Made by a program: the position numbers and the translations under genes. Positions 1 through 64,000 of a stretch of 64,000 nt of DNA are shown here, one piece after another (position 1 is the stretch's first letter; each line of letters starts with the position of its first letter). Source of the stretch: Shinella sp. WSJ-2 (GTDB taxonomy: Bacteria; Pseudomonadota; Alphaproteobacteria; Rhizobiales; Rhizobiaceae). The stretch is from the NCBI RefSeq assembly GCF_003432075.1, contig NZ_QWBU01000001.1, positions 62,001 through 126,000 on the forward strand, written 5' to 3'. The notes under the pieces are model-generated. The model was not told where the DNA came from. It ran no database searches and saw nothing but the letters and a program-made list of their open reading frames with translations.

Positions 1-122
1 CCGGAGCGCAGCAATTTCTGGAGCGGGCCGAAGCCGAGGCCCGGATAATGAACCTTGAACCACCGGTCGAGGCGCATGCCCGCTTCGTCGCTCTCTACCT
101 GCTTGTGTTCGATGCCTGCCAT
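1..122 (-). CDS. rluC: RluC-type 23S rRNA pseudouridine synthase, N-terminal fragment (partial)
   Basis: Only the first 40 codons are inside the window; the gene continues past base 1. The readable N-terminus contains MRLDRWFKVHYPGLGFGPLQ followed by KLLRSG, which is the start of an S4 RNA-binding domain as found in large-subunit pseudouridine synthases of the RluC/RluD family. These enzymes convert specific uridines of 23S rRNA to pseudouridine. The ATG at 120-122 opens the domain at the usual distance. The catalytic domain is not visible, so the exact paralogue is an inference. Confidence 0.7.
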   Translation of the reverse strand, partial: MAGIEHKQVESDEAGMRLDRWFKVHYPGLGFGPLQKLLRS

Positions 123-180
123 GTCAGCCTTCTTTCGTTGCGCCGTGCTTTAGCGCAAGAAGCGGCGGAGGGGAACAGTC

Positions 181-417
181 TTAGAACGCGCGGAAGGTCA
201 GCGTGGTCAGCGAACGTACGATGCCGGGGATGGAGGCGACGTGGTCGTTGATGAATTTGCCGATATCCTCTTCGCTATCGACATAGACCTTAAGGAGCAG
301 ATCGTATTCGCCGCTGGTCGAATAAAGCTCCGAAATGAGTTCCGTAGCGTAAAGTGCATCCGCGACTTCGTAGGTCTTGCCTGGAGCACATTGCAATTGC
401 ACGAAAATCGGCTTCAT
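181..417 (-). CDS. Stand-alone Lrp/AsnC ligand-binding (RAM) domain protein, 78 aa
   Basis: The protein is a single alpha/beta RAM domain: MKPIFVQLQC at the start, a central SGEYDLLLKVYVDSEEDIGK stretch, and a C-terminal IPGIVRSLTTLTF strand. This is the effector-binding half of Lrp/AsnC regulators without the helix-turn-helix. Such proteins form oligomers that bind amino acids, and may modulate full-length Lrp proteins. The ATG at 415-417 is chosen because GGGAGGA lies just upstream; the frame stays open further upstream but without a ribosome site. It sits between rluC and a small unknown gene, so its partner cannot be told from context. Confidence 0.85.
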   Translation of the reverse strand: MKPIFVQLQCAPGKTYEVADALYATELISELYSTSGEYDLLLKVYVDSEEDIGKFINDHVASIPGIVRSLTTLTFRAF

Positions 418-631
418 CGGTCCTCCCGCACCATCGGCGGCATCTGCTTCAGCCGCCCGATTCCGGCGGCATTTCCACCCTCTTATGACGGAAATTGCGT
501 CGAAAAGGCAAGTCCGACCGAAATTCGCACAGATCGTTAAAAGTCGATGAAAATGCAACCGTCGCGTTTTACAGACGCGAAAGGCGCAAATGATAAATTG
601 CACGTAGCTGAACCAACTCTCGTTGAACGCC

Positions 632-925
632 ATGACTCAGATCGTGACAGTTTCGCCCGCCACCGCCGCCTATGCCGCCCAGGGCATGAAGATGCAGACC
701 CGCGCGAACACGCTGTTCGAGCAGCGCATTCACACCTGGAGCGAGGACGCGAAGATCCATGGGGATGCGCGCACCGTCGCGGTGCTCAACGTCATCCAGC
801 CGCCGGCGCTCGCGCTCGCCCTCATCACCGCACCCGGCAGGTCACCGCAGGTGACGGTCGCGGAGGCGCAACGCCTCTACGACGAGAATGGCACTGCCGT
901 TCAACAGGAAGCCGAACCCGCCTGA
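632..925 (+). CDS. Hypothetical protein, 97 aa
   Basis: I do not recognise this family. The protein begins MTQIVTVSPATAAYA and is of mixed composition with no signal peptide or membrane segment; a hydrophobic patch (ALALALITA) lies in the middle and the tail is acidic. A TTG at 623 would add three residues. It is immediately followed by a clean intrinsic terminator (976-1000), which supports it as a real single-gene transcript, independent of the downstream glycine-cleavage operon. Codon use is like that of its neighbours. Confidence 0.55.
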   Translation: MTQIVTVSPATAAYAAQGMKMQTRANTLFEQRIHTWSEDAKIHGDARTVAVLNVIQPPALALALITAPGRSPQVTVAEAQRLYDENGTAVQQEAEPA

Positions 926-975
926 TCCTCCCCTCAAAGAACCCTCAAAGAACTACAGCCGTCCTCCAACCGACT

Positions 976-1000
976 AAGGCCCCTCATGGGGCCTTTTCTT
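976..1000 (+). terminator. Intrinsic terminator of the 97-aa gene
   Basis: An 8-bp stem AAGGCCCC/GGGGCCTT with a TCAT loop is followed by TTCTTT. It separates the upstream small gene from the glycine riboswitch leader. Confidence 0.75.
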
Positions 1001-1049
1001 TGCCCCTTTCCCTGAACGACAAAAATGTGCTCGGTAGCGACGCCACCTC

Positions 1050-1078
1050 TTGCCAAAACATGGGCAAGGCCGTTATCT
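1050..1078 (+). promoter_or_regulatory. Candidate promoter of the gcv operon
   Basis: TTGCCA (1050-1055) and TTATCT (1073-1078) are separated by 17 bases. The implied start near 1085 falls just before the first base of the glycine riboswitch, which is where it should be. Assigned by eye; the -10 match is only moderate. Confidence 0.4.
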
Positions 1079-1090
1079 GGAGCCAACCTC

Positions 1091-1258
1091 GCTGGGAGAA
1101 ACCGGCCGCCTTGAGACAGGGCAGCGCCGGTGCCGAAGGAGCAACCGCCCCGGAAACTCTCAGGCAAAAGGACCAGCAAGGTGCCGTCAGAACTCTGGAG
1201 AGAAGCGCGAAAGCGCTCGCCGAAGGGATAACAATCTCAGGCGAAGGGACAGAGGGGG
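1091..1258 (+). promoter_or_regulatory. Tandem glycine riboswitch (two aptamers)
   Basis: Two successive copies of the glycine-aptamer core are visible. The first (about 1091-1173) has GGGAGA, then GCCGAAGGAGCAA and AAACTCTCAGGCAAAAGGACC. The second (about 1192-1258) has CTCTGGAGAGAAGCG, GCCGAAGGGATAACAA and TCTCAGGCGAAGGGACAGAG. The order and short linker match the known cooperative tandem arrangement in front of gcvT genes. It should sense intracellular glycine and switch on the glycine cleavage operon that follows directly. Confidence 0.93.
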
Positions 1259-1268
1259 CTCAGGAGAA

Positions 1269-1334
1269 CGGCGCAGCTGCGCCGGATTGTGAGCCGGCGC
1301 CCCTGAACTGGGCGCCAAGGGACTGGAGGGCGCC
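1269..1334 (+). promoter_or_regulatory. Expression platform of the glycine riboswitch
   Basis: A 6-bp hairpin CGGCGC/GCGCCG (1269-1284) is followed by three copies of the self-complementary block GGCGCC at 1296-1301, 1311-1316 and 1329-1334. Copy 3 overlaps the end of the gcvT ribosome site (TGGAGGG, 1324-1330) and is followed by TTTT. Pairing copy 1 with copy 2 leaves the ribosome site free; pairing copy 2 (or 1) with copy 3 buries it and makes a terminator-like hairpin. The mechanism is inferred. Confidence 0.55.
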
Positions 1335-1336
1335 TT

Positions 1337-2476
1337 TTGGACGGATCGTCTGAACTCAAGAAAACACCGCTTCACGCGCTGAACGTATCGCTCGGCGGTC
1401 GCATGGTGCCGTTTGCTGGCTATGAGATGCCGGTGCAGTACACCGCCGGCGTGATGAAGGAACATCTGCACACCCGCGCCGCCGCCGGCCTGTTCGACGT
1501 CTCGCATATGGGTCAGGTCACCGTGCGCGCCCGCTCCGGCGACAATGCGGACGCCGCCCGCGCGCTGGAAACACTGGTGCCGGTGGATGTCGTCGACCTC
1601 GGCGAAGGCCGCCAGCGCTATGCGCTCTTCACCAACGATGAAGGCGGCATCCTCGACGACCTGATGATCGCCAACCGCGGCGATCACTTCTATGTCGTCG
1701 TCAACGCCGCCTGCAAGGATCAGGACTTCGCCCATATGCAGGCGAAGATCGGCGATGTCTGCGAACTGACGCTGCATGACGACCGTGCACTGGTTGCCCT
1801 TCAGGGACCGCGGGCGGAATCCGTGCTGGCCGAACTCTGGGCCGACGTCTCCTCCATGCGCTTCATGGATGTGCGCGCCTGCGACCTGCACGATGCCGAC
1901 TGCATCGTCTCTCGCTCCGGCTATACCGGCGAGGACGGGTTCGAGATCTCCATTCCCGCGCATCTCGCCGAAACCGTCTGTCGCCGCCTGCTCGACCATC
2001 CGGACGTGCTGCCGATCGGTCTTGGCGCCCGCGACTCACTGCGTCTTGAAGCCGGCCTCTGCCTCTATGGCAACGATATCGACACTTGCACCACGCCGGT
2101 TGAAGGCGCGCTGGAATGGGCCATCCAGAAGGTTCGCCGCAAGGGTGGCGAGCGCGAAGGCGGCTTTCCGGGCGCCGCTATCATCCTCGACCAGCTTGAA
2201 ACCGGTGCGGCCCGCCGCCGCGTCGGTCTTCGGGCCGAGGGCCGTGCGCCCGTGCGCGCCGGCGCCGTGCTCGCCACCGATCCCGAGGGCGAAAATGTCG
2301 TCGGCACGGTCACCTCGGGTGGTTTCGGCCCCAACATCGATGGCCCTGTCGCCATGGGCTACGTGACCAAGGCGGCGATCGCTCCGGGCACCCAGCTCTA
2401 TGCCGGCGTGCGCGGCAAATTCCTGCCCGTGACCGTCGCTGCCATGCCCTTCGTCAAGAACACCTTCAAGCGCTGA
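1337..2476 (+). CDS. gcvT: Glycine cleavage system T protein (aminomethyltransferase)
   Basis: This 379-aa protein transfers the methylene group from the aminomethyl-lipoyl arm of GcvH to tetrahydrofolate, releasing ammonia. The N-terminal part has the family pattern KKTPLHALNVSLGGRMVPFA and GLFDVSHMGQ; the middle has SGYTGEDGFEIS; and the C-terminal beta-barrel domain has GTVTSGGFGP. The start is TTG (1337), with TGGAGGG eight bases upstream; no ATG in frame fits. It is the first gene of gcvT-gcvH-gcvP, 78 bases after the second glycine aptamer, so expression should rise with glycine. Length is normal for a bacterial T protein. Confidence 0.96.
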   Translation: MDGSSELKKTPLHALNVSLGGRMVPFAGYEMPVQYTAGVMKEHLHTRAAAGLFDVSHMGQVTVRARSGDNADAARALETLVPVDVVDLGEGRQRYALFTNDEGGILDDLMIANRGDHFYVVVNAACKDQDFAHMQAKIGDVCELTLHDDRALVALQGPRAESVLAELWADVSSMRFMDVRACDLHDADCIVSRSGYTGEDGFEISIPAHLAETVCRRLLDHPDVLPIGLGARDSLRLEAGLCLYGNDIDTCTTPVEGALEWAIQKVRRKGGEREGGFPGAAIILDQLETGAARRRVGLRAEGRAPVRAGAVLATDPEGENVVGTVTSGGFGPNIDGPVAMGYVTKAAIAPGTQLYAGVRGKFLPVTVAAMPFVKNTFKR

Positions 2477-2520
2477 GATAGGCGCGACTGCCACCCACCC
2501 ATCGCCAGAGAGGAACAAAC

Positions 2521-2883
2521 ATGCTGAAATTCACTGAAGAACACGAGTGGCTGAAGATCGAAGGCGGCGTTGCGACCGTCGGCATCACGGTCCATGCGGC
2601 CGAACAGCTCGGCGACCTCGTTTTCGTCGAACTGCCGGAGGTCGGCGCGACGTTCTCGAAGGGCGGCGATGCGGCCACCGTCGAGAGCGTGAAGGCGGCC
2701 TCCGACGTCTATTGTCCGCTCGACGGCGAGATCGTCGAAGTCAACGAGGCGATCACCGCCGATCCCTCCCTCGTCAACGGCGATCCGCAGGGCGCCGGCT
2801 GGTTCTTCAAGCTGAAGCTTGCCAACGTGGCCGATGCCGACGGCCTGATGGATGAAGCCGCCTACAAGGAGCTTGTCGGCTGA
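2521..2883 (+). CDS. gcvH: Glycine cleavage system H protein (lipoyl carrier)
   Basis: The 120-aa H protein shuttles the aminomethyl intermediate between GcvP, GcvT and lipoamide dehydrogenase on a lipoyl-lysine arm. The lipoylation site is Lys58 in [11 protein letters not shown]; the flanking biotinyl/lipoyl fold is complete ([12 protein letters not shown] at the start, [17 protein letters not shown] near the end). AGAGAGGAAC lies before the ATG. Its stop overlaps the start of gcvP (TGATG at 2881-2885), which suggests translational coupling. Confidence 0.97.
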
Positions 2884-5744
2884 TGTCTCTCCCCAAGGAC
2901 TTTGCCTTTACCGATTACCAGCCCTACGACTTCGCCAACCGTCGCCATATCGGCCCCTCGCCGAAGGAGATGGAGGCCATGCTCAAGGTGATCGGGTATC
3001 CGAGCCTCGATGCGTTGATCGACGACACCGTGCCGAAATCGATCCGCCAGGAAAAGCCGCTGGAATGGGGCGCGCCGATGACAGAGCGCGAGGCGCTCGA
3101 CAAGCTGCGCGAAACCGCCGGCCGCAACAAAAAGCTCGTCTCGCTGATCGGCCAGGGCTATTACGGCACGATCACACCGCCGGTCATCCAGCGCACCATC
3201 CTGGAGAACCCCGCCTGGTACACGGCCTATACGCCCTACCAGCCGGAAATCAGCCAGGGCCGCCTCGAAGCGCTGCTCAACTACCAGACGATGGTCTGCG
3301 ACCTGACAGGCCTCGACGTGGCGAACGCCTCGCTGCTGGACGAGGCAACGGCTGCCGCCGAAGCCATGGCCATGGCGCAGCGTGTCGCAAAGTCCAAGGC
3401 GACGACCTTCTTCGTCGACGAGAACTGCCATCCGCAGACCATCGCGCTCCTGAAGACCCGGTCGGAGCCGCTCGGCTGGAGCATCGTCGTCGGCGATCCC
3501 TTCACCGAGCTCGACCCGGTCGATGTTTTTGGCGCGATCTTCCAGTATCCCGGCACCTACGGCCATGTGCGCGATTTCACCGGCCTGATCGCCCGTCTGC
3601 ACCAGACCGGGGCGATTGCCGTCATGGCAGCCGACCCGCTGGCGCTGGCGCTGCTCAAGTCGCCCGGCGACATGAACGCGGATATCGCCATCGGCTGCAC
3701 CCAGCGCTTTGGCGTGCCGGTCGGCTACGGCGGTCCGCATGCCGCCTATATGGCCGTCAAGGACGCCTATAAGCGCTCCATGCCGGGCCGCCTCGTCGGC
3801 GTCTCCATCGATGCGCGCGGCAACCGCGCCTATCGCCTTTCGCTCCAGACGCGTGAACAGCACATCCGCCGCGAAAGGGCCACGTCGAACATCTGCACCG
3901 CGCAGGTGCTGCTCGCCGTCATGGCCTCGATGTATGCCGTCTTCCACGGTCCGCAGGGCCTTAAGGCTATCTCGCAGAGCGTGCATCAGAAGACCGTGCG
4001 CCTTGCCATGGGTCTTGAAAAGCTCGGCTACACCGTCGAGCCTGAAGTGTTCTTCGACACGATCACCGTCCATGTCGGCAAGCTGCAGGGCATCATCCTG
4101 AAGACGGCCGTCGCGGAAGAAGTGAACCTGCGCAAGATCGGCGACGACCGCATCGGCATCAGCCTCGACGAGCGCTCGCGCCCCGTCACGCTGGAAGCCG
4201 TCTGGCGCGCCTTCGGCGGCGACTTCGAGGTGGCGGAGTTCGAGCCGGGCTACCGCCTGCCGGAAGACCTGCTGCGCACCAGCGAATACCTGACGCATCC
4301 GATCTTCCACATGAACCGCGCAGAAAGCGAGATGACGCGCTACATCCGTCGTCTCTCCGACCGCGACCTCGCGCTCGACCGTTCGATGATCCCGCTTGGC
4401 TCCTGCACGATGAAGCTCAACGCGACAGCGGAAATGCTGCCGATCACCTGGCCGGAATTCTCGGAGATCCACCCCTTCGTTCCCGCCGACCAGGCCCAGG
4501 GTTATCGCCATCTGATCGAGGACCTGTCGCAGAAACTCTGCGACATCACCGGCTACGATGCCGTCTCCATGCAGCCGAATTCCGGTGCGCAGGGCGAATA
4601 TGCCGGCCTCCTGACCATCCGCGCCTATCATCTCGCCAATGGCGATACGCATCGCGACGTCTGCCTCATCCCGACCTCCGCACACGGCACCAATCCGGCA
4701 TCTGCCCAGATGGTCGGCATGAAGGTCGTGGTCGTGAAGGTGTCGGACAATGGCGACATCGACATGGAGGATTTTCGTGCGAAAGCAGAGCAGTATGCGG
4801 AAACCCTCTCGTGCTGCATGATCACCTATCCCTCTACGCACGGCGTCTTTGAAGAGAACGTGCGCGAGATTTGTGAGATCGTCCACAAGCACGGCGGCCA
4901 AGTCTATATCGACGGCGCCAATATGAACGCCATGGTGGGTCTGGCCCGCCCCGGCGACATCGGCGGCGACGTCAGCCACCTCAACCTGCACAAGACTTTC
5001 TGCATCCCGCATGGCGGCGGCGGTCCCGGCATGGGCCCGATCGGCGTCAAGGCGCATCTGGCGCCCTTCCTGCCGGCAAGCCCGACGACCGGCGAAGCCG
5101 GCGCGGTTTCGGCCGCGCCCTTCGGCTCCGCCTCCATCCTGCCGATCTCCTGGAGCTACTGCCTGATGATGGGTGGTGCGGGACTGACGCAGGCGACGAA
5201 GGTCGCGATCCTCAACGCCAACTACATCGCTGCCCGCCTGAAGGGCGCCTATGACGTGCTCTACAACTCCGCCAAGGGCCGCGTGGCGCATGAATGCATC
5301 ATCGATACGCGCCCGCTGGTCGACAGTGCCGGCGTGACCGTCGACGACGTCGCCAAGCGCCTCATCGACAGCGGCTTCCACGCCCCGACCATGAGCTGGC
5401 CGGTCGCCGGCACGCTGATGATCGAACCGACGGAATCCGAGACCAAGGCGGAACTCGACCGCTTCTGCGATGCGATGCTGTCGATCCGTGAGGAAGCCCG
5501 CGCCATCGAGGAAGGCCGAATGGACCGGGTGAACAACCCGCTGAAGAACGCCCCGCACACGGTGGAAGACCTGGTCGGCGAATGGGATCGTCCCTATTCG
5601 CGCGAACAGGCTTGCTACCCGCCGGGCGCCTTCCGCGTCGACAAATACTGGTCGCCGGTCAACCGCGTCGACAATGTCTACGGCGACCGCAATCTCGTCT
5701 GCTCCTGCCCGCCACTTGAGGACTATGCAGACGCCGCCGAGTAA
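2883..5744 (+). CDS. gcvP: Glycine dehydrogenase (decarboxylating), P protein
   Basis: A 953-aa single-chain P protein, the usual length for the proteobacterial fused form. It decarboxylates glycine with pyridoxal phosphate and loads the remaining aminomethyl group on GcvH. Both halves of the fold are present; the PLP lysine is Lys704 in [18 protein letters not shown]. The C-terminus carries [18 protein letters not shown], typical of the family. Overlapping gcvH by one base and followed by a strong terminator, it is the last gene of the operon. The L protein (lipoamide dehydrogenase) is not in the window and is normally encoded elsewhere. Confidence 0.97.
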
Positions 5745-5765
5745 TCGCGGCGCGTAAAAATGCTT

Positions 5766-5796
5766 GCCCCGGCCGATCCCATCGGCCGGGGCTTTT
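5766..5796 (+). terminator. Terminator of the gcv operon
   Basis: A perfect 12-bp stem GCCCCGGCCGAT/ATCGGCCGGGGC with a three-base loop is followed by TTTT. It lies between the convergent gcvP and response-regulator genes. Confidence 0.9.
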
Positions 5797-5816
5797 CATT
5801 TTCGGGCAGGGACTGG

Positions 5817-6224
5817 TTAGGGCGAAACGGCGACGTCCACCCAGAAGCGAGTAAAGCCCACGGCAAAATCGCGGTAGCCGCTCACCGTCGAGGGTTTCAC
5901 GGCGTAGGCATTGGCGCCGTTCTCGTAAGCCCGGTTGATGTCAACCGTATTCGACGACGACGAAAGCATGATGACAGGCGTCACCGCCGTGCGGGCATCG
6001 CCGCGCAGGCGCTTCAAAAGCTCCATGCCATTTGTGCCGGGCATGTTGATATCGAGCAGGATGTAATCAAAGACTTCCGTCGCGAGGCGATCACTTGCCA
6101 TGTCGGCATCGGTGACATGGGTTATCTCGATGGCACTGCCGGCATCACTGAAGGCACGCATCACGAAGCGCACATCCACCGGATCGTCATCGACGACGAT
6201 CAGCTTCCTAGCCAAGCCTACCAC
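5817..6224 (-). CDS. Single-domain response regulator (Rcp1-like CheY family)
   Basis: This 135-aa protein is only a receiver domain. The acidic pair is in IVVDDDPVDVRF, the phosphoacceptor is Asp58 in YILLDINMPGTNG, the switch residue is a serine in VIMLSSS and the conserved lysine is Lys110 in AYAVKPS. There is no output domain, so it probably signals by protein contact or acts as a phosphate relay. The start is GTG with GGGGGAG upstream; it overlaps the 3' end of the histidine kinase gene by 17 bases, so the two are co-translated partners. The NxPGxxG loop is typical of regulators paired with phytochrome-like or PAS kinases. Confidence 0.93.
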   Translation of the reverse strand: MVGLARKLIVVDDDPVDVRFVMRAFSDAGSAIEITHVTDADMASDRLATEVFDYILLDINMPGTNGMELLKRLRGDARTAVTPVIMLSSSSNTVDINRAYENGANAYAVKPSTVSGYRDFAVGFTRFWVDVAVSP

Positions 6225-8070
6225 GATCGCTCCCCCTTGACTTTGCGGGTTGCGGAAACGTTACGATGAAGCGTGCGCCCGGACCATAGGTCGTGTCAAG
6301 CGCGATCACACCGTTGTGACTTTCAACGATGCGACGCGCCAGTGCCAGACCGACGCCTGTGCCCTGATAAACCGTCTCATCCCTGTGAAGACGCTGAAAA
6401 ACTTCGAAAATCCGTCCGACGTGCTGGGGGTCTATGCCGATGCCGTCATCCTCCACGATGAGATCGACAGCCTCATCGGTTTCCCGGCAATAGACACGCA
6501 CAACGGGTGCCTCCTCGGGTTTACGGTATTTCAGCGCGTTGCCGATCAGGTTCTGCGCAAGGCGCTTCAGGAGCTCCTGATCGCCCATGATCTCTGGAAG
6601 TGCGGCCACATCGACTTTACCGCCCGCCTCTTGGATATGAGTTTCGAGCAGCACCAGCGCGTCGCGCACTACATCAGACAGACCGACCGGCTTCGGCGTG
6701 GCGATGCGATAAGCGATCTGCGAAAATTCGAGCAGGCTGTCGATGATGCGTCGCATGCGCGCGGCGCTTTTGCGCACATGGTCGGCATAGTGCGCCAGTT
6801 CGTCATGTTCACCGCGATGCAGATCCTCGGAAATCATCTCAGCAAACATCGAGAGATGTCGCAGCGGCGCTTTCAGATCGTGGGATACCGTAGCGGTAAA
6901 CTGGTCGAGCGCCTCGTTCTTACGCCGCAACTCGTTCGTCTGAGCTTCCACCTGCTGCTGTTGACGCTTCGACTCGGTAATGTCGCGACCAACACTGACA
7001 ATCTCTGCGACACCATCGTCGTCAAAGATTGCCACGGCCGTCCAGAACATCCACTCCACCTGACCGTCCCGCCCTTCGACGCAGACCTCGAGCGAACGCA
7101 CCGGCGCATCGCGCGTGTAGTTTGCGATGTTCATGAGATCAGCCGTCTGCTCGGGCGCGCATGCGACATCCGGCAGGTAGCGGCCGAGCAACTCATCGGT
7201 CGTCGAACCGACATGGGCGGCGTATTTGTCGTTGGCAAAGCGGATGGAGAGGTTCCTGTCGAAACGCAGGATCATGTCGGGCAGGATCTGCAGCAGCGAA
7301 AGATAGTCGCGGCGCTTCTCCTCCAGCGCCGCTTCCGTACGCTTCAGTTCCGAAATGTCGACGCGCAACGCAACGATGTCGCCGGTCTCTGCGACATGGC
7401 TCTCGCCGCGGATCCAGCGATCCTTGCCGAATTCGAAGACGCTGCCGCCGCTGTCCGTCTTGCGGTGGCTTTCCAGACGTTCGCGCACCACCGCTTCGGC
7501 CGCGGGCGTGCCCTCCACCACGCCGGGGAACATGCCGGCACGGACGCTGGCGCGCGCAATGCTTTCCAGCGTGGCGCCGACACGCACCGCATCTCGCGCG
7601 GCACCGCATCGTTCCTTGTAGGAGCGGTTGAACATGATCAGCCGCTCTTCCTGATCGAATATCGCGAAACCTTCTTTCATCGTGTCGAGCGCCGACGCAA
7701 TACGTTGGCCGAGCAGGATTTGCTCGCCGTGGCTGCCACCGCTCAGGAGACTGCGCAGGAGAAGCGCATAGCAGGTATTGCCCGTCTCGTCCGGAACGGG
7801 GATGACATGGGCGGTCGCCTCGAAGCGCGAGCCGTTATCATGACAAAAGACGAATGGATAGGCGTTCTCGCGACCAGTTGCGGCATGACTGGCCAGCAGC
7901 CCAACAACGTCGGTTCCGTCGATAACAGGCGACCCGGAAGGGATCTGGCGGTCCTTGCTCCAGCCGAAGGTTCGTGCCGCCGCATCGTTGTGCGACACGA
8001 CATGCGCGGTAGCATCGACGATCAGCACGGGAAACGGCAAGTTCTGATAAAGTGCGGCGGCAAAGTCCAT
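6208..8070 (-). CDS. PAS-domain sensor histidine kinase (soluble)
   Basis: A 620-aa kinase. Three PAS-like modules follow one another (about 1-110, 125-245 and 250-375; the last ends VSVGRDITESKR). A short coiled coil leads to the dimerisation domain with the phospho-histidine His397 in TATVSHDLKAPLRHL. The ATPase domain has LIGNALKYRKPEE (N box), DDGIGIDP (G1) and GTGVGLALARRIVESHNG (G2). I see no membrane segments, so the signal is probably intracellular (redox, light or a small ligand). The start at 8068-8070 is preceded by GGGAGG. It lies directly upstream of, and overlaps, the single-domain response regulator. Confidence 0.93.
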   Translation of the reverse strand: MDFAAALYQNLPFPVLIVDATAHVVSHNDAAARTFGWSKDRQIPSGSPVIDGTDVVGLLASHAATGRENAYPFVFCHDNGSRFEATAHVIPVPDETGNTCYALLLRSLLSGGSHGEQILLGQRIASALDTMKEGFAIFDQEERLIMFNRSYKERCGAARDAVRVGATLESIARASVRAGMFPGVVEGTPAAEAVVRERLESHRKTDSGGSVFEFGKDRWIRGESHVAETGDIVALRVDISELKRTEAALEEKRRDYLSLLQILPDMILRFDRNLSIRFANDKYAAHVGSTTDELLGRYLPDVACAPEQTADLMNIANYTRDAPVRSLEVCVEGRDGQVEWMFWTAVAIFDDDGVAEIVSVGRDITESKRQQQQVEAQTNELRRKNEALDQFTATVSHDLKAPLRHLSMFAEMISEDLHRGEHDELAHYADHVRKSAARMRRIIDSLLEFSQIAYRIATPKPVGLSDVVRDALVLLETHIQEAGGKVDVAALPEIMGDQELLKRLAQNLIGNALKYRKPEEAPVVRVYCRETDEAVDLIVEDDGIGIDPQHVGRIFEVFQRLHRDETVYQGTGVGLALARRIVESHNGVIALDTTYGPGARFIVTFPQPAKSRGSDRGRLG

Positions 8071-8185
8071 CGTCGCGCGCCTCCCGTTGCGACACCGCCG
8101 GCATAGCAAGCCGGCGGAGGGAGACTAGGCAAAAGCCTACGCAAAGAAAAGTCGCAAGGAATGGCTATCCCGCGGCGACTGGAAA

Positions 8186-8575
8186 TCAGGCGCGCACCGT
8201 CGGTTGGCCCGCCGCGGCGAGTGCCGCTAGGTCGGCGGGCTTCAACTCGACCGATTCGCCACAGCCGCAAGCAGACGTCTGGTTCGGGTTGTGGAAGGTG
8301 AAACCGGAACGCAGCGTCGTTACTTCGAAATCCATTTGCGTGCCGAGCAGATAGAGCACCGCCTCCGGCGCGACCCAGACACGGGCGCCGTTTAGCTCGA
8401 TCAGGTCGTCCTTGCCATTGGGCTCGGTCACGAGATCGACGGAATATTCCATTCCGGCGCAGCCGCCCTTCTTGATGCCGACGCGAATGCCCTTGGCGTC
8501 GCCGCCGGCATTGTCGACGATCGCCTTGACGCGGCTTGCGGCCGCATCGGTAAGTGTCATCACTGCAAAGGCCAT
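8186..8575 (-). CDS. sufA: A-type iron-sulfur carrier protein SufA
   Basis: A 129-aa HesB/IscA-family protein that accepts Fe-S clusters from the SufBCD scaffold and passes them to apoproteins. The three ligand cysteines are in KKGGCAGMEYS and in SACGCGES. Two in-frame ATGs exist: the one at 8584 directly abuts GAAGGAG and has no spacer, whereas that at 8575 is nine bases away and is preferred. It is the last gene of the minus-strand suf operon, 79 bases after sufT. Confidence 0.94.
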   Translation of the reverse strand: MAFAVMTLTDAAASRVKAIVDNAGGDAKGIRVGIKKGGCAGMEYSVDLVTEPNGKDDLIELNGARVWVAPEAVLYLLGTQMDFEVTTLRSGFTFHNPNQTSACGCGESVELKPADLAALAAAGQPTVRA

Positions 8576-8654
8576 GGGCCGCATCTCCTTCGACCGGTCG
8601 GGTTCAAGGCCCGATGGTTTCCGAATCCAAATTTAGTGTTCCCTCGTTAAGGGA

Positions 8655-9035
8655 TCAATACCAGCCGACGGCGACCTGCGCCTCTTCCGACATGCGGTCC
8701 GGCGTCCACGGCGGATCGAAGGTCATCTTGACTTCGACGCCCGAGACGCCTTCCACGGCGCTCACGGCGTTTTCCACCCAGCCCGGCATTTCGCCGGCGA
8801 CGGGGCAGCCCGGGGCGGTCAGCGTCATGTCGATCTTGACCATGCGGTCGTCTTCGATATCGATCTTGTAGATCAGGCCGAGCTCGAAGATATCGGCCGG
8901 GATTTCCGGGTCATAAACGGTCTTCAGCGCGGAAATGATGTCGTCGCTGAGGCGTGCCAGTTCGTCGGCGGGAATGGCCGAATGCACGATGCCGTCGCGG
9001 ACATCCACCTTCTCTTGGGTTGCATCGAGGGACAT
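8655..9035 (-). CDS. sufT: SUF-linked MIP18/DUF59 family protein SufT
   Basis: A 126-aa protein of the MIP18/DUF59 (PaaD-like) family, which assists Fe-S protein maturation. The family core is visible: VYDPEIPADIFELGLIY, then MTLTAPGCPVAGEMPG, and VKMTFDPPWTPDRMSEEA. The conserved cysteine is in APGCPV. The ~25-residue N-terminal leader is typical of SUF-operon members. It lies 11 bases after sufS and before sufA, the usual rhizobial order. Confidence 0.93.
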   Translation of the reverse strand: MSLDATQEKVDVRDGIVHSAIPADELARLSDDIISALKTVYDPEIPADIFELGLIYKIDIEDDRMVKIDMTLTAPGCPVAGEMPGWVENAVSAVEGVSGVEVKMTFDPPWTPDRMSEEAQVAVGWY

Positions 9036-9046
9036 GGTTCACCTCC

Positions 9047-10285
9047 TCAGGCGAAAAACTTGCGGGCGTGGTCGAGCGCGTCGGCCAAGGCATCGACTTC
9101 GGCGCGCGTGTTGTAGAGGCCGAACGATGCCCGGCATGTGGAGGTGACGCCGAAGCGTTTCAAGAGCGGCTGCGCGCAATGGGTGCCTGCACGCACCGCG
9201 ACCCCTGCCCGGTCGATGACCATCGATACGTCATGGGCATGGATACCTTCCAGCTCGAAGGAGAAGATCGAGCCCTTGCCCGGCGCCGTGCCGAAAATCT
9301 TCAGCGAATTGATCGAAGACAGCCGCTCATGGGCATAGTCGCGTAGATCGGACTCGTGGGCCGAGATCGCCGCACGGCCGATCTTTTCCATGTAGTCGAG
9401 CGCATGACCAAGGCCGATCGCCTGCACGATCGGCGGCGTGCCGGCCTCGAAACGGTGCGGCGGATCGTTGTAGGTGACGACATCCTCCGTGACCTCAACG
9501 ATCATCTCGCCGCCGCCCTGGAAAGGACGCATCTCCTTCAGGCGATCCATCTTGCCGTAGAGCACGCCGATGCCCGAGGGGCCATAGAGCTTGTGGCCGG
9601 TCATCACGTACCAGTCGCAATCGATATCGCGCACGTCGACGGGCATGTGCACGGCGCCCTGCGAGCCATCGACCAGAACCGGAATGCCACGCTCACGGGC
9701 GATGCGGCAGACTTCCTTGACCGGCACGATGGTGCCGAGCGCATTCGACATATGCGTGATGGCGATGAGCTTGGTGCGCTCGGTGAGGCACTTCTCGAAC
9801 TCTTCGATGTGGAACGCGCCCGTCTCGTCCACCGGCGCCCAGACCAGCTTGGCGCCCTGCCGCTCGCGGATGAAATGCCACGGCACGATGTTGGAGTGGT
9901 GCTCCATGATCGACAGCACGATCTCGTCGCCCTCGCCCAGCGTCGGCATGCCGTAACCGTAAGCAACGGTGTTGATCGCCTCGGTGGAAGACTTTGTGAA
10001 GATGATCTCGTCGACCGAGGAAGCGTTCAGGAAACGGCGCACCTTTTCGCGCGCCGCCTCATAGGCATCGGTCGCAGCATTCGACAGGAAGTGAAGGCCG
10101 CGATGCACATTGGCATATTCGTTGGAATAGGCATGCGCGATCGCGTCGATCACCGACTGCGGCTTCTGCGCCGAGGCGCCATTGTCGAGATAGACCAGCG
10201 GCTTGCCATAGACCGTCTTCGACAGGATCGGGAAATCCTTGCGGATCGCCTCGACGTCATAGGCCTTTGCGGGAGCGTGTTCCAT
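9047..10285 (-). CDS. sufS: Cysteine desulfurase SufS
   Basis: A 412-aa PLP enzyme of the group II (SufS/CsdA) desulfurases that removes sulfur from L-cysteine as a persulfide for cluster assembly. PLP binds Lys232 in VMTGHKLYGPSGIG; the catalytic Cys370 is in RAGTHCAQPLLKRFG, with the short loop typical of SufS. The N-terminal LVYLDNGASAQKP is characteristic. No sufE is seen in this operon; the sulfur acceptor must be elsewhere or be SufBCD directly. It lies 15 bases after sufD. Confidence 0.97.
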   Translation of the reverse strand: MEHAPAKAYDVEAIRKDFPILSKTVYGKPLVYLDNGASAQKPQSVIDAIAHAYSNEYANVHRGLHFLSNAATDAYEAAREKVRRFLNASSVDEIIFTKSSTEAINTVAYGYGMPTLGEGDEIVLSIMEHHSNIVPWHFIRERQGAKLVWAPVDETGAFHIEEFEKCLTERTKLIAITHMSNALGTIVPVKEVCRIARERGIPVLVDGSQGAVHMPVDVRDIDCDWYVMTGHKLYGPSGIGVLYGKMDRLKEMRPFQGGGEMIVEVTEDVVTYNDPPHRFEAGTPPIVQAIGLGHALDYMEKIGRAAISAHESDLRDYAHERLSSINSLKIFGTAPGKGSIFSFELEGIHAHDVSMVIDRAGVAVRAGTHCAQPLLKRFGVTSTCRASFGLYNTRAEVDALADALDHARKFFA

Positions 10286-10300
10286 CTCGGTAGTCCTTTA

Positions 10301-11575
10301 TCAGGCGTGCTTTTCCAGCCAGGCGGCGATGACGCCTTCCAGCGCCTCGACCAGCGGCTCGTCTTCCAGTTCCTCGACGATCTCGGCGACGAAGGCGTTG
10401 ACCAGCATGGCGCGCGCCTTGTTTTCCGGAATGCCGCGCGCCATCAGATAGAAGAGCTGGACATGGTCGATGTCGATCACGGTCGCGCCATGGCCGCACT
10501 GCACGTCGTCGGCGAAGATTTCCAGCTCCGGCTTGGCGGAGAAGTCGGCTTCGTCGGACAGAAGCAGCGTGTTGCACGACATCTTGGCGTCGGTCTTCTG
10601 GGCATCCGGAGCGACCCGGATTTGGCCCTGGAAGACGCCGCGCGCGCGATCGAAGATCACGTTGCGGATAACTTCCGTCGAGGTCGTGTTCGGCACGTCA
10701 TGACCGACCGTGAAGGTCACGTCATTGTGCGTCTCGCCGCCCAGCAGGTTGATGCCGCGCAGCTTCAGGTCCGCACCCTCGCCTGCGACGACGACATGGA
10801 TTTCCTGCCGCACGAGCTTGCCGCCGGCATTGATCACATAGAGACGCAGCTGCGCATCGGCGCCGAGCGTGATGCGGATCTGGCCGAGATGCGTATCGGC
10901 TGCACCCTGCGTCTGCAGAATGACCCAGGTGATGTCGGCACCATCGCCCAGCGCGATATCGCTGATCGAGGTGACGAGAGCGGCAGTCTCACCGACGGCC
11001 GTGTGGCGCTCGATGAGCGTGCCCTTGGTGTTCGCACCAAAAGCGACCGGGAAGCGCGTATGCGTCTGGCCGGCATTCTGCACCGTCTGGATTTCCAGCG
11101 GGGCTGCGAGTTCCGTGCCGGCAGCGATGTCGAGCACGAAACCGTCGCGCACGAACGAGCCGTTGATGCGACCGATCGCATCGTCACCGTCGCGAGCGGC
11201 AAGACCCTCGGCGGCGGTGCCATCGGCCAGCGCATCCTTGAAGGTGCGGACCGTCACGCCCTCGACCGTCGCGCGGGCATCGGCAAGGCCGTTGACGACC
11301 GACAGAACCGTCGATCCCTCGACCAGCGGGCTGGTCTTGGCGGCGGAGGCGGCCGGATCGAAGGCCGGCACGGCGCGCAGCAGCGCCTTGAGGTCGGTAT
11401 AGTGCCAGGCCTCGACGCGGCGCGTCGGCAGGCCGGCATCCTTGAAATCGCTGATCAGCGTGTCGCGCGCGGCAAGCACCGCGCCGTCGCCCGGCAGATC
11501 GCCGATGGCGTGGTCATAGGCTTCGCAGAGCGCAGTCTCGGCGACCGAGAGCTTCATGCCTGTCTGCATGTTCAT
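10301..11575 (-). CDS. sufD: Fe-S cluster assembly scaffold protein SufD
   Basis: A 424-aa SufB/SufD-type beta-helix protein. It pairs with SufB and the SufC ATPase as the SufBC2D scaffold. The C-terminal family signature is present around SDEADFSAKPELEIFADDVQ followed by CGHGATVIDIDHVQLFYLMA, including the conserved Cys and His near the SufB interface. AAGGAG precedes the ATG. The gene starts 22 bases after sufC stops. Confidence 0.95.
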   Translation of the reverse strand: MNMQTGMKLSVAETALCEAYDHAIGDLPGDGAVLAARDTLISDFKDAGLPTRRVEAWHYTDLKALLRAVPAFDPAASAAKTSPLVEGSTVLSVVNGLADARATVEGVTVRTFKDALADGTAAEGLAARDGDDAIGRINGSFVRDGFVLDIAAGTELAAPLEIQTVQNAGQTHTRFPVAFGANTKGTLIERHTAVGETAALVTSISDIALGDGADITWVILQTQGAADTHLGQIRITLGADAQLRLYVINAGGKLVRQEIHVVVAGEGADLKLRGINLLGGETHNDVTFTVGHDVPNTTSTEVIRNVIFDRARGVFQGQIRVAPDAQKTDAKMSCNTLLLSDEADFSAKPELEIFADDVQCGHGATVIDIDHVQLFYLMARGIPENKARAMLVNAFVAEIVEELEDEPLVEALEGVIAAWLEKHA

Positions 11576-11597
11576 GAGATTACTCCTTCACGATGCT

Positions 11598-12356
11598 TCA
11601 GGCAGCAGCGGCACCGATGATGTCGGCATAGCCGTTGGCTTCCAGCTCATGCGCCAGCGTCTTGTCGCCGGACTTGATGACCTGGCCCTTGTAGAGGACG
11701 TGGACGGTGTCCGGCACGATATAGTCGAGCAGGCGCTGGTAGTGGGTGATGACGATGACGGCGCGATCGGGCGAACGCAGCGCGTTCACACCGTCGGCGA
11801 CGATCTTCAGCGCATCGATGTCGAGGCCGGAATCGGTCTCGTCGAGAACGCAGAGCTTCGGCTCGAGCAGCGACATCTGCAGGATTTCGGCGCGCTTCTT
11901 CTCACCGCCGGAGAAACCGACATTCAGCGGACGGCGCAGCATTTCCGGCGCGATCTTCAGTTCGGCCGAGGCTTCCTTGACGCGGCGCATGAAGTCCGGC
12001 GTCGTCAGTTCGGCTTCGCCGCGCGCCTTGCGTTGCTCGTTCATCGCGACCTTGAGGAACTGCATGGTGGCGACGCCCGGAATTTCGACCGGATACTGGA
12101 AGGCGAGGAAAATGCCCTTGGCGGCGCGCTCGGCCGGGTCGAGTTCCAGAATGCTCTCGCCGTTGTAGAGGATTTCGCCCTCGGTGACTTCATAGTCCTC
12201 GCGGCCCGACAGGATGTAGGAGAGCGTCGACTTGCCGGAGCCGTTCGGGCCCATGATGGCGGCGACTTCGCCGGCTTTTACGGTGAGGTTCAGGCCACGG
12301 ATGATCTCGGTGCCGTCTTCGGCGATACGAGCGTGCAGATTCTTGATTTCCAGCAT
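11598..12356 (-). CDS. sufC: Fe-S cluster assembly ATPase SufC
   Basis: A 252-aa ABC-type ATPase without a membrane partner that drives conformational change of SufBD. Walker A is GPNGSGKST, the signature is GFSGGEKKRAEI and Walker B is LCVLDETDSGLD. The C-terminal region with HYQRLLDYIVPDTVHVLYKG matches SufC. AGGACC lies upstream of the ATG. Unlike the tight spacing of the rest of the operon, 314 bases separate it from the preceding gene. Confidence 0.97.
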   Translation of the reverse strand: MLEIKNLHARIAEDGTEIIRGLNLTVKAGEVAAIMGPNGSGKSTLSYILSGREDYEVTEGEILYNGESILELDPAERAAKGIFLAFQYPVEIPGVATMQFLKVAMNEQRKARGEAELTTPDFMRRVKEASAELKIAPEMLRRPLNVGFSGGEKKRAEILQMSLLEPKLCVLDETDSGLDIDALKIVADGVNALRSPDRAVIVITHYQRLLDYIVPDTVHVLYKGQVIKSGDKTLAHELEANGYADIIGAAAA

Positions 12357-12433
12357 GGTGTCTTGGTCCTGCGTTCAGAGCGCCCAAACGCTCTCGTCTT
12401 CGTTTCAGAAGCCGAGGAAGAAATGGACCACCG

Positions 12434-12563
12434 GAGCATCATGGCAGCAACGCCATCGAGGCTGAGCCCCACCACCGTGCGTATGACCACGTTCCAAACG
12501 TTAGGCACACGCTGCCAGTCCACCGCAAACCACGGCGTAATACGTCAGATTGGCCGGATCCAT
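12434..12563 (-). pseudogene. Degenerate small membrane-protein ORF inside the suf operon
   Basis: This is the only content I can see in the 314-base gap 12357-12670. An ATG at 12561-12563 with a good GGAGG site opens MDPANLTYYAVVCGGLAACA and stops at 12501. One base out of frame, the text continues as PNVWNVVIRTVVGLSLDGVA and AMML, which reads like the second half of the same small hydrophobic protein. A one-base insertion near 12503-12515 would explain this. It could also be chance; the rest of the gap shows no coding pattern. Confidence 0.35.
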
Positions 12564-12670
12564 GTCGTTGCCTCCAAATGAGCATCCGCACTTGCGAATA
12601 CAACGCGTAAGCAGCGTATTTCATTTGGACGCCGACCGTCCGACCACCCGGCGGCAAACCGCCAGGCTTT

Positions 12671-13057
12671 TCAGTCCAGGGAACCGATCGAAGAAGCATC
12701 ACCGGGCACGAATGCCTGCGTCACTTCGATGGCTCCAACAATATGGCGGTTGAACTCTTCCAGTTCCTCCGCCGGCACCCAAAGCTCTTCATGCTCGCGA
12801 CCGCCAACCACCTGCTTCTCAAAGCGTGCGACATAAGCAGCATCGACATCGAAGCGCGTCACATAGCCGTGCCGCGATCCGACTTTGGTATTCCAGTCAC
12901 GCGCGATCTGCGCCGCATAACCTTCATTGGTCACCGGGTAGAAGATCGGTTGATCCGGCAGACGAGGCGGAAAACCCTTCCATTCCGCCGCCTCGATCAG
13001 CTTCAACTCCTCAAGCCCGACCGGCCGGAAAAGCGTTATGGTACGCGCAGACGGCAT
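12671..13057 (-). CDS. ADP-ribosylation/crystallin J1-like small protein in the suf operon
   Basis: A 128-aa soluble protein: RTITLFRPVGLEELKLIEAA, then PRLPDQPIFYPVTNEGYAAQ, and a C-terminal WVPAEELEEFNRHIVG. From memory, rhizobial genomes carry relatives annotated ADP-ribosylation/crystallin J1, but the name is inherited and the function unknown. It lacks obvious metal or nucleotide motifs. Its ATG overlaps the sufB stop by one base (TGATG at 13055-13059), so translation is coupled to sufB. That position suggests a role in or regulated with Fe-S assembly, which is inference. Confidence 0.8.
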   Translation of the reverse strand: MPSARTITLFRPVGLEELKLIEAAEWKGFPPRLPDQPIFYPVTNEGYAAQIARDWNTKVGSRHGYVTRFDVDAAYVARFEKQVVGGREHEELWVPAEELEEFNRHIVGAIEVTQAFVPGDASSIGSLD

Positions 13058-14526
13058 CAGCCGACCGAACCTTCCAGCGAGATGCCGATCAGCTTCTGCG
13101 CCTCGACGGCGAATTCCATCGGCAGTTCCTGGATGACTTCCTTGACGAAGCCGTTGACGATGAGGGCGATGGCCGCTTCCGTCGGGATGCCGCGCTGCAG
13201 GCAATAGAACAGCTGGTCTTCCGAGATCTTCGAGGTGGTCGCCTCGTGCTCGAAATGGGCCGTTGCGTTCTTCGCCTCGATATAGGGCACGGTATGCGCG
13301 CCGCATTTGTCACCGATCAGGAGCGAGTCGCACTGGGTGAAGTTGCGCGCGTTCTCCGCCTTGCGGTGGGCCGAGACCTGGCCGCGATAGGTGTTGTTGG
13401 AGAAGCCGGCGGAAATGCCCTTGGAGACGATGCGGCTCGACGTGTTCTTGCCGAGATGGATCATCTTCGTGCCACTGTCGATCTGCTGATGGCCGTTGGA
13501 AACGGCAATCGAGTAGAACTCGCCGCGCGAACCGTCGCCGCGCAGGATGCAGGACGGGTACTTCCAAGTTATCGCGGAGCCGGTCTCGACCTGCGTCCAG
13601 GAGATCTTGGAGTTCTTGCCCCGGCAATCGCCACGCTTGGTGACGAAGTTGTAGATGCCGCCTTTGCCGTCCTTGTCGCCCGGATACCAGTTCTGGACCG
13701 TGGAATACTTGATCTCGGCATCGTCGAGCGCGACCAGCTCGACGACGGCAGCGTGCAGCTGGTTTTCGTCACGCTGCGGCGCGGTGCAGCCTTCGAGGTA
13801 GGACACATAGGCGCCGTCCTCGGCGATGATCAGCGTGCGCTCGAACTGGCCGGTGTTCTTCTCGTTGATACGGAAATAGGTCGACAGTTCCATTGGGCAG
13901 CGAACGCCCTTCGGCACGAAGACGAAGGAACCGTCGGTGAAGACCGCGGAATTCAGCGTGGCGTAGTAGTTGTCGGTCGTCGGGACGACGGTGCCGAGAT
14001 ACTTCTTCACCAGTTCGGGATGCTCGCGGATGGCTTCCGAGATCGACATGAAGATCACGCCGGCCTTCTTCAGCTCTTCCTTGAAGGTCGTGACGACCGA
14101 AACCGAGTCGAAGACGGCATCGACGGCGATCTTCGAGGTCTGCACGCCGGCCAGGATTTCCTGCTCGCGCAAGGGAATGCCGAGCTTCTCGTACATCTTC
14201 AGAAGTTCGGGATCGACCTCGTCGATCGACTTCGGGCCGCTCTGGTTCTTCGGGGCGGCGTAGTAGTAGAGGTCGTTGAAGTCGATCTTCGGATAATCGA
14301 CACGCGCCCAGGTCGGTTCCTCAAGCGTCAGCCAGCGGCGGTAAGCCTCAAGGCGCCATTCGAGCATCCAGTCGGGTTCGTTCTTCTTGGCCGAGATGAA
14401 CCGGATGATCTCCTCGGAAAGACCCTTCGGGGCCTTTTCCATTTCGATAGTCGTCTCGAAGCCGTATTTGTACTGGTCGACGTCAATCTGACGGACCTGA
14501 TCGATCGTTTCCTGCACCGCAGGCAT
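13057..14526 (-). CDS. sufB: Fe-S cluster assembly scaffold protein SufB
   Basis: A 489-aa scaffold subunit on which the nascent cluster forms in complex with SufC and SufD. The N-terminal region ([20 protein letters not shown]) and the C-terminal core ([18 protein letters not shown], then [20 protein letters not shown]) are typical, including the conserved Glu and the cysteine in DKCGAHT. The ATG at 14524-14526 is preceded by GGAGA; the frame is open further upstream but without a ribosome site. It follows the iscS-like gene by 138 bases, which include a hairpin GCGAAAAC/GTTTTCGC (14635-14654). Confidence 0.96.
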
Positions 14527-14664
14527 ATCGTTCTCCAATCTTGCCGGATCCAAGGTCCGGCAGTTTGTCAACGTGTGGCGGGTCTTCCGCCGGTTATGTA
14601 AGCGCCAAAGGGGGCTTTTCCCACCTTTTGGCAAGCGAAAACTTGCGTTTTCGCCAGATTTGCC

Positions 14665-15822
14665 TCAGGCCGCGCGCCGGCGCGACACAACGCGCGAAAA
14701 CGCAGCCAGAAAACGGTCCACGTCCGCCTGCGTCGAGCCCGCCCCGAGCGAGACGCGAAGCCCACCAAGTGCCGCGTCGAAACCCATCGCAGTGAGCACA
14801 TGGCTCTGGCCGACCTTGCCCGAGGAGCAGGCCGAACCCGCCGACAGCGCGATGCCTTCGAGATCGAAGGCGATCTGGCCGGTTTCGGATTTCAGGCCGG
14901 GCAAGCTGAAGAAGCAGGTATTGGCGACGCGCTCGACATCCGCGCCGTGAATGATCACGTCATTGGTCGCCAGCCGCATGCCGGTTTCGAGACCATCGCG
15001 CAGGCCGGCGATCCGGGCATTGCGTTCGGGAAGATCGGCGGCAGCACTGCGAGCGGCAGCGGCAAAGCCGGCAAGAGCAGCCGGGTTTTCAGTGCCGGAG
15101 CGATGGCCCTTCTCCTGCCCGCCACCGCGGATCAACGCGGCCGGCATCAGGACCTCGCCGCGCGAGACGAGCGCACCGGCACCCTTCGGGCCACCGAGCT
15201 TGTGCGACGAGAGGATCAGAAAATCCGCGTCGAGCGCTTCGATATCGACAGGAACGCGGCCCACGGCCTGCACCGCATCGACAACGAGAAGGCCACCATG
15301 GCGACGGATGATCTCGGCGACGGCTTTCACCGGCTGGACGATGCCCGTCTCATTGTTGGCGAGCATAACGGCGACCATCGGCAGGCCCTTGGCCTTGTCG
15401 TGATCGTTCAGAAGCGTTTCCAACGCTTCGAGATCGACGAGACCGGTGCGGGTCACGGGAATGGTCGTGACATCCGCGCGCACAAACCGGCCACCCTCGC
15501 GGATCGCGGGATGCTCGATTTCGGAGGCATAGAGATGGCCGATGGCGAGCGGCGTGCGCCCCATACGATAATTGGGCGTCAAAGCGAGGTTCGCCGCCTC
15601 CGTCGCGCCGCTGGTGAAGATGACATGCGCCGGAGCGGCATTCACGAGCGCGGCAACGTCACGGCGGGCCGCCTCCACCAGCATGCGCAGCGCCCGGCCC
15701 TCGCCATGCACGGAGGACGGGTTGCCGACCATATCGAGCGCGGACACAACGGCTTCACGCGCCGCCGGCAACAGTGGTGCCGTGGCGTTCCAGTCCAGAT
15801 ATGTCCGCTCCGTCTTGGCCAT
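14665..15822 (-). CDS. Cysteine desulfurase, IscS/NifS group, first gene of the suf operon
   Basis: A 385-aa group I desulfurase, different in class from the SufS at the other end of the operon. PLP lysine is in LILSSHKLGGPKGAGAL; the catalytic cysteine is in the long mobile loop LSAGSACSSGKVGQSHVL. The N-terminus TYLDWNATAPLLPAAREAV is characteristic. In rhizobia this gene is often called sufS2. Carrying two desulfurases in one operon suggests either different acceptors or conditions. It is transcribed from the iron-responsive promoter at 15957-15985. Confidence 0.94.
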   Translation of the reverse strand: MAKTERTYLDWNATAPLLPAAREAVVSALDMVGNPSSVHGEGRALRMLVEAARRDVAALVNAAPAHVIFTSGATEAANLALTPNYRMGRTPLAIGHLYASEIEHPAIREGGRFVRADVTTIPVTRTGLVDLEALETLLNDHDKAKGLPMVAVMLANNETGIVQPVKAVAEIIRRHGGLLVVDAVQAVGRVPVDIEALDADFLILSSHKLGGPKGAGALVSRGEVLMPAALIRGGGQEKGHRSGTENPAALAGFAAAARSAAADLPERNARIAGLRDGLETGMRLATNDVIIHGADVERVANTCFFSLPGLKSETGQIAFDLEGIALSAGSACSSGKVGQSHVLTAMGFDAALGGLRVSLGAGSTQADVDRFLAAFSRVVSRRRAA

Positions 15823-15935
15823 TCTTCATCCGTACCCGCGCAATCAAGTTCTATGCGGCGTGCATTTTCCTTGAAATTTCCGTCGGGCTTGCCTTATGAC
15901 ACCAATCGCATGGCGCCAACCGGGCGCCGATACAG

Positions 15936-15952
15936 TTTCGAATGGTTCTAAA
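15936..15952 (-). promoter_or_regulatory. Irr-type ICE box at the suf start site
   Basis: Read on the minus strand this is TTTAGAA-CCA-TTCGAAA, one mismatch from the ICE consensus TTTAGAA-N3-TTCTAAA bound by Irr. It lies just downstream of the predicted -10, across the expected transcription start, a repressing position. Confidence 0.65.
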
Positions 15953-15956
15953 CTAG

Positions 15957-15985
15957 GTTCTAGAAAAGCTGACTGCTTTCGTCAA
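15957..15985 (-). promoter_or_regulatory. Promoter of the suf operon
   Basis: On the minus strand, TTGACG (15985-15980) and TAGAAC (15962-15957) are separated by 17 bases. It lies 135 bases upstream of the iscS-like gene and is overlapped by both iron-operator candidates. Confidence 0.55.
15970..15984. promoter_or_regulatory. RirA-type IRO box at the suf promoter
   Basis: TGAC-N7-GTCA, an exact fit to the TGA-N9-TCA core of the RirA iron-responsive operator. It covers most of the -35 element, so RirA binding would block RNA polymerase when iron is sufficient. Confidence 0.6.
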
Positions 15986-16035
15986 GACTTCAGTTGACAA
16001 GAATCCGTTTTCGGACCCGAGCTTCCGGAGTAAGA

Positions 16036-16713
16036 ATGCCCGAAATCATCTTCAACGGACCCGCCGGTCGCCTTGAAGGCCGTTACCAGCCGTCCAAGCA
16101 GAAGAATGCCCCGATCGCCATCGTGCTGCACCCGCACCCGCAGTTCGGCGGCACGATGAACAACCAGATCGTCTACCAGCTCTTCTACATGTTCCAGAAG
16201 CGCGGTTTTACGACGCTGCGCTTCAATTTCCGCGGCATCGGCCGCAGCCAGGGCGAATTCGACCATGGCGCGGGCGAACTGTCGGATGCGGCCTCCGCGC
16301 TCGACTGGGTGCAGAGCCTGCATCCGGATTCCAAGAGCTGCTGGGTCGCCGGCTATTCCTTCGGCGCCTGGATCGGTATGCAGCTCCTGATGCGCCGCCC
16401 CGAGATCGAAGGCTTCATGTCGATCGCGCCGCAGCCGAACATCTACGACTTCTCGTTCCTCGCCCCCTGCCCGTCCTCCGGCCTCATCATCAACGGTGAC
16501 TCGGACAAGGTGGCCCCGGAGAAGGACGTCAACGGCCTCGTAGAAAAGCTGAAGACCCAGAAGGGCATCCTCATCACGCACAAGACCGTGCCAGGTGCCA
16601 ACCACTTCTTCAACGGCCAGACGGAAACATTGATGGCGGAATGCGAGGACTACCTCGACCGTCGCCTCGCCGGCGAACTGACGCCGGAACCGGCCGCCAA
16701 GCGCATCCGCTGA
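16036..16713 (+). CDS. Alpha/beta hydrolase (COG2945 type)
   Basis: A 225-aa soluble hydrolase of the short dienelactone-hydrolase-like group. The nucleophile elbow is GYSFGAW (Ser), the oxyanion region is IVLHPHPQFGGTMNN, an acid candidate is in NGDSDKVAPE, and the catalytic histidine is in VPGANHFFNGQ. Substrate is unknown. CCGGAG precedes the ATG; an upstream TTG in the same frame has no ribosome site. It is divergent from the suf operon with 213 bases between, so one or the other iron operator could influence it. A terminator follows at once. Confidence 0.88.
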   Translation: MPEIIFNGPAGRLEGRYQPSKQKNAPIAIVLHPHPQFGGTMNNQIVYQLFYMFQKRGFTTLRFNFRGIGRSQGEFDHGAGELSDAASALDWVQSLHPDSKSCWVAGYSFGAWIGMQLLMRRPEIEGFMSIAPQPNIYDFSFLAPCPSSGLIINGDSDKVAPEKDVNGLVEKLKTQKGILITHKTVPGANHFFNGQTETLMAECEDYLDRRLAGELTPEPAAKRIR

Positions 16714-16739
16714 CCGGCAGACAGCCTGAAAACACAAAG

Positions 16740-16767
16740 CCCGATGGTTACGCCATCGGGTTTTTTT
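16740..16767 (+). terminator. Terminator between convergent hydrolase and GGDEF genes
   Basis: Stem CCCGATGG/CCATCGGG with a five-base loop and seven Ts on the plus strand. It may also serve the convergent minus-strand gene ending at 16772. Confidence 0.9.
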
Positions 16768-16771
16768 GTGA

Positions 16772-17950
16772 TCAGTTCGCCTGTTTGAAGACTTCGAGCA
16801 CCACGGCCGGTGCCTCGGCCTCGCGCACGCAGTCGCGCCCTGCATTCTTGGCGGCGTAGAGCGCATCGTCGGCGCGGCGCATGGCAAAACGCAGCGGCTC
16901 GTTGCGACCGATTTCCGCAACACCGAAGCTTGCGGTGACACGAACGGTTGACGGCAGGCCGGGAACCGGCGAGACGGAACGCGTCGCCCGCAGCGCATGG
17001 GCAAACAACAAAGCAGCTTCCTTGCCGGTGCGCGGCAGGAAAAGCACAAATTCCTCGCCGCCGATACGAGCGACGAGGGCGCCTTCGGGAGCGGTGGCCT
17101 TCAGCATCTCTCCAAATGCGCGAATCGCGGCGTCGCCGCCCTGGTGACCGTAGGTATCGTTGACCGATTTGAAGCGGTCCAAGTCGCTGATCAAGATGCT
17201 GTGTGGCCCCGATTGCGCCATCAATGCGTCGACGCGATTGTCAAAACCGCGACGATTGAGCAGGCCGGAAAGCGGGTCGACCTCGGCATTGACCTTCTCG
17301 TCGGCGACGATTTCCAGCACGAGCACACAGAGCAGCATCAACCCGACGGCGACTATGAGTACGGCGCCCATGCTCTGCGAGACGAGTGCGAACGGGCTGC
17401 CGAGATAGTCCTTCGCCGTAGCTCCTGCACCGGCAATCACGGCGGCAAAGCCTTTCAGGATGAAATGCAGGCTGGTGGCGACCAAGAGCACGACAAGCGC
17501 CCGATTCACAAAGGACTTCACCGGCGCCCGCCAGGCGGCCCAGGCGCTCATGCCGAGCGCCATCGCAAAGGGTGTCTGATAGGGCAGCGCATGCTGAAGT
17601 GTGCCGCGCGGCAGGTCATAGATGAAAGCACCAAGCGCCACGAAGCAGAGGTAGATGCCGGCGAGAACCGTACGATTGGTCTTCAGGCTATAGAGATGAC
17701 CGATACCGACGCGTAGCATGAACATGCCGGCGAGCATCGAGGCGAAGGCAAGCAGCGCCCAGAGCCTTACCGGCGGAACATAGGCGATGAGGAATTCGAA
17801 GATAGCGGACAAGGAAGCGACCGCAAAACTGCCGGCGAACCAGCGGGCGGCAACACGATTGCGGCTCCGGGCGGAGACCGCCAGGAAGAACATGAAGAAA
17901 CACTGGGCGATCAGAAAATTCACCGCCAGCAGGAAGCCTGCGCCGCTCAT
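16772..17950 (-). CDS. Membrane-bound diguanylate cyclase (GGDEF)
   Basis: A 392-aa protein with about six to seven hydrophobic membrane segments in residues 1-200 and a C-terminal GGDEF domain. The active site is ARIGGEEFVLF (GGEEF variant, normally active), preceded by DLDRFKSVNDTYGHQGGD. The inhibitory RxxD motif is missing at its usual position, so product feedback is probably absent. It should make cyclic di-GMP in response to a membrane signal. The ATG at 17948-17950 is preferred because AAGGTGG precedes it; other starts upstream have no ribosome site. Confidence 0.92.
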   Translation of the reverse strand: MSGAGFLLAVNFLIAQCFFMFFLAVSARSRNRVAARWFAGSFAVASLSAIFEFLIAYVPPVRLWALLAFASMLAGMFMLRVGIGHLYSLKTNRTVLAGIYLCFVALGAFIYDLPRGTLQHALPYQTPFAMALGMSAWAAWRAPVKSFVNRALVVLLVATSLHFILKGFAAVIAGAGATAKDYLGSPFALVSQSMGAVLIVAVGLMLLCVLVLEIVADEKVNAEVDPLSGLLNRRGFDNRVDALMAQSGPHSILISDLDRFKSVNDTYGHQGGDAAIRAFGEMLKATAPEGALVARIGGEEFVLFLPRTGKEAALLFAHALRATRSVSPVPGLPSTVRVTASFGVAEIGRNEPLRFAMRRADDALYAAKNAGRDCVREAEAPAVVLEVFKQAN

Positions 17951-18040
17951 TGGCCACCTTACGCACAACACCAAAACCATTCCGCGCGTCACGCCCGGAA
18001 TGATCTATGACGATGCTAGGGACCGGCAGGAAAAATTGCG

Positions 18041-19177
18041 TTAACCGGCTACGGCAGATTTCCTCAGCAGGCCGCCCGTCACCGGTGCTTTGACGCCAGT
18101 GGTTCCCGGAAATGTCAGCGGCAGACCACGCAGCGAGCGCACGGCCAGATAAGCCCAGGCCTCCGCCTCCATGCTGTCCCCATTGAGATCGACGGCCTCG
18201 GCCGCCACGACCTCGGCCCCCTCGATCTGCGCAAGCGCCGCAAGGTCGTCCATGATAACCCGGTTCAACCGCCCGCCGCCGCAGACGACATAGAGCTTCG
18301 GCTTTTCCGGCAGATGACGGGCCGAGCGCAGGATCGCGGCGGCAGTGACATGCGCCAGCGTGCGTGCACCATCCTCCAAGCTCGCATCGCGGCCTTCCGG
18401 CGGGCGAAAATCGTTACGGTCGAGCGAGCGGCGCACCGGATCAGTGAAGAAGGCATGGCCCAGATAGCGCGCAGCGAGATTAGCATCGACCTGCCCTTCC
18501 GAGGCGATCATCCCGCCCTGATCATAGGGAATGCCGGCATGGGCCTCGACCCATTGGTCGATCAGCGTATTGCCCGGCCCGCTGTCGAAGGCGACGATGG
18601 TTTCGCCGCCTTGGCCGACGAAGGTGAGGTTGGAAATGCCGCCGATATTCACGAAGACTACGGCCTTGCCTCGGGCGCTGGAAAGGCTTGCGGCGAGCGC
18701 GGCGTGATAGACAGGGATGAGCGGCGCGCCCTGCCCGCCATGCACCATGTCGTTGGCGCGCATGTCATAGACAACGTCGATGCCGGTCTCGTCTGCGAGC
18801 AGACTGCCGTCACCCAGTTGAACCGTCAGGCCGTCGTTCGGCCGGTGCAGCACCGTCTGGCCGTGAAAGCCGATGACGTCGACGTTGACTGCCTTGAGGT
18901 CGTTTTCGGCCAGCAAGGCACGCACGGCTTCGGCGTGGCGCAGGGTCAGTTCCCTTTCGATTTCCCTGAGATTGCCTGGGCGCTCCCTCCGGTCCTTGAT
19001 GGATTTGGCGGTTTCCAGCGCACCTTGCAGCCGGCGGCGGAAGGCCGCGTCGTAGGAACGCCCAAGCGAGGGGCCGCGCTCCACGATGGCCTCGCCATCC
19101 GTGCGCAGCAGCGCGACATCGATACCATCGAGGCTTGTGCCGCTCATCAGACCGATCGCCGTTCGCATTCCCGTCAT
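18041..19177 (-). CDS. anmK: Anhydro-N-acetylmuramic acid kinase
   Basis: A 378-aa ASKHA-fold kinase that phosphorylates and opens 1,6-anhydro-MurNAc, recycling cell-wall fragments. Family motifs are [17 protein letters not shown] at the N-terminus, [44 protein letters not shown] and [12 protein letters not shown] near the end. GGAGCGAAGGG lies before the ATG. It is transcribed away from tyrS with only 90 bases between, an arrangement common in proteobacteria. Confidence 0.96.
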
Positions 19178-19267
19178 GCCCTTCGCTCCAGACTCACTTT
19201 TGAAGTGATAATGCCCATTAAAGGTGATAAATGCCCGCCCGAAACAATCCCACCAGAGAGACAGGCC

Positions 19268-20521
19268 ATGTCCGAATTCAAATCCGATTTCCTTCGCACG
19301 CTCAAAGAGCGCGGCTTCATCCACCAGATTTCCGATGAAACCGGCCTCGACGACCTCCTGGCCAAGGAAACCGTGACGGCCTATATCGGCTTCGATCCGA
19401 CGGCGCCCAGTCTCCATGCCGGCGGGCTCATCCAGATCATGCTGCTGCACTGGTTCCAGAAGACCGGCCATCGCCCGGTCTCGCTGATGGGCGGCGGCAC
19501 GGGCATGGTCGGCGACCCCTCGTTCAAGGACGAAGCGCGCCAGCTGATGACGCCGCAGACGATCAACGACAACATTGCAAGCATCAAGAAGGTCTTCGCC
19601 AACTACCTGACCTATGGCGAGGGTCCGAAGGACGCGCTGATGATCAACAATGCCGACTGGCTGCTCGGCATCAACTACCTGGAATTCCTGCGCGATGTCG
19701 GCCGTCACTTCTCGGTCAACCGGATGCTGTCGTTCGACAGCGTGAAGACTCGCCTCGACCGCGAGCAGTCGCTGTCCTTCCTCGAATTCAATTACATGAT
19801 CCTGCAGGCCTACGACTTCGTCGAACTCAACAAACGCTACGATGTGCGTCTGCAGATGGGCGGCTCCGACCAGTGGGGCAACATCATCAACGGCATCGAC
19901 CTCGGCCACCGCATGGGCACGCCGCAGCTGTATGCGCTGACCTCGCCGCTCTTGACCACCTCGTCCGGCGCAAAGATGGGCAAGTCGGTCAATGGCGCCG
20001 TCTGGCTCAATCCGGACATGCTCTCGGCCTATGACTTCTGGCAGTACTGGCGCAACACGGAAGACGCCGACGTCTCGCGCTTCCTCAAACTCTACACGAC
20101 GCTGCCGATGGACGAGATCGCCCGCCTTTCGGCGCTTGGCGGTGCAGAGATCAATGAGGTGAAGAAAATCCTCGCGACCGAAGTGACGGCGGTTCTGCAC
20201 GGCCGCGCCGCAGCCGAACAGGCCGCCGAGACCGCCCGCAAGACGTTCGAGGAAGGCGCGATCGCCGAAAACCTGCCGTCGGTCGATGTCGCCGCGGGTG
20301 AACTGGAGGCTGGCATCGGCCTGCTCTCGCTGATCGTCAAGGCCGGCCTTGCCGCCTCGAACGGCGAAGCCCGCCGCCATGTTCAGGGCGGTGCCGTGCG
20401 CATCAACGATACCGCGATCTCCGACGAGCGCCGAATGATCGGCACTGCGGATGTTTCGGCCGACGGCGTCATCAAGCTGTCGCTGGGGAAAAAGAAGCAC
20501 ATCCTCGTGCGTCCCGCCTGA
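19268..20521 (+). CDS. tyrS: Tyrosyl-tRNA synthetase
   Basis: A 417-aa class I aminoacyl-tRNA synthetase charging tRNA-Tyr. The HIGH-like signature is [13 protein letters not shown]; the KMSKS-like loop is AKMGKSVNG; the tyrosine pocket is around [16 protein letters not shown]. The last 60 residues form an S4 RNA-binding domain ([20 protein letters not shown]). Divergent from anmK, it ends just before a bidirectional terminator. Confidence 0.97.
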
Positions 20522-20543
20522 GGCAGACGAAAACACGGACGAA

Positions 20544-20568
20544 AAGGCCGCCTCCGGGCGGCCTTTTT
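20544..20568 (+). terminator. Bidirectional terminator between tyrS and the AsmA-like gene
   Basis: AAGGCCGCC/GGCGGCCTT with T-rich flanks on both strands, located between two convergent genes. Confidence 0.85.
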
Positions 20569-23500
20569 CATTGGAATTCGAAGATGTTGCGGAAAACGCC
20601 CGGTGCGATGATCGACAGCGGGTTGATGTTGAGCTGCGGTTTGTCGAAGGGACCGGACAGTTTGAAGGTGATGCCGATCAGCCCACGGTCGTTGCCGTTG
20701 CCGAGAATGATGCCGATCAGCGGCAACTCGGCAAACAGTCGGTTGAGCCCATAGGCTGGCATGAATGTACCGGTCATCTCGGTCTGGCCGTTGGCATCGC
20801 GCACGACGCCTTGGAAGGTCGCACCGACCGTTTCGCCGCGCACCACGCCGTTTTCCAGCGCCAGCGTCCCGCCGCCGACGCGCACCTGGGCAAAACCGCG
20901 CGAAAACTTGACGGCACTGACGTCGATCTGCTTGCGCACCGCATCATTGAGGCTCCGCCCGTCGCCGCCAGTCGGCGTGGAGACCAGCGAGTGCAGTCGC
21001 TCTTCGTTGACGAGCGCGAAATTGCGGATGTCGACGGAGCCGCGCCAGCCGCCGCCGGTGGTTTCGCGCAGGCGTACATTGAGGAGCCCGCCCCGCATGT
21101 TGCGGTAGATATCGGCAAAACGCGCAACGGAGCCGGCATCGCCGCTCGTCAACTGGATGGCATCCGAGCCACCGCTCTGCACCATCTGCCCGACGACCGG
21201 TGCTCCGTTTTCCGTCACGGCCGAAAGATCGACGGCGGAGATGCGGCTTCCCGTCGCCGCATAGCTGAGGCTCACATTGTTGAGGCTTTCTCCATTGAAA
21301 CCGACGGCCCTCGCCAGCTTGGCCTTGATGCTCGTTCCCTGTTTGCCTTTGCCGTCACCGCCACCGCTTGCATTCTTCAGACGTCCCAGTACGGCCCGCA
21401 CATCCGCCGAATCACCGTTCACGGCGACCGCATAGCCCGCCTTGGTGCGATCCACCACCAGCCGGAACCGATCGTCCGCCGATAGCTGCACCGTGGAGAA
21501 ACTGGCCGAATCGAGCGTCGAACCGTTAAAGACAAGATCGCCCGCCACCTTGAAACCGTCGCCGGCGAAACGGAAATCGGAAACGCGCGTCGTGCCGTCC
21601 TTGGTATCCGCCGTCAGCGTCACCTTGCCGCCGATGCCCGCCCCCTTCGTCCAGCCGAGCCAGGGCACAGAGACGGCGGCAGCTCCAAGGTCGGCTTCCA
21701 CGGTGCGGGGGCCGTCGCCGTCCTGCTCCATCCGGATGGAAACCTCGCCTTCGACGACATCGTCGAGACCCGGCAGCAGCTTGCGTCTGTCCTTGTTGCT
21801 CAGCGTTGCCGAAAGCACCGTCTGGCGCGTGATGCCGGCAGCCTTGTTGACGGGTTCGACCAGCGCCAGATCGAGCGTCACGCCGTCGATATCGGCCTTC
21901 GCCTTGAGGTTCGCCTGCTGCGGATCGATGGTGAGCACGCCGTGCAGCGCCGTCACATCGCGGCCGGCAATCGGTTTGCGCACATCGACATCGTCGAGGT
22001 CGAGCGTTGCCGTCCATTGCGGCGGCGGCGGCTTATGGGCGGAGATCACGCCGAAATGCGCCTTGACCTTGGCCTTGACCTGACCGCTGAAATCCTCCGG
22101 CGCAAAGCCGGTCGCCGGAAGCGCGCGGATCGGCCGGTAGGTCACAAGCTCGGCAATGGCATCAGCATTGCCGGCGACATCAATGTCCATGTCGGCCATC
22201 AACGGCTTGGTATAGTTGTCGGGCAGCACGAATGTACCGCCGGTCAGCGCCACAGAGCGGCCGGACGGGAAATAGGCCGTGCCGCCGGCGATGCCGATCT
22301 CGGTGCGCGGCCCGCGCAGACGGAAGGTGCCGGATGTGTCGCGCAGCGGCGGGATATCGCCGGCGATGTTCATACGCGCACCCTTGATGTCGAAGTCGAT
22401 CTTCAGCTCGTCTTCGGTGAGATGCATCGGCACGCCCGGTTCGCGCTTGCGGCCGGCTGCGAGATAAAATTCGATGCGGCCATTGGTGACCGTTCCGCCG
22501 AAAATGTTCTTCGCCACCCAGCTGCGCGCCGTCTTGGCCATCCAGAACGGCCAGAACTGCTTGACAGCGGCCGATTGCAGTTCGCTGGCGATCATCACGA
22601 AGCTGACCTCAGGCTCCTTGTCGCCGAATTGCAGGGCAAGCGAACCGGCGATGCTGCCCTTGTCGCTCGCCACCGCCATTTCCTCGAAGCGCAGGCTCTT
22701 CGCCTTGGCGAGATAATAGCCGTTCACCTTCGCGTCGAAACGGATGGGCGCCTCGCCGGTGTCGGAAGGCCGGGTGATCGCGTTGCTGAAGACGAGGTCG
22801 ATGGCAAAGCCCTTCTCCGTCCTGTCGGAAACGCGGTCCAGATCGATCAGCCCCCCGGTGAAGGGAAACATCGACTGGCCCACCCCGGCATCCGTCGAGG
22901 CAAGCTCGATCGAGCCCTTGTCGAAATTATAGCTGACCTTCACGGACGACGGGCGCAACTCGGCAGCAACGCCATCGCCATAGACGGAACCGGCGGAAAG
23001 TTTGACATCAAGGCTGAGAGACGGCTTTGCCCCCTCCACCTCGCGCGAGGCGCTGACGGAGACATCCGCAGCCGTATCGACACCGGCATGCACCGCACCC
23101 TGCGGGTCATAGCTCAGCATGAAGTCGCCGAGATCGACATTTCGGATCGCACCGTTGATCGTGCGGACGGCGCCGGCCGCGCCCGACGTGGTGAGGTCGA
23201 TCTCGCCCTGCTCGCCATTGATGGTGAAGTGCCCGTCGATCGACATGCTCCGGCCACCCTCACGGGTGAATTGCAGGTTCGCGACATCGAGCGTGACAGG
23301 CTTGCCGTCCGGGCCGCGGAACGTCGCGCCAAGATCGGAAATGCGAATGGTCTGCATGCCATTCGCCTCGATCAACGTGCTGATGCCGTCTAGGCGCTCG
23401 AAGGTGGTCTCGAGATAGTCGGGCATGTCGGAGATGCGGAGCGCCGCGAGATCGAGCGGCGCGCTCTTCGGCAAGAGCGCGGCATTGAACATGGCGCCGT

Positions 23501-23960
23501 CTACATCGAGGCTCGACACCGCGACGCGGCCGGACAAAAGCGCCGTCGGATCGAGCACCATGCCGACCGAGGCGGTCGTGGCAAGCTCCTGGCCGGATTC
23601 GACATCGATGATACGGGCATCCTCGGCCTTCAGCGCGAGCCGGCCGAACCCGGAAAGGCGCACCACGGTGTGATCGACCGATGCGCGGTAGCGCGGTCCG
23701 AGCGCCTTGTTGATCGCGGCGACCGCACGGGCGTTCAGCGTGCTGTCGAAAGTTCCCATCTCGACCAAGCCGACGATCAGGGTGCCGATGAGCAGAAGGA
23801 GGGTGACGGTCGCCGCTGCCAGCCGCATGCAGATATTGGTGCGGCTCGCATCCACCGCATGCAGCACGATGGGCTCATGCGCCTGCGCGGACGGCAGGTC
23901 ATGCAGCGGAACGATGTCCTTTCTGCGGAACACGACTTTCTCGCCGCGGACTTCGTCCAT
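20568..23960 (-). CDS. Large AsmA-like/DUF3971 envelope protein
   Basis: A 1130-aa protein with one membrane segment near the N-terminus ([20 protein letters not shown]) and a long periplasmic body of repeated beta strands. The pattern is that of DUF3971/AsmA-like proteins such as YhdP and TamB: N-in anchor, DUF3971 in the middle, AsmA-like C-terminal region with [20 protein letters not shown]. Such proteins bridge inner and outer membranes and carry phospholipid; a transport role here is inferred from the family. An alternative ATG at 23996 adds 12 residues; the one at 23960 has AAAGGA upstream. Single gene, convergent with tyrS. Confidence 0.82.
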
Positions 23961-24124
23961 CTCGCGCTGGTTTCCTTTCCCAAGTCGCAACATCACACCG
24001 TCGCAACGTTATCCCACGGAATCGCCGCGCATCGCCCTGACGTCGCTGGACGATTCTGTCAGCCACTATATATGCGGGAGGCCGGCTGCTTGACTCAAAA
24101 AACCGGCCAAAGAAAGGAAATCCC

Positions 24125-24592
24125 ATGGCAGAACTGGTACCGGGCGCCGAAGCGCCGGATTTCACCCTTCCACGCGATGGCGGCGGCACGATTTCCCTCT
24201 CAGGCTTCAGGGGAAAGCCCGTCGTGCTGTTCTTCTATCCGAAGGATGACACCGAGGCCTGCACCCTGGAAGCCAAAGATTTCACCGCCGCGAAGCCGGA
24301 TTTCGACGCAGCCGGCGTCGCCCTCATCGGTCTTTCGCCCGATCCGGTGAAGAAGCACGACAAGTTCGTCAAGAAATACGAGCTCGGCGTACCGCTCGCC
24401 TCCGATGAGAGCCTCGAGACCCTCGAAGCCTATGGCGTGTGGAAAGAAAAGAGCATGTATGGTCGCACCTATATGGGTGTAGAGCGCACGACGGTTCTCA
24501 TAGACGCCAAGGGCAAGATCGCCGAGGTCTGGTCAAAGGTGAAAGTCAAGGGACACGTCGACGCAGTTCTCGACGCGGCCAAGAAACTCTAG
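24125..24592 (+). CDS. bcp: Peroxiredoxin Bcp, 1-Cys form
   Basis: A 155-aa thiol peroxidase that reduces hydrogen peroxide and organic peroxides. The peroxidatic Cys46 is in YPKDDTEACTLEAKDF. The resolving cysteine that many Bcp proteins carry five residues later is a lysine (Lys51), and no other cysteine occurs, so this is a 1-Cys enzyme that needs an external thiol. AAAGGAAATCCC precedes the ATG. It is followed closely by the DUF455 gene. Confidence 0.93.
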   Translation: MAELVPGAEAPDFTLPRDGGGTISLSGFRGKPVVLFFYPKDDTEACTLEAKDFTAAKPDFDAAGVALIGLSPDPVKKHDKFVKKYELGVPLASDESLETLEAYGVWKEKSMYGRTYMGVERTTVLIDAKGKIAEVWSKVKVKGHVDAVLDAAKKL

Positions 24593-24612
24593 TTTTCCGG
24601 CAGGGTTTTCAC

Positions 24613-25440
24613 GTGGCAGACCTTCCTCCTATCGAAAGCCTGCGCGGTGGCGCCACCATGGCCATCGCCTCGGCCGATCTCGACCTCAAGGCCGACCTGA
24701 CGCAGGAGACGGCGCGGCGCTGGTTTGCCCGCACGCTGTCCATGCGGTCACCACTCGACCCCGCCCTTCCGGTGCGGCCCGGTCGGCCAACGAAACCCGA
24801 GCTTATTCCGCCAAAGCACATGGAGAAGCGCTCCCTGCACACGGAAAAGGGCCGCATAGCACTGCTCCATGCGCTCGCACATATCGAGCTCAACGCAGTG
24901 GACCTTGCGCTCGATATCGTCGCACGCTTCACCACGGAGCGCGTACCACATTCCTTCTTCGACGGCTGGATGCAGGTGGCCTTCGAAGAGGCGAAACATT
25001 TTAGGCTGATCCGCGACCGGCTGCGCGAACTCGGCGCTGAGTATGGTGACCTGCCGGCGCATGACGGTCTGTGGAAGGCTGCGCATGACACGCGCAACGA
25101 CCTCACCGCCCGCCTCGCCGTCGTGCCGCTCATCCTGGAGGCACGCGGCCTAGACGTGACGCCGACGCTGCAGATGAAGATGCGCGAAACCGGCGACCAT
25201 GCCAGCGCCGATATCCTCGACATCATCTACAACGACGAAAAGGGTCACGTGGCTGTGGGGGCGAAGTGGTTCCGCTTCCTCTGCGCCCGCGAGAAGAAAG
25301 ACCCTTCGGCAACCTTCAGGGAGCTGGTACGCAGCAATTTCCGCGGACCGCTCAAGCCGCCGTTCAACGATGTCGCCCGCGCGGAAGCCGGCCTAACGCC
25401 CTCATTCTACCGCTCGCTGGTTTCCGTCAGTCAGAGCTAA
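24613..25440 (+). CDS. Ferritin-like DUF455 protein
   Basis: A 275-aa protein of the DUF455 family, related to ferritin-like diiron hydroxylases (MiaE-like). The putative metal ligands are in HALAHIELNAVDLALD, QVAFEEAKHFRLI, and IIYNDEKGHVAVGAKW, giving the paired Glu/ExxH pattern of a four-helix diiron site. The biochemical role is not known. The GTG at 24613 is chosen (GGCAGGG upstream); an ATG at 24658 lacks a ribosome site. It is 20 bases downstream of bcp, which hints at a joint oxidative-stress role. Confidence 0.85.
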   Translation: MADLPPIESLRGGATMAIASADLDLKADLTQETARRWFARTLSMRSPLDPALPVRPGRPTKPELIPPKHMEKRSLHTEKGRIALLHALAHIELNAVDLALDIVARFTTERVPHSFFDGWMQVAFEEAKHFRLIRDRLRELGAEYGDLPAHDGLWKAAHDTRNDLTARLAVVPLILEARGLDVTPTLQMKMRETGDHASADILDIIYNDEKGHVAVGAKWFRFLCAREKKDPSATFRELVRSNFRGPLKPPFNDVARAEAGLTPSFYRSLVSVSQS

Positions 25441-25537
25441 TATTTCATCGCCAAGGCAACCCGGCGAAAGGCTTTATTAACCCTAACAATGTGTAATTCC
25501 CCACACGAGACCAAAGGAATCGGTCGGGGAGTTTGTA

Positions 25538-26815
25538 GTGGCGGAGCGTCCTGAAAACCGCGTATTCGGAAAGCGCGCGAAGCAGCATGTCGTAATCCTG
25601 GCAAGCGGCGACAAGATCCGTCATATGACGATCCGTCCCTGGATGGCGGCCGTCACCTTTTGCTTTGCTGGCGTTTTCACCGTCGGCTATCTTGCCGCTA
25701 CCTCCTATCTCGTACTGCGCGACGACCTGATCGGTGCCACCATGGCCCGTCAAGCGCGCATGCAGCACGATTACGAAGACCGCATCTCGGCTCTTCGCGC
25801 CCAGGTCGACCGCGTCACCAGCCGCCAGCTTCTTGACCAGCAGGTTGTGGAAGAAAAGGTTGAAAAGCTGATGCAGCAGCAATTGGCGCTGTCCGAACGC
25901 CACGGCAAGCTCGACGCCCTGCTCAATCGCGCTGAGACCGGCACCCCTTCTGGCGACGTGCCGCAGCCCGATGAAAACCCCATAGCGGACGGCCGCCGCG
26001 CCGATGCCTCCAGTGCAATCGATGCCATCATGGGCTCGACCGGTGGGGCGTCGCAAAAATCATCCGCGCTCGCCTATGCATCAACGGGCGAATCGGTCGC
26101 AGACCGGGCCGACCGGCTGTTCTCCCGCGTGACACTCTCCCTCAAGGACTTGGAGCACGAGCAGATTGGCCGCATCCAGTCGCTGACAGCGGGCGCGTCC
26201 GAGACAGCCAATGCCATCCAGACGATCCTGCAGCGCAATGGTTTCGACGTCGCGGAAACGGCCGGAAACGATGCCGAGACCGGCATCGGCGGCCCCTTCG
26301 TCGAGCCGGAAACCTTCACCGATCCTTTCGAGGCGTCGATCAACGACCTCGACGACGCGCTGGATCGCCTTGACAGCGCGCGCCGCTCGGCCCGCAAGCT
26401 GCCCTTCGGAAACCCTTCGCCAGGCGCCGGCATCACCAGCCGTTTCGGCAACCGCACTGACCCGTTCCTCGGCCGACTGGCGCTGCATGCCGGCATCGAT
26501 TTCCGCGTCAGCACGGGCAGCGAAGTGCATTCGACAGGCGCCGGAACGGTTGTCGTCGCCGGCCGCAACGGAGGTTATGGCAATATGGTCGAGATCGACC
26601 ACGGCAACGGTCTGACCACCCGCTACGCCCATCTCTCGCGCGTCCTCGTCAAGGTCGGCGACCATATCGAAGCCGCCGACGCCGTCGGTCTCTCGGGCAC
26701 GACAGGCCGATCCACCGGTCCGCATCTGCACTACGAGGTCCGCCGCGACGGCAAGGCAATCGACCCTATGCGCTTCCTGACGGCGGGCATGAAACTGACC
26801 ACTTATATGGATTGA
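25538..26815 (+). CDS. M23 (LytM-type) peptidase, membrane anchored
   Basis: A 425-aa cell-wall peptidase or peptidase-like regulator. A membrane segment (about residues 33-57) is followed by a coiled coil rich in Gln and Glu (about 70-130), a variable linker and a C-terminal M23 domain. The zinc ligands are all present: HAGIDFR (HxxxD) and GPHLHYEVR (HxH); GYGNMVEIDHGNGL is typical. It probably cuts peptidoglycan cross-links during growth or division. The start is GTG after GGGGAG. Confidence 0.92.
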   Translation: MAERPENRVFGKRAKQHVVILASGDKIRHMTIRPWMAAVTFCFAGVFTVGYLAATSYLVLRDDLIGATMARQARMQHDYEDRISALRAQVDRVTSRQLLDQQVVEEKVEKLMQQQLALSERHGKLDALLNRAETGTPSGDVPQPDENPIADGRRADASSAIDAIMGSTGGASQKSSALAYASTGESVADRADRLFSRVTLSLKDLEHEQIGRIQSLTAGASETANAIQTILQRNGFDVAETAGNDAETGIGGPFVEPETFTDPFEASINDLDDALDRLDSARRSARKLPFGNPSPGAGITSRFGNRTDPFLGRLALHAGIDFRVSTGSEVHSTGAGTVVVAGRNGGYGNMVEIDHGNGLTTRYAHLSRVLVKVGDHIEAADAVGLSGTTGRSTGPHLHYEVRRDGKAIDPMRFLTAGMKLTTYMD

Positions 26816-27005
26816 CGGACGCAAGCCGCCCACCTTCTAAAGCCGAAAGCGATGGCCAGAGGGTTCAAATTGCTTGCGGATTTACCAAATTCGCTGATTT
26901 CCTTGACTTTCCGGCGCTTTGGGCCTAAGTGCGCTGCATCCTAGCGGCGATGTGCCCGCTGCAACCCATTGCGTTCGTAAGAACCGGAACGGAAACCTTT
27001 TTCCT

Positions 27006-28511
27006 TTGACCACTTTTGCTGATCTTGGCCTGAGCCAGAAAGTCCTGTCCGCCGTTATAGACTCGGGCTACACAATCCCGACCCCGATCCAAGCTGGCGC
27101 CATCCCGCCAGCGCTCGCGCGGCGCGACATTCTCGGCATCGCCCAAACGGGCACCGGCAAGACTGCCTCCTTCGTTCTTCCGATGCTGACGCTGCTCGAA
27201 AAGGGCCGCGCCCGTGCCCGCATGCCCCGCACGCTGATCCTCGAGCCGACGCGAGAACTCGCCGCACAGGTCGCGGAGAACTTCGAAAAGTACGGCAAGA
27301 ATCACAAGCTCAACGTTGCCCTCCTCATCGGCGGCGTCTCCTTCGATGAACAGGACCGCAAGCTGGAGCGTGGCGCAGACGTCCTCATCTGCACGCCCGG
27401 CCGCCTGCTCGACCATTGCGAACGCGGCAAGCTGCTGATGACCGGCGTCGAAATCCTCGTCATCGACGAAGCCGACCGCATGCTCGACATGGGCTTCATC
27501 CCCGATATCGAGCGCATCGCCAAGCTCATCCCCTTCACACGCCAGACCCTGTTCTTCTCGGCCACCATGCCGCCGGAAATCCAGAAGCTGGCCGACCGCT
27601 TCCTGCAGAACCCGGAGCGGATCGAAGTGGCGCCGCCGTCCTCCACGGCCAAGACCGTGACGCAGCGCTTCGTCGCCACCCACAGCAAGGATTACGAGAA
27701 GCGCGCCACGCTGCGCGACCTCATTCGCGCTCAGGAAGACCTCAAGAACGCGATCATCTTCTGCAACCGCAAGGTCGATGTCGCCGATCTCTTCCGCTCG
27801 CTCGACCGCCATGGCTTCTCCGTCGGCGCGCTGCATGGCGACATGGACCAGCGTGCCCGCACGACGATGCTGGCCAATTTCAAGGAAAACAAGCTCACGC
27901 TTCTCGTGGCCTCCGACGTCGCCGCGCGCGGCCTCGATATCCCTGATGTGAGCCATGTCTTCAACTTCGACGTCCCGATCCACGCCGAGGACTATGTCCA
28001 CCGCATTGGCCGCACCGGTCGTGCCGGCCGCTCGGGCGCCGCCTTCACCCTCGTCTCCAAGCGCGACGGAAAGTTCGTCGATGCCATCGAAAAGCTGATC
28101 GACCAGAAGGTCGAGTGGCTGAACGGCGGCCTCGAGGACCTGCCGGCGGCTGCCGAGAGCGAGGAGCGCGAACGGCCCCGCAACGGGCGCGATCGCGGTG
28201 GTCGTGACCGCGACCGTGATCGTTCCCGCGGACGCAACAAGGGCGAAGCCCGCGTCCAGGAACCCCGTATCGAGACCGTTGAGATTGAAGAAAAGGTTGA
28301 AGCCGTGAAAGCTGAACGCAAGGCGGAAGGGCGGCCGCAGAACAATCCCGCTCGCAACCCGCGGGCCGCAAACCATGCCGCCCCGCGCCCGGCCAACGAC
28401 GACAGCCGTGACCGCCGCAACCGCTACCGCCGCGACGAGGATGATGGTCCGACGCCGCTCGGCTTTGGCGACGACGTTCCGGCCTTCATGCTGATCGCCG
28501 GCAAGGCCTGA
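27006..28511 (+). CDS. DEAD-box ATP-dependent RNA helicase (RhlE-like)
   Basis: A 501-aa helicase. Motifs in order: Q motif near PTPIQ, AQTGTGKT (I), PTRELA (Ia), VIDEADRMLDMGF (II), FSATMP (III), VASDVAARGLD (V) and HRIGRTGRAG (VI). The last ~120 residues are low-complexity and rich in Arg, Asp and Gly (GRDRGGRDRDRDRSRGRNKG), an RNA-binding tail. Such enzymes act in ribosome assembly and RNA decay, often at low temperature. The start is taken as TTG at 27006, giving MTTFADLGL, since no ATG fits; this is a judgement. Confidence 0.93.
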   Translation: MTTFADLGLSQKVLSAVIDSGYTIPTPIQAGAIPPALARRDILGIAQTGTGKTASFVLPMLTLLEKGRARARMPRTLILEPTRELAAQVAENFEKYGKNHKLNVALLIGGVSFDEQDRKLERGADVLICTPGRLLDHCERGKLLMTGVEILVIDEADRMLDMGFIPDIERIAKLIPFTRQTLFFSATMPPEIQKLADRFLQNPERIEVAPPSSTAKTVTQRFVATHSKDYEKRATLRDLIRAQEDLKNAIIFCNRKVDVADLFRSLDRHGFSVGALHGDMDQRARTTMLANFKENKLTLLVASDVAARGLDIPDVSHVFNFDVPIHAEDYVHRIGRTGRAGRSGAAFTLVSKRDGKFVDAIEKLIDQKVEWLNGGLEDLPAAAESEERERPRNGRDRGGRDRDRDRSRGRNKGEARVQEPRIETVEIEEKVEAVKAERKAEGRPQNNPARNPRAANHAAPRPANDDSRDRRNRYRRDEDDGPTPLGFGDDVPAFMLIAGKA

Positions 28512-28520
28512 TCTGAGAGA

Positions 28521-28940
28521 ATGCCAATACCCGGTATCGATGTGCCAGGCCTCGGATGCGGCCTGGCCATTTTGCGTGAGGGCAAGCTGCTGCTCTACCG
28601 GCGTCTACGCGCGCCGGAAGCCGGCACGTGGAGTATCGTCGGCGGCAAGGTCGATCATATGGAGCGGGCGGTGGACGCGGCACGCCGCGAGGCCGAGGAG
28701 GAATCCGGCCTGACCATCGGCGCCGCCGATTTCCTCTGCATCTCCGAACAGATCATCACGGAGGAGCGCCAGCACTGGCTGTCGCTCATCTATGTCTGCG
28801 AGGATTTTTCCGGTGAGGCGCGCGTCGTGGAGCCGGAAAAGCTCCCGGAATTCGGCTGGTTCCCGCTCGATGCCCTCCCCGCGCCGCTTTCGCGCTTTGC
28901 GGCGGATGCCGTGGCGGCACTGCGCGCCCGCGAGGCTTAG
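28521..28940 (+). CDS. Nudix hydrolase
   Basis: A 139-aa pyrophosphohydrolase. The Nudix box (GX5EX7REXXEEXG) is complete: GKVDHMERAVDAARREAEEE followed by SGL. The substrate cannot be told; size and sequence are like ADP-ribose/NTP-cleaving housekeeping members. It starts 9 bases after the helicase stop, with CTGAGAGA upstream, and its stop overlaps by four bases the 3' end of the convergent TonB receptor gene. Confidence 0.92.
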   Translation: MPIPGIDVPGLGCGLAILREGKLLLYRRLRAPEAGTWSIVGGKVDHMERAVDAARREAEEESGLTIGAADFLCISEQIITEERQHWLSLIYVCEDFSGEARVVEPEKLPEFGWFPLDALPAPLSRFAADAVAALRAREA

Positions 28941-31045
28941 AACCGGGCGGTTGCCCCCAGGATGAAAGTGCGGCCGCGGCCGTTCCTGATGCCGTTGTAA
29001 TTGTCCATCAGGCCGGAATTCGCCTTCATGTAATCCTTGTTGAAGACGTTCTCGACATTGACGAACACTTTTGCATTCTCGTTGATCTGCCACGAAGCAT
29101 TTGCATCGAACAGTGTGTAGCTCGGCAGATTGTAGGCCATGGCCTCGTTGATATAGGCCTGCTTGCTCTTGCCGGTGTAACGCATGCGCCCGCCGACCGT
29201 CAGCGCTTCGTCGAAGAAGCGCATGCCGACGTCGAGCGTTGCGAAATCGTCCGGGAGTTTGCCGACATCGCCGACGCCGGCGGCAACGCCTTCCGGCTGG
29301 GCAGTGTCGGCAATCGTCACCGAGAAGCCGGCGAAGTAGCGTCCGGCGTCGTAGCCGCCCTCAATCTCCACACCCTTCATGATCGTCGTGCCGTCAACAT
29401 TGACCCAGCGCATCGTGCCGTCGGTGTCAAGATCGAAGGTGATGTAGTCGCGGATGCGGTTGTGGAAATAACCGACCTTCAGCCAGCCCGCGTCGCCGCT
29501 CGTAAGGAGGTCGCTGCCCTTGAGGTTGACGCCGAGATCGATGCCGCGGCTCTTTTCCGGCAGCAGGTTCGGATTGTTGTTGATCGGATCGGACGAGCCG
29601 TCGAAGCTGTGGCCGCCGGGATAGAAGACCTCGGACGCCGTTGGCGGGCGCGAGGTGTGGGCATAGGTGATGTAGGGCTCCAGCCAGTCGAACGGGCGCG
29701 CGGAAATGGTAACCTTCGGGTTGAGGTCACTGCCCGAGCGGGACAGCGTGTCGATCGGGCACGGCTCCCCTCCTCCTGGGCAACCATTGCTCCCCGGCGC
29801 GTGGTAGCCGGTGATGCCGTCGAGCGACCAGTAATCATAGCGCAGGCCGCCGGTTACGTCGAAGATACCGCGACTGATCGTGGCCTCGGCAAATGTGCCT
29901 GCCTTGACCAGCGTCCCGTCAGGGTTCGCACCGCGCTTGGCATTGCCCTTGTAACGGTCTCGGCTATAGGCGGCGCCGTAGTAGAGTTTCAGCTCGGTCT
30001 CGTCATTGAGATCGAAACGCATGCGGTTGGAAATGTCGAAGCCGGTCGACGTGTTTGTACCCTTGCGGCCGTCGAAGGAACTGACATTGCCGTTGGTGCC
30101 ATCGAATTCCATATCCGTGATATTGAGATAGGCATTGGCGCGCAGATCGAAGAGATCGTCACCGGGCGAATAGGAATATTTCGCAGTATAGGTCTGGTTG
30201 TTGACGACCCAATTGTAGCCGGACGTGCCGGGCAGAAATTCATTGCCGTACCAGATGCCGCCGAGCTGCAGCTTGTGGTCAGAGTTCGGCGCCAGGTTCA
30301 CCTTGAACAGACCGGATTTCGCATGCTGATCGCCGCCGAAGGGATAGATTATGCCGGCGCCGTTCTCGTATGGGCTCTTCTTGGTGTCGCTGATCGCGCC
30401 AACGACGCTCATCTCGCCTTCGCCGAGCTCCGTACGAGCCGCACCGGTGAGAAGCCGCGAATAGTCGAAACCGTTGGTGCCGGCGCGTATGCTCGACATC
30501 ACGCCGACATCCTTGCCCGGCAGCAGCACGTCATCCACATCGAGCGTGCGGAAATTGGCGGATCCCGATAGTGTGCCCATGCCCTCGGCGCCGGACACGG
30601 CGCCGCGTGTGACATCGACTCCGACAAGCATGTTCTGCTCGACATAGAGCAGCGTGTCGAAGGTACCGCCGTGGCCGGAAAGATTGCTAAAGGTCTGCGG
30701 CACGCCGTCGATCATGCTGTTGACGCGGCCATTGCCCTGCATGCCGCGAATGTTGACGGTGATGCCCGGCTGGTCGGCCGGCTCGCGAGTGAAGGTGCCC
30801 GGTGTGGAGCGTAAAACCTGCATCGCGTCGCCGGCATACTGCTCCTGCACCTTGATGCGATCCGACTTGGAAACGGCAGCGGGGATATCGGCGATCCCGT
30901 CGCCGTCGCTGTCCCCCTCGACGTTGATCTGCTGCAATACCGTCGTTTCGGCATCCTGCGCATGGGCTGGGGCCAGAACCAAAAGCGCGAGCGCCATGGC
31001 CGTGCCCGCCAGAAGCGTAGACGCATGAAAACGATTATATTGCAT
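28937..31045 (-). CDS. TonB-dependent outer-membrane receptor, probably for heme
   Basis: A 702-aa receptor with a signal peptide (cleavage after LVLAPAHAQ), a TonB-box-like segment TVLQQINVEG, a plug domain (about 55-165, ending NFRTLDVDDVLL) and a C-terminal barrel finishing in ...TFILGATARF with a terminal Phe. In the barrel, SRPPTASEVFYPGGHSF is followed by NNPNLLPEKSRG; this resembles the FRAP...His...NPNL region of heme receptors, with a histidine in between. A DSDGDGIADI segment just after the signal peptide may bind calcium. The upstream IRO box fits iron control. Substrate assignment is inference. Confidence 0.9.
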   Translation of the reverse strand: MQYNRFHASTLLAGTAMALALLVLAPAHAQDAETTVLQQINVEGDSDGDGIADIPAAVSKSDRIKVQEQYAGDAMQVLRSTPGTFTREPADQPGITVNIRGMQGNGRVNSMIDGVPQTFSNLSGHGGTFDTLLYVEQNMLVGVDVTRGAVSGAEGMGTLSGSANFRTLDVDDVLLPGKDVGVMSSIRAGTNGFDYSRLLTGAARTELGEGEMSVVGAISDTKKSPYENGAGIIYPFGGDQHAKSGLFKVNLAPNSDHKLQLGGIWYGNEFLPGTSGYNWVVNNQTYTAKYSYSPGDDLFDLRANAYLNITDMEFDGTNGNVSSFDGRKGTNTSTGFDISNRMRFDLNDETELKLYYGAAYSRDRYKGNAKRGANPDGTLVKAGTFAEATISRGIFDVTGGLRYDYWSLDGITGYHAPGSNGCPGGGEPCPIDTLSRSGSDLNPKVTISARPFDWLEPYITYAHTSRPPTASEVFYPGGHSFDGSSDPINNNPNLLPEKSRGIDLGVNLKGSDLLTSGDAGWLKVGYFHNRIRDYITFDLDTDGTMRWVNVDGTTIMKGVEIEGGYDAGRYFAGFSVTIADTAQPEGVAAGVGDVGKLPDDFATLDVGMRFFDEALTVGGRMRYTGKSKQAYINEAMAYNLPSYTLFDANASWQINENAKVFVNVENVFNKDYMKANSGLMDNYNGIRNGRGRTFILGATARF

Positions 31046-31105
31046 GGAAACCTCACCCGACTGCAGGCCGCACGCGACGCGCGGTCTCCTCGGTAATGGT
31101 CAACA

Positions 31106-31120
31106 TGACAAATAAAGTCA
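31106..31120. promoter_or_regulatory. RirA-type IRO box upstream of the TonB receptor
   Basis: TGACAAATAAAGTCA is TGAC-N7-GTCA, an AT-rich exact match to TGA-N9-TCA. On the minus strand it overlaps a candidate -35 (TTGACT, 31121-31116) that lies 17 bases from CATTAC (31098-31093). RirA should repress the receptor gene in iron-replete cells. Confidence 0.7.
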
Positions 31121-31147
31121 AGTTTAATTGCGACGAAATACCGGCGC

Positions 31148-31468
31148 TTATTTCGCCCGGAGCGCCGCTTCGTAAGCGCGGCCCACCCAGACCGCCATCT
31201 CGTCCGGATCGTCGAACGCTGCATCGGGAATGGACCAGTAGGGCATTTTCACCGGCTTGCCGGTCTGCTTGCCGTCATAGGCCCATTGCCGACTGCCGGC
31301 GGCCTCGAAATCGGGCGCACTCCGGGCATCCGCTTTCAACAGGATTTCACCCTGCACCTCCAGCGCGAGGATGCGGCCCTCATGGTAGATGCCCTTTCCA
31401 CCGAACATACGCTTGATGGTCACCGGCCCCAACGCCTGAAACATCTCCTCGATGGCCTCGCGGTCCAT
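31148..31468 (-). CDS. TfoX/Sxy N-terminal domain protein
   Basis: A 106-aa protein consisting of only the TfoX-N domain: ALGPVTIKRMFGGKGIYHEG and YWSIPDAAFDDPDEMAVWVG are typical. The Sxy/TfoX name comes from competence regulation in gammaproteobacteria; rhizobial single-domain members have no established role. It starts three bases after the MocA-fusion stop and is the last gene of the cox/xdh-type maturation operon, an association that is probably positional only. Confidence 0.85.
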   Translation of the reverse strand: MDREAIEEMFQALGPVTIKRMFGGKGIYHEGRILALEVQGEILLKADARSAPDFEAAGSRQWAYDGKQTGKPVKMPYWSIPDAAFDDPDEMAVWVGRAYEAALRAK

Positions 31469-31471
31469 GTC

Positions 31472-33082
31472 CTACCCCTTCAGAATGCCGCCGGCGGCGA
31501 GCACCGCCTCTGGCGTATCCACATCGACATGCGCCGCTTCGCCGATTTCGACATCCACGATGTCGAGCCCGGCACTTTCGACGATATGCCGCGCACCGAC
31601 ATCGCCTTCAAGCTGGAGCAGCGCGGAAAATGTTGCGCGCGGAAGGACGACGGGATTGCCGCGCTTGCCGCCCGAGACCGCGCGCGCCACAGCTTGTCCG
31701 CCCGCGGCCGCAAAGACGTCCAGCAGCCGGCGCACGTCCGCGCCCGTGACATGCGGCATGTCGGCAAGCATGACCGCGACACCATCGCAGCCCGGTCCAA
31801 GAGCCGAAACCCCTGCGCGAAGCGAAGTCGACATGCCTTGCGCATGATCGGGATTGCGGATGACGTCCACATCCAGCCCAGACAGTTCCGCCTCGATTTC
31901 CTCGGCCCGATGGCCCGTCACGACCAGCACACGCGCCGGTCCGGCGGTAAGCGCCGCCTCCACCGAACGCCGCACCAGCGCCTGACCATCGAAGGCCGCC
32001 AGCAGTTTGTGGCTGCCGTTCATGCGGCTGGCGCGGCCGGCGGCCAGCACCAGTGCAGTAACGGAGAGCGGCCGCTCCGCCGCGCGCAGATCGCGCGGCT
32101 GCGGCCGGCTTGGAATTTCCGTCAATAAGCCGCCGACGCCCATGCCGGTAATCTCCTCTGATCCCGGATTTTCGCCGGCAAAGATGCGGGCGAGAACCCA
32201 GTCGAAACCGTTTTCCTTGGGGCTGCGCGCGCAACCCGGCGCCCCGATCACCGGCACCGTGCCGATGCGGCCGAGGACCAGCAGGTTGCCCGGATCGACC
32301 GGCATACCGACATGCTCGACAACCCCTCCCGCCGCACGAATGGCGGCGGGAATGACATCGTTGATATCCGTCACTGCCGAAGCGCCGAACACCAGGACGA
32401 GATCGTTGTCCCGCGCCGCTTCGGCCACGGCCTTAGACAGTTCCGGCGCTCGATGCGGCACGCGCACCTCATTCGTCAGCCGGCTACCGGAAGGTCGCAG
32501 CCGCTGTTCCACGAGCCGGCGGGTCTTGTCCATCACCGACGGCTTGAGCGTCGGCAGCTCCGTAGCGACGAGACCGACGCGACAGGACGCGAAGGGCTTG
32601 ACCTCCAGCGCCCGGCTCGACGCCATCACCCCGGCCGCCTTGCGCACAAGACTGCCGGGCACGGCGAGCGGGATGATCTTGATCGTCGCCACCATGTCGC
32701 CGGCATTCAGGCTCGCATGGTCCGGCAGGGTGGCGATGGTGATCGCCGGGTCCACCCGATTGAAGCGATCGATGGCCGCCCGGTCAGCGACGAAAAGCCC
32801 GTTCACCGTGGCATGCAGGTTGATGCGCCCCGTTGCAGACGGTGTGAACCGCAGATGATCCGGCGGAATGGCCGCCGCGATCAGCGACGCCGCCTCGTCT
32901 TCGCCGATATCGTCAGGCTCCAGCCGTACAGCGATAACGGTTGCGACGCCCTCAGCGACAAGCGCTTCACGATCCTGCGCCGTCACCACATGGCCCTTGT
33001 GAAGCGACAACCCGACCGTGCGCACGCCATGCGCCAGCCGCGTGCCAACCGCGTCGGCGACCGCGATTTCACCGAAGATCAT
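31472..33082 (-). CDS. Molybdopterin-binding/molybdenum cofactor cytidylyltransferase fusion (MocA-like)
   Basis: A 536-aa two-part protein. Residues about 1-325 resemble a MoeA/MoCF molybdopterin-binding protein (GLVATELPTLKPSVMDKTRR; VLVFGASAVTDINDVIPAAI; PVDPGNLLVLGRIG). Residues about 340-536 are an NTP-transferase of the MocA type starting VTALVLAAGRASRMNGSHKL, with LADMPHVTGADVRRLL. It should attach CMP to molybdopterin to form the MCD cofactor of xanthine-dehydrogenase-family enzymes. Its ATG overlaps the xdhC stop (ATGA). No target enzyme gene is in the window. Confidence 0.88.
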   Translation of the reverse strand: MIFGEIAVADAVGTRLAHGVRTVGLSLHKGHVVTAQDREALVAEGVATVIAVRLEPDDIGEDEAASLIAAAIPPDHLRFTPSATGRINLHATVNGLFVADRAAIDRFNRVDPAITIATLPDHASLNAGDMVATIKIIPLAVPGSLVRKAAGVMASSRALEVKPFASCRVGLVATELPTLKPSVMDKTRRLVEQRLRPSGSRLTNEVRVPHRAPELSKAVAEAARDNDLVLVFGASAVTDINDVIPAAIRAAGGVVEHVGMPVDPGNLLVLGRIGTVPVIGAPGCARSPKENGFDWVLARIFAGENPGSEEITGMGVGGLLTEIPSRPQPRDLRAAERPLSVTALVLAAGRASRMNGSHKLLAAFDGQALVRRSVEAALTAGPARVLVVTGHRAEEIEAELSGLDVDVIRNPDHAQGMSTSLRAGVSALGPGCDGVAVMLADMPHVTGADVRRLLDVFAAAGGQAVARAVSGGKRGNPVVLPRATFSALLQLEGDVGARHIVESAGLDIVDVEIGEAAHVDVDTPEAVLAAGGILKG

Positions 33083-33777
33083 GGCGCGGCACCGCGCAGC
33101 GACCGGCGGCGGAGATGCGCGACAGTGTCGGCGAGGATCGCGACAGCGATCTCGGCAGGACTTGCGGCGCCGATATCGAGGCCGATGGGCGCAGAGATCT
33201 TCGCTATGTCCGCTTCGCTATGCCCAAGCGCTGTCAGGCGCTCGACGCGCTTGGCGTGGGTTTTCCGGCTGCCGAGCGCACCGACATAGAAACAGCCCGC
33301 AGTCAGCGCCTGCGACAAGGGAACATCGTCGATCTTCGGATCGTGCGTCACCGCGACGAGCGCCGTATAGGCATCGAGCGGCCGCGTCTTCAGCGCGTCC
33401 TCCGGCCAATCCGCGACAAGGTCGATGCCGGCAAAACGCTCTTCCGTGGCAAAGGCGGTGCGCGGGTCGATGATCGTGACGTCGAAGCCGGCGATCTCCG
33501 CCATTTTCGCCAGAGCCTGGCTGATATGCACCGCGCCGATGATGACGATGCGGGCGGGCGGCAGGTGGACGTTGAGGAAGAATTGTCGCGCCTCCGCCTC
33601 GACCAGCCCGGATTTACCGGAACGGAAGGCGGCGGCAATCGCCTCGCCGAGCGGTCCGGCTACCGGATCGCCCTCGCGGATCACCCGGTCACGGCCATCG
33701 CCGAGATCGGTGAGATGGATGACGGCGTGACGGGCGGCGCGCTCCGTGTTGAGCTTGCGCAGGAGAAAGGGATCCAT
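33079..33777 (-). CDS. XdhC-type Rossmann domain protein (C-terminal half of XdhC/CoxI)
   Basis: A 232-aa protein with the XdhC C-terminal Rossmann fold: RIVIIGAVHISQALAKMAEI is the nucleotide-binding turn and YVGALGSRKTHAKRVERL, then APIGLDIGAASPAEIAVAIL are family signatures. XdhC proteins insert sulfurated molybdenum cofactor into xanthine-dehydrogenase-like enzymes. Here the protein is split from its N-terminal domain, which is the upstream gene. The ATG at 33777 overlaps that gene's stop by one base (TGATG). Confidence 0.92.
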   Translation of the reverse strand: MDPFLLRKLNTERAARHAVIHLTDLGDGRDRVIREGDPVAGPLGEAIAAAFRSGKSGLVEAEARQFFLNVHLPPARIVIIGAVHISQALAKMAEIAGFDVTIIDPRTAFATEERFAGIDLVADWPEDALKTRPLDAYTALVAVTHDPKIDDVPLSQALTAGCFYVGALGSRKTHAKRVERLTALGHSEADIAKISAPIGLDIGAASPAEIAVAILADTVAHLRRRSLRGAAP

Positions 33778-34103
33778 CAGCCGACACGCTCCACATAGAC
33801 CCGGATGCGCCCGCCGCAAGACAGGCCGACACGCCAGGCGGTCTCATCGGCCACGCCGAATTCCAGCATACGCGGCTCGCCGTCGGTAATCACCTCCATC
33901 GCCTCGCCGATCACGGCCCCTTCCACACAGCCGCCGGAGACGGAGCCGTGGAAATTGCCCTCGCCATCGATGACCAGATGGCTGCCGACCGGGCGCGGCG
34001 CCGAGCCCCAGGTTTCCACGACGGTGGCGAGCGCCACCATGCGCCCGTCGTCCATCCAGCGTTCGGCGATGGTCAGCGGGTCGAGCGTTTCGTTTGCGTC
34101 CAT
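33777..34103 (-). CDS. XdhC N-terminal domain protein (CoxF-like)
   Basis: A 108-aa protein that is only the XdhC/CoxI N-terminal domain: VALATVVETWGSAPRPVGSH, GSVSGGCVEGAVIGEA and WRVGLSCGGRIRVYVE. The two conserved cysteines (SGGCVE and LSCGG) are present. It works together with the following XdhC Rossmann protein. GGAGGACAGG precedes the ATG at 34101-34103; upstream ATGs would overlap the coxE-like gene. Confidence 0.92.
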   Translation of the reverse strand: MDANETLDPLTIAERWMDDGRMVALATVVETWGSAPRPVGSHLVIDGEGNFHGSVSGGCVEGAVIGEAMEVITDGEPRMLEFGVADETAWRVGLSCGGRIRVYVERVG

Positions 34104-34113
34104 CCTGTCCTCC

Positions 34114-35355
34114 TCACGCATCCGGCAGGAAACGCCGGGGATCGCCCGCACCGCGGGGCGCGGCACCGGAGAGTGCCGCCACCAGATCGGCCATGGCGTT
34201 CAGATTGTGCACCGGCCGCAACTCGTCGACATGTGGCAGCATTGCCCTCACCCCGCGTGCCCGCGCCTCGAACCCCTCGAAGCGCAGCAGCGGATTGAGC
34301 CAGACCAGCCGCCGGCACGAACGATGCAGCCGGTCCATCTCCTTTTCGAGCAGATCGATGCCGTCACGTTCCAGCCCGTCGGTGATGATGAGCACCACGG
34401 CCCCCTGCCCCAGCACGCGGCGCGACCAGAGCCGGTTGAATTCCTTCAGCGTCTCGCCGATGCGCGTGCCACCCGACCAGTCGCTGACCGTCTGGCTACA
34501 GGCCTCCACCGCAACATCGGGATCGCGATTGCGCATCGGACGAGTGACATTCGTCAACCGCGTGCCGAACAGGAAGGCATGCACCCGCCGCCGGCTTTCG
34601 CCGAGCGCATGCAGGAAATGCAGGAAGATGCGGGTGTACTGGCTCATCGAGCCCGAGATATCGGCGAGCACGACGAGCGGCGGATGCACCGTCCTGTGCT
34701 CCCGGTGGCGCGGCAGGATGAGCGCGCCGCCGGTGCGCATGGCATGACGCATCGTGGCGCGTGCATCCACGGCGACCGGCCGGGTCGACGGGCGGAAGCG
34801 GCGTGTGCGCACGGCATCCATCCGCAGGACGAGACGGGAAATCGCCCGCTTGGCGGCAGCAAGCTCGGTGGCGGACATCTGGGCGAAATCGGTGCGGCGC
34901 AGCACTTCGCTGCCCGAGGCGGTCAGGCGTGAGTCGATCTCGATATCCGGCTCGTCGCGCTGACGCTTCTCGTTCTCACGCCCGCCGAACAGCGCATCGG
35001 AAACCCGAGTTTCGCCCGCCTTGCGCTTTTCCCGCTCCTCTTGCCGCGTCACGACCGGCGACATCAGCGCGATCATCTTTCCCACAAGATCGCGCGAGCG
35101 CCAGAACAGGCGGAACGCCTCGTCGAAAACGGCATCGTCCTCATGGCGCTTGACGAGCGTGGCATGCAGCGCCGTGTAGAATTCCTCCCGCTCGCCGATG
35201 CCGATCGCCTGCACCGCCTCGATAGCATCGGTCACGGCCGCGGGGCCAAGCCGCAGCCCCGCCTTACGCAGCACGCGGGCGAAAAACACGATATTGTCGG
35301 CGAGACGGCCGTCCGCTGTGGTGCCTAGAACCTGGTTTTCCGCCCTTGCCGCCAT
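34114..35355 (-). CDS. VWA-domain protein, CoxE-like
   Basis: A 413-aa protein of the CoxE family. The C-terminal half is a von Willebrand A domain with a MIDAS motif: VVLADISGSMSQYTRI (DxSxS), then VSDWSGGTRIGETLKEF and VLIITDGLERDG. The N-terminal half is helical and basic. CoxE acts with the CoxD AAA ATPase in maturing the copper/molybdenum site of CO dehydrogenase in aerobic CO oxidisers; homologues are linked with other molybdo-hydroxylases. It is three bases from the MoxR-type gene upstream. Confidence 0.92.
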   Translation of the reverse strand: MAARAENQVLGTTADGRLADNIVFFARVLRKAGLRLGPAAVTDAIEAVQAIGIGEREEFYTALHATLVKRHEDDAVFDEAFRLFWRSRDLVGKMIALMSPVVTRQEEREKRKAGETRVSDALFGGRENEKRQRDEPDIEIDSRLTASGSEVLRRTDFAQMSATELAAAKRAISRLVLRMDAVRTRRFRPSTRPVAVDARATMRHAMRTGGALILPRHREHRTVHPPLVVLADISGSMSQYTRIFLHFLHALGESRRRVHAFLFGTRLTNVTRPMRNRDPDVAVEACSQTVSDWSGGTRIGETLKEFNRLWSRRVLGQGAVVLIITDGLERDGIDLLEKEMDRLHRSCRRLVWLNPLLRFEGFEARARGVRAMLPHVDELRPVHNLNAMADLVAALSGAAPRGAGDPRRFLPDA

Positions 35356-35358
35356 CGC

Positions 35359-36285
35359 TCAGCCCGTCGCCGCCAGCCCGGCCTTGACGTCATCGAGCAG
35401 CTTGCGCCCTTCGGCACCGTCGATGCGCGCGATGTCGTCCTGATATTTGAGCAGCGTGCCGAGCGTGTCGGACACGGTTTCGGGATCGAGCGCCACGCGG
35501 TCGAGTTCGGTGAGCGCCGTCGCCCAGTCGATTGTTTCGGCGACACCAGGGTTCTTGAAGAGATCGAGCGCGCGCAGTTTCTGCACATAGGCAACGACCT
35601 GCCTGGACAGGGTTTCGTTGCAGCCTGGCACCTTGCGGCGGATGATCTCCAGCTCCTGCGCGGCTTCAGGATAGTCCACCCAATGATAGAGACAGCGTCG
35701 CTTCAGGGCGTCATGCACCTCGCGGGTGCGGTTCGTCGTGATAATGACGATGGGCGGCTCGACGGCGCGGATCGTGCCGAGCTCCGGCACGGTCACCTGA
35801 AAATCGGAGAGCACTTCCAAGAGGAAGGCCTCAAAGGCCTCGTCGGTGCGGTCCAGCTCATCGATGAGGAAGATCGGCGCCCGGCCGTCCGGCACGGACA
35901 AGGCTTGCAGCACGGGGCGGCGGATGAGGTAGCGCTCGGAGAAGATATCGGCCTCGATGCGGCTGCGATCCGTGGTGCCGGAGGCTTCCGCAAGCCGGAT
36001 TTCCAGCATCTGCGCCGGATAGTTCCACTCATAGACAGCAGAGGAAATGTCGAGGCCTTCGTAACATTGCAGACGGATCAGCGGCCGGTCGAGCGCTGCC
36101 GACAGCACCTTGGCGATCTCAGTCTTGCCGACACCGGCCTCGCCCTCAAGAAAGAGCGGCCGCTTCATGCGCAGCGACAGAAACAACACCGTCGCCAACG
36201 ATCGCCCGGCCAGATAATTGCCCGAGGCCAGCATTTCAACGGTTTCGTCGATCGATTGCGGGATGTGTCCAGGCTGATAGGGCAC
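35359..36285 (-). CDS. MoxR-family AAA ATPase, CoxD-like
   Basis: A 308-aa AAA+ ATPase. Walker A is LEGEAGVGKTEIAKVL, Walker B is PIFLIDELDRTDEAFEAFLL, sensor 1 is IVIITTNRTREV. MoxR proteins work as chaperones with VWA partners for metal-cofactor insertion, which matches the CoxE-like neighbour. The start is GTG at 36283-36285 after GGAGGAG. The gene follows the flavin reductase gene by 27 bases, suggesting one operon of seven genes (36810 to 31148). Confidence 0.93.
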   Translation of the reverse strand: MPYQPGHIPQSIDETVEMLASGNYLAGRSLATVLFLSLRMKRPLFLEGEAGVGKTEIAKVLSAALDRPLIRLQCYEGLDISSAVYEWNYPAQMLEIRLAEASGTTDRSRIEADIFSERYLIRRPVLQALSVPDGRAPIFLIDELDRTDEAFEAFLLEVLSDFQVTVPELGTIRAVEPPIVIITTNRTREVHDALKRRCLYHWVDYPEAAQELEIIRRKVPGCNETLSRQVVAYVQKLRALDLFKNPGVAETIDWATALTELDRVALDPETVSDTLGTLLKYQDDIARIDGAEGRKLLDDVKAGLAATG

Positions 36286-36312
36286 GCAACTCCTCCATTC
36301 GGGAGGAGGAGA

Positions 36313-36810
36313 CTATAGCGTGTGGTAGCCCCGGTCCATATAGACAAGCGCCGGTTTGTGCTCGCCGAAGGTTACGCCCTTCACCTCGCCGATCAGCATC
36401 ATGTGGGTCGCCATGACCTTGAGTTCGATCAGCCGGCAATCGAAGGAGGCAAGCGTGCCCTTCAGTACCGGCGCGCCAGTCACTAGCTCCTCCCATTCGC
36501 CCATCGCGAAACGCTCTTCGGCAGATAGCGCGGGATCGCGGCCGGAAAAGGCGTTGGCGAGGTGCATCTGGTCGGCGGCAAGCGTGTTGAGCGCGAAATT
36601 GCCGCTTTTCGAGAATATCGCATTTTTCGCGTTGGAGGCGTTGACGCAGGCGAGCACCATGGCCGGGTTGTCCGAGATGGAGCAGGCGGCCGTGATGGTC
36701 ACGCCGCGTTTCTCGCCCTCATGGGCCGTCGTCACGATCTGCACATGGCCGGCATAGCGGCTCATCGCATCGCGGTAGAGCGACGCATCCAGCATCAATC
36801 TGTCCAACAC
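36313..36810 (-). CDS. Flavin reductase-like FMN-binding protein (RutF/HpaC family)
   Basis: A 165-aa flavin reductase domain. Typical stretches are RYAGHVQIVTTAHEGEKRGV, TITAACSISDNPAMVLACVN and FALNTLAADQMHLANAFSG. It would reduce FMN or FAD with NAD(P)H and pass it to a monooxygenase. The GTG at 36808-36810 is chosen because AAGGAG lies six bases upstream; the ATG at 36825 would place that site inside the coding region. It is the first gene upstream of the MoxR/CoxE set, and its link to molybdoenzyme maturation is not obvious. Confidence 0.85.
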   Translation of the reverse strand: MLDRLMLDASLYRDAMSRYAGHVQIVTTAHEGEKRGVTITAACSISDNPAMVLACVNASNAKNAIFSKSGNFALNTLAADQMHLANAFSGRDPALSAEERFAMGEWEELVTGAPVLKGTLASFDCRLIELKVMATHMMLIGEVKGVTFGEHKPALVYMDRGYHTL

Positions 36811-36980
36811 GGCGTTCTCCTTCATCGTCAGTGATACATGGCGAAAGTGAAGAAAAATGTAAGCCCCGATGTCGAATTTTCCTGTCTTGTCAGAGACAAG
36901 CGGCAAATCGCATCCATATTTCCCTTTGACCTTGCAGGCCCCGACCGTACAAAGGGCATATCGCGACCGATGGATTGAGA

Positions 36981-38057
36981 ATGAAGACCATTTTTCTTGC
37001 GAGCCTTTTCGGCAGCGCCCTCCTCGCCGCCTCCCCGGCCCCGGCAGTCGGCCTCACCATCGCGGTGGTTGCACCAGATGCAGGACCGCTTGCTATTCTC
37101 GGCCAGCAGGTGCGCGACGGCGCCCGCGTCGCCGCCGAGGCGAACGGCGATACGATCGTGGAAATCCCTGAGGGCTGCGACGAGAAGGATGGCGACGGTA
37201 TCGCCAAGGCGATCCTCTCGGCCAATGCCGTCGCGGCCGTCGGCTTCCTCTGCACCGAGGGTCTTTCCGCCGCGCTTCCCGCGCTTTCCGAGGCGAAGGT
37301 GCCGGCCATCACGCTTTCCGTGCGCTCGGGCATTCTCATGGAAGATGCGCTGAAGAAGAAATGGCCGCTCTTTCGCCTGGCTCCCGGCCCCAAGGCGGAG
37401 GCCGACAAGGCGGTGGAGGTCATCACGCGCGACTGGAAATCCGCGCCCTTCGCGCTGATCGACGACGGCACGATCCATGCCCGCGAGCTCGTCGAGGCCA
37501 TTCGCCTGCGGCTGGAAGAGGTCGGCATGAAGGCGGCCTTCGTCGATACGTACCGCCCGGCGCAGGAACAGCAGCTCACCCTCGTGCGCCGGCTCGCCAA
37601 GACCGGCGTCACCCATGTATTCGTCGGCGGTGACCGGACGGATGTGGCGGTCATCGCCCGCGACGCCGCGGCGGAGAAGGCACCGCTCGCCTTGCTGGGC
37701 GGCGAGGCGCTGGTTGGAGCCGATCCGACCGTGCCGATGACGGATGGCGTCGAGGCCATCGCGCTGCCGGACTATCAATCCCTGCCAGCAGGCGAGCCGG
37801 TGGCCAAGGCCATGCTGGCACGCGATATCGTCGCCGAAGGTTATGTGCTTCCCGCCCATGCCGCGGTGATCGCGCTTGCGGCCGCCGCCGCCGAGGGCGG
37901 CGATCTCGCCGAAAAACTCGCAGCCGGCCGGTTCGACACCGCCGTTGGTCCCCTTGCTTTCGGCGCGGATCACGAACTGAGCGCCAATCCGTATCAGTTG
38001 CTCGTCTGGAAGGATGGGGCCTTCGTCCCTGCCGGCACGACGCCCGAAAGCGAATGA
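36981..38057 (+). CDS. Periplasmic branched-chain-amino-acid-type binding protein
   Basis: A 358-aa protein with a signal peptide (MKTIFLASLFGSALLAASPA) and a type I periplasmic binding fold like LivK: LTIAVVAPDAGPLAILGQQV, AVAAVGFLCTEGLSAALPAL, and ALIDDGTIHARELVEAIR. No permease or ATPase genes are nearby, so it is an orphan binding protein whose ligand is unknown. Four bases overlap with the following P1 peptidase gene, suggesting a joint job, perhaps peptide or amino-acid handling. Confidence 0.87.
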   Translation: MKTIFLASLFGSALLAASPAPAVGLTIAVVAPDAGPLAILGQQVRDGARVAAEANGDTIVEIPEGCDEKDGDGIAKAILSANAVAAVGFLCTEGLSAALPALSEAKVPAITLSVRSGILMEDALKKKWPLFRLAPGPKAEADKAVEVITRDWKSAPFALIDDGTIHARELVEAIRLRLEEVGMKAAFVDTYRPAQEQQLTLVRRLAKTGVTHVFVGGDRTDVAVIARDAAAEKAPLALLGGEALVGADPTVPMTDGVEAIALPDYQSLPAGEPVAKAMLARDIVAEGYVLPAHAAVIALAAAAAEGGDLAEKLAAGRFDTAVGPLAFGADHELSANPYQLLVWKDGAFVPAGTTPESE

Positions 38058-39061
38058 CGATGCGACCGGGCGCGAGAAACCTCATCACTGACGTCGCGGG
38101 CCTGAAGGTCGGCAATGCGGGGGATCATCCCCTGAAATCCGGCGTGACCGTCGTGTTCTGCGAAGAACCGGCGACGGCGGCCGTTCAGGTGCTCGGCGGT
38201 GCGCCCGGAACACGCGAGACCGATCTCCTCGAACCGCACAACACCGTGCAGACGGTGGATGCCCTCGTGCTGTCAGGCGGCTCGGCCTTCGGGCTCGATG
38301 CGGCAACCGGCGTGCAAGCGGGACTGCGCGAGATGGGGCGCGGCTTTGCGGTCGGCCCGCATCGCGTGCCCATCGTTCCTGCCGCCATCCTGTTCGACCT
38401 GATGAATGGCGGCGGCAAGGACTGGGGTCGCTATTCGCCCTACCGCGAACTCGGTTATGCGGCACTCGAAAATGTCGGCACCGATTTCGAGACCGGCAGC
38501 GTCGGCGCCGGCACCGGGGCGCTCACCGCCACCTTCAAGGGTGGCCTCGGCTCGGCCTCGACCGTGCTCACGGAAGGTTTCACCGTCGGCGCGCTCGTCG
38601 CGGTCAATGCGCTCGGCTCCGCGACCGTCGGCGAGACCAGGCATTTCTGGGCGGCCCCCTTTGAGGAAGACGGCGAATTCGGCGGCCTTGGCCTCCCCGC
38701 GCCCTTTCCGGTCGAAGCCCGTTTCCCGCGCACAAAACTCTCCGCCCGCCCGAGCGGCACGGAAAACACCACCATCGCCGTTATCGCCACCGATGCCGTG
38801 CTGACCAAGGCGGAGGCAAAGCGGCTTGCCATCGCCGCCCATGACGGTTTTGCCCGCGCGCTCTGGCCTGCGCATACGCCGCTCGACGGCGATCTCGTCT
38901 TCGCGCTCGCCACCGGCAAGAGCGGCCGTACGCCGGCACCGGAGGATTTCATCGCGCTCTGCGCCGCCGCCGCCGCCACCATGGCGCGCGCCATCGCCCG
39001 CGGCGTGCACGATGCGACGCCGATGGAGGGCGATGTGCTGCCAAGCTGGGCGGGGCGGTGA
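38054..39061 (+). CDS. P1-family peptidase (DmpA/BapA-like)
   Basis: A 335-aa Ntn-type aminopeptidase of the P1 (S58) family, which mature by self-cleavage. The family features are VDALVLSGGSAFGLDAATGV, GSVGAGTGALTATFKGGLGS and SGTENTTIAVIATDAVLTKA; the threonine after EN is the likely cleavage site and nucleophile. Substrates in the family are beta-amino or D-amino peptides. The ATG overlaps the stop of the binding-protein gene. Confidence 0.9.
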   Translation: MTMRPGARNLITDVAGLKVGNAGDHPLKSGVTVVFCEEPATAAVQVLGGAPGTRETDLLEPHNTVQTVDALVLSGGSAFGLDAATGVQAGLREMGRGFAVGPHRVPIVPAAILFDLMNGGGKDWGRYSPYRELGYAALENVGTDFETGSVGAGTGALTATFKGGLGSASTVLTEGFTVGALVAVNALGSATVGETRHFWAAPFEEDGEFGGLGLPAPFPVEARFPRTKLSARPSGTENTTIAVIATDAVLTKAEAKRLAIAAHDGFARALWPAHTPLDGDLVFALATGKSGRTPAPEDFIALCAAAAATMARAIARGVHDATPMEGDVLPSWAGR

Positions 39062-39129
39062 ATTCGCCCGTTGTTCCCCCCTGCCGGGAATGATATGGCG
39101 ACGGCAAAATTCCTGCCACGGAGCCTGAC

Positions 39130-39807
39130 ATGACCCTTCCCATGCGGATCGCCCCTTCCATCCTCGCCGCCGACTACGCCAAGCTCGGTCAGGAAGTGCG
39201 CGATGTCGTCGCCGCCGGCGCGGACTGGATCCATCTCGACATTATGGACGGCCATTTCGTGCCGAACATTTCCTTCGGCCCCGATGTCATCAGGTCGCTG
39301 CGCCCGCACACTGACGCCTTCTTCGATTGCCACCTGATGATCTCGCCCGCCGATCCCTATCTCGAAGCCTTCGCCAAGGCCGGCTGCGACGGCATCACCG
39401 TGCATGCCGAGGCCGGCCCGCATCTCGACCGGTCGCTGCAGGCGATCCGTGCGCTCGGCAAGCGTGCCGGCGTGGCCATCAATCCGGCCACGTCGGAAAG
39501 CGTGCTGGACTATCTGCTCGACAAGATCGACCTCATCCTCGTCATGACAGTCAATCCCGGCTTCGGCGGCCAGAAATTCATTCCGGCCATGCAGGAAAAG
39601 CTGCGTCGCGTAAAGAAGATGGTCGGCGACCGTCCGATCGAGATCCAGGTCGACGGCGGCATTGCTGTCGATACGATCGCCCTGCCGGCCGCCTCCGGCG
39701 CCAATGTCTTCGTCGCCGGCTCGGCGATCTTCTCGGGCGGTCATGTTGACGCCTATCGCAAAACCATCGACACTCTGCGCAGCAATGCGGAGGGTGCGCG
39801 GGCGTGA
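39130..39807 (+). CDS. rpe: Ribulose-phosphate 3-epimerase
   Basis: A 225-aa TIM-barrel enzyme interconverting ribulose 5-phosphate and xylulose 5-phosphate in the pentose phosphate pathway. Signatures: [35 protein letters not shown] with the metal-binding histidine and aspartate, [14 protein letters not shown] and [16 protein letters not shown] precedes the ATG. Its stop overlaps the GTG of the DUF2259 gene. Confidence 0.97.
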
Positions 39808-40538
39808 CGATGGTGCGGAAAGCGGCGGCTATCCTGCTGGGGCCTCTGCTGACGGCGGCCACCGCCTCGGCCGGCGATTTCGCGAGCTTCCAGCCGCTCG
39901 GCTTTTCGCCGGATGGAAAGGTCTTCGCCTTCGAGGAATTCGGCGTACAGGACGGATCAGGCTTTCCCTATTCCACCGTCTATTTCATCGATACCGAGAA
40001 AGACGCCTATCTCAAGGGCACGCCGATCCGCGTGCGCATCGACGACGAGACGGCGGGCCTTGGCAAGGCGCGGGCAGAAAGCCGCGACAAGGCGAAGGCG
40101 CTGATTGCCGAACACAAGGTGCTCGACACCCCCGGCGTTCTCGCCGCCTTCAACCCGATGGGCGAGGTCGGCGCGGATCGCAATCGCATCAAATACCTGC
40201 CCTATGCCGTCGAGCCGACGCCGGGCGGCAGCTATGCGCTGGCGCTCGAGGATATCCCGCTGCCGGTGTCGGAAAACTGTCAGGACATCACGCCCGACGG
40301 CGGCAAGGGCTTTCGCCTGAAGCTCGTCAAGCGTGATGGCCAAGCGGCCGATACGGTGCTGCACGAAGACACACGCGTGCCCGAAAGCCGCGCATGCCCG
40401 ATCTCCTACCAGATATCGGGCGCCATGACCTTCCATCCGCTGGCCGCCGAGCCTGTCCATGTGGCGCTGGTCCTCGTCCGCAGCTTCGGCTTCGAAGGTG
40501 CCGACGGCCGCTGGGTCGCCGTACCCTTCCGGCCCTGA
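39804..40538 (+). CDS. DUF2259 periplasmic protein
   Basis: A 244-aa exported protein with a cleavable signal peptide (ending LTAATASAG). Residues after it read [20 protein letters not shown] and [20 protein letters not shown], the hallmark of DUF2259, a predicted beta-propeller-like secreted protein of alphaproteobacteria with unknown function. GGAGGG lies nine bases before the GTG at 39804; an ATG at 39810 is the alternative. It overlaps rpe by four bases and is followed by one base before the next ATG. Confidence 0.87.
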
Positions 40539-40539
40539 C

Positions 40540-41064
40540 ATGGGCGCACCCGCATCCAATACGCCCTTGGGCGGGCGTGTACCCATCTTCCCCTCGCTTG
40601 CGCTCTGCCTCGGTGGGGCGGTCGCCTGGGGCCTGCTGATGGTGGCCTGCGCGTTTCTTTCCCTGCATATGGAAGGCCGCGACGCGAATTTTCATCTCGT
40701 AAAGCTGCTTCTCATCTATTTCGCGGGCGGGCTTTGCGCTTGGCTGATCGCCCTGCCGCTTGCCCGCTTTCTCACGCGCAGGCGCGGCACCGAGACGCGC
40801 TTTGCTGCCCATTTCGCCCTGCTCAGCCTCGCGACGGTCGCCCTGACGGCCTTTTGGTTCGCGATGGACTACCGGCTGTTCTATGCGCGCTGGCACCAGC
40901 CCTTCGGCACGCGCGTCTGGGTCTATCAGTTCCTCTTCACGTCGGCCGGCGCCACCTACCAGTTCTTTGTCATGGGCCTGCGTCTCTACCTGCCGGTCGG
41001 CCTGCCGATCCTGGCGGGCGCCAGCCTCTGGCTCGCCTTATCCATGCCCCGGCGCATGCGTTGA
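40540..41064 (+). CDS. Small integral membrane protein, 174 aa
   Basis: I do not recognise the family. Four hydrophobic segments are visible (about 15-40, 50-72, 90-110 and 130-165), separated by short polar loops with a basic RFLTRRRGTETRF turn. It begins one base after the DUF2259 stop, so it is co-transcribed with rpe and DUF2259. No motif suggests transport or enzymatic activity. Confidence 0.75.
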   Translation: MGAPASNTPLGGRVPIFPSLALCLGGAVAWGLLMVACAFLSLHMEGRDANFHLVKLLLIYFAGGLCAWLIALPLARFLTRRRGTETRFAAHFALLSLATVALTAFWFAMDYRLFYARWHQPFGTRVWVYQFLFTSAGATYQFFVMGLRLYLPVGLPILAGASLWLALSMPRRMR

Positions 41065-41143
41065 GTTTGTCGGCGTTGAGCTTGCCGGCCATCTTTGCTA
41101 AAGCGGCGGCAATTCCCACCCTCCCAAGGAAAGTCTAGAACCG

Positions 41144-42451
41144 ATGATCCCTCGCTATTCCCGACCGGACATGGTCGCCATCTGGTCGCCCGAAACGAAG
41201 TTCCGCATCTGGTTCGAAATCGAAGCCTATGCCTGCGACGCGCTGGCGGAACTTGGCGTCATCCCGAAATCGGCGGCCGAGACGATCTGGGAAAAGGGTG
41301 GCAAGGCCGAATTCGACGTCGCCCGCATCGACGAGATCGAAGCCGTCACCAAGCATGATGTCATCGCCTTCCTGACGCATCTCTCGGAATTCGTCGGCCC
41401 CGACAGCCGCTTCGTGCACCAGGGCATGACCTCGTCCGACGTGCTGGACACGACCTTCAACATCCAGCTCGTGCGCGCAGCCGATATCCTGCTTGCCGGC
41501 GTGGACCGCGTGCTGGCCGCGCTGAAGGCCCGCGCCTTCGAGCACAAGGACACGATCCGCATCGGCCGCAGCCACGGCATCCATGCCGAGCCGACGACGA
41601 TGGGCCTGACGCTCGCCCGCTTCTATGCCGAGATGGACCGCAACCGCGCCCGCCTCGTCGCTGCACGCGCGGAGATCGCGACCGGCGCGATCTCGGGCGC
41701 CGTCGGCACCTTCGCCAATATCGATCCGTATGTCGAAGAGCATGTCTGCGCCAAGCTCGGCCTGACGCCCGAGCCCGTCTCCACGCAGGTCATCCCGCGC
41801 GACCGTCACGCCATGTTCTTCGCCACGCTTGGCGTCATTGCCTCATCGATCGAGAATGTCGCGATCGAGATCCGCCACATGCAGCGCACGGAAGTTCTGG
41901 AGGCCGAAGAGTTCTTCTCGCCGGGCCAGAAGGGTTCGTCGGCCATGCCGCACAAGCGCAACCCGGTGCTGACGGAAAACCTGACGGGCCTCGCCCGCCT
42001 CGTGCGCATGGCCGTGACGCCCGCCATGGAAAACGTGGCGCTCTGGCACGAGCGCGACATCTCGCATTCCAGCGTTGAGCGCGGCATCGGCCCGGACACG
42101 ACCATCACGCTCGACTTCGCGCTGAACCGGCTTGCCGGCGTCATCGAGAAGCTGGTGATCTACCCGGACAACATGCTGAAGAACCTCAACAAGTTCCGCG
42201 GTCTCGTCCATTCGCAACGCGTCCTGCTGGCCCTGACCCAAGCCGGCGTTTCGCGCGAGGATTCCTACCGCCTCGTACAGCGCAACGCGATGAAGGTCTG
42301 GGAACAGGGCAAGGACTTCCTGGAAGAACTGCTGGCCGACGCCGAAGTACGCGCCGCCCTTACCGAAGAGCAGATCCGTGAAAAGTTCGATCTCGGCTAC
42401 CACACCAAGCATGTCGACACGATCTTCCGCCGCGTTTTTGGCACGGTCTGA
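41144..42451 (+). CDS. purB: Adenylosuccinate lyase
   Basis: A 435-aa fumarase-superfamily lyase acting twice in purine synthesis: on SAICAR (the PurC product made at 47368-48132) and on adenylosuccinate. The signature loop is GQKGSSAMPHKRNPVL; the catalytic histidine region is GRSHGIHAEPTTMG; FVHQGMTSSDVLDT is typical. It starts with IPRYSRPDMVAIWSP, the usual N-terminus. Confidence 0.98.
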   Translation: MIPRYSRPDMVAIWSPETKFRIWFEIEAYACDALAELGVIPKSAAETIWEKGGKAEFDVARIDEIEAVTKHDVIAFLTHLSEFVGPDSRFVHQGMTSSDVLDTTFNIQLVRAADILLAGVDRVLAALKARAFEHKDTIRIGRSHGIHAEPTTMGLTLARFYAEMDRNRARLVAARAEIATGAISGAVGTFANIDPYVEEHVCAKLGLTPEPVSTQVIPRDRHAMFFATLGVIASSIENVAIEIRHMQRTEVLEAEEFFSPGQKGSSAMPHKRNPVLTENLTGLARLVRMAVTPAMENVALWHERDISHSSVERGIGPDTTITLDFALNRLAGVIEKLVIYPDNMLKNLNKFRGLVHSQRVLLALTQAGVSREDSYRLVQRNAMKVWEQGKDFLEELLADAEVRAALTEEQIREKFDLGYHTKHVDTIFRRVFGTV

Positions 42452-42466
42452 TCACGGCTGAATTGT

Positions 42467-42493
42467 AGCGATGGCGCCAACGGCGCCATCGCT
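42467..42493 (+). terminator. Hairpin downstream of purB
   Basis: A perfect 12-bp stem AGCGATGGCGCC/GGCGCCATCGCT with a three-base loop, 15 bases after purB. It lacks a T-run (CCCCTCT follows), so it may be a weak terminator or an mRNA 3' end stabiliser. Confidence 0.5.
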
Positions 42494-42549
42494 CCCCTCT
42501 GGCGGGCGGTCTCCGCTCTCCTCCTCACGGCGCCGCCCCCGGAACCGAA

Positions 42550-43350
42550 CTATCCCTCGTCAACGATGATCTTGCGGTACAGATGCCATGTGGCGTGACC
42601 GAGGATCGGCATGATAACGGCAAGCCCGACGAAAAGCGGGATCGTGCCGACGACCAGCAATGCCGCGACGATGAGACCCCAGCAGGCGATCGGTAGCGGA
42701 TTGACCAGCGTGGCGCGCAACGAGGTCTCGATGGCGGCGACGGCGCCGACATCCCGGTCAAGCATCAGCGGAAAGGCGATGACGGTCGTGGCGAGCACGA
42801 CCAGCGCGAAGCAGAAGCCGATGGCATTGCCCGCCAGCATCAGGAGCAGTCCGTTTTCGGAGCTGAAGATGGAGGCGAGGAAAAGCGCCAGCGACCGCGG
42901 CGGCTCCGGTCCGAACAGGCTGGTATAGAGCATCTGGGCAAAGACCAGCCACGCCACGAACAACACCGCCAGCATGGCCCCGACGACGAGGATCGATGGC
43001 AGGGCCGGCGAGTTGCGCACCTCCAGCGCGTGACGCCAGGATGTATCCATGCCCCGCTCGCGCCGCCGGCTGATCTCGTAGAGACCGAGCGCAAGAAACG
43101 GACCGAGCAGCGCGAAACCCGCAATCAACGGAAAGATCAGCGGTAACATGTTCGCACCCGAACTCCAGGTGACGAGCACGACGCCCGAGATCGGATAGAT
43201 AAGGCTCAGGAAAACGTAATGGGACGGTTTGGCGCGAAAGTCGTCGAAGCCGCGCGCCAGCGCGTCGCCGATATCGGACAATCCGATCCGCCGCACGGCG
43301 GGACGCGCCACCATGTCACTGGCGCCCGCCATCACATGAAAAGTCGTCAT
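42550..43350 (-). CDS. DUF2189 integral membrane protein
   Basis: A 266-aa protein with about six membrane segments and the DUF2189 pattern: DIGDALARGFDDFRAKPSHY near the N-terminus, YPISGVVLVTW, FALLGPFLALGLYEISRRRE and PILGHATWHLYRKII at the end. The function is unknown; members are common in alphaproteobacteria. AGGAGGA abuts the first ATG (43356), so the second ATG (43350) with proper spacing is chosen. Single gene, divergent from the RBBP9-like hydrolase. Confidence 0.88.
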   Translation of the reverse strand: MTTFHVMAGASDMVARPAVRRIGLSDIGDALARGFDDFRAKPSHYVFLSLIYPISGVVLVTWSSGANMLPLIFPLIAGFALLGPFLALGLYEISRRRERGMDTSWRHALEVRNSPALPSILVVGAMLAVLFVAWLVFAQMLYTSLFGPEPPRSLALFLASIFSSENGLLLMLAGNAIGFCFALVVLATTVIAFPLMLDRDVGAVAAIETSLRATLVNPLPIACWGLIVAALLVVGTIPLFVGLAVIMPILGHATWHLYRKIIVDEG

Positions 43351-43518
43351 GACCATTCCTCCTGCCGGTTTTCAGCCGTCACGGCATCAGCACGTGTGGA
43401 GGGCAATTGTCCGCCACCACGGTGAACCGTGATTGGCATTGAGAACGGAATCATACACCCGCCAACAGATTTGTCCCACCCTCTTGACTTCAGCACTTCG
43501 TGAACGCACATCCGGCGC

Positions 43519-44079
43519 ATGAAAGCCTCAGAAGCAGACATTCTCATCGTGCCCGGGCACACCAATTCCGGCCCCGACCATTGGCAGAGCCGCTGGCAGT
43601 CGAAGCTGGCCTCGGCGCGCCGCGTCGAGCAAGCGGAATGGGAAAAGCCGGTGCGCGAAGACTGGGTGCAGCGGATCGTTGATGAAGTCGCGGCGGCCTC
43701 CAAGCCCGTCGTGCTGGTGGCGCATTCGCTGGGAGTCGCGGCGGCCATCCATGCTGCGCCGCATCTCGGCAACAAGGTGGCGGGCGCGTTCCTCGTCGCG
43801 CCGCCGGATCTCACCAAGCCGGATATCGAGCCCGCACATCTGACGTCCTTTGGGCCCTATTCACGCGAGCCGCTCGTCTTCCCATCGCTTGTCGTCGCCA
43901 GCCGCAACGATCCGTTCGGGGCGTATGAGCATGCCGACGACATCGCCGCCGCCTGGGGTTCGCTGCTACTCGATGCCGGTGAGGCCGGGCACATCAACAC
44001 CCAGTCCGGCCATGGTCCCTGGCCTGAGGGAACCATGGTGTTCGCGCAGTTCCTGAGCAAGCTCAAGCCGCCGGCCTGA
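43519..44079 (+). CDS. RBBP9/YdeN family alpha/beta hydrolase
   Basis: A 186-aa serine hydrolase. The N-terminus ILIVPGHTNSGPDHWQSRW and the nucleophile elbow VLVAHSLGVAA are typical; the acid and base are in SRNDPFGAYEHA and GEAGHINTQSGHGPWPEG. Known members are small serine hydrolases of uncertain substrate. It stands alone between DUF2189 and a signalling gene. Confidence 0.9.
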   Translation: MKASEADILIVPGHTNSGPDHWQSRWQSKLASARRVEQAEWEKPVREDWVQRIVDEVAAASKPVVLVAHSLGVAAAIHAAPHLGNKVAGAFLVAPPDLTKPDIEPAHLTSFGPYSREPLVFPSLVVASRNDPFGAYEHADDIAAAWGSLLLDAGEAGHINTQSGHGPWPEGTMVFAQFLSKLKPPA

Positions 44080-44164
44080 CGGTGCGTCCAATTCGCCATT
44101 AAGAGGAATTTCATAGAAATCCTGCACGCTGCCCCGATTGAGTTCTTTGCAGGCGCCGCGTTTC

Positions 44165-46753
44165 ATGGCCAAACCGCCAGGTTCGACCTCCATTGCCGTG
44201 GAAAAAACGGAACGTGAACCGCTGTATCGCCAGCTTTTCGCGCGATCCGGTTTCGGCTTCGCAGCACTCGATACGGAAGGCCGAATCATCGAGGCGAATG
44301 CCACGCTGCTGCGTTCCTTTGCCGTTTGCGCACTCGAAGATCTGCCGCGTTTCGACGCTTGCGTCTCCGCCAAGGACCGCTCGATCATCGCCTATGCAAT
44401 GCGCCCCAAATCGGCAGAACAGGCTCCTTGGGAAATCCGCCTTCAAAGACCTGATAACAGCGAGTTTTGGGTTCTCGCCTCTTTCATGGAGCCGCCTGCC
44501 CTTCCCGGCGAAGGCACGCCGCCCGCGATCATCGTGCAGATCATCGATATCGATGAACGCAAGCGCAATGCGCTGGAACTCGCCGAGCGCGAGGCGCGCT
44601 GGAACAACGCGCTGGAATCCGCAGGACAAGGCGTCTGGGACCACGATTTCTCTCGCGGCGATCTCTTCTACTCCCGCCAGTGGCGCGCCATACGCGGACT
44701 GCAGCCCGACGACGCGATCGACAGTTCGCTGGAAAGCTGGATTCAAAGCGTGCATCCGGACGACCGGGCGCATGTCATCGCGGAGATCAAGAAGCAGGAA
44801 ACCGGACAGACAGGGTTCAGCGTCTTTTCCTATCGCGAACGACATAAGGAAGGTCACTGGGTCTGGGTCGAAAGCCGCGGCGCCGTCGTGGAATATGGCG
44901 CGGACGGCAAGCCGAGCCGCATCGCAGGCACGGACACAGATATTACCGAGCGCAAGGAGGCGGAAGAACGACTCGCCCAGATGTCGCGCCGCCTCGAACT
45001 GGCGCTAGACGTCTCGCGCATCGGCGTCTTCGAGGTCAATCTCAAGACTAGCGAAGTCCAATGGGACGACCGCATGATCGAGATGTACGGCCTGACCGAA
45101 GAGCCCAATGCCACGACATGGGAACGCGCGCTGCATCCGCTGGACCAGCGCGAAGCGGCAGCAAAGGTCCAGAATGGGATTTTCAACGGCAGGGATTTCG
45201 CCAACGAATTCCGTATTATCCGTGGTGATGGCGAGATCCGACACCTGCGCGGCCGTTCCGCCCCCTATGTCGATACGACCGGCGTGGCCCGACTGATCGG
45301 CGCCAATTGGGACGTGACCGAAGACGTCTTGCTGCAGGAAGAGCTGACGCGCGCCAAGGAACTGGCCGAGGCTCGCGCGGGCGAGCTTGAAAGCGCCAAG
45401 GCGCGCATCGAATATACCGCACTGCACGATCATCTGACCGGCCTGCCGAACCGTCGCTATCTCGACGCCGCCATCGACGACGCCGCCAACGAGGCGCGGC
45501 AGGCCGGCAGCCGCCTTGCCGTTCTGCATATCGATCTCGACCGATTCAAGGAAATCAACGACACCCTTGGCCACCTCGCCGGGGACCAGATGCTGATCCA
45601 TGCCGCCGGCGTGCTCCGTGAACTAAAGGGGGATGGCGACTTCGTTGCGCGAATCGGCGGCGACGAATTCGTATTCCTTTCCTCTGGTCCGAACGGCCGC
45701 AATCTCGCGGTACTCGCCGAGGCGATCGTCGAGGCGATGCGCAAACCCGTGACCTTCAACGGCCATATCTGCCGGTTCGGCGCCTCCGTCGGCATCGCCA
45801 GCCAGTCGGGCGCGGCGATCGACGCCAAGCAGCTGCTCGTCAATGCCGATCTCGCGCTCTATCGCGCCAAGAACCGCGGCCGCAGCCGGCACGAATTCTT
45901 TACCAGTGATTTCCAGGCGCAGATCATCATCAACAAGCAGACTGCCGACGAAATTCTGTCCGGCATAGAACAGAGCCGCTTCCTGCCCTATTACCAGCCC
46001 CAGTTCTGCGCGCGTACGCTCGATATCATCGGCGTCGAGACCTTGGCACGCTGGGACCATCCGACACGCGGCATCCTCACCCCCGACACCTTCCTGAAGA
46101 TCGCCGAGGATCTCGATTGCGTCGCGACGATCGACCGGATCGTGCTGGAAAAGTCGCTCGCGGATTTCCGCGAATGGCAGTCGCTCGGGCTGGGCATCGG
46201 CAAGATCTCGGCGAATGTCTCGTCCAAGCGCCTGCACGATCCGGAACTGGCCCGTTCGCTGCGCACGCTGGATATCAAGCCGCGATCGCTGTCTTTCGAA
46301 CTCCTGGAATCGATCTTCCTCGACGATTGCGACCGCACCGTGCTGGAAAACCTTGCAGAGATGCGCAAGCTAGGCATCGATATTGAAATCGACGATTTCG
46401 GCACCGGCCATGCCTCCATCGTGAGCCTTATGAAGCTCAGCCCACGCCGGCTGAAGATCGACCGCCAGCTCGTCAAGCCGGTGAGCCGCTCGCCAGGCCA
46501 GCGCAAGCTGGTGGGCACCATCGTCGAGATCGGCCGTTCTCTCAATATCGAGGTCGTGGCGGAAGGCGTCGAGACGCCGGCCCATGTCGCCATCATGCGC
46601 GACCTCGGCTGCGATATCCTGCAGGGCTATGCGCTTGCCCGGCCCATGCCGGCACAGGCCATTCCTGATTTCGTGCGGCGCGAAGAATGGCGGCTTGAGG
46701 TGGGCAACGTGCGCGACCTTCAGAACGGAGTGCGCCGCGCCGTCAACCGCTGA
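44165..46753 (+). CDS. PAS-GGDEF-EAL cyclic-di-GMP signalling protein
   Basis: An 862-aa soluble sensor. Two to three PAS/PAC modules (about 20-130, 135-265 and 275-400; the second ends AGTDTDITERKEAEERL) are followed by GGDEF (about 420-580) with VARIGGDEFVFL and EAL (about 595-845). EAL active-site residues are in IIGVETLARWDHP, EIDDFGTGHASIV and VVAEGVETPAHV, so phosphodiesterase activity is likely; the EAL triplet itself is ETL. The GGDEF domain has no RxxD site. It may make or break c-di-GMP. The start could alternatively be TTG 44138. Confidence 0.92.
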   Translation: MAKPPGSTSIAVEKTEREPLYRQLFARSGFGFAALDTEGRIIEANATLLRSFAVCALEDLPRFDACVSAKDRSIIAYAMRPKSAEQAPWEIRLQRPDNSEFWVLASFMEPPALPGEGTPPAIIVQIIDIDERKRNALELAEREARWNNALESAGQGVWDHDFSRGDLFYSRQWRAIRGLQPDDAIDSSLESWIQSVHPDDRAHVIAEIKKQETGQTGFSVFSYRERHKEGHWVWVESRGAVVEYGADGKPSRIAGTDTDITERKEAEERLAQMSRRLELALDVSRIGVFEVNLKTSEVQWDDRMIEMYGLTEEPNATTWERALHPLDQREAAAKVQNGIFNGRDFANEFRIIRGDGEIRHLRGRSAPYVDTTGVARLIGANWDVTEDVLLQEELTRAKELAEARAGELESAKARIEYTALHDHLTGLPNRRYLDAAIDDAANEARQAGSRLAVLHIDLDRFKEINDTLGHLAGDQMLIHAAGVLRELKGDGDFVARIGGDEFVFLSSGPNGRNLAVLAEAIVEAMRKPVTFNGHICRFGASVGIASQSGAAIDAKQLLVNADLALYRAKNRGRSRHEFFTSDFQAQIIINKQTADEILSGIEQSRFLPYYQPQFCARTLDIIGVETLARWDHPTRGILTPDTFLKIAEDLDCVATIDRIVLEKSLADFREWQSLGLGIGKISANVSSKRLHDPELARSLRTLDIKPRSLSFELLESIFLDDCDRTVLENLAEMRKLGIDIEIDDFGTGHASIVSLMKLSPRRLKIDRQLVKPVSRSPGQRKLVGTIVEIGRSLNIEVVAEGVETPAHVAIMRDLGCDILQGYALARPMPAQAIPDFVRREEWRLEVGNVRDLQNGVRRAVNR

Positions 46754-46772
46754 TATACAACGCAACAAAAAA

Positions 46773-46800
46773 GCCGCCCGGCGGAACCGGACGGCTTTTC
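46773..46800. terminator. Bidirectional terminator between the EAL gene and the zeta gene
   Basis: Stem GCCGCCCGG/CCGGACGGC with one mismatch, flanked by A6 on the left and T4 on the right, so it can stop transcription from both convergent genes. Confidence 0.8.
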
Positions 46801-46822
46801 AAACCAGTATGATGAGACGCGA

Positions 46823-47143
46823 TTACTTGGCTTCAAGCTGCGAGATCGCAACGGCGAGAAGCTCGATCATCTGAACGCGGATCTCGTCTTCGCTGCGGGC
46901 AACGCCGCCGGCGTCGAGATCGGCCTTCACCTTGCGCACGACGTCCTCATGGCCGACTTCTTCGAAATCAGCGGCAACGACCTCCTTGGCGTAGGCGTCC
47001 GCTTCTTCACCGGTCTTGCCGAGCAGGCCGGCAGCCCACAGGCCGACCAGCTTGTTGCGGCGTGCTTCGGCCTTGAAACGCAGTTCTTCGTCCAGCGCGA
47101 ACTTGGCCTCGAAGGCCTTTTCCCGATCCTGCATGCTGGTCAT
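46823..47143 (-). CDS. F1FO-ATPase zeta-subunit inhibitor (DUF1476)
   Basis: A 106-aa, all-helical acidic protein of the DUF1476 family: MQDREKAFEAKFALDEELRF at the N-terminus, RRNKLVGLWAAGLLG and YAKEVVAADFEEVGHEDVVR. In Paracoccus and other alphaproteobacteria the zeta protein inserts into F1 and blocks ATP hydrolysis, with its inhibitory N-terminal segment. GGGAG lies six bases before the ATG. It is divergent from purC, an arrangement often seen in rhizobia. Confidence 0.93.
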   Translation of the reverse strand: MTSMQDREKAFEAKFALDEELRFKAEARRNKLVGLWAAGLLGKTGEEADAYAKEVVAADFEEVGHEDVVRKVKADLDAGGVARSEDEIRVQMIELLAVAISQLEAK

Positions 47144-47367
47144 CTATGACTCCCGTAGATTCTGTCACCGTTAGGCTTCCACGCCCATAAATCAAAACGA
47201 CGACAAAAGTGCAATGCGAACTTTCGCCGCCACTGAAACTTGGCGGAAGGCCGGAAAACGGGGGATCGGGCCTCACGGCGATTGTTAAACTGCGGCATTT
47301 CGTTTATGGGAGCGCAAAAGACCGATATGTGCGCGGGCCCAAGCGCGCCAACAGCAGAGACAAATCC

Positions 47368-48132
47368 ATGAACCGTCGCCGCCGTATCTACGAGGGCAAG
47401 GCCAAGATCCTGTATGAGGGTCCCGAGCCGGGCACGCTGATCCAGTTCTTCAAGGACGATGCGACCGCCTTCAACAAGAAGAAGCACGATGTCATCGACG
47501 GCAAGGGTGTGCTGAACAACCGCATTTCCGAGTATCTCTTCACGCAGCTGAACAAGATGGGCATTCCGACCCATTTCATCCGCCGCCTGAACATGCGCGA
47601 GCAGCTGATCAAAGAAGTCGAGATCATCCCGCTCGAGGTCGTCGTGCGCAACGTCGCCGCCGGCTCGCTCTCCAAGCGCCTCGGCATCGAGGAAGGCACC
47701 GTGCTGCCGCGCTCGATCATCGAATTCTACTTCAAGGCCGATGCGCTCGAAGACCCGATGGTCTCCGAAGAGCACATCACGGCCTTCGGTTGGGCAAGCC
47801 CGCAGGAACTCGACGACATCATGGCGCTCGCCATCCGCGTCAACGACTTCCTCTCCGGCCTGTTCCTCGGCGTCGGCATCCAGCTCGTCGACTTCAAGAT
47901 CGAATGCGGCCGCCTCTTCGAAGGCGACATGATGCGCATCATCATCGCCGACGAGATCTCGCCCGACAGCTGCCGCCTGTGGGACATCGCAACCCAGGAG
48001 AAGATGGACAAGGACCGCTTCCGCCGCGATCTCGGCGGGCTTCTCGAAGCCTATCAGGAAGTCGCCCGCCGTCTCGGCATCATCAACGAGAACGAGCCGC
48101 CGCGCGGCACCGGCCCGGTTCTGGTGAAATAA
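47368..48132 (+). CDS. purC: SAICAR synthetase
   Basis: A 254-aa ATP-dependent ligase that joins aspartate to CAIR in purine synthesis. The start [20 protein letters not shown] and motifs [20 protein letters not shown] and [16 protein letters not shown] with [10 protein letters not shown] are typical. The ATG at 47368 gives the usual length; the frame is open further upstream. First gene of purC-purS-orf-purQ; 224 bases separate it from the divergent zeta gene and should hold both promoters. Confidence 0.97.
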
Positions 48133-48178
48133 TCGGCGCCTGCCCGGCGCTTCAGAGTTTTGGTTTGAAGAGGAAGAC

Positions 48179-48421
48179 ATGATCAAGGCACGCGTAACGG
48201 TCACGCTCAAGAACGGCGTTCTCGACCCGCAGGGCAAGGCCATCGAAGGCGCGCTCGGCAGCCTCGGTTTCGACGGCGTCGGCGGCATCCGCCAAGGCAA
48301 GGTGTTCGACCTCGAACTCGCCACCGCCGACCGCGCCAAGGCCGAAGCCGACCTCAAGGCCATGTGCGAGAAGCTTCTGGCCAACACGGTAATCGAGAAT
48401 TACACTATCGCTCTTGCCTGA
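48179..48421 (+). CDS. purS: FGAM synthetase subunit PurS
   Basis: An 80-aa subunit needed by small-type PurL and PurQ to build formylglycinamidine ribonucleotide synthetase. The typical sequence is KARVTVTLKNGVLDPQGKAI, then GFDGVGGIRQGKVFDLEL. AGAGGAAG precedes the ATG. It lies 46 bases after purC and is followed by an unknown small gene and purQ. Confidence 0.97.
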   Translation: MIKARVTVTLKNGVLDPQGKAIEGALGSLGFDGVGGIRQGKVFDLELATADRAKAEADLKAMCEKLLANTVIENYTIALA

Positions 48422-48440
48422 CGGCTGCGAAAGATAGGCA

Positions 48441-48698
48441 ATGGCAGGTGTCACGAACGAACTGATGTACGAAGTGCTGAAAAGCATCCATACCCGGATG
48501 GAAAAATTCGACATCGGACTTTCCGATCTTCGCAGTGAGATGATCACGACGCGAGGAGCGATTGTTGCAGCCCAGCAAGACGTTCACCACATCTATTCGC
48601 GCTTGGACCGCGTGGACCAGCGTCTCGACCGTATCGAAAACCGCCTCGAACTGCATGAACTCGCCGAGGCCAAGGCAAGGTTTGAATCACACCCATGA
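48441..48698 (+). CDS. Small coiled-coil protein between purS and purQ
   Basis: An 85-aa protein of unknown function. The C-terminal part (about residues 45-78) is a heptad-like coiled coil: [20 protein letters not shown]. The N-terminal half, [20 protein letters not shown], is also amphipathic. It overlaps the purQ start (ATGA at 48695-48698), so it is translationally coupled into the purine operon. I cannot say whether it touches the PurSQL complex; similar small genes are sometimes found next to toxin or regulatory helices. Confidence 0.75.
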
Positions 48699-49366
48699 AG
48701 TCCGCCGTCGTCCAGCTCCCCGGCCTTAACCGTGACCGCGACATGATCGCGGCGCTGACCAAGATTTCCGGCACCGCGCCGGTCACCGTCTGGCAGACGG
48801 AAACGGACCTGCCGGATGTCGACCTCATCGTCATTCCCGGCGGCTTCTCCTATGGCGATTACCTGCGCTGCGGCGCGATTGCCGCCCGCATGCCGGTCAT
48901 GCAGGCGATCAAGGCCAAGGCGGAAGCCGGCGTGAAGGTTCTGGGCGTGTGCAACGGTTTCCAGATTCTGCTCGAAGCCGGCCTGCTGCCGGGCGCCCTG
49001 ATGCGCAATGCCTCGCTGAAATTCGTCTGCCGTGAAGTGAAGCTGGAAGTGGCGAATGCCGAGACGGACTTCACCCGCGCTTATGACAAGGGCCAGATCA
49101 TCCGCTGCCCCGTCGCCCACCACGACGGCAACTTCTTCGCCGATGCCGAAACGCTCGCCGCTATCGAAGGCAACGGCCAGGTCGTCTTCCGCTATGCCGA
49201 AGGCACCAATCCTAACGGCTCGATCAACGACATTGCCGGCGTGATGAACGCCAAGGGCAATGTGCTCGGCCTGATGCCGCACCCGGAAAACCTCATCGAG
49301 GCCGCCCATGGCGGTTCCGATGGCCGCGGTCTCTTCGCATCGGTTCTCGACGTAATCGCTGCTTAA
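48695..49366 (+). CDS. purQ: FGAM synthetase glutaminase subunit PurQ
   Basis: A 223-aa class I glutamine amidotransferase that supplies ammonia to PurL. The nucleophile is the Cys in [15 protein letters not shown]; the His/Glu pair is in [12 protein letters not shown]. The start is [16 protein letters not shown]. It overlaps the coiled-coil gene by four bases and ends the purC-purS cluster. Confidence 0.97.
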
Positions 49367-49413
49367 CCCGCCGTTGCTATCAAGGGTGCATATCCATACC
49401 CGAAAGGCTTTCC

Positions 49414-49806
49414 ATGCGCCCTCGTCTCTCCGCCCAGCTTCTCCTGCTGCTCGTTGCCGTTGCGGCGCTGGCTGCTTGTCAGACGAAAACGCCGCCGCCG
49501 AAGGCTAATGGCAGCGCGCTGGCGACCATGGAACGCGTGGCGCTCGGCGCCAACGGCTGCTGGTTCAAATCGGGTGATCCGGCCTTCAAGGCCTATCGCC
49601 TCGCGCCGGAGCTGAACTCCTTCTCCGGCCGGCCGCGCATTCTCGTCGTCCATCGCAACTCGCCGGAATCGCGTCCGTTGCTAGTTGTGCAGGCGGAGGG
49701 AAGCCCGGCCAAGCTCGATGCCTTCGGTCCCCTGATGGCCGAACCGGTCGGCGCGCGTATCGCGGCCGACGTTCAGCGCTGGGCCGCTGGCGGCAAGGGC
49801 TGCTGA
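49414..49806 (+). CDS. Putative lipoprotein, 130 aa
   Basis: The N-terminus has a type II signal peptide (hydrophobic stretch LLLLLVAVAALAACQ) with lipobox LAAC and lipid-bearing Cys22. The mature part contains a second Cys pair (GCWF and the terminal KGC), possibly a disulfide. I recognise no domain. GAAAGG precedes the ATG. It follows purQ by 47 bases but probably has its own role at the membrane. Confidence 0.8.
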   Translation: MRPRLSAQLLLLLVAVAALAACQTKTPPPKANGSALATMERVALGANGCWFKSGDPAFKAYRLAPELNSFSGRPRILVVHRNSPESRPLLVVQAEGSPAKLDAFGPLMAEPVGARIAADVQRWAAGGKGC

Positions 49807-49813
49807 GCAGCCG

Positions 49814-50029
49814 TCAATCCCAATAGAACGACTTGCCGATTTCGCGCTGCGCCTCGCTGCGGGTGATGCCGATATCGCGCAGCTGATCCTCCGTCATCTC
49901 GATGAGGTCCTGACGTGTGCGGCGCTTCAGCCTCCATGCCCGCACGGCAAGCCATGCGCGATAGAGCGACTTCCGGCTGGAACTCGGGCGCTCGACGTCG
50001 CCCTGCACGAAAATTGTATCAATTGCCAT
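49814..50029 (-). CDS. DUF1127 protein, 71 aa
   Basis: A small basic protein carrying the DUF1127 pattern in its C-terminal half: RAWRLKRRTRQDLIEMTEDQ then LRDIGITRSEAQREI. In Agrobacterium-type bacteria members affect phosphate and carbon metabolism by binding RNA; that link is family knowledge only. AGGAGA precedes the ATG. It is divergent from the MocR regulator, with 94 bases in between that contain candidate operators. Confidence 0.9.
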   Translation of the reverse strand: MAIDTIFVQGDVERPSSSRKSLYRAWLAVRAWRLKRRTRQDLIEMTEDQLRDIGITRSEAQREIGKSFYWD

Positions 50030-50046
50030 GAAACTTTCTCCTGAAA

Positions 50047-50065
50047 TGTCACTGGGAGTGTGACA
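50047..50065. promoter_or_regulatory. Inverted repeat in the DUF1127/mocR intergenic region
   Basis: TGTCAC-N7-GTGACA, a perfect 6-bp palindrome just upstream of the DUF1127 ribosome site. It could be an operator for the divergent regulator or for another protein. Confidence 0.4.
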
Positions 50066-50067
50066 AT

Positions 50068-50106
50068 CGGTGCATTCAGGAGATAATTGACTTCGCGAAC
50101 GGTGCA
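50068..50106. promoter_or_regulatory. CGGTGCA direct repeats upstream of the mocR gene
   Basis: CGGTGCA occurs at 50068-50074 and 50100-50106, 32 bases apart (about three helical turns), immediately upstream of the MocR-type gene. MocR regulators commonly bind spaced direct repeats, so these are candidate autoregulatory sites. Confidence 0.35.
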
Positions 50107-50123
50107 ATATAAGAATTGCCACC

Positions 50124-51545
50124 ATGACAAATTGGCTCCCCAATCTTCAGGCCTCCGATGGCCCGCTCTATGTCCGCATCGCCGACCAGATCGAGCAGGC
50201 CATCAACACCGGCACGCTCGCCTCCGGCAGCAAGCTGCCGCCGCAGCGCAACCTTGCCTATGATATCGGCGTGACGATCGGCACGGTCAGCCGCGCCTAC
50301 AGCATGGTGCGCGAGCGCGGTCTCGTCAGCGGCGAGGTCGGGCGCGGCACCTATGTCCTGGGCTCGCCCGACAATGACGATACGGCCTCGGGCATCGACC
50401 CGATCAGCGCGCGCCTTGTCGGCACCCGCGCCACCAATGCACCGCCCGGGAAGCTGCGTTTCGACACGACGGCCGCCACGGATGTGGGACAATCGGCCAT
50501 TGTCACCGATATTCTCTCGGCCATCTGCCGCGAACAGCCGAACGAGATTTCGAGCTACACGCGGAATTTTCCGGCGCACTGGCTGGAGGCCGGTTGCCAA
50601 TGGCTGAAGCGCGGCGACTGGCAGCCGGCACAGGAAAGCATTGTCCCCACGCTCGGGGCGCATGCCGCTGTCATTGCCGCCGTCTCTGTCATCACGGCGC
50701 CGGGCGACCGCATCGTTTTCGAACATGTCACCTATTCGCAGGTCAGCCGCGGCACCGCCCTGCTCGGCCGCCAGACCGCGCTGGTCGATTCGGATGCCCA
50801 CGGCGTCATCCCCGAGGATTTCGAGCGGATCTGCGTACAGCAGCACCCCAAGCTCGCCTTCCTCATGTCCGGCGCCCAGAACCCAACGCTCGTCACCATG
50901 CCGGAAGAACGCCGCCGGGCGATTGCCGCCATTGCCAAGCGGCACAATGTCTTCCTGGTGGAGGACAATCTCTATGGCGCTACGGCCAATGACGACATTC
51001 CGCTGCTGGCCGAAATCGCGCCCGAGCGTACCTTCCTCGTCGGCGGCCTGTCGAAAAGCGTTGCGGCCGGCGTGCGCGGCGGCTGGATCGCCTGCCCTCC
51101 GCATCTGGCGCAACGCGTGCGCATCGCCCACAAGATGGTAAGCGGCGGCCTGCCCTTCCTACTCGCCGAGCTCGCTGCCCGCCTCGTATTGTCGGGCATG
51201 GCCGATGCCATCCGCGCGAAAGTCTCCGAGGAGGTCGGCATCCGCGAGGCGCATGCGCGCAACATCTTCGAGGGGCTGGATTTCAACTCGCATCCGCGCG
51301 TGCCGTTCCTCTGGCTGAAGCTGCCGGATCCCTGGCTGTCGGGCACATTCCGGCAGGCGGCCTTCGCCGAAGACATCTTGATCGACGACGAGGATGAGTT
51401 CAAAGCCGGCCGCTCGGAAAAGACCTTTCATCGCGTGCGCATCGGCCTCTCCTCACCGACAGAACGTGAGGCGGTCGTCGGCGGCCTGATGCGGCTTCGG
51501 CGGCTCTTGGAAAACGGCCCGACAGGCTATGACAGCCCGGCCTGA
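50124..51545 (+). CDS. MocR-type regulator (GntR HTH plus aminotransferase domain)
   Basis: A 473-aa protein. Residues about 12-80 are a GntR winged helix ([20 protein letters not shown], then [20 protein letters not shown]). Residues about 100-470 are a fold-type I aminotransferase domain; the PLP lysine is in [19 protein letters not shown]. MocR proteins respond to PLP or amino-acid derivatives. The effector and target are unknown here; the divergent DUF1127 gene is a possible target. No clear ribosome site precedes the ATG, so it may be leaderless or short-leadered. Confidence 0.93.
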
Positions 51546-51648
51546 AAGCCGCGTTTGCCTGTGTTTCACCGTCATTTTCCTGTCGCGCTGCAGGGCAGCA
51601 TGGGGTAAAGAGACCGCAATCCTGCCCTCCACGACAAGACGAGCGACG

Positions 51649-53886
51649 ATGACCATTTCGAACACCCGCCCGATCACCCCGGAGCTGATTGCCGCCCACG
51701 GGCTGAAGCCGGATGAATACGACCGCATCCTCTCGCTGATCGGCCGCGAGCCGACCTTCACCGAACTCGGCATTTTCTCGGCGATGTGGAACGAGCACTG
51801 CTCGTACAAGTCCTCCAAGCGCTGGCTGCGCACGCTGCCGACCAAGGGTCCGCGCGTCATCCAGGGTCCGGGCGAAAATGCCGGTGTCGTCGATATCGAT
51901 GATGGCGACTGCGTCGTCTTCAAGATGGAAAGCCACAACCATCCGTCCTATATCGAGCCCTATCAGGGTGCGGCGACGGGCGTCGGCGGCATCCTGCGCG
52001 ACGTCTTCACCATGGGCGCGCGCCCGGTCGCGGCGATGAACGCGCTGCGTTTCGGTGAGCCGAGCCATCCGAAGACCCGCCACCTCGTTTCCGGCGTCGT
52101 CGCCGGTGTCGGCGGCTACGGCAACTCCTTCGGCGTGCCGACCGTCGGCGGCGAGGTCGAATTCGACCCGCGCTACAACGGAAACATCCTCGTCAATGCC
52201 TTCGCCGCCGGCCTTGCCAAGTCCAATGCCATCTTCCTCTCGGAAGCCAAGGGCGTCGGCCTGCCGGTCGTCTATCTCGGCGCCAAGACCGGCCGTGACG
52301 GCGTGGGCGGCGCGACCATGGCATCGGCCGAGTTCGACGAATCCATCGAAGAGAAGCGCCCCACCGTTCAGGTTGGCGACCCCTTCACCGAGAAGTGCCT
52401 GCTGGAAGCCTGCCTCGAGCTGATGCAGACCGGCGCCGTCATTGCCATCCAGGACATGGGTGCCGCCGGCCTCACCTGCTCCGCCGTCGAAATGGGCGCC
52501 AAGGGCGACCTCGGCATCGAGCTTAACCTCGATCTCGTACCTGTTCGCGAAGAGCAGATGACCGCTTACGAGATGATGCTGTCGGAAAGCCAGGAGCGTA
52601 TGCTCATGGTTCTCGAGCCCGCCAAGGAAGAGATCGCCAAGGCGATTTTCATCAAGTGGGGTCTCGCCTTCGCCATCGTCGGCTACACGACGGATGACCT
52701 GCGCTTCCGCATCCTGCATCAGGGCGAGGAAGTCGCCAACCTGCCGATCAAGGAACTGGGCGACGAGGCCCCGGAATACGACCGCCCCTGGCGCGAGCCG
52801 GGCAAGCCCGCGCCGCTGCCGGCCGCTCTCGTAGAGGAGCCCGCCAACTACGGCGAGGCCGTGCTGAAGCTCGTCGGCTCTCCGAACCAGTCGAGCCGCC
52901 GCTGGGTCTATGAGCAGTATGACACGCTGATCCAGGGTAATTCGCTGCAGATTCCCGGCGGCGATGCCGGCGTGGTGCGCGTCGAAGGCCACGCTTCCAA
53001 GGCGCTTGCCTTCTCCTCCGACGTCACCCCGCGTTATGTCGAGGCCGATCCGTTCGAAGGCGGCAAGCAGGCTGTGGCCGAATGCTGGCGCAACATCACG
53101 GCGACCGGCGCCGAGCCGCTCGCCTCCACCGACAACCTGAACTTCGGCAACCCGGAAAAGCCGGAGATCATGGGCCAGTTCGTCAAGGCCATCCAGGGCA
53201 TCGGCGAAGCCTGCCGTGCGCTCGATTTCCCGATCGTCTCCGGCAATGTTTCCCTCTACAACGAGACGAACGGCATCGCGATCCTGCCGACCCCGACTAT
53301 TGCCGGTGTCGGCCTGCTGCCCGACTGGTCCGTCATGGCCAAGATCGGCGGCGCCAAGGACGGCGACCACCTGATCCTCATCGGCACCGACGGCAGCCAT
53401 CTCGGCCAGTCCGTCTATCTGCGCGATGTCGTCGGCAAGATCGACGGTCCGGCACCGGAAGTGGACCTGCATGCCGAACGCCGCAACGGCGACTTCGTGC
53501 GCTCGGCCATCCGCAACGGCCAGGTCACGGCCTGCCACGACATTTCCTCGGGTGGCCTTGTCATCGCACTCGCTGAAATTGCCATGGCCTCCGGCAAGGG
53601 TGCCAGGATCGACCTCTCCGAGGCGCACGGCCCGGCCCATGCGCTGCTCTTCGGGGAAGACCAAGCCCGCTATGTGCTTGCGGTTCCGGCCGATCTCGCC
53701 AACTTCATCTCAGCCAATGCGGAAGGTGCCGGCGTGCCGTTCCGCCGCCTCGGCACGGTCGGCGGCGATGCGCTGGCCGTGGATGGCCTGTTCTCGCTGC
53801 CGATTGAGCAATTGCGCAACACCCATGAATCGTGGTTCCCTGACTTCATGGATGGCAACGGCACCGCCGCTGCCGCCGCAGAATAA
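51649..53886 (+). CDS. purL: FGAM synthetase subunit PurL (small form)
   Basis: A 745-aa synthetase acting with PurQ and PurS. Signatures include [40 protein letters not shown] and [20 protein letters not shown], with the ATP-grasp-like second half intact ([18 protein letters not shown]). The ATG at 51649 is chosen because upstream codons overlap the end of the mocR gene. It stands apart from the purC-S-Q group by the DUF1127 and mocR genes. bolA follows in 16 bases. Confidence 0.97.
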
Positions 53887-53902
53887 ATAAGGGAGCAGTT
53901 TC

Positions 53903-54136
53903 ATGGCCATGTCACCCGGCGATATCGAAGACCTCATCAAATCCGGCATTCCCGGAGCGAAGGTGGTCATCCGCGATCTTGCCGGCGACGGCGACCATTA
54001 TGCAGCTGAGGTCGTCGCGGAAGCCTTCCGCGGCAAGACCCGCGTGCAGCAGCACCAGATGGTCTACGACGCATTGAAGGGCAATATGGGCGGCGTGTTG
54101 CACGCGCTTGCCCTCCAAACCTCCATTCCGGACTGA
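53903..54136 (+). CDS. BolA-family protein
   Basis: A 77-aa BolA-type protein (class II KH-like fold). The conserved segment is VVAEAFRGKTRVQQHQMVYD, preceded by GDHYAAEVV. It forms a [2Fe-2S] complex with the monothiol glutaredoxin encoded at 55098-55433. AAGGGAG precedes the ATG. The usual adjacency to grxD is interrupted here by two small genes. Confidence 0.95.
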   Translation: MAMSPGDIEDLIKSGIPGAKVVIRDLAGDGDHYAAEVVAEAFRGKTRVQQHQMVYDALKGNMGGVLHALALQTSIPD

Positions 54137-54142
54137 TCCGCC

Positions 54143-54385
54143 ATGGCGGGCCTTCTCGACGAACTCGTTTCCGGCGTGGTGGACGCAGCCCTGAAAGAGG
54201 TGCTGAAGAAGACCGGCGTGCGCAAGACCACGACCACCAAGCGCACGCGCCGCAAGACGACAACGCGCACGAAGGCCTCCGGCGGCATCCTCGGCGATAT
54301 CCTAGAGGCCGCGTTCAAGCCGGCCCGTAAACAGACGAGCCGCCGACGCACGGCGGCCAGTCGCTCCCGCCAGCGCAGCCGCTGA
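54143..54385 (+). CDS. Small highly basic protein, 80 aa
   Basis: Unrecognised. After an amphipathic start (AGLLDELVSGVVDAALKEVL) the sequence becomes extremely rich in Thr, Lys and Arg: KTTTTKRTRRKTTTRTK and SRRRTAASRSRQRSR. The charge suggests nucleic-acid or envelope binding, but nothing more can be claimed. It follows bolA by six bases and has no clear ribosome site, so it is probably coupled to it. Confidence 0.6.
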   Translation: MAGLLDELVSGVVDAALKEVLKKTGVRKTTTTKRTRRKTTTRTKASGGILGDILEAAFKPARKQTSRRRTAASRSRQRSR

Positions 54386-54407
54386 TTCCGCAGCCTCAGG
54401 TCCCGCC

Positions 54408-54946
54408 ATGCGTCTTGCCATCCTCTCGCTTGGCCTGTCTCTCCTTGCCTTGCCCGTGGCGCGGCGCAGGAGGTCGAGTGCCATTCCAGCGACAGCTACC
54501 TCGTCGCTGTCAAAGGCTATGGCGACGAGCCTGGCGCACAGATCGCCGTAACGGCCATCGAGCCCGGCACGGCGTCGGAATGCCGCTTCGATCCAGATGA
54601 AGCGGACGATGTCATCGGTGAACCCGGCGATCCCTTGTGGTTCTATGCGCTGGAAGGCAATATCCTCGTGCTGAGCCGCTCGACCGGCCCGCAGGGTGAT
54701 GTCGTCGTGCACGATCTGGACGAGGGCACGGTGCTGCTCGACGCCCCCTCCGATGCCTTCGAGGTTAAGAACGGCAAGCTCGTCTTCTGGGAGCGCACGG
54801 TCGAGGGTACGCCCGACACATGCCCCGGCTTCGCAGAGTTTCAGGCAAACGGCTTTGGCACGGTCATCACGGTCGAAAAGACCCTGGATTTTGCCGATGG
54901 CAGCGTGACGACCACCGGCGCAAGCCGCTGCGACGGCACACAATAG
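54408..54946 (+). pseudogene. Frameshifted periplasmic protein gene between bolA and grxD
   Basis: The ATG at 54408 begins a signal peptide (MRLAILSLGLSLLALPVA) and then runs into arginine-rich nonsense. One frame over, from 54464, a coherent sequence of about 160 residues continues (AQEVECHSSDSYLVAVKGYG ... TTGASRCDGTQ) to 54946. Restoring one base between 54459 and 54463 gives LPVAAAQEVECH, a normal signal-peptidase site. So this is one gene of about 180 residues with a single-base deletion. The family is not recognised. Confidence 0.7.
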
Positions 54947-55097
54947 GCGCGGCAACGGCGCAACACCCGGGATTTGCTAAGGCAACCCCGCTTACTTTTT
55001 CCAGAGGGCCTTCTGGCATTTGTCACCCGAGGTTGTTATCTAGGGCGCATGGTTCATCGCATCGGCCCTTGAAGCCGATTTGCTAGGGAATACGACT

Positions 55098-55433
55098 ATG
55101 AGCGGCATCCAAGATTTCATCGCCAACGAAGTGAAGACCAACGACGTCGTGCTCTTCATGAAGGGCACGCCAGAGTTTCCGCAGTGTGGCTTCTCCGGTC
55201 AGGTCGTGCAGATCCTCGATTACGTGGGCGTGAACTACAAGGGCATCAACGTGCTCGCTGATGCCGACATCCGCCAGGGCATCAAGGATTATTCCAACTG
55301 GCCGACCATCCCGCAGCTTTATGTTAAGGGTGAGTTCATCGGCGGTTGCGACATCGTGCGTGAAATGTTCCAGTCGGGCGAGCTGCAGTCTCACCTTCAG
55401 GAACAGGGTATTTCGATCAAGGGCGCTGCCTGA
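55098..55433 (+). CDS. grxD: Monothiol glutaredoxin Grx4
   Basis: A 111-aa CGFS-type monothiol glutaredoxin that binds and transfers a [2Fe-2S] cluster with glutathione, often with BolA. The active site is [19 protein letters not shown]-binding residues are in [26 protein letters not shown] precedes the ATG at 55098; an upstream in-frame start has no site. Together with the suf operon and the BolA gene, it completes the cluster-handling set in this window. Confidence 0.97.
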
Positions 55434-55466
55434 CGCTTCACGGTCTTCCGGCCGGCAAGCTTTTCA

Positions 55467-55493
55467 AAGGCGCCGCACCCCAGCGGCGCCTTC
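55467..55493 (+). terminator. Terminator after grxD
   Basis: Stem AAGGCGCCGC/GCGGCGCCTT with a six-base loop, followed by TT and a pyrimidine-rich tail. Confidence 0.75.
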
Positions 55494-55516
55494 TCTCTTT
55501 TATGGAATGAATTGAT

Positions 55517-56764
55517 ATGTCTGGACTTTCCCCTGAATCGGCCCAGCGCCTCAAAGGCATGGGCAAGATAGAATTCATTGCGCTCATGGCGTTCCTGATG
55601 GCGCTCAATGCGCTCGCCATTGACATCATGCTGCCCGGTCTCCAGGAGATCGGCGCGAGCCTCGGCGTTGAGAACGAAAACCACCGGCAATATGTCATCT
55701 CGGCCTATCTGATCGGCTTCGCCTTCGCGCAGTTGCTCTACGGCCCGATTTCCGACCGCTTCGGCCGCCGCATGCCGATGTTCGTTGGCCTGGGCATCTA
55801 TGTCGTCTCGTCGCTGATGGCGATCCTCGTGCCGAGCTTTGCCGCCCTTCTGGCACTGCGCTTCATCCAGGGCATCGGCTCGGCGGCGATGCGTGTCATC
55901 ACCGTCTCGATCGTCCGCGACATTTTTGGCGGACGCGCGATGGCGGAAGTCATGTCGCTGATCATGATGGTCTTCATGGTCATCCCCGTCATGGCGCCGA
56001 GCATCGGTCAGGTCGTCATGCTGTTCGGCAACTGGCACCTGATCTTCGCCTTCATGGCGGTCGTCGCAATGATCGTCTGGTCCTGGATGTATTTCCGCCT
56101 GCCGGAAACGCTCCATGACGACGACGTACGTCCCTTCACGGTGCGCTCCATCCTCGGCGGCTTCCGCATCGTTCTGACGGACCGCGTGGCGCTCTGTTAC
56201 ACGCTGGCGAGCACGTTCATCTTCGGTGCGCTGTTCGGTTTCATCAACTCCGCGCAGCAGATCTATGTCGGCATCTACGGCCTCGGCGTCTGGTTTCCAG
56301 TCGCCTTTGCCGCCGTCGCCGCTTTCATGGCGCTATCATCCTTCGTCAACGCCAAGCTGGTCGGCCGGTTCGGCATGCGCAAGCTGTCGCACGGCGCCCT
56401 CATGGGCTTCCTGACGGTCAACACGCTATGGCTTGCCCTCACGCTGGTCTGGCCGGGTCACGTGCCCTTCCCGATCTTCATCGTGCTCTTCGCGCTGGCG
56501 ATGTTCCAGTTCGGCTGGATCGGCTCGAACTTCAACTCGCTCGCCATGGAGCCGCTCGGCCATGTCGCCGGCACCGCCTCCTCCGTGCTCGGCTTCATGG
56601 GCACGGCCGGCGGCACGGTGATCGGCGCGATCATCGGGCAGTCCTTCAACGGCACGGCGCTGCCGCTCGTCACCGGCTTCTTCACGCTCTCGATCATCGG
56701 CCTGATCTTCGTGCTGATCGCCGAGCGCGGAAAGCTGTTCCAGGCCCATAACAAGCCGGTTTAA
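55517..56764 (+). CDS. Bcr/CflA-type drug efflux transporter (MFS)
   Basis: A 415-aa major-facilitator protein with 12 predicted membrane helices. Motif A is YGPISDRFGRRMPMFVG; the first helix AFLMALNALAIDIMLPGL is characteristic of the Bcr/CflA subgroup, as is FIQGIGSAAMRVITVSIVRD in helix 4. It should export small drugs or metabolites with proton antiport. GGAATG precedes the ATG. It is followed by a palindromic repeat and a bidirectional terminator. Confidence 0.92.
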   Translation: MSGLSPESAQRLKGMGKIEFIALMAFLMALNALAIDIMLPGLQEIGASLGVENENHRQYVISAYLIGFAFAQLLYGPISDRFGRRMPMFVGLGIYVVSSLMAILVPSFAALLALRFIQGIGSAAMRVITVSIVRDIFGGRAMAEVMSLIMMVFMVIPVMAPSIGQVVMLFGNWHLIFAFMAVVAMIVWSWMYFRLPETLHDDDVRPFTVRSILGGFRIVLTDRVALCYTLASTFIFGALFGFINSAQQIYVGIYGLGVWFPVAFAAVAAFMALSSFVNAKLVGRFGMRKLSHGALMGFLTVNTLWLALTLVWPGHVPFPIFIVLFALAMFQFGWIGSNFNSLAMEPLGHVAGTASSVLGFMGTAGGTVIGAIIGQSFNGTALPLVTGFFTLSIIGLIFVLIAERGKLFQAHNKPV

Positions 56765-56778
56765 GGAAACGACCACTC

Positions 56779-56815
56779 CTCTGTCATCCGCGGGCTTGCC
56801 CCGAGCATGACAGAG
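56779..56815. repeat. REP-like palindromic element
   Basis: CTCTGTCAT ... ATGACAGAG, a 9-bp perfect inverted repeat around a GC-rich CCGCGGGCTTGCCCCGAGC centre in an intergenic space. Elements of the type TGTCATCC..GGGCTTG.CCCGAG..ATGACA are common in alphaproteobacterial genomes from memory; only one copy is in this window. Confidence 0.6.
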
Positions 56816-56830
56816 AGATTTTTAGACAAA

Positions 56831-56864
56831 AAAAGACCCGGCTGCTGATGCAGCCGGGTCTTTT
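56831..56864. terminator. Bidirectional terminator between bcr and the IMPase-family gene
   Basis: A 15-bp perfect stem beginning AAAAGACCCGGCTGC with a TGAT loop and closing in TTTT; A-run and T-run on the two sides let it serve both convergent genes. Confidence 0.93.
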
Positions 56865-56881
56865 GCTTTAGGAATAGAGCC

Positions 56882-57700
56882 TCAATCGACGAAGACTTCC
56901 CGGCGCAACAATTCCCAGGTGTCCTTGTCCGGCGCCACCAGAAGGCCGCCTTCCGTGTGGTGGGGCTGGTACGCCGAGCCATCGAAGCGGGCGGCATAGG
57001 CACCGGCTTCCTGGGCGATCAGCGTACCGGCCAGGTGATCCCAGGGCATCAGCTTGTTGTACATGAGATAATGCAGGTGGCCGCCGGCGAAGGTGCGATA
57101 TTCGTGCGCGGCGCAACGGTAGTTCGAGACGAAGGCCACCTTGGCGAGGTTCGACAGGATGCGCGCACGGCGATCGCGGTCGACGAAGCTAGTGGAGGCC
57201 ATGCCGGTCAGGTCTTCAAGGGCGGCACCGCCGCGGGCCTTCAGCCGCACGGCCGGGCGGTGATCGCCGGTCTGCCAGGCGCCGGAGCCCTTTTCGGCCA
57301 TGACGAAATCATCGCCCATCGGGTCGTAGATGATGCCGCCGACGGTTTCACCGCCGGAGACGATCGCCGCCATCACGCCAAAGAGCGGTACGCCGGAGGC
57401 GAAATTGAAGGTGCCGTCGATGGGATCGACGACGATAGCGGTTTCGGCATTGCCTAGCTTCGACAGAAGCGCCGGGTCGGCCGCGACCGATTCCTCGCCG
57501 ACGAACAGCACGCCCGGAAACTGCGCGGCCACCTCGCGCTTGATGAAGCGTTCCGCCGCCTCGTCGGCGACCGTCACAAGATCGTTCGCGTCGGCCTTGG
57601 TGTGGACGTCGCCTTTGGCGAGCGCCCGGAAGCGCGGGCGGATTTCCGTCTCGGCCGCGTGTGCAAGCACAAGCGCCAGGGCATTGATATCAATCGTCAT
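56882..57700 (-). CDS. Inositol monophosphatase family protein
   Basis: A 272-aa metal-dependent sugar/nucleotide phosphatase. Active-site signatures: [34 protein letters not shown] (DPIDGT) and [17 protein letters not shown] (WDxxAG). Both metal-binding motifs are intact. The substrate could be inositol phosphate, PAP or a sugar phosphate; the sequence does not decide. Its 5' end overlaps the ttcA stop by 11 bases, so it is downstream in the same operon. Confidence 0.93.
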
Positions 57701-58568
57701 TGCTTTTTACCGTTTCGAGGGAGGAGAAATCGAAAAGCTTGGGGTCGAGAAGATGCGAGGGATTGGTATGGCCGAGCGCGCGCAGCATGGCGTCCTTGCG
57801 GCCGGGCATGCGCGTTTCGATATCCGCCAGCATCGCCTTCATCGCGTTGCGCTGAAGGCCGTCCTGCGAACCGCAGAGATCACAGGGGATGATCGGGAAC
57901 TGCATGGCCGTGGCGAATTTCGCCAGATCGTCCTCAGCCGCATAGGCGAGCGGACGCAGCACCATGAGATCGCCTTCGTCATTCAAAAGTTTTGGCGGCA
58001 TCGCGGCAAGCCGCCCGCCGTGGAAGAAATTCATGAAGAAGGTTTCGAGGATATCCTCGCGATGGTGCCCCAGCACCAGCGCATCGCAACCCTCCTCCCG
58101 GGCCACGCGATAAAGATTGCCGCGGCGCAGCCGCGAGCACAGCGAGCAATATGTCGCCCCCGTCGGCACCTTCTCCTTCACGATGGAATAGGTGTCGCGG
58201 TATTCGATGCGGTGTTTGATGCCGATCGATTTCAAATATTCCGGCAGGATATGTTTTGGAAAATTTGGCTGCCCCTGGTCGAGATTGCAGGCGATCAGCT
58301 CCACCGGCAGCAGGCCGCGCCATTGCAGGTCCATCAGCAGCGCGAGGAGGCCGTAGCTGTCCTTGCCGCCGGAGAGACCGACGAGCCAGCGCTTCTGACC
58401 CTTAAGCATGGCAAAATCGTCCATTGCCTGACGGACCCGCCGCAGCAGGCGCTTGCGCAGCTTGTTGAAGGAGACGCTGGACGGCGCATCCGCAAAAAGC
58501 GGATGACGGCCTTCGTCCGGTGTTTCGTCGTCGGGGTCAGCGAATGCCAGGGTCATAGGTGCCGTCAT
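57690..58568 (-). CDS. ttcA: tRNA 2-thiocytidine synthetase TtcA
   Basis: A 292-aa PP-loop ATPase that thiolates cytidine 32 of tRNA using an Fe-S cluster. The PP-loop is [15 protein letters not shown]; cysteines that bind the cluster are in [12 protein letters not shown] and one more in [32 protein letters not shown] is typical. It depends on Fe-S supply such as the suf system in this window. The start is taken at 58568; an ATG at 58556 is nearly as good. No strong ribosome site is visible for either. Confidence 0.94.
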
Positions 58569-58599
58569 GGGTTTGCAATGCCCCGAACCGGCGGCACAA

Positions 58600-59529
58600 T
58601 CAAGCCCCGAAGACCGACCAGCCGGTGCGCGCCGCCAGCATTTCCAACGCCAGCGAGCCGATGAGCGAATTGCCGTTGTCGTTGAGACCGGGCGACCAGA
58701 CGGCAACGGACGCCTTTCCGGGTGCCACGGCCAGAATTCCGCCGCCGACGCCGCTCTTGCCGGGCAGGCCGACACGATAGGCGAAATCGCCCGAGCCGTC
58801 ATAATGGCCGCAGGTCAGCATCAGTGCGTTGATACGCCGCGCCCGAAGATGCGAGACGACGCGATGGCCGGTCAGCGGATTGGTGCCGCTGTTGGCGAGG
58901 AACAGACCTGCCTTGGCGAGCTGCCGGCAGCTCATGGCCAGCGCGCATTGGTGGAAATAAACGCCGAGCACCAGTTCAGCCGCATGGTCGAGCTTGCCAA
59001 ACGAGCGCATGAAATTGGCGAGCGCATAGTTGCGGAAGCCCGTCGCCTGTTCCGAACGCGCCACCGACTGGTCGATGATGATATCCTCTTCATCCGCGAG
59101 ATACCGCAGGAAGCGCACGATCTCGCCGATTGCCTCCTTCGGCGTGTGGCCGGCCAGTACAAGATCGGTGATGGCGATAGCGCCGGCATTGATGAAGGGA
59201 TTGCGCGGGATGCCGCCTTCCTGTTCGAGCTGGACGATGGAGTTGAAGGCCGAGCCGGAGGGTTCGCGACCGACGCGCTTCCAGATCGATTCGCCGTGTT
59301 TGCCGAGCGCCAGCGTCAGCGTAAAAACCTTAGAAATGCTCTGGATGGAGAAAGGTTCTTCCGCATCGCCGACGAGATGCACGTCGCCATCGACCGTCAC
59401 CACGGCCATGCCGAATTTCTCGGGGTCCACATGGGCGAGTTGGGGAATGTAGTTCGCCACCTTGCCCTCGCCGCGCCGCGGCGACAGCGTGGCGTGGATG
59501 TCCTCAATGATGGCCTGCAAATCCGTCAT
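58600..59529 (-). CDS. glsA: Glutaminase (GlsA type)
   Basis: A 309-aa glutaminase hydrolysing glutamine to glutamate and ammonia. The Ser-Lys catalytic pair is in [34 protein letters not shown] and [20 protein letters not shown] are family signatures. The ATG at 59529 gives the usual length. It is 31 bases upstream of ttcA and may be co-transcribed with it. Confidence 0.95.
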
Positions 59530-59547
59530 GCGATTTTCCCCAAAAGA

Positions 59548-59575
59548 AAAAGCCGCCAATTTCTTGGCGGCTTTT
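59548..59575 (-). terminator. rpsD terminator
   Basis: Perfect stem AAAAGCCGCCAA/TTGGCGGCTTTT with a four-base loop, 29 bases after the rpsD stop. On the minus strand the stem is followed by more Ts. Confidence 0.88.
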
Positions 59576-59603
59576 CCGGATTAAGCAAGGTGTCGACCGC
59601 GAA

Positions 59604-60221
59604 TTAACGCGAGTAGAATTCGACGACCAGGTGCGGTTCCATGACAACGGCGTAAGGCACGTCGGACAGAACCGGGATGCGAACGAAGGTCGCAACCATC
59701 TTGTTGTGATCGACTTCGATGTAGTCCGGAACGTCGCGTTCAGCCAGCGAAACGGATTCGAGAACCGTGACGAGCTGCTTGGACTTTTCCTTGACTTCGA
59801 TGACGTCGCCCGGCTTGCAACGGTAGGAACCGATGTTGACGCGGACGCCGTTGACCTTGACGTGGCCGTGGTTGACGAACTGACGGGCAGCGAAGACCGT
59901 CGGAACGAACTTGGCGCGGTAGACGATCGCGTCCAGACGCGATTCGAGCAGGCCGATCAGGTTTTCCGGGGTGTCGCCCTTGCGGCGTTCGGCTTCAGCG
60001 AAGATCGCGCGGAACTGCTTCTCGCGGATATCGCCATAGTAGCCCTTCAGCTTCTGCTTGGCGCGGAGCTGAACACCGAAGTCCGAAAGCTTGGACTTGC
60101 GGCGCTGGCCGTGCTGGCCCGGGCCGTATTCGCGGCGGTTGACCGGGGACTTCGGACGACCCCAGATGTTTTCGCCCATACGGCGGTCGATTTTGTACTT
60201 GGATGCAGCGCGCTTGCTCAT
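59604..60221 (-). CDS. rpsD: 30S ribosomal protein S4
   Basis: A 205-aa protein that starts 30S assembly at the 5' domain of 16S rRNA. Signatures: [38 protein letters not shown] and the S4 domain [20 protein letters not shown], then [14 protein letters not shown]. The ATG at 60221 follows AGAGGAAATG and gives the normal length. It is a single-gene transcript; the 222 bases upstream should carry its promoter. Confidence 0.98.
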
Positions 60222-60443
60222 CGCATTTCCTCTTAGTCTTGTTATCGCCAATCCGTTGCCGGACCGGCTGAAGGAAACACGCCCTCCTCTGAACCGTCTT
60301 AGGTTCCGACAGGCTTCTCACGATCGCGACCGGAGAATCCACGGGACATGTCAAATGAAACACCGGACATTTCTGCCCGGCGTTGGCGGGGTCATTAGGC
60401 GAGTTTTACAGAACTGTCAACGAACAAAGCCCGGAAAATCCGC

Positions 60444-61955
60444 CTATTCCGCCGCATCGCGGTGGGAATCGACAAGGTCCGGCCCATTGGCGTCGCCCGG
60501 CAGTGTCTCGCAGCCAAGATCCGGAAAGGCGACAATGCGATGGCCAGCGAGATCGCTGTGCACGACGACCAGCCCCTGCTCCTCGAAATAGCCGAGCAGA
60601 CGCCGCGCCCGGCGAGCCGAATGCGTGCCGTAGGCGCGCGCAATGCGGGCGTCCGACGGGCAGGCAAGCCCGCGTACTGCCGTCTGGGCAACCAGCAGGA
60701 ACACGCCCTGCAAGTCCTCGGTGACATTGCGCGACAGTTCGAGCGCCCTGCCCCAGATCTCGGTGGCCGCCGTCTCGGCATCGACGCCGGAGCGCGCCAC
60801 TGCCATCTTGCGGCGGAAGGCCGGCAGCGAGAGCGGTGCGCCGGGCACACGCCGAATGCGGCAACGCACGAGAAAATCCTGGAACAGCTCCGCATCGGCG
60901 CGGAAGGCCGCTTCCGGATTGCTGAGGATTTCTGCGAGGGCCTGATCGAGCAGGCTTTCGCGTTCTTCGGCGGATATCTCTGGCGCAGGTGCCTTGGTTT
61001 CGGTCTGGACCGGTTCTGGGCGTGCGCGAGACAATTCGGCAAGGATATCCGTCGTCGGGCGCGGCGCGGGCGGCGCGCGGCGCACCAGCGGGCGGGTAAA
61101 CTCTTCGGGATCGGGCGTGAAGATCAGGTCCTCGACGTCCTGCGGCGCATCCGGCAGCGGCATCAGCTTGGGGCTGGTCGAGCGCGCGGAGGTTTCCACC
61201 GCGCCGATGGTCACAGGCAGCGGGCGACGCGAAAGTGCTGGGCCGAGCGCCACGAAGGAGCCGCGTGGCAGGTCGCGGAACATTTCCGCCTGCCGGCGGT
61301 CGAGGCCGAGCAGATCGGCGGCGCGCGCCATGTCGATATCGAGGAAGGTGCGGCCCATCAGGAAGTTAGAGGCCTCGGCCGCGACGTTCTTGGCAAGCTT
61401 GGCAAGGCGCTGCGTGGCGATAACGCCGGCAAGGCCGCGTTTACGGCCGCGGCACATAAGATTGGTCATAGCGCCAAGCGAAAGTTTTCTTGCCTCCTCG
61501 GAGACTTCACCGCTGACGGCGGGCGCAAAGAGCTGAGCCTCGTCGACCACGACGAGCACCGGATACCAGTAGTCCCGGTCCGCATCGAACATGGCGTTGA
61601 GAAAAATGCCGGCTGCGCGCATCTGCTCATCTGCCTCGAGGCCTTCGAGCGAGAGCACGCAGGACACGCGGTGCTGGCGGATACGGGTCGCGATGCCGAC
61701 CAGTTCGGCTTCCGTGCGTTGGCCATCCACCACCACATGGCCGAAGCGATCGGACAGCGTGACGAAGTCGCCCTCGGGGTCGATGATGACCTGCTGCACC
61801 CAGGGTGCCGACTGTTCGAGCAGGCGGCGCAGAAGATGCGACTTGCCCGAGCCCGAATTGCCCTGCACCAGCAAGCGCGTTGCCAAGAGTTCCTCGATAT
61901 CGAGCTTGGCCGGTGCGCCGCCCTGCACCGTTCCCATGTCGATGCCGACCTTCAT
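60444..61955 (-). CDS. HerA-like (DUF87) ATPase
   Basis: A 503-aa P-loop ATPase of the HerA/FtsK-like DUF87 group. Walker A is LVQGNSGSGKSHLLRRLLEQ; Walker B is VLVVVDEAQLFAPA; CRGRKRGLAGVIATQRLAKL is the HerA-type sensor/arginine region. The C-terminal ~180 residues form a helical domain, and the middle is proline-rich. HerA proteins usually pair with the NurA nuclease, which is not adjacent here. In rhizobia it is a stand-alone gene; its substrate is unknown. GAGGAACGG precedes the ATG. Confidence 0.85.
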   Translation of the reverse strand: MKVGIDMGTVQGGAPAKLDIEELLATRLLVQGNSGSGKSHLLRRLLEQSAPWVQQVIIDPEGDFVTLSDRFGHVVVDGQRTEAELVGIATRIRQHRVSCVLSLEGLEADEQMRAAGIFLNAMFDADRDYWYPVLVVVDEAQLFAPAVSGEVSEEARKLSLGAMTNLMCRGRKRGLAGVIATQRLAKLAKNVAAEASNFLMGRTFLDIDMARAADLLGLDRRQAEMFRDLPRGSFVALGPALSRRPLPVTIGAVETSARSTSPKLMPLPDAPQDVEDLIFTPDPEEFTRPLVRRAPPAPRPTTDILAELSRARPEPVQTETKAPAPEISAEERESLLDQALAEILSNPEAAFRADAELFQDFLVRCRIRRVPGAPLSLPAFRRKMAVARSGVDAETAATEIWGRALELSRNVTEDLQGVFLLVAQTAVRGLACPSDARIARAYGTHSARRARRLLGYFEEQGLVVVHSDLAGHRIVAFPDLGCETLPGDANGPDLVDSHRDAAE

Positions 61956-62075
61956 CCCGTTCCTCGTTCCTGAAATATGCGATTCGCCCGGCCGCCACCG
62001 GACATCCGGCAAGCCCTAACACGAAACGGACCGCCGTCACGCGTGGCTTTTGAAAAACCCACAGGGAAAGCCACG

Positions 62076-62864
62076 TCAGACGACGCGCAACCCAAAACCC
62101 TGCATCAGGCGCCGTGTCGAAAAGTCCGGCTTTCCCGAGGTGAAGACGGCGATGTCTTCGCCCGGTGCCAGTGTTTCCAGCGGCGGCACGAGGCGGCGGG
62201 CCTGGCGGGCGATGGCTTCGGCGGGGTCGAGCCAGTCGACGGGCCACGGCGCGAGCTTGCGGAAGAGGTTCGCGACGAACGGGTAATGCGTGCAGGCGAG
62301 CACGACGATATCGGTCTTGCGGCCCATCTCGTCGACGAAGCATGGAATGATTTCGGCGCGCACGGCCTCGTCGGACAGGGTTTCGCCACGGATATAGGCT
62401 TCGGCCATGCGGGCGAGGTTTTCCGAACCGACGAGGCGCACGTCACATTGCGTGGCGAAGGACTGGATGAGATCGCGCGTATAGGCGCGCTTGACCGTGC
62501 CGGGGGTGGCGAGCACCGAGACGAGGCCGGAGCTGGTGCGCTCGGCGGCGGGCTTGATGGCCGGCACGGTGCCGACGAATTGCATATGGGGGAATGCGGC
62601 GCGCAGATCGCTACCGACGAGCGTAAAGGCCGTGTTGCAGGCGATGACGCAAATTTCCGGGTCGTGCTCGTTCAGGAGCTTTCCGAAGAGCGCGATGATA
62701 TGCGCCTTCAGCGCCGGCTCTCCCCAGCCGCCATAGGGAAAGCCGGCATCGTCGGCCACGTAGGTGAAATGCCGCTCGGGCATCAGCACACGCGCCTCGC
62801 GCAGCACGGTGAGACCACCAATGCCGCTGTCGAACATCAAGATAGGCTTCGGTGTCTGTTCCAT
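62076..62864 (-). CDS. murI: Glutamate racemase
   Basis: A 262-aa racemase producing D-glutamate for peptidoglycan. The two catalytic cysteines are in [13 protein letters not shown] and [32 protein letters not shown] is the N-terminal signature. The ATG at 62862-62864 is used; a GTG at 62924 in the same frame would overlap the trmJ-like gene. The 44 bases in front contain a palindromic repeat that includes the weak ribosome site. Confidence 0.95.
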
Positions 62865-62865
62865 C

Positions 62866-62909
62866 ACATTTCCGGACGAAAAACCGGTTCCCACTTTTTC
62901 TGGAAATGT
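62866..62909. repeat. Palindromic repeat directly upstream of murI
   Basis: ACATTTCC ... GGAAATGT, an 8-bp perfect inverted repeat separated by about 28 bases with the inner CCGGTTCCCACTTTTTC. The inner string resembles short intergenic repeat modules that are abundant in rhizobial genomes (from memory). It fills the whole gap between the trmJ-like stop and the murI start and contains the murI ribosome site. Confidence 0.55.
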
Positions 62910-62910
62910 T

Positions 62911-63744
62911 TCAGTCGAGGTCACGGGGCTCTTTCGGCCGGCGGTTGCGGGTGCGGTTAGGATTGGTCACGCCACGCGGCGATTCCCGCGTGAAACGATC
63001 GAGGCAGGAAATGATGCCGCGCAGGACCTGGATCTCCGTGCCGGTGAAGGAGGGGCGCGTCAGAATAGCGCGCAGGTTCTCCACCAGTTTTGGCTTTTTT
63101 TCGGCAGGCCGGAAATAGCCGCGCGCATCGAGCGTCTCTTCCACATGGTCGAAGAGACCCTGCAACTCCTCCTTCTTGGCCGGACGCTGCGGCAGAGCGT
63201 CGAATGGTGTGTCCTCGACGGAGGCGAGACCGCTCTTCATCCACTCGTAACTCATCAGCAGAACGGCCTGGGCGAGGTTTAGCGAGGCGAAGGCAGGGTT
63301 GACCGGGAAGGTCACCAACTCGTCGGCCAGCGCGATCTCCTCATTGGTGAGGCCGGTACGCTCGCGGCCGAAGAGGATGCCGGTCTTCTCTCCTGCCCGG
63401 AAGCGGACACGCAGATCGTCCGCCGCCACGACCGGCGAGCGAACTTCCTTGTAGCCGTAGCGGTCGCGTGCCGTCGTCGCATAGACGAATTCGAGATCGG
63501 CGACGGCCTCCTCCAGCGAGGCATAGACCTTTGCCGCCTCGATGACGTGATCGGCCTTGCTGGCGGCGGAGATCGCCTTCTCGCTCGGCCAGCCGTCGCG
63601 CGGATTGACGAGGCGCAGTTCGGCCAGGCCGAAATTCGCCATAGCGCGCGCCACCATGCCGATATTTTCACCGAGTTGCGGATGAACGAGGATGATCGCC
63701 GGTCCTTCGGCGATCATCGTGCGTTCGCTGTTCGTGCCTGCCAT
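62911..63744 (-). CDS. TrmJ-like tRNA/rRNA methyltransferase (SPOUT)
   Basis: A 277-aa SPOUT methyltransferase of the TrmH/TrmJ group, which 2'-O-methylates tRNA nucleotides at position 32. The SAM-binding knot region is [20 protein letters not shown] and [40 protein letters not shown] is the N-terminal motif. It is transcribed just before murI. The exact target is inferred from family similarity. Confidence 0.93.
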
Positions 63745-63811
63745 GCCAAATTTTCCCTAGAAAGTTGGCGCCTCACTGGCATAAACGGCCGGAAATGAAA
63801 AGCATCCGCTG

Positions 63812-64000
63812 CTATTCGTCGCTTTCGGGCTTTTCCGCATTGCCGCCATTGGCGCCGGCTTCGGCGATCTCGACCATTTCCTTCTTTAGGGACGCGCCCT
63901 CCTCGAAGCTCGGGCGCTCGATATCATCGATGACGGCATGGCCGTCCTCTTCCATCACCTTGAAGACCAGCGTCTCCGGCTTCCAGTCGGGCGCGCGCTC
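63812..64000 (-). CDS. C-terminal end of an unrecognised protein (partial)
   Basis: The last 62 codons before TAG are open on the minus strand, and the gene continues beyond 64000. The visible text (WKPETLVFKVMEEDGHAVID; IERPSFEEGASLKKEMVEIA) is acidic and soluble; I do not recognise a domain. Codon use is like the neighbours, which supports it as coding. Confidence 0.6.
   Translation of the reverse strand, partial: ERAPDWKPETLVFKVMEEDGHAVIDDIERPSFEEGASLKKEMVEIAEAGANGGNAEKPESDE

Follow-up and report, generated by a model that had tools for sequence, protein, structure and literature searches.

The window, a stretch of 64,000 nucleotides from Shinella sp. WSJ-2, carries the operon gcvT-gcvH-gcvP on its forward strand, with two adjoining glycine aptamers upstream that together form a tandem riboswitch. 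The top-ranking named matches to its GcvT protein come from Shinella. Both aptamers pass the gathering cut-off (32 bits) of the Rfam family RF00504, and a whole-genome search with this family recovers only this one place in the genome. The RF00504 model describes one aptamer of 94 positions and the expression platform is not part of it. The elements of the leader and operon are as follows.

1050-1078, forward strand: promoter-like TTGCCA, 17 nt, TTATCT, recognized by eye
1083-1185, forward strand: glycine aptamer 1 (Rfam RF00504, 61.2 bits)
1086-1095, forward strand: 5' strand of P1 of aptamer 1 (P1-1), ACCUCGCUGG, pairing with 1173-1182 with one mismatch, C1090/A1178
1173-1192, forward strand: 3' strand of P1-1 and inter-aptamer linker, from pair probabilities and swap tests
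1173-1176, forward strand: CCAG, predicted by folding to pair with the start codon UUGG
1178-1185, forward strand: AAGGUGCC, predicted partner of block 3, from free-ensemble pair probabilities
1185-1262, forward strand: glycine aptamer 2 (RF00504, 47.8 bits; place G000:C1:63185-63262)
1193-1198, forward strand: 5' strand of P1 of aptamer 2 (P1-2), CUCUGG, with CYGGAG of the Shine-Dalgarno (SD) region as a possible second partner
1250-1254, forward strand: 3' strand of P1-2, CAGAG, from folding
1257-1295, forward strand: helix A, GGCUCA (1257-1262) with UGAGCC (1290-1295), probability 1.00 in free ensembles
1269-1274 with 1279-1284, forward strand: hairpin B, enclosed by helix A, from folding
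1296-1316, forward strand: hairpin C, block 1 and C1302 (1296-1302) with block 2 and G1310 (1310-1316)
1323-1329, forward strand: SD region CUGGAGG, from sequence
1329-1336, forward strand: post-SD segment GGCGCCUU, block 3 plus UU, the proposed gate
1337-2476, forward strand: gcvT, first gene of the operon, TTG start (open reading frame; NCBIfam GcvT 576 bits, cut-off 459)
2521-2883, forward strand: gcvH (open reading frame; NCBIfam GcvH 164 bits, cut-off 117)
2883-5744, forward strand: gcvP (open reading frame; NCBIfam gcvP 1439 bits, cut-off 859)

The original prediction of a glycine riboswitch expression platform is supported by the tandem RF00504 aptamers followed by gcvT. The promoter-like sequence would put the transcript start at approximately 1084-1086. 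Similar motifs (CTTGCC with an ATAAT- or TATCT-like partner) were seen, uncounted, 5' of other Rhizobiaceae leaders, and a promoter scan with stricter rules listed none for the leader region. Further upstream a terminator-like hairpin with a T-rich tail occupies 976-995 of the forward strand, between a reading frame (623-925) and the riboswitch. We note also that a pseudoknot of the kind reported from many other gcvT leaders (cited in the available portion of PMC13104608) could form between the poly-G tract following aptamer 2 (1254-1258) and the CCCC at 1148-1151, which lies in the P3 loop of aptamer 1.

Three GGCGCC blocks between aptamer 2 and gcvT

The self-complementary sequence GGCGCC occurs, as first noticed, three times between aptamer 2 and the TTG start, at 1296-1301 (block 1), 1311-1316 (block 2) and 1329-1334 (block 3). 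The last does overlap the ribosome site, CTGGAGGG at 1323-1330, with GG 1329-1330 in common. The TTTT said to precede the start is present at 1335-1338, but its last two letters sit inside the TTG at 1337-1339. The window holds 85 copies of GGCGCC against 74.8 expected from dinucleotide shuffles, so that a single block is ordinary in this GC-rich DNA. The triple, with starts within 33 nt, is the sole case in the window (Poisson expectation 0.08 per window), and three copies arose in 2 of 20,000 mononucleotide shuffles of 1269-1339.

The gcvT leader is present in all 21 of the 21 Shinella genomes searched. Inspection by eye finds an exact GGCGCC in 16/21 for block 1, 20/21 for block 2 and 21/21 for block 3, with all three exact in 15 genomes; the inexact blocks read GGTGCC (block 1 in five genomes, block 2 in one). 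The loop joining blocks 1 and 2 varies freely. Measured by the refuting condition attached to the original proposal, the three blocks are kept within the genus, but the GGCGCC triple is not kept beyond the clade of the window. The arms of the hairpin formed by blocks 1 and 2 and the post-SD letters differ between genera, which makes the triple a trait of that clade. Four Shinella genomes (G004, G006, G009 and G015) have additional RF00504 matches. In leaders L005 and L009 a tandem lies upstream of a reading frame starting MPHIAVIGAGITGVTTAY, the product of which resembles an FAD-dependent D-amino acid dehydrogenase.

Predicted pairing of the leader

The energy models used take no account of ligand, pseudoknots or kinetics, and the pairing outcome depends on the length of RNA folded. 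When 1269-1345 is folded alone, blocks 2 and 3 pair (2+3) in the minimum free energy (MFE) structure, the stability of which is no better than that of shuffles (z -0.2). With aptamer 2 added (1186-1345) the pairing of blocks 1 and 2 (1+2) wins, with a probability of 0.87 and a z value of -3.7 against shuffles. In RNA from 1085, which includes aptamer 1 and the linker, 1+2 reaches 0.96, with 2+3 and 1+3 at or below 0.01. In ensembles that begin at 1083, 1085 or 1186 and place no constraint on the block pairs, 1+2 lies at 0.86-0.96.

These values bear on the original proposal of a switch among interchangeable blocks, in which pairing 1+2 would leave the SD free and either 2+3 or 1+3 would cover it, so that translation, and perhaps termination, is controlled. 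Pairing 1+2 is indeed the favoured hairpin once aptamer 2 is present, but reads as constant rather than switching. The hiding pairs fare worse. Neither 2+3 nor 1+3 exceeds 0.08 in the full leader, and imposing them raises the ensemble energy by 3.9-6.3 kcal/mol for 2+3 and by 3.2-6.2 kcal/mol for 1+3, although gaps of this size (3.2-6.3 kcal/mol) do not lie far outside the error of the models. These alternatives are not absurd, given 2+3 in the MFE of 1269-1345 and the platform-only MFEs of some relatives (for example 1+3 in L062, L063 and L064, 2+3 in L173). In 1186-1345 forced 2+3 costs 2.9 kcal/mol in MFE. There it disrupts P1-2 by forming CAG/CUG and GGG/CCC pairs, which might connect it to the aptamer, but the CCCCUG that does so is missing, judged by eye, from most of the Shinella leaders listed.

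What, then, pairs with block 3? In four free ensembles AAGGUGCC (1178-1185) is predicted to pair with GGCGCCUU (1329-1336) through 8 of 8 pairs with a probability of 0.92-0.99, and four further pairs are predicted between 1173-1176 and 1337-1340. Among 20,000 shuffles of GGCGCCUUUUGG, 0.16 per cent attain this duplex energy. P1-2 is formed at 0.76-0.80 in the free ensembles of the window. Forcing P1-1 on the leader costs 1.7-3.9 kcal/mol, a gap between the free and P1-1 states that a ligand can afford. The openness of block 3 then rises from 0.00-0.03 to 0.31-0.40, and that of the start from 0.09 to 0.61, 0.43 to 0.62 and 0.04 to 0.25 for three different 3' ends. The SD core gains little (at most from 0.33 to 0.52), and the maxima for 2+3 and 1+3 are 0.03 and 0.08. 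The linker, which the original proposal left out of account, is the strongest predicted partner of block 3.

Block 3 had also been assigned control of both translation and transcription. The former is plausible given the overlap with the SD, but the latter finds no terminator-like site. A forward-strand search for intrinsic terminators from 1083 to the gcvT start gave none, and the sole site on that strand is the one upstream at 976-995. An intrinsic terminator at block 3 was rejected since none appears there in the scan, and the T run is lost outside the clade of the window. A block of translation can in itself expose RNA to Rho.

Swap tests among related leaders

Of 244 gcvT leaders located 176 were parsed; the remaining 68 were without a P1-2 3' motif (25), a linker motif (25) or an SD/start (18). 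Twenty-four of the 176 were set aside as not Rhizobiaceae-type and 23 distinct ones tested separately. The working set is 152 Rhizobiaceae-type leaders, 88 with distinct linker/post-SD pairs. They share a layout in which P1-2 is followed by helix A enclosing hairpin B, then by a hairpin at the 1+2 place (81 of the 88), the SD and a non-ATG start (127 TTG and 25 GTG, ATG starts having been filtered from the set). A helix begins at the poly-G tract in 84/88, and the gap from GGAG to the start is 6-9 nt in 152/152. The 13 of 13 ATG-start cases with the same P1 tail belong to leaders of another linker type.

The swap test asks whether two segments form a more stable duplex when both come from one genome than when they are exchanged between genomes. 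From 6 to 12 segments were tested per run and p values are nominal. Genus tests drew on 131 of the 152 leaders, with one leader per genus over 25 genera. The idea of the linker arose from leaders up to L232, and the held-out pairs are new, although most belong to genera already represented. Duplexes of linker and post-SD segment are more stable within their own genomes, with z -7.5 over the 88 pairs and -4.1 over 43 thinned pairs (0/10,000 permutations in both), a median z of -4.1 over the 25 genera, and, in held-out data, z -4.7 for 38 pairs (1/20,000) and -2.8 for 12 genera (p 0.005). Removing the clade of the window (21 genera left) gives z -2.6 (p 0.007) for the linker and -3.4 (p 0.001) for its last 10 nt; removing the CCGG clade as well gives -1.2 (p 0.12) and -1.9 (p 0.037). 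When leaders are swapped only inside their genus the result is borderline (z -1.6, 1107/20,000, p about 0.055).

The other blocks behave differently. Block 2 against the post-SD segment gives z -2.1 (thinned), -2.7 (25 genera) and -1.8 (held-out), fading to -1.2 (p 0.12) without the clade of the window and to +0.65 within genera. Block 1, with z +0.4 (thinned), -0.3 (genera) and +1.9 (held-out), is rejected as a family-wide partner of block 3, as is pairing of the post-SD segment with codons 2-5 (z +0.1). A positive control, the P1-1 5' strand against the linker start, gives z -6.7, and negative controls lie between -0.1 and +0.7. An initial control of 5' leader against linker gave -0.3 because the segment was badly placed. 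Block 1 against block 2 (z +1.0) and helix A (z -1.2) say little, since their arms are near-alike between genera, and the 1+2 hairpin rests on folding and on its presence.

When the post-SD segment is shuffled instead of swapped the mean z is just -0.7. Runs of at least 5 bp between linker and post-SD segment show no excess (18 against 14.9 expected), and those of at least 6 bp do (10 against 4.5, 20/5,000). The match is kept with different letters in L188 (AAGGACG/CGTCCTT), L202 (GACACG/CGTGTC), L302 (GAACAG/CTGTTC), L286 (AGGCGT/ACGCCT), L242 (GGGGC/GCCCC) and L237 (AAGGTGCC/GGCACCTT); L243 and L249 keep GCCGG and have lost the linker CCGG. The linker is constant in the clade of the window and the informative changes there are two: in L237 block 3 is GGCACC, which improves its pairing with the linker and breaks that with block 2, whereas a mismatch in L236 worsens both. 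On this comparison the linker is the best-supported post-SD partner family-wide, with much of the weight coming from differences between clades; closely related leaders vary too little for the data within genera to settle the matter.

Full ensembles of the 88 leaders are more varied. The linker takes most of the post-SD pairing in 19/88 (mean 0.24), the blocks do so in 2/88, and other partners take the rest. In the clade of the window the linker is the majority partner in 9/13, with L151 and L160 preferring the blocks. With both P1 helices forced the start is more open in 52/88 leaders and less in 8, and the SD more open in 41/88 and less in 18. In many genera the linker stretch used lies outside P1-1, and there P1-2 would have to compete.

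Outside the Rhizobiaceae-type set the same linker rule was rejected for other alphaproteobacteria (z -0.5, 23 leaders). In Rhodobacterales leaders (L099, L102, L121 and similar) GATGCCG or GTGCCGG, made up of the helix A 3' strand and the bases after it, complements CGGCAT(G) at the start, which suggests, from the letters, a different way of hiding the start. In Bradyrhizobium leaders (L082, L083, L085 and others) GGGGC after P1-2 pairs with GCCCC just 3' of the SD in the MFE, and this predicted pairing is another different platform.

A proposed linker gate, its alternatives and known systems

From the positions of the elements, their conservation in the genus, the predicted ensemble and the excess of cognate over swapped pairing between genera we propose a translational ON switch for gcvT-gcvH-gcvP in which the linker forms part of the anti-SD, a model-based reading to which we allow a little short of an even chance. 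Blocks 1 and 2 would form a constant hairpin that spaces aptamer 2 from the ribosome site, and block 3, in the stretch from SD core to start codon, the gate. Without glycine block 3 would pair with the inter-aptamer linker, itself the 3' strand of P1-1, in a helix extending across the start codon, and CUCUGG of P1-2 may cover the SD (CYGGAG). With glycine the P1 helices would be stabilized and the linker strand occupied, so freeing SD and start. The competitor for the linker would be P1-1 in the window, and P1-2, via CUCUGG/CYGGAG, where the linker stretch lies outside P1-1. We infer the direction of switching, its glycine dependence, the transcript start and all kinetics; the ON direction and glycine as ligand are presumed because of the known gcvT glycine riboswitches (PMC13104608 and PMC5666159, as far as the available text of each goes). 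A bolder form for the Rhizobiaceae, in which both aptamers are read at a single place, the linker clamping the SD-start stretch and the 5' strand of P1-2 the SD, to give an AND-like gate that is made from the junction of the aptamers and needs both P1 helices, is possible though we lean against it. If true, selection would act on the post-SD spacer to keep it paired with a strand some 150 nt upstream.

Three other explanations should be addressed. Is the anti-SD simply the 5' strand of P1-2 pairing CUCUGG with CYGGAG, the linker match being incidental or a minor clamp? The two motifs occur in 148/152 and 135/152 leaders, mean pairing per nt is 0.31 for the SD with linker-plus-CUCUGG and 0.24 for the post-SD segment with the linker, and ligand control through P1-2 is explained directly. 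However, being near-constant, the motifs give sequence comparison no test of their pairing, two of the six pairs become G-U if Y is U, the linker excess between genera is left unexplained, and P1-2 stays formed (0.79-0.80) in the predicted OFF state of the window. We consider this account unlikely.

The three-block switch we judge similarly improbable, and less likely than a fixed hairpin with a linker gate. It can draw on 165/174 pairing clade cells for blocks 2 and 3, and likewise 165/174 for 1 and 3, on the block 2 signal over 25 genera and on L151 and L160, in addition to the short folds described above. Against it are the full-leader probabilities, the lack of co-evolution of block 1, the loss of the block 2 signal without the clade of the window and its absence within genera, the want of a terminator-like site at block 3, and L237.

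Most doubtful is a block 3 that does no switching, a stable GC-rich spacer with control elsewhere, for example in Rho-dependent termination or RNA decay; GGCGCC is common in the window and 1269-1345 folds no more strongly than shuffles, but block 3 is exact in 21/21 Shinella while the 1-2 loop varies, and the linker covaries between genera. A Rhizobium etli tiling array, in the accessible part of its report (PMC2881028), saw known riboswitch leaders without downstream expression and inferred termination. This favours the spacer and bears against a purely translational view, but the reported termination alone does not contradict a translation block.

Returning to the linker gate, it would offer a reason for the conserved and otherwise odd post-SD sequence in Shinella. 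Why glycine riboswitches have two aptamers is an old question; were the linker the anti-SD strand, aptamer 1 would act on output directly. Among the titles and abstract openings of open-licence literature searched there was no linker-SD pairing and no tested rhizobial gcvT platform. The riboswitch is of an ordinary kind, a glycine riboswitch, and its unusual platform is plausible. In the systems available for comparison output passes via aptamer 2 or a downstream terminator (PMC5666159 and PMC13104608, from partial text). The tandem riboswitch of PMC5666159, as there excerpted, resembles that of the window in having two aptamers upstream of gcvT, and its first aptamer and leader-linker kink-turn matter most in vivo. 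It uses an intrinsic terminator in the absence of glycine, whereas in the window none was found and a linker pairing with SD and start is proposed. The Neisseria gonorrhoeae gcvT tandem riboswitch is, in the portion of PMC13104608 at hand, similarly turned ON by release of the ribosome site, with a platform poorly conserved between species. There a binding-pocket segment of aptamer 2 pairs with -1 to -11, in contrast to the present proposal, in which the pairing strand is the linker/P1-1 3' strand, perhaps joined by the 5' strand of P1-2. In the tandem riboswitch of Vibrio cholerae (P0 leader-linker kink-turn), according to the available section of PMC12060979, the linker is again a pairing strand; it pairs with the 5' leader, whereas the predicted start in the window would leave almost no leader and the other partner of the linker would lie downstream.
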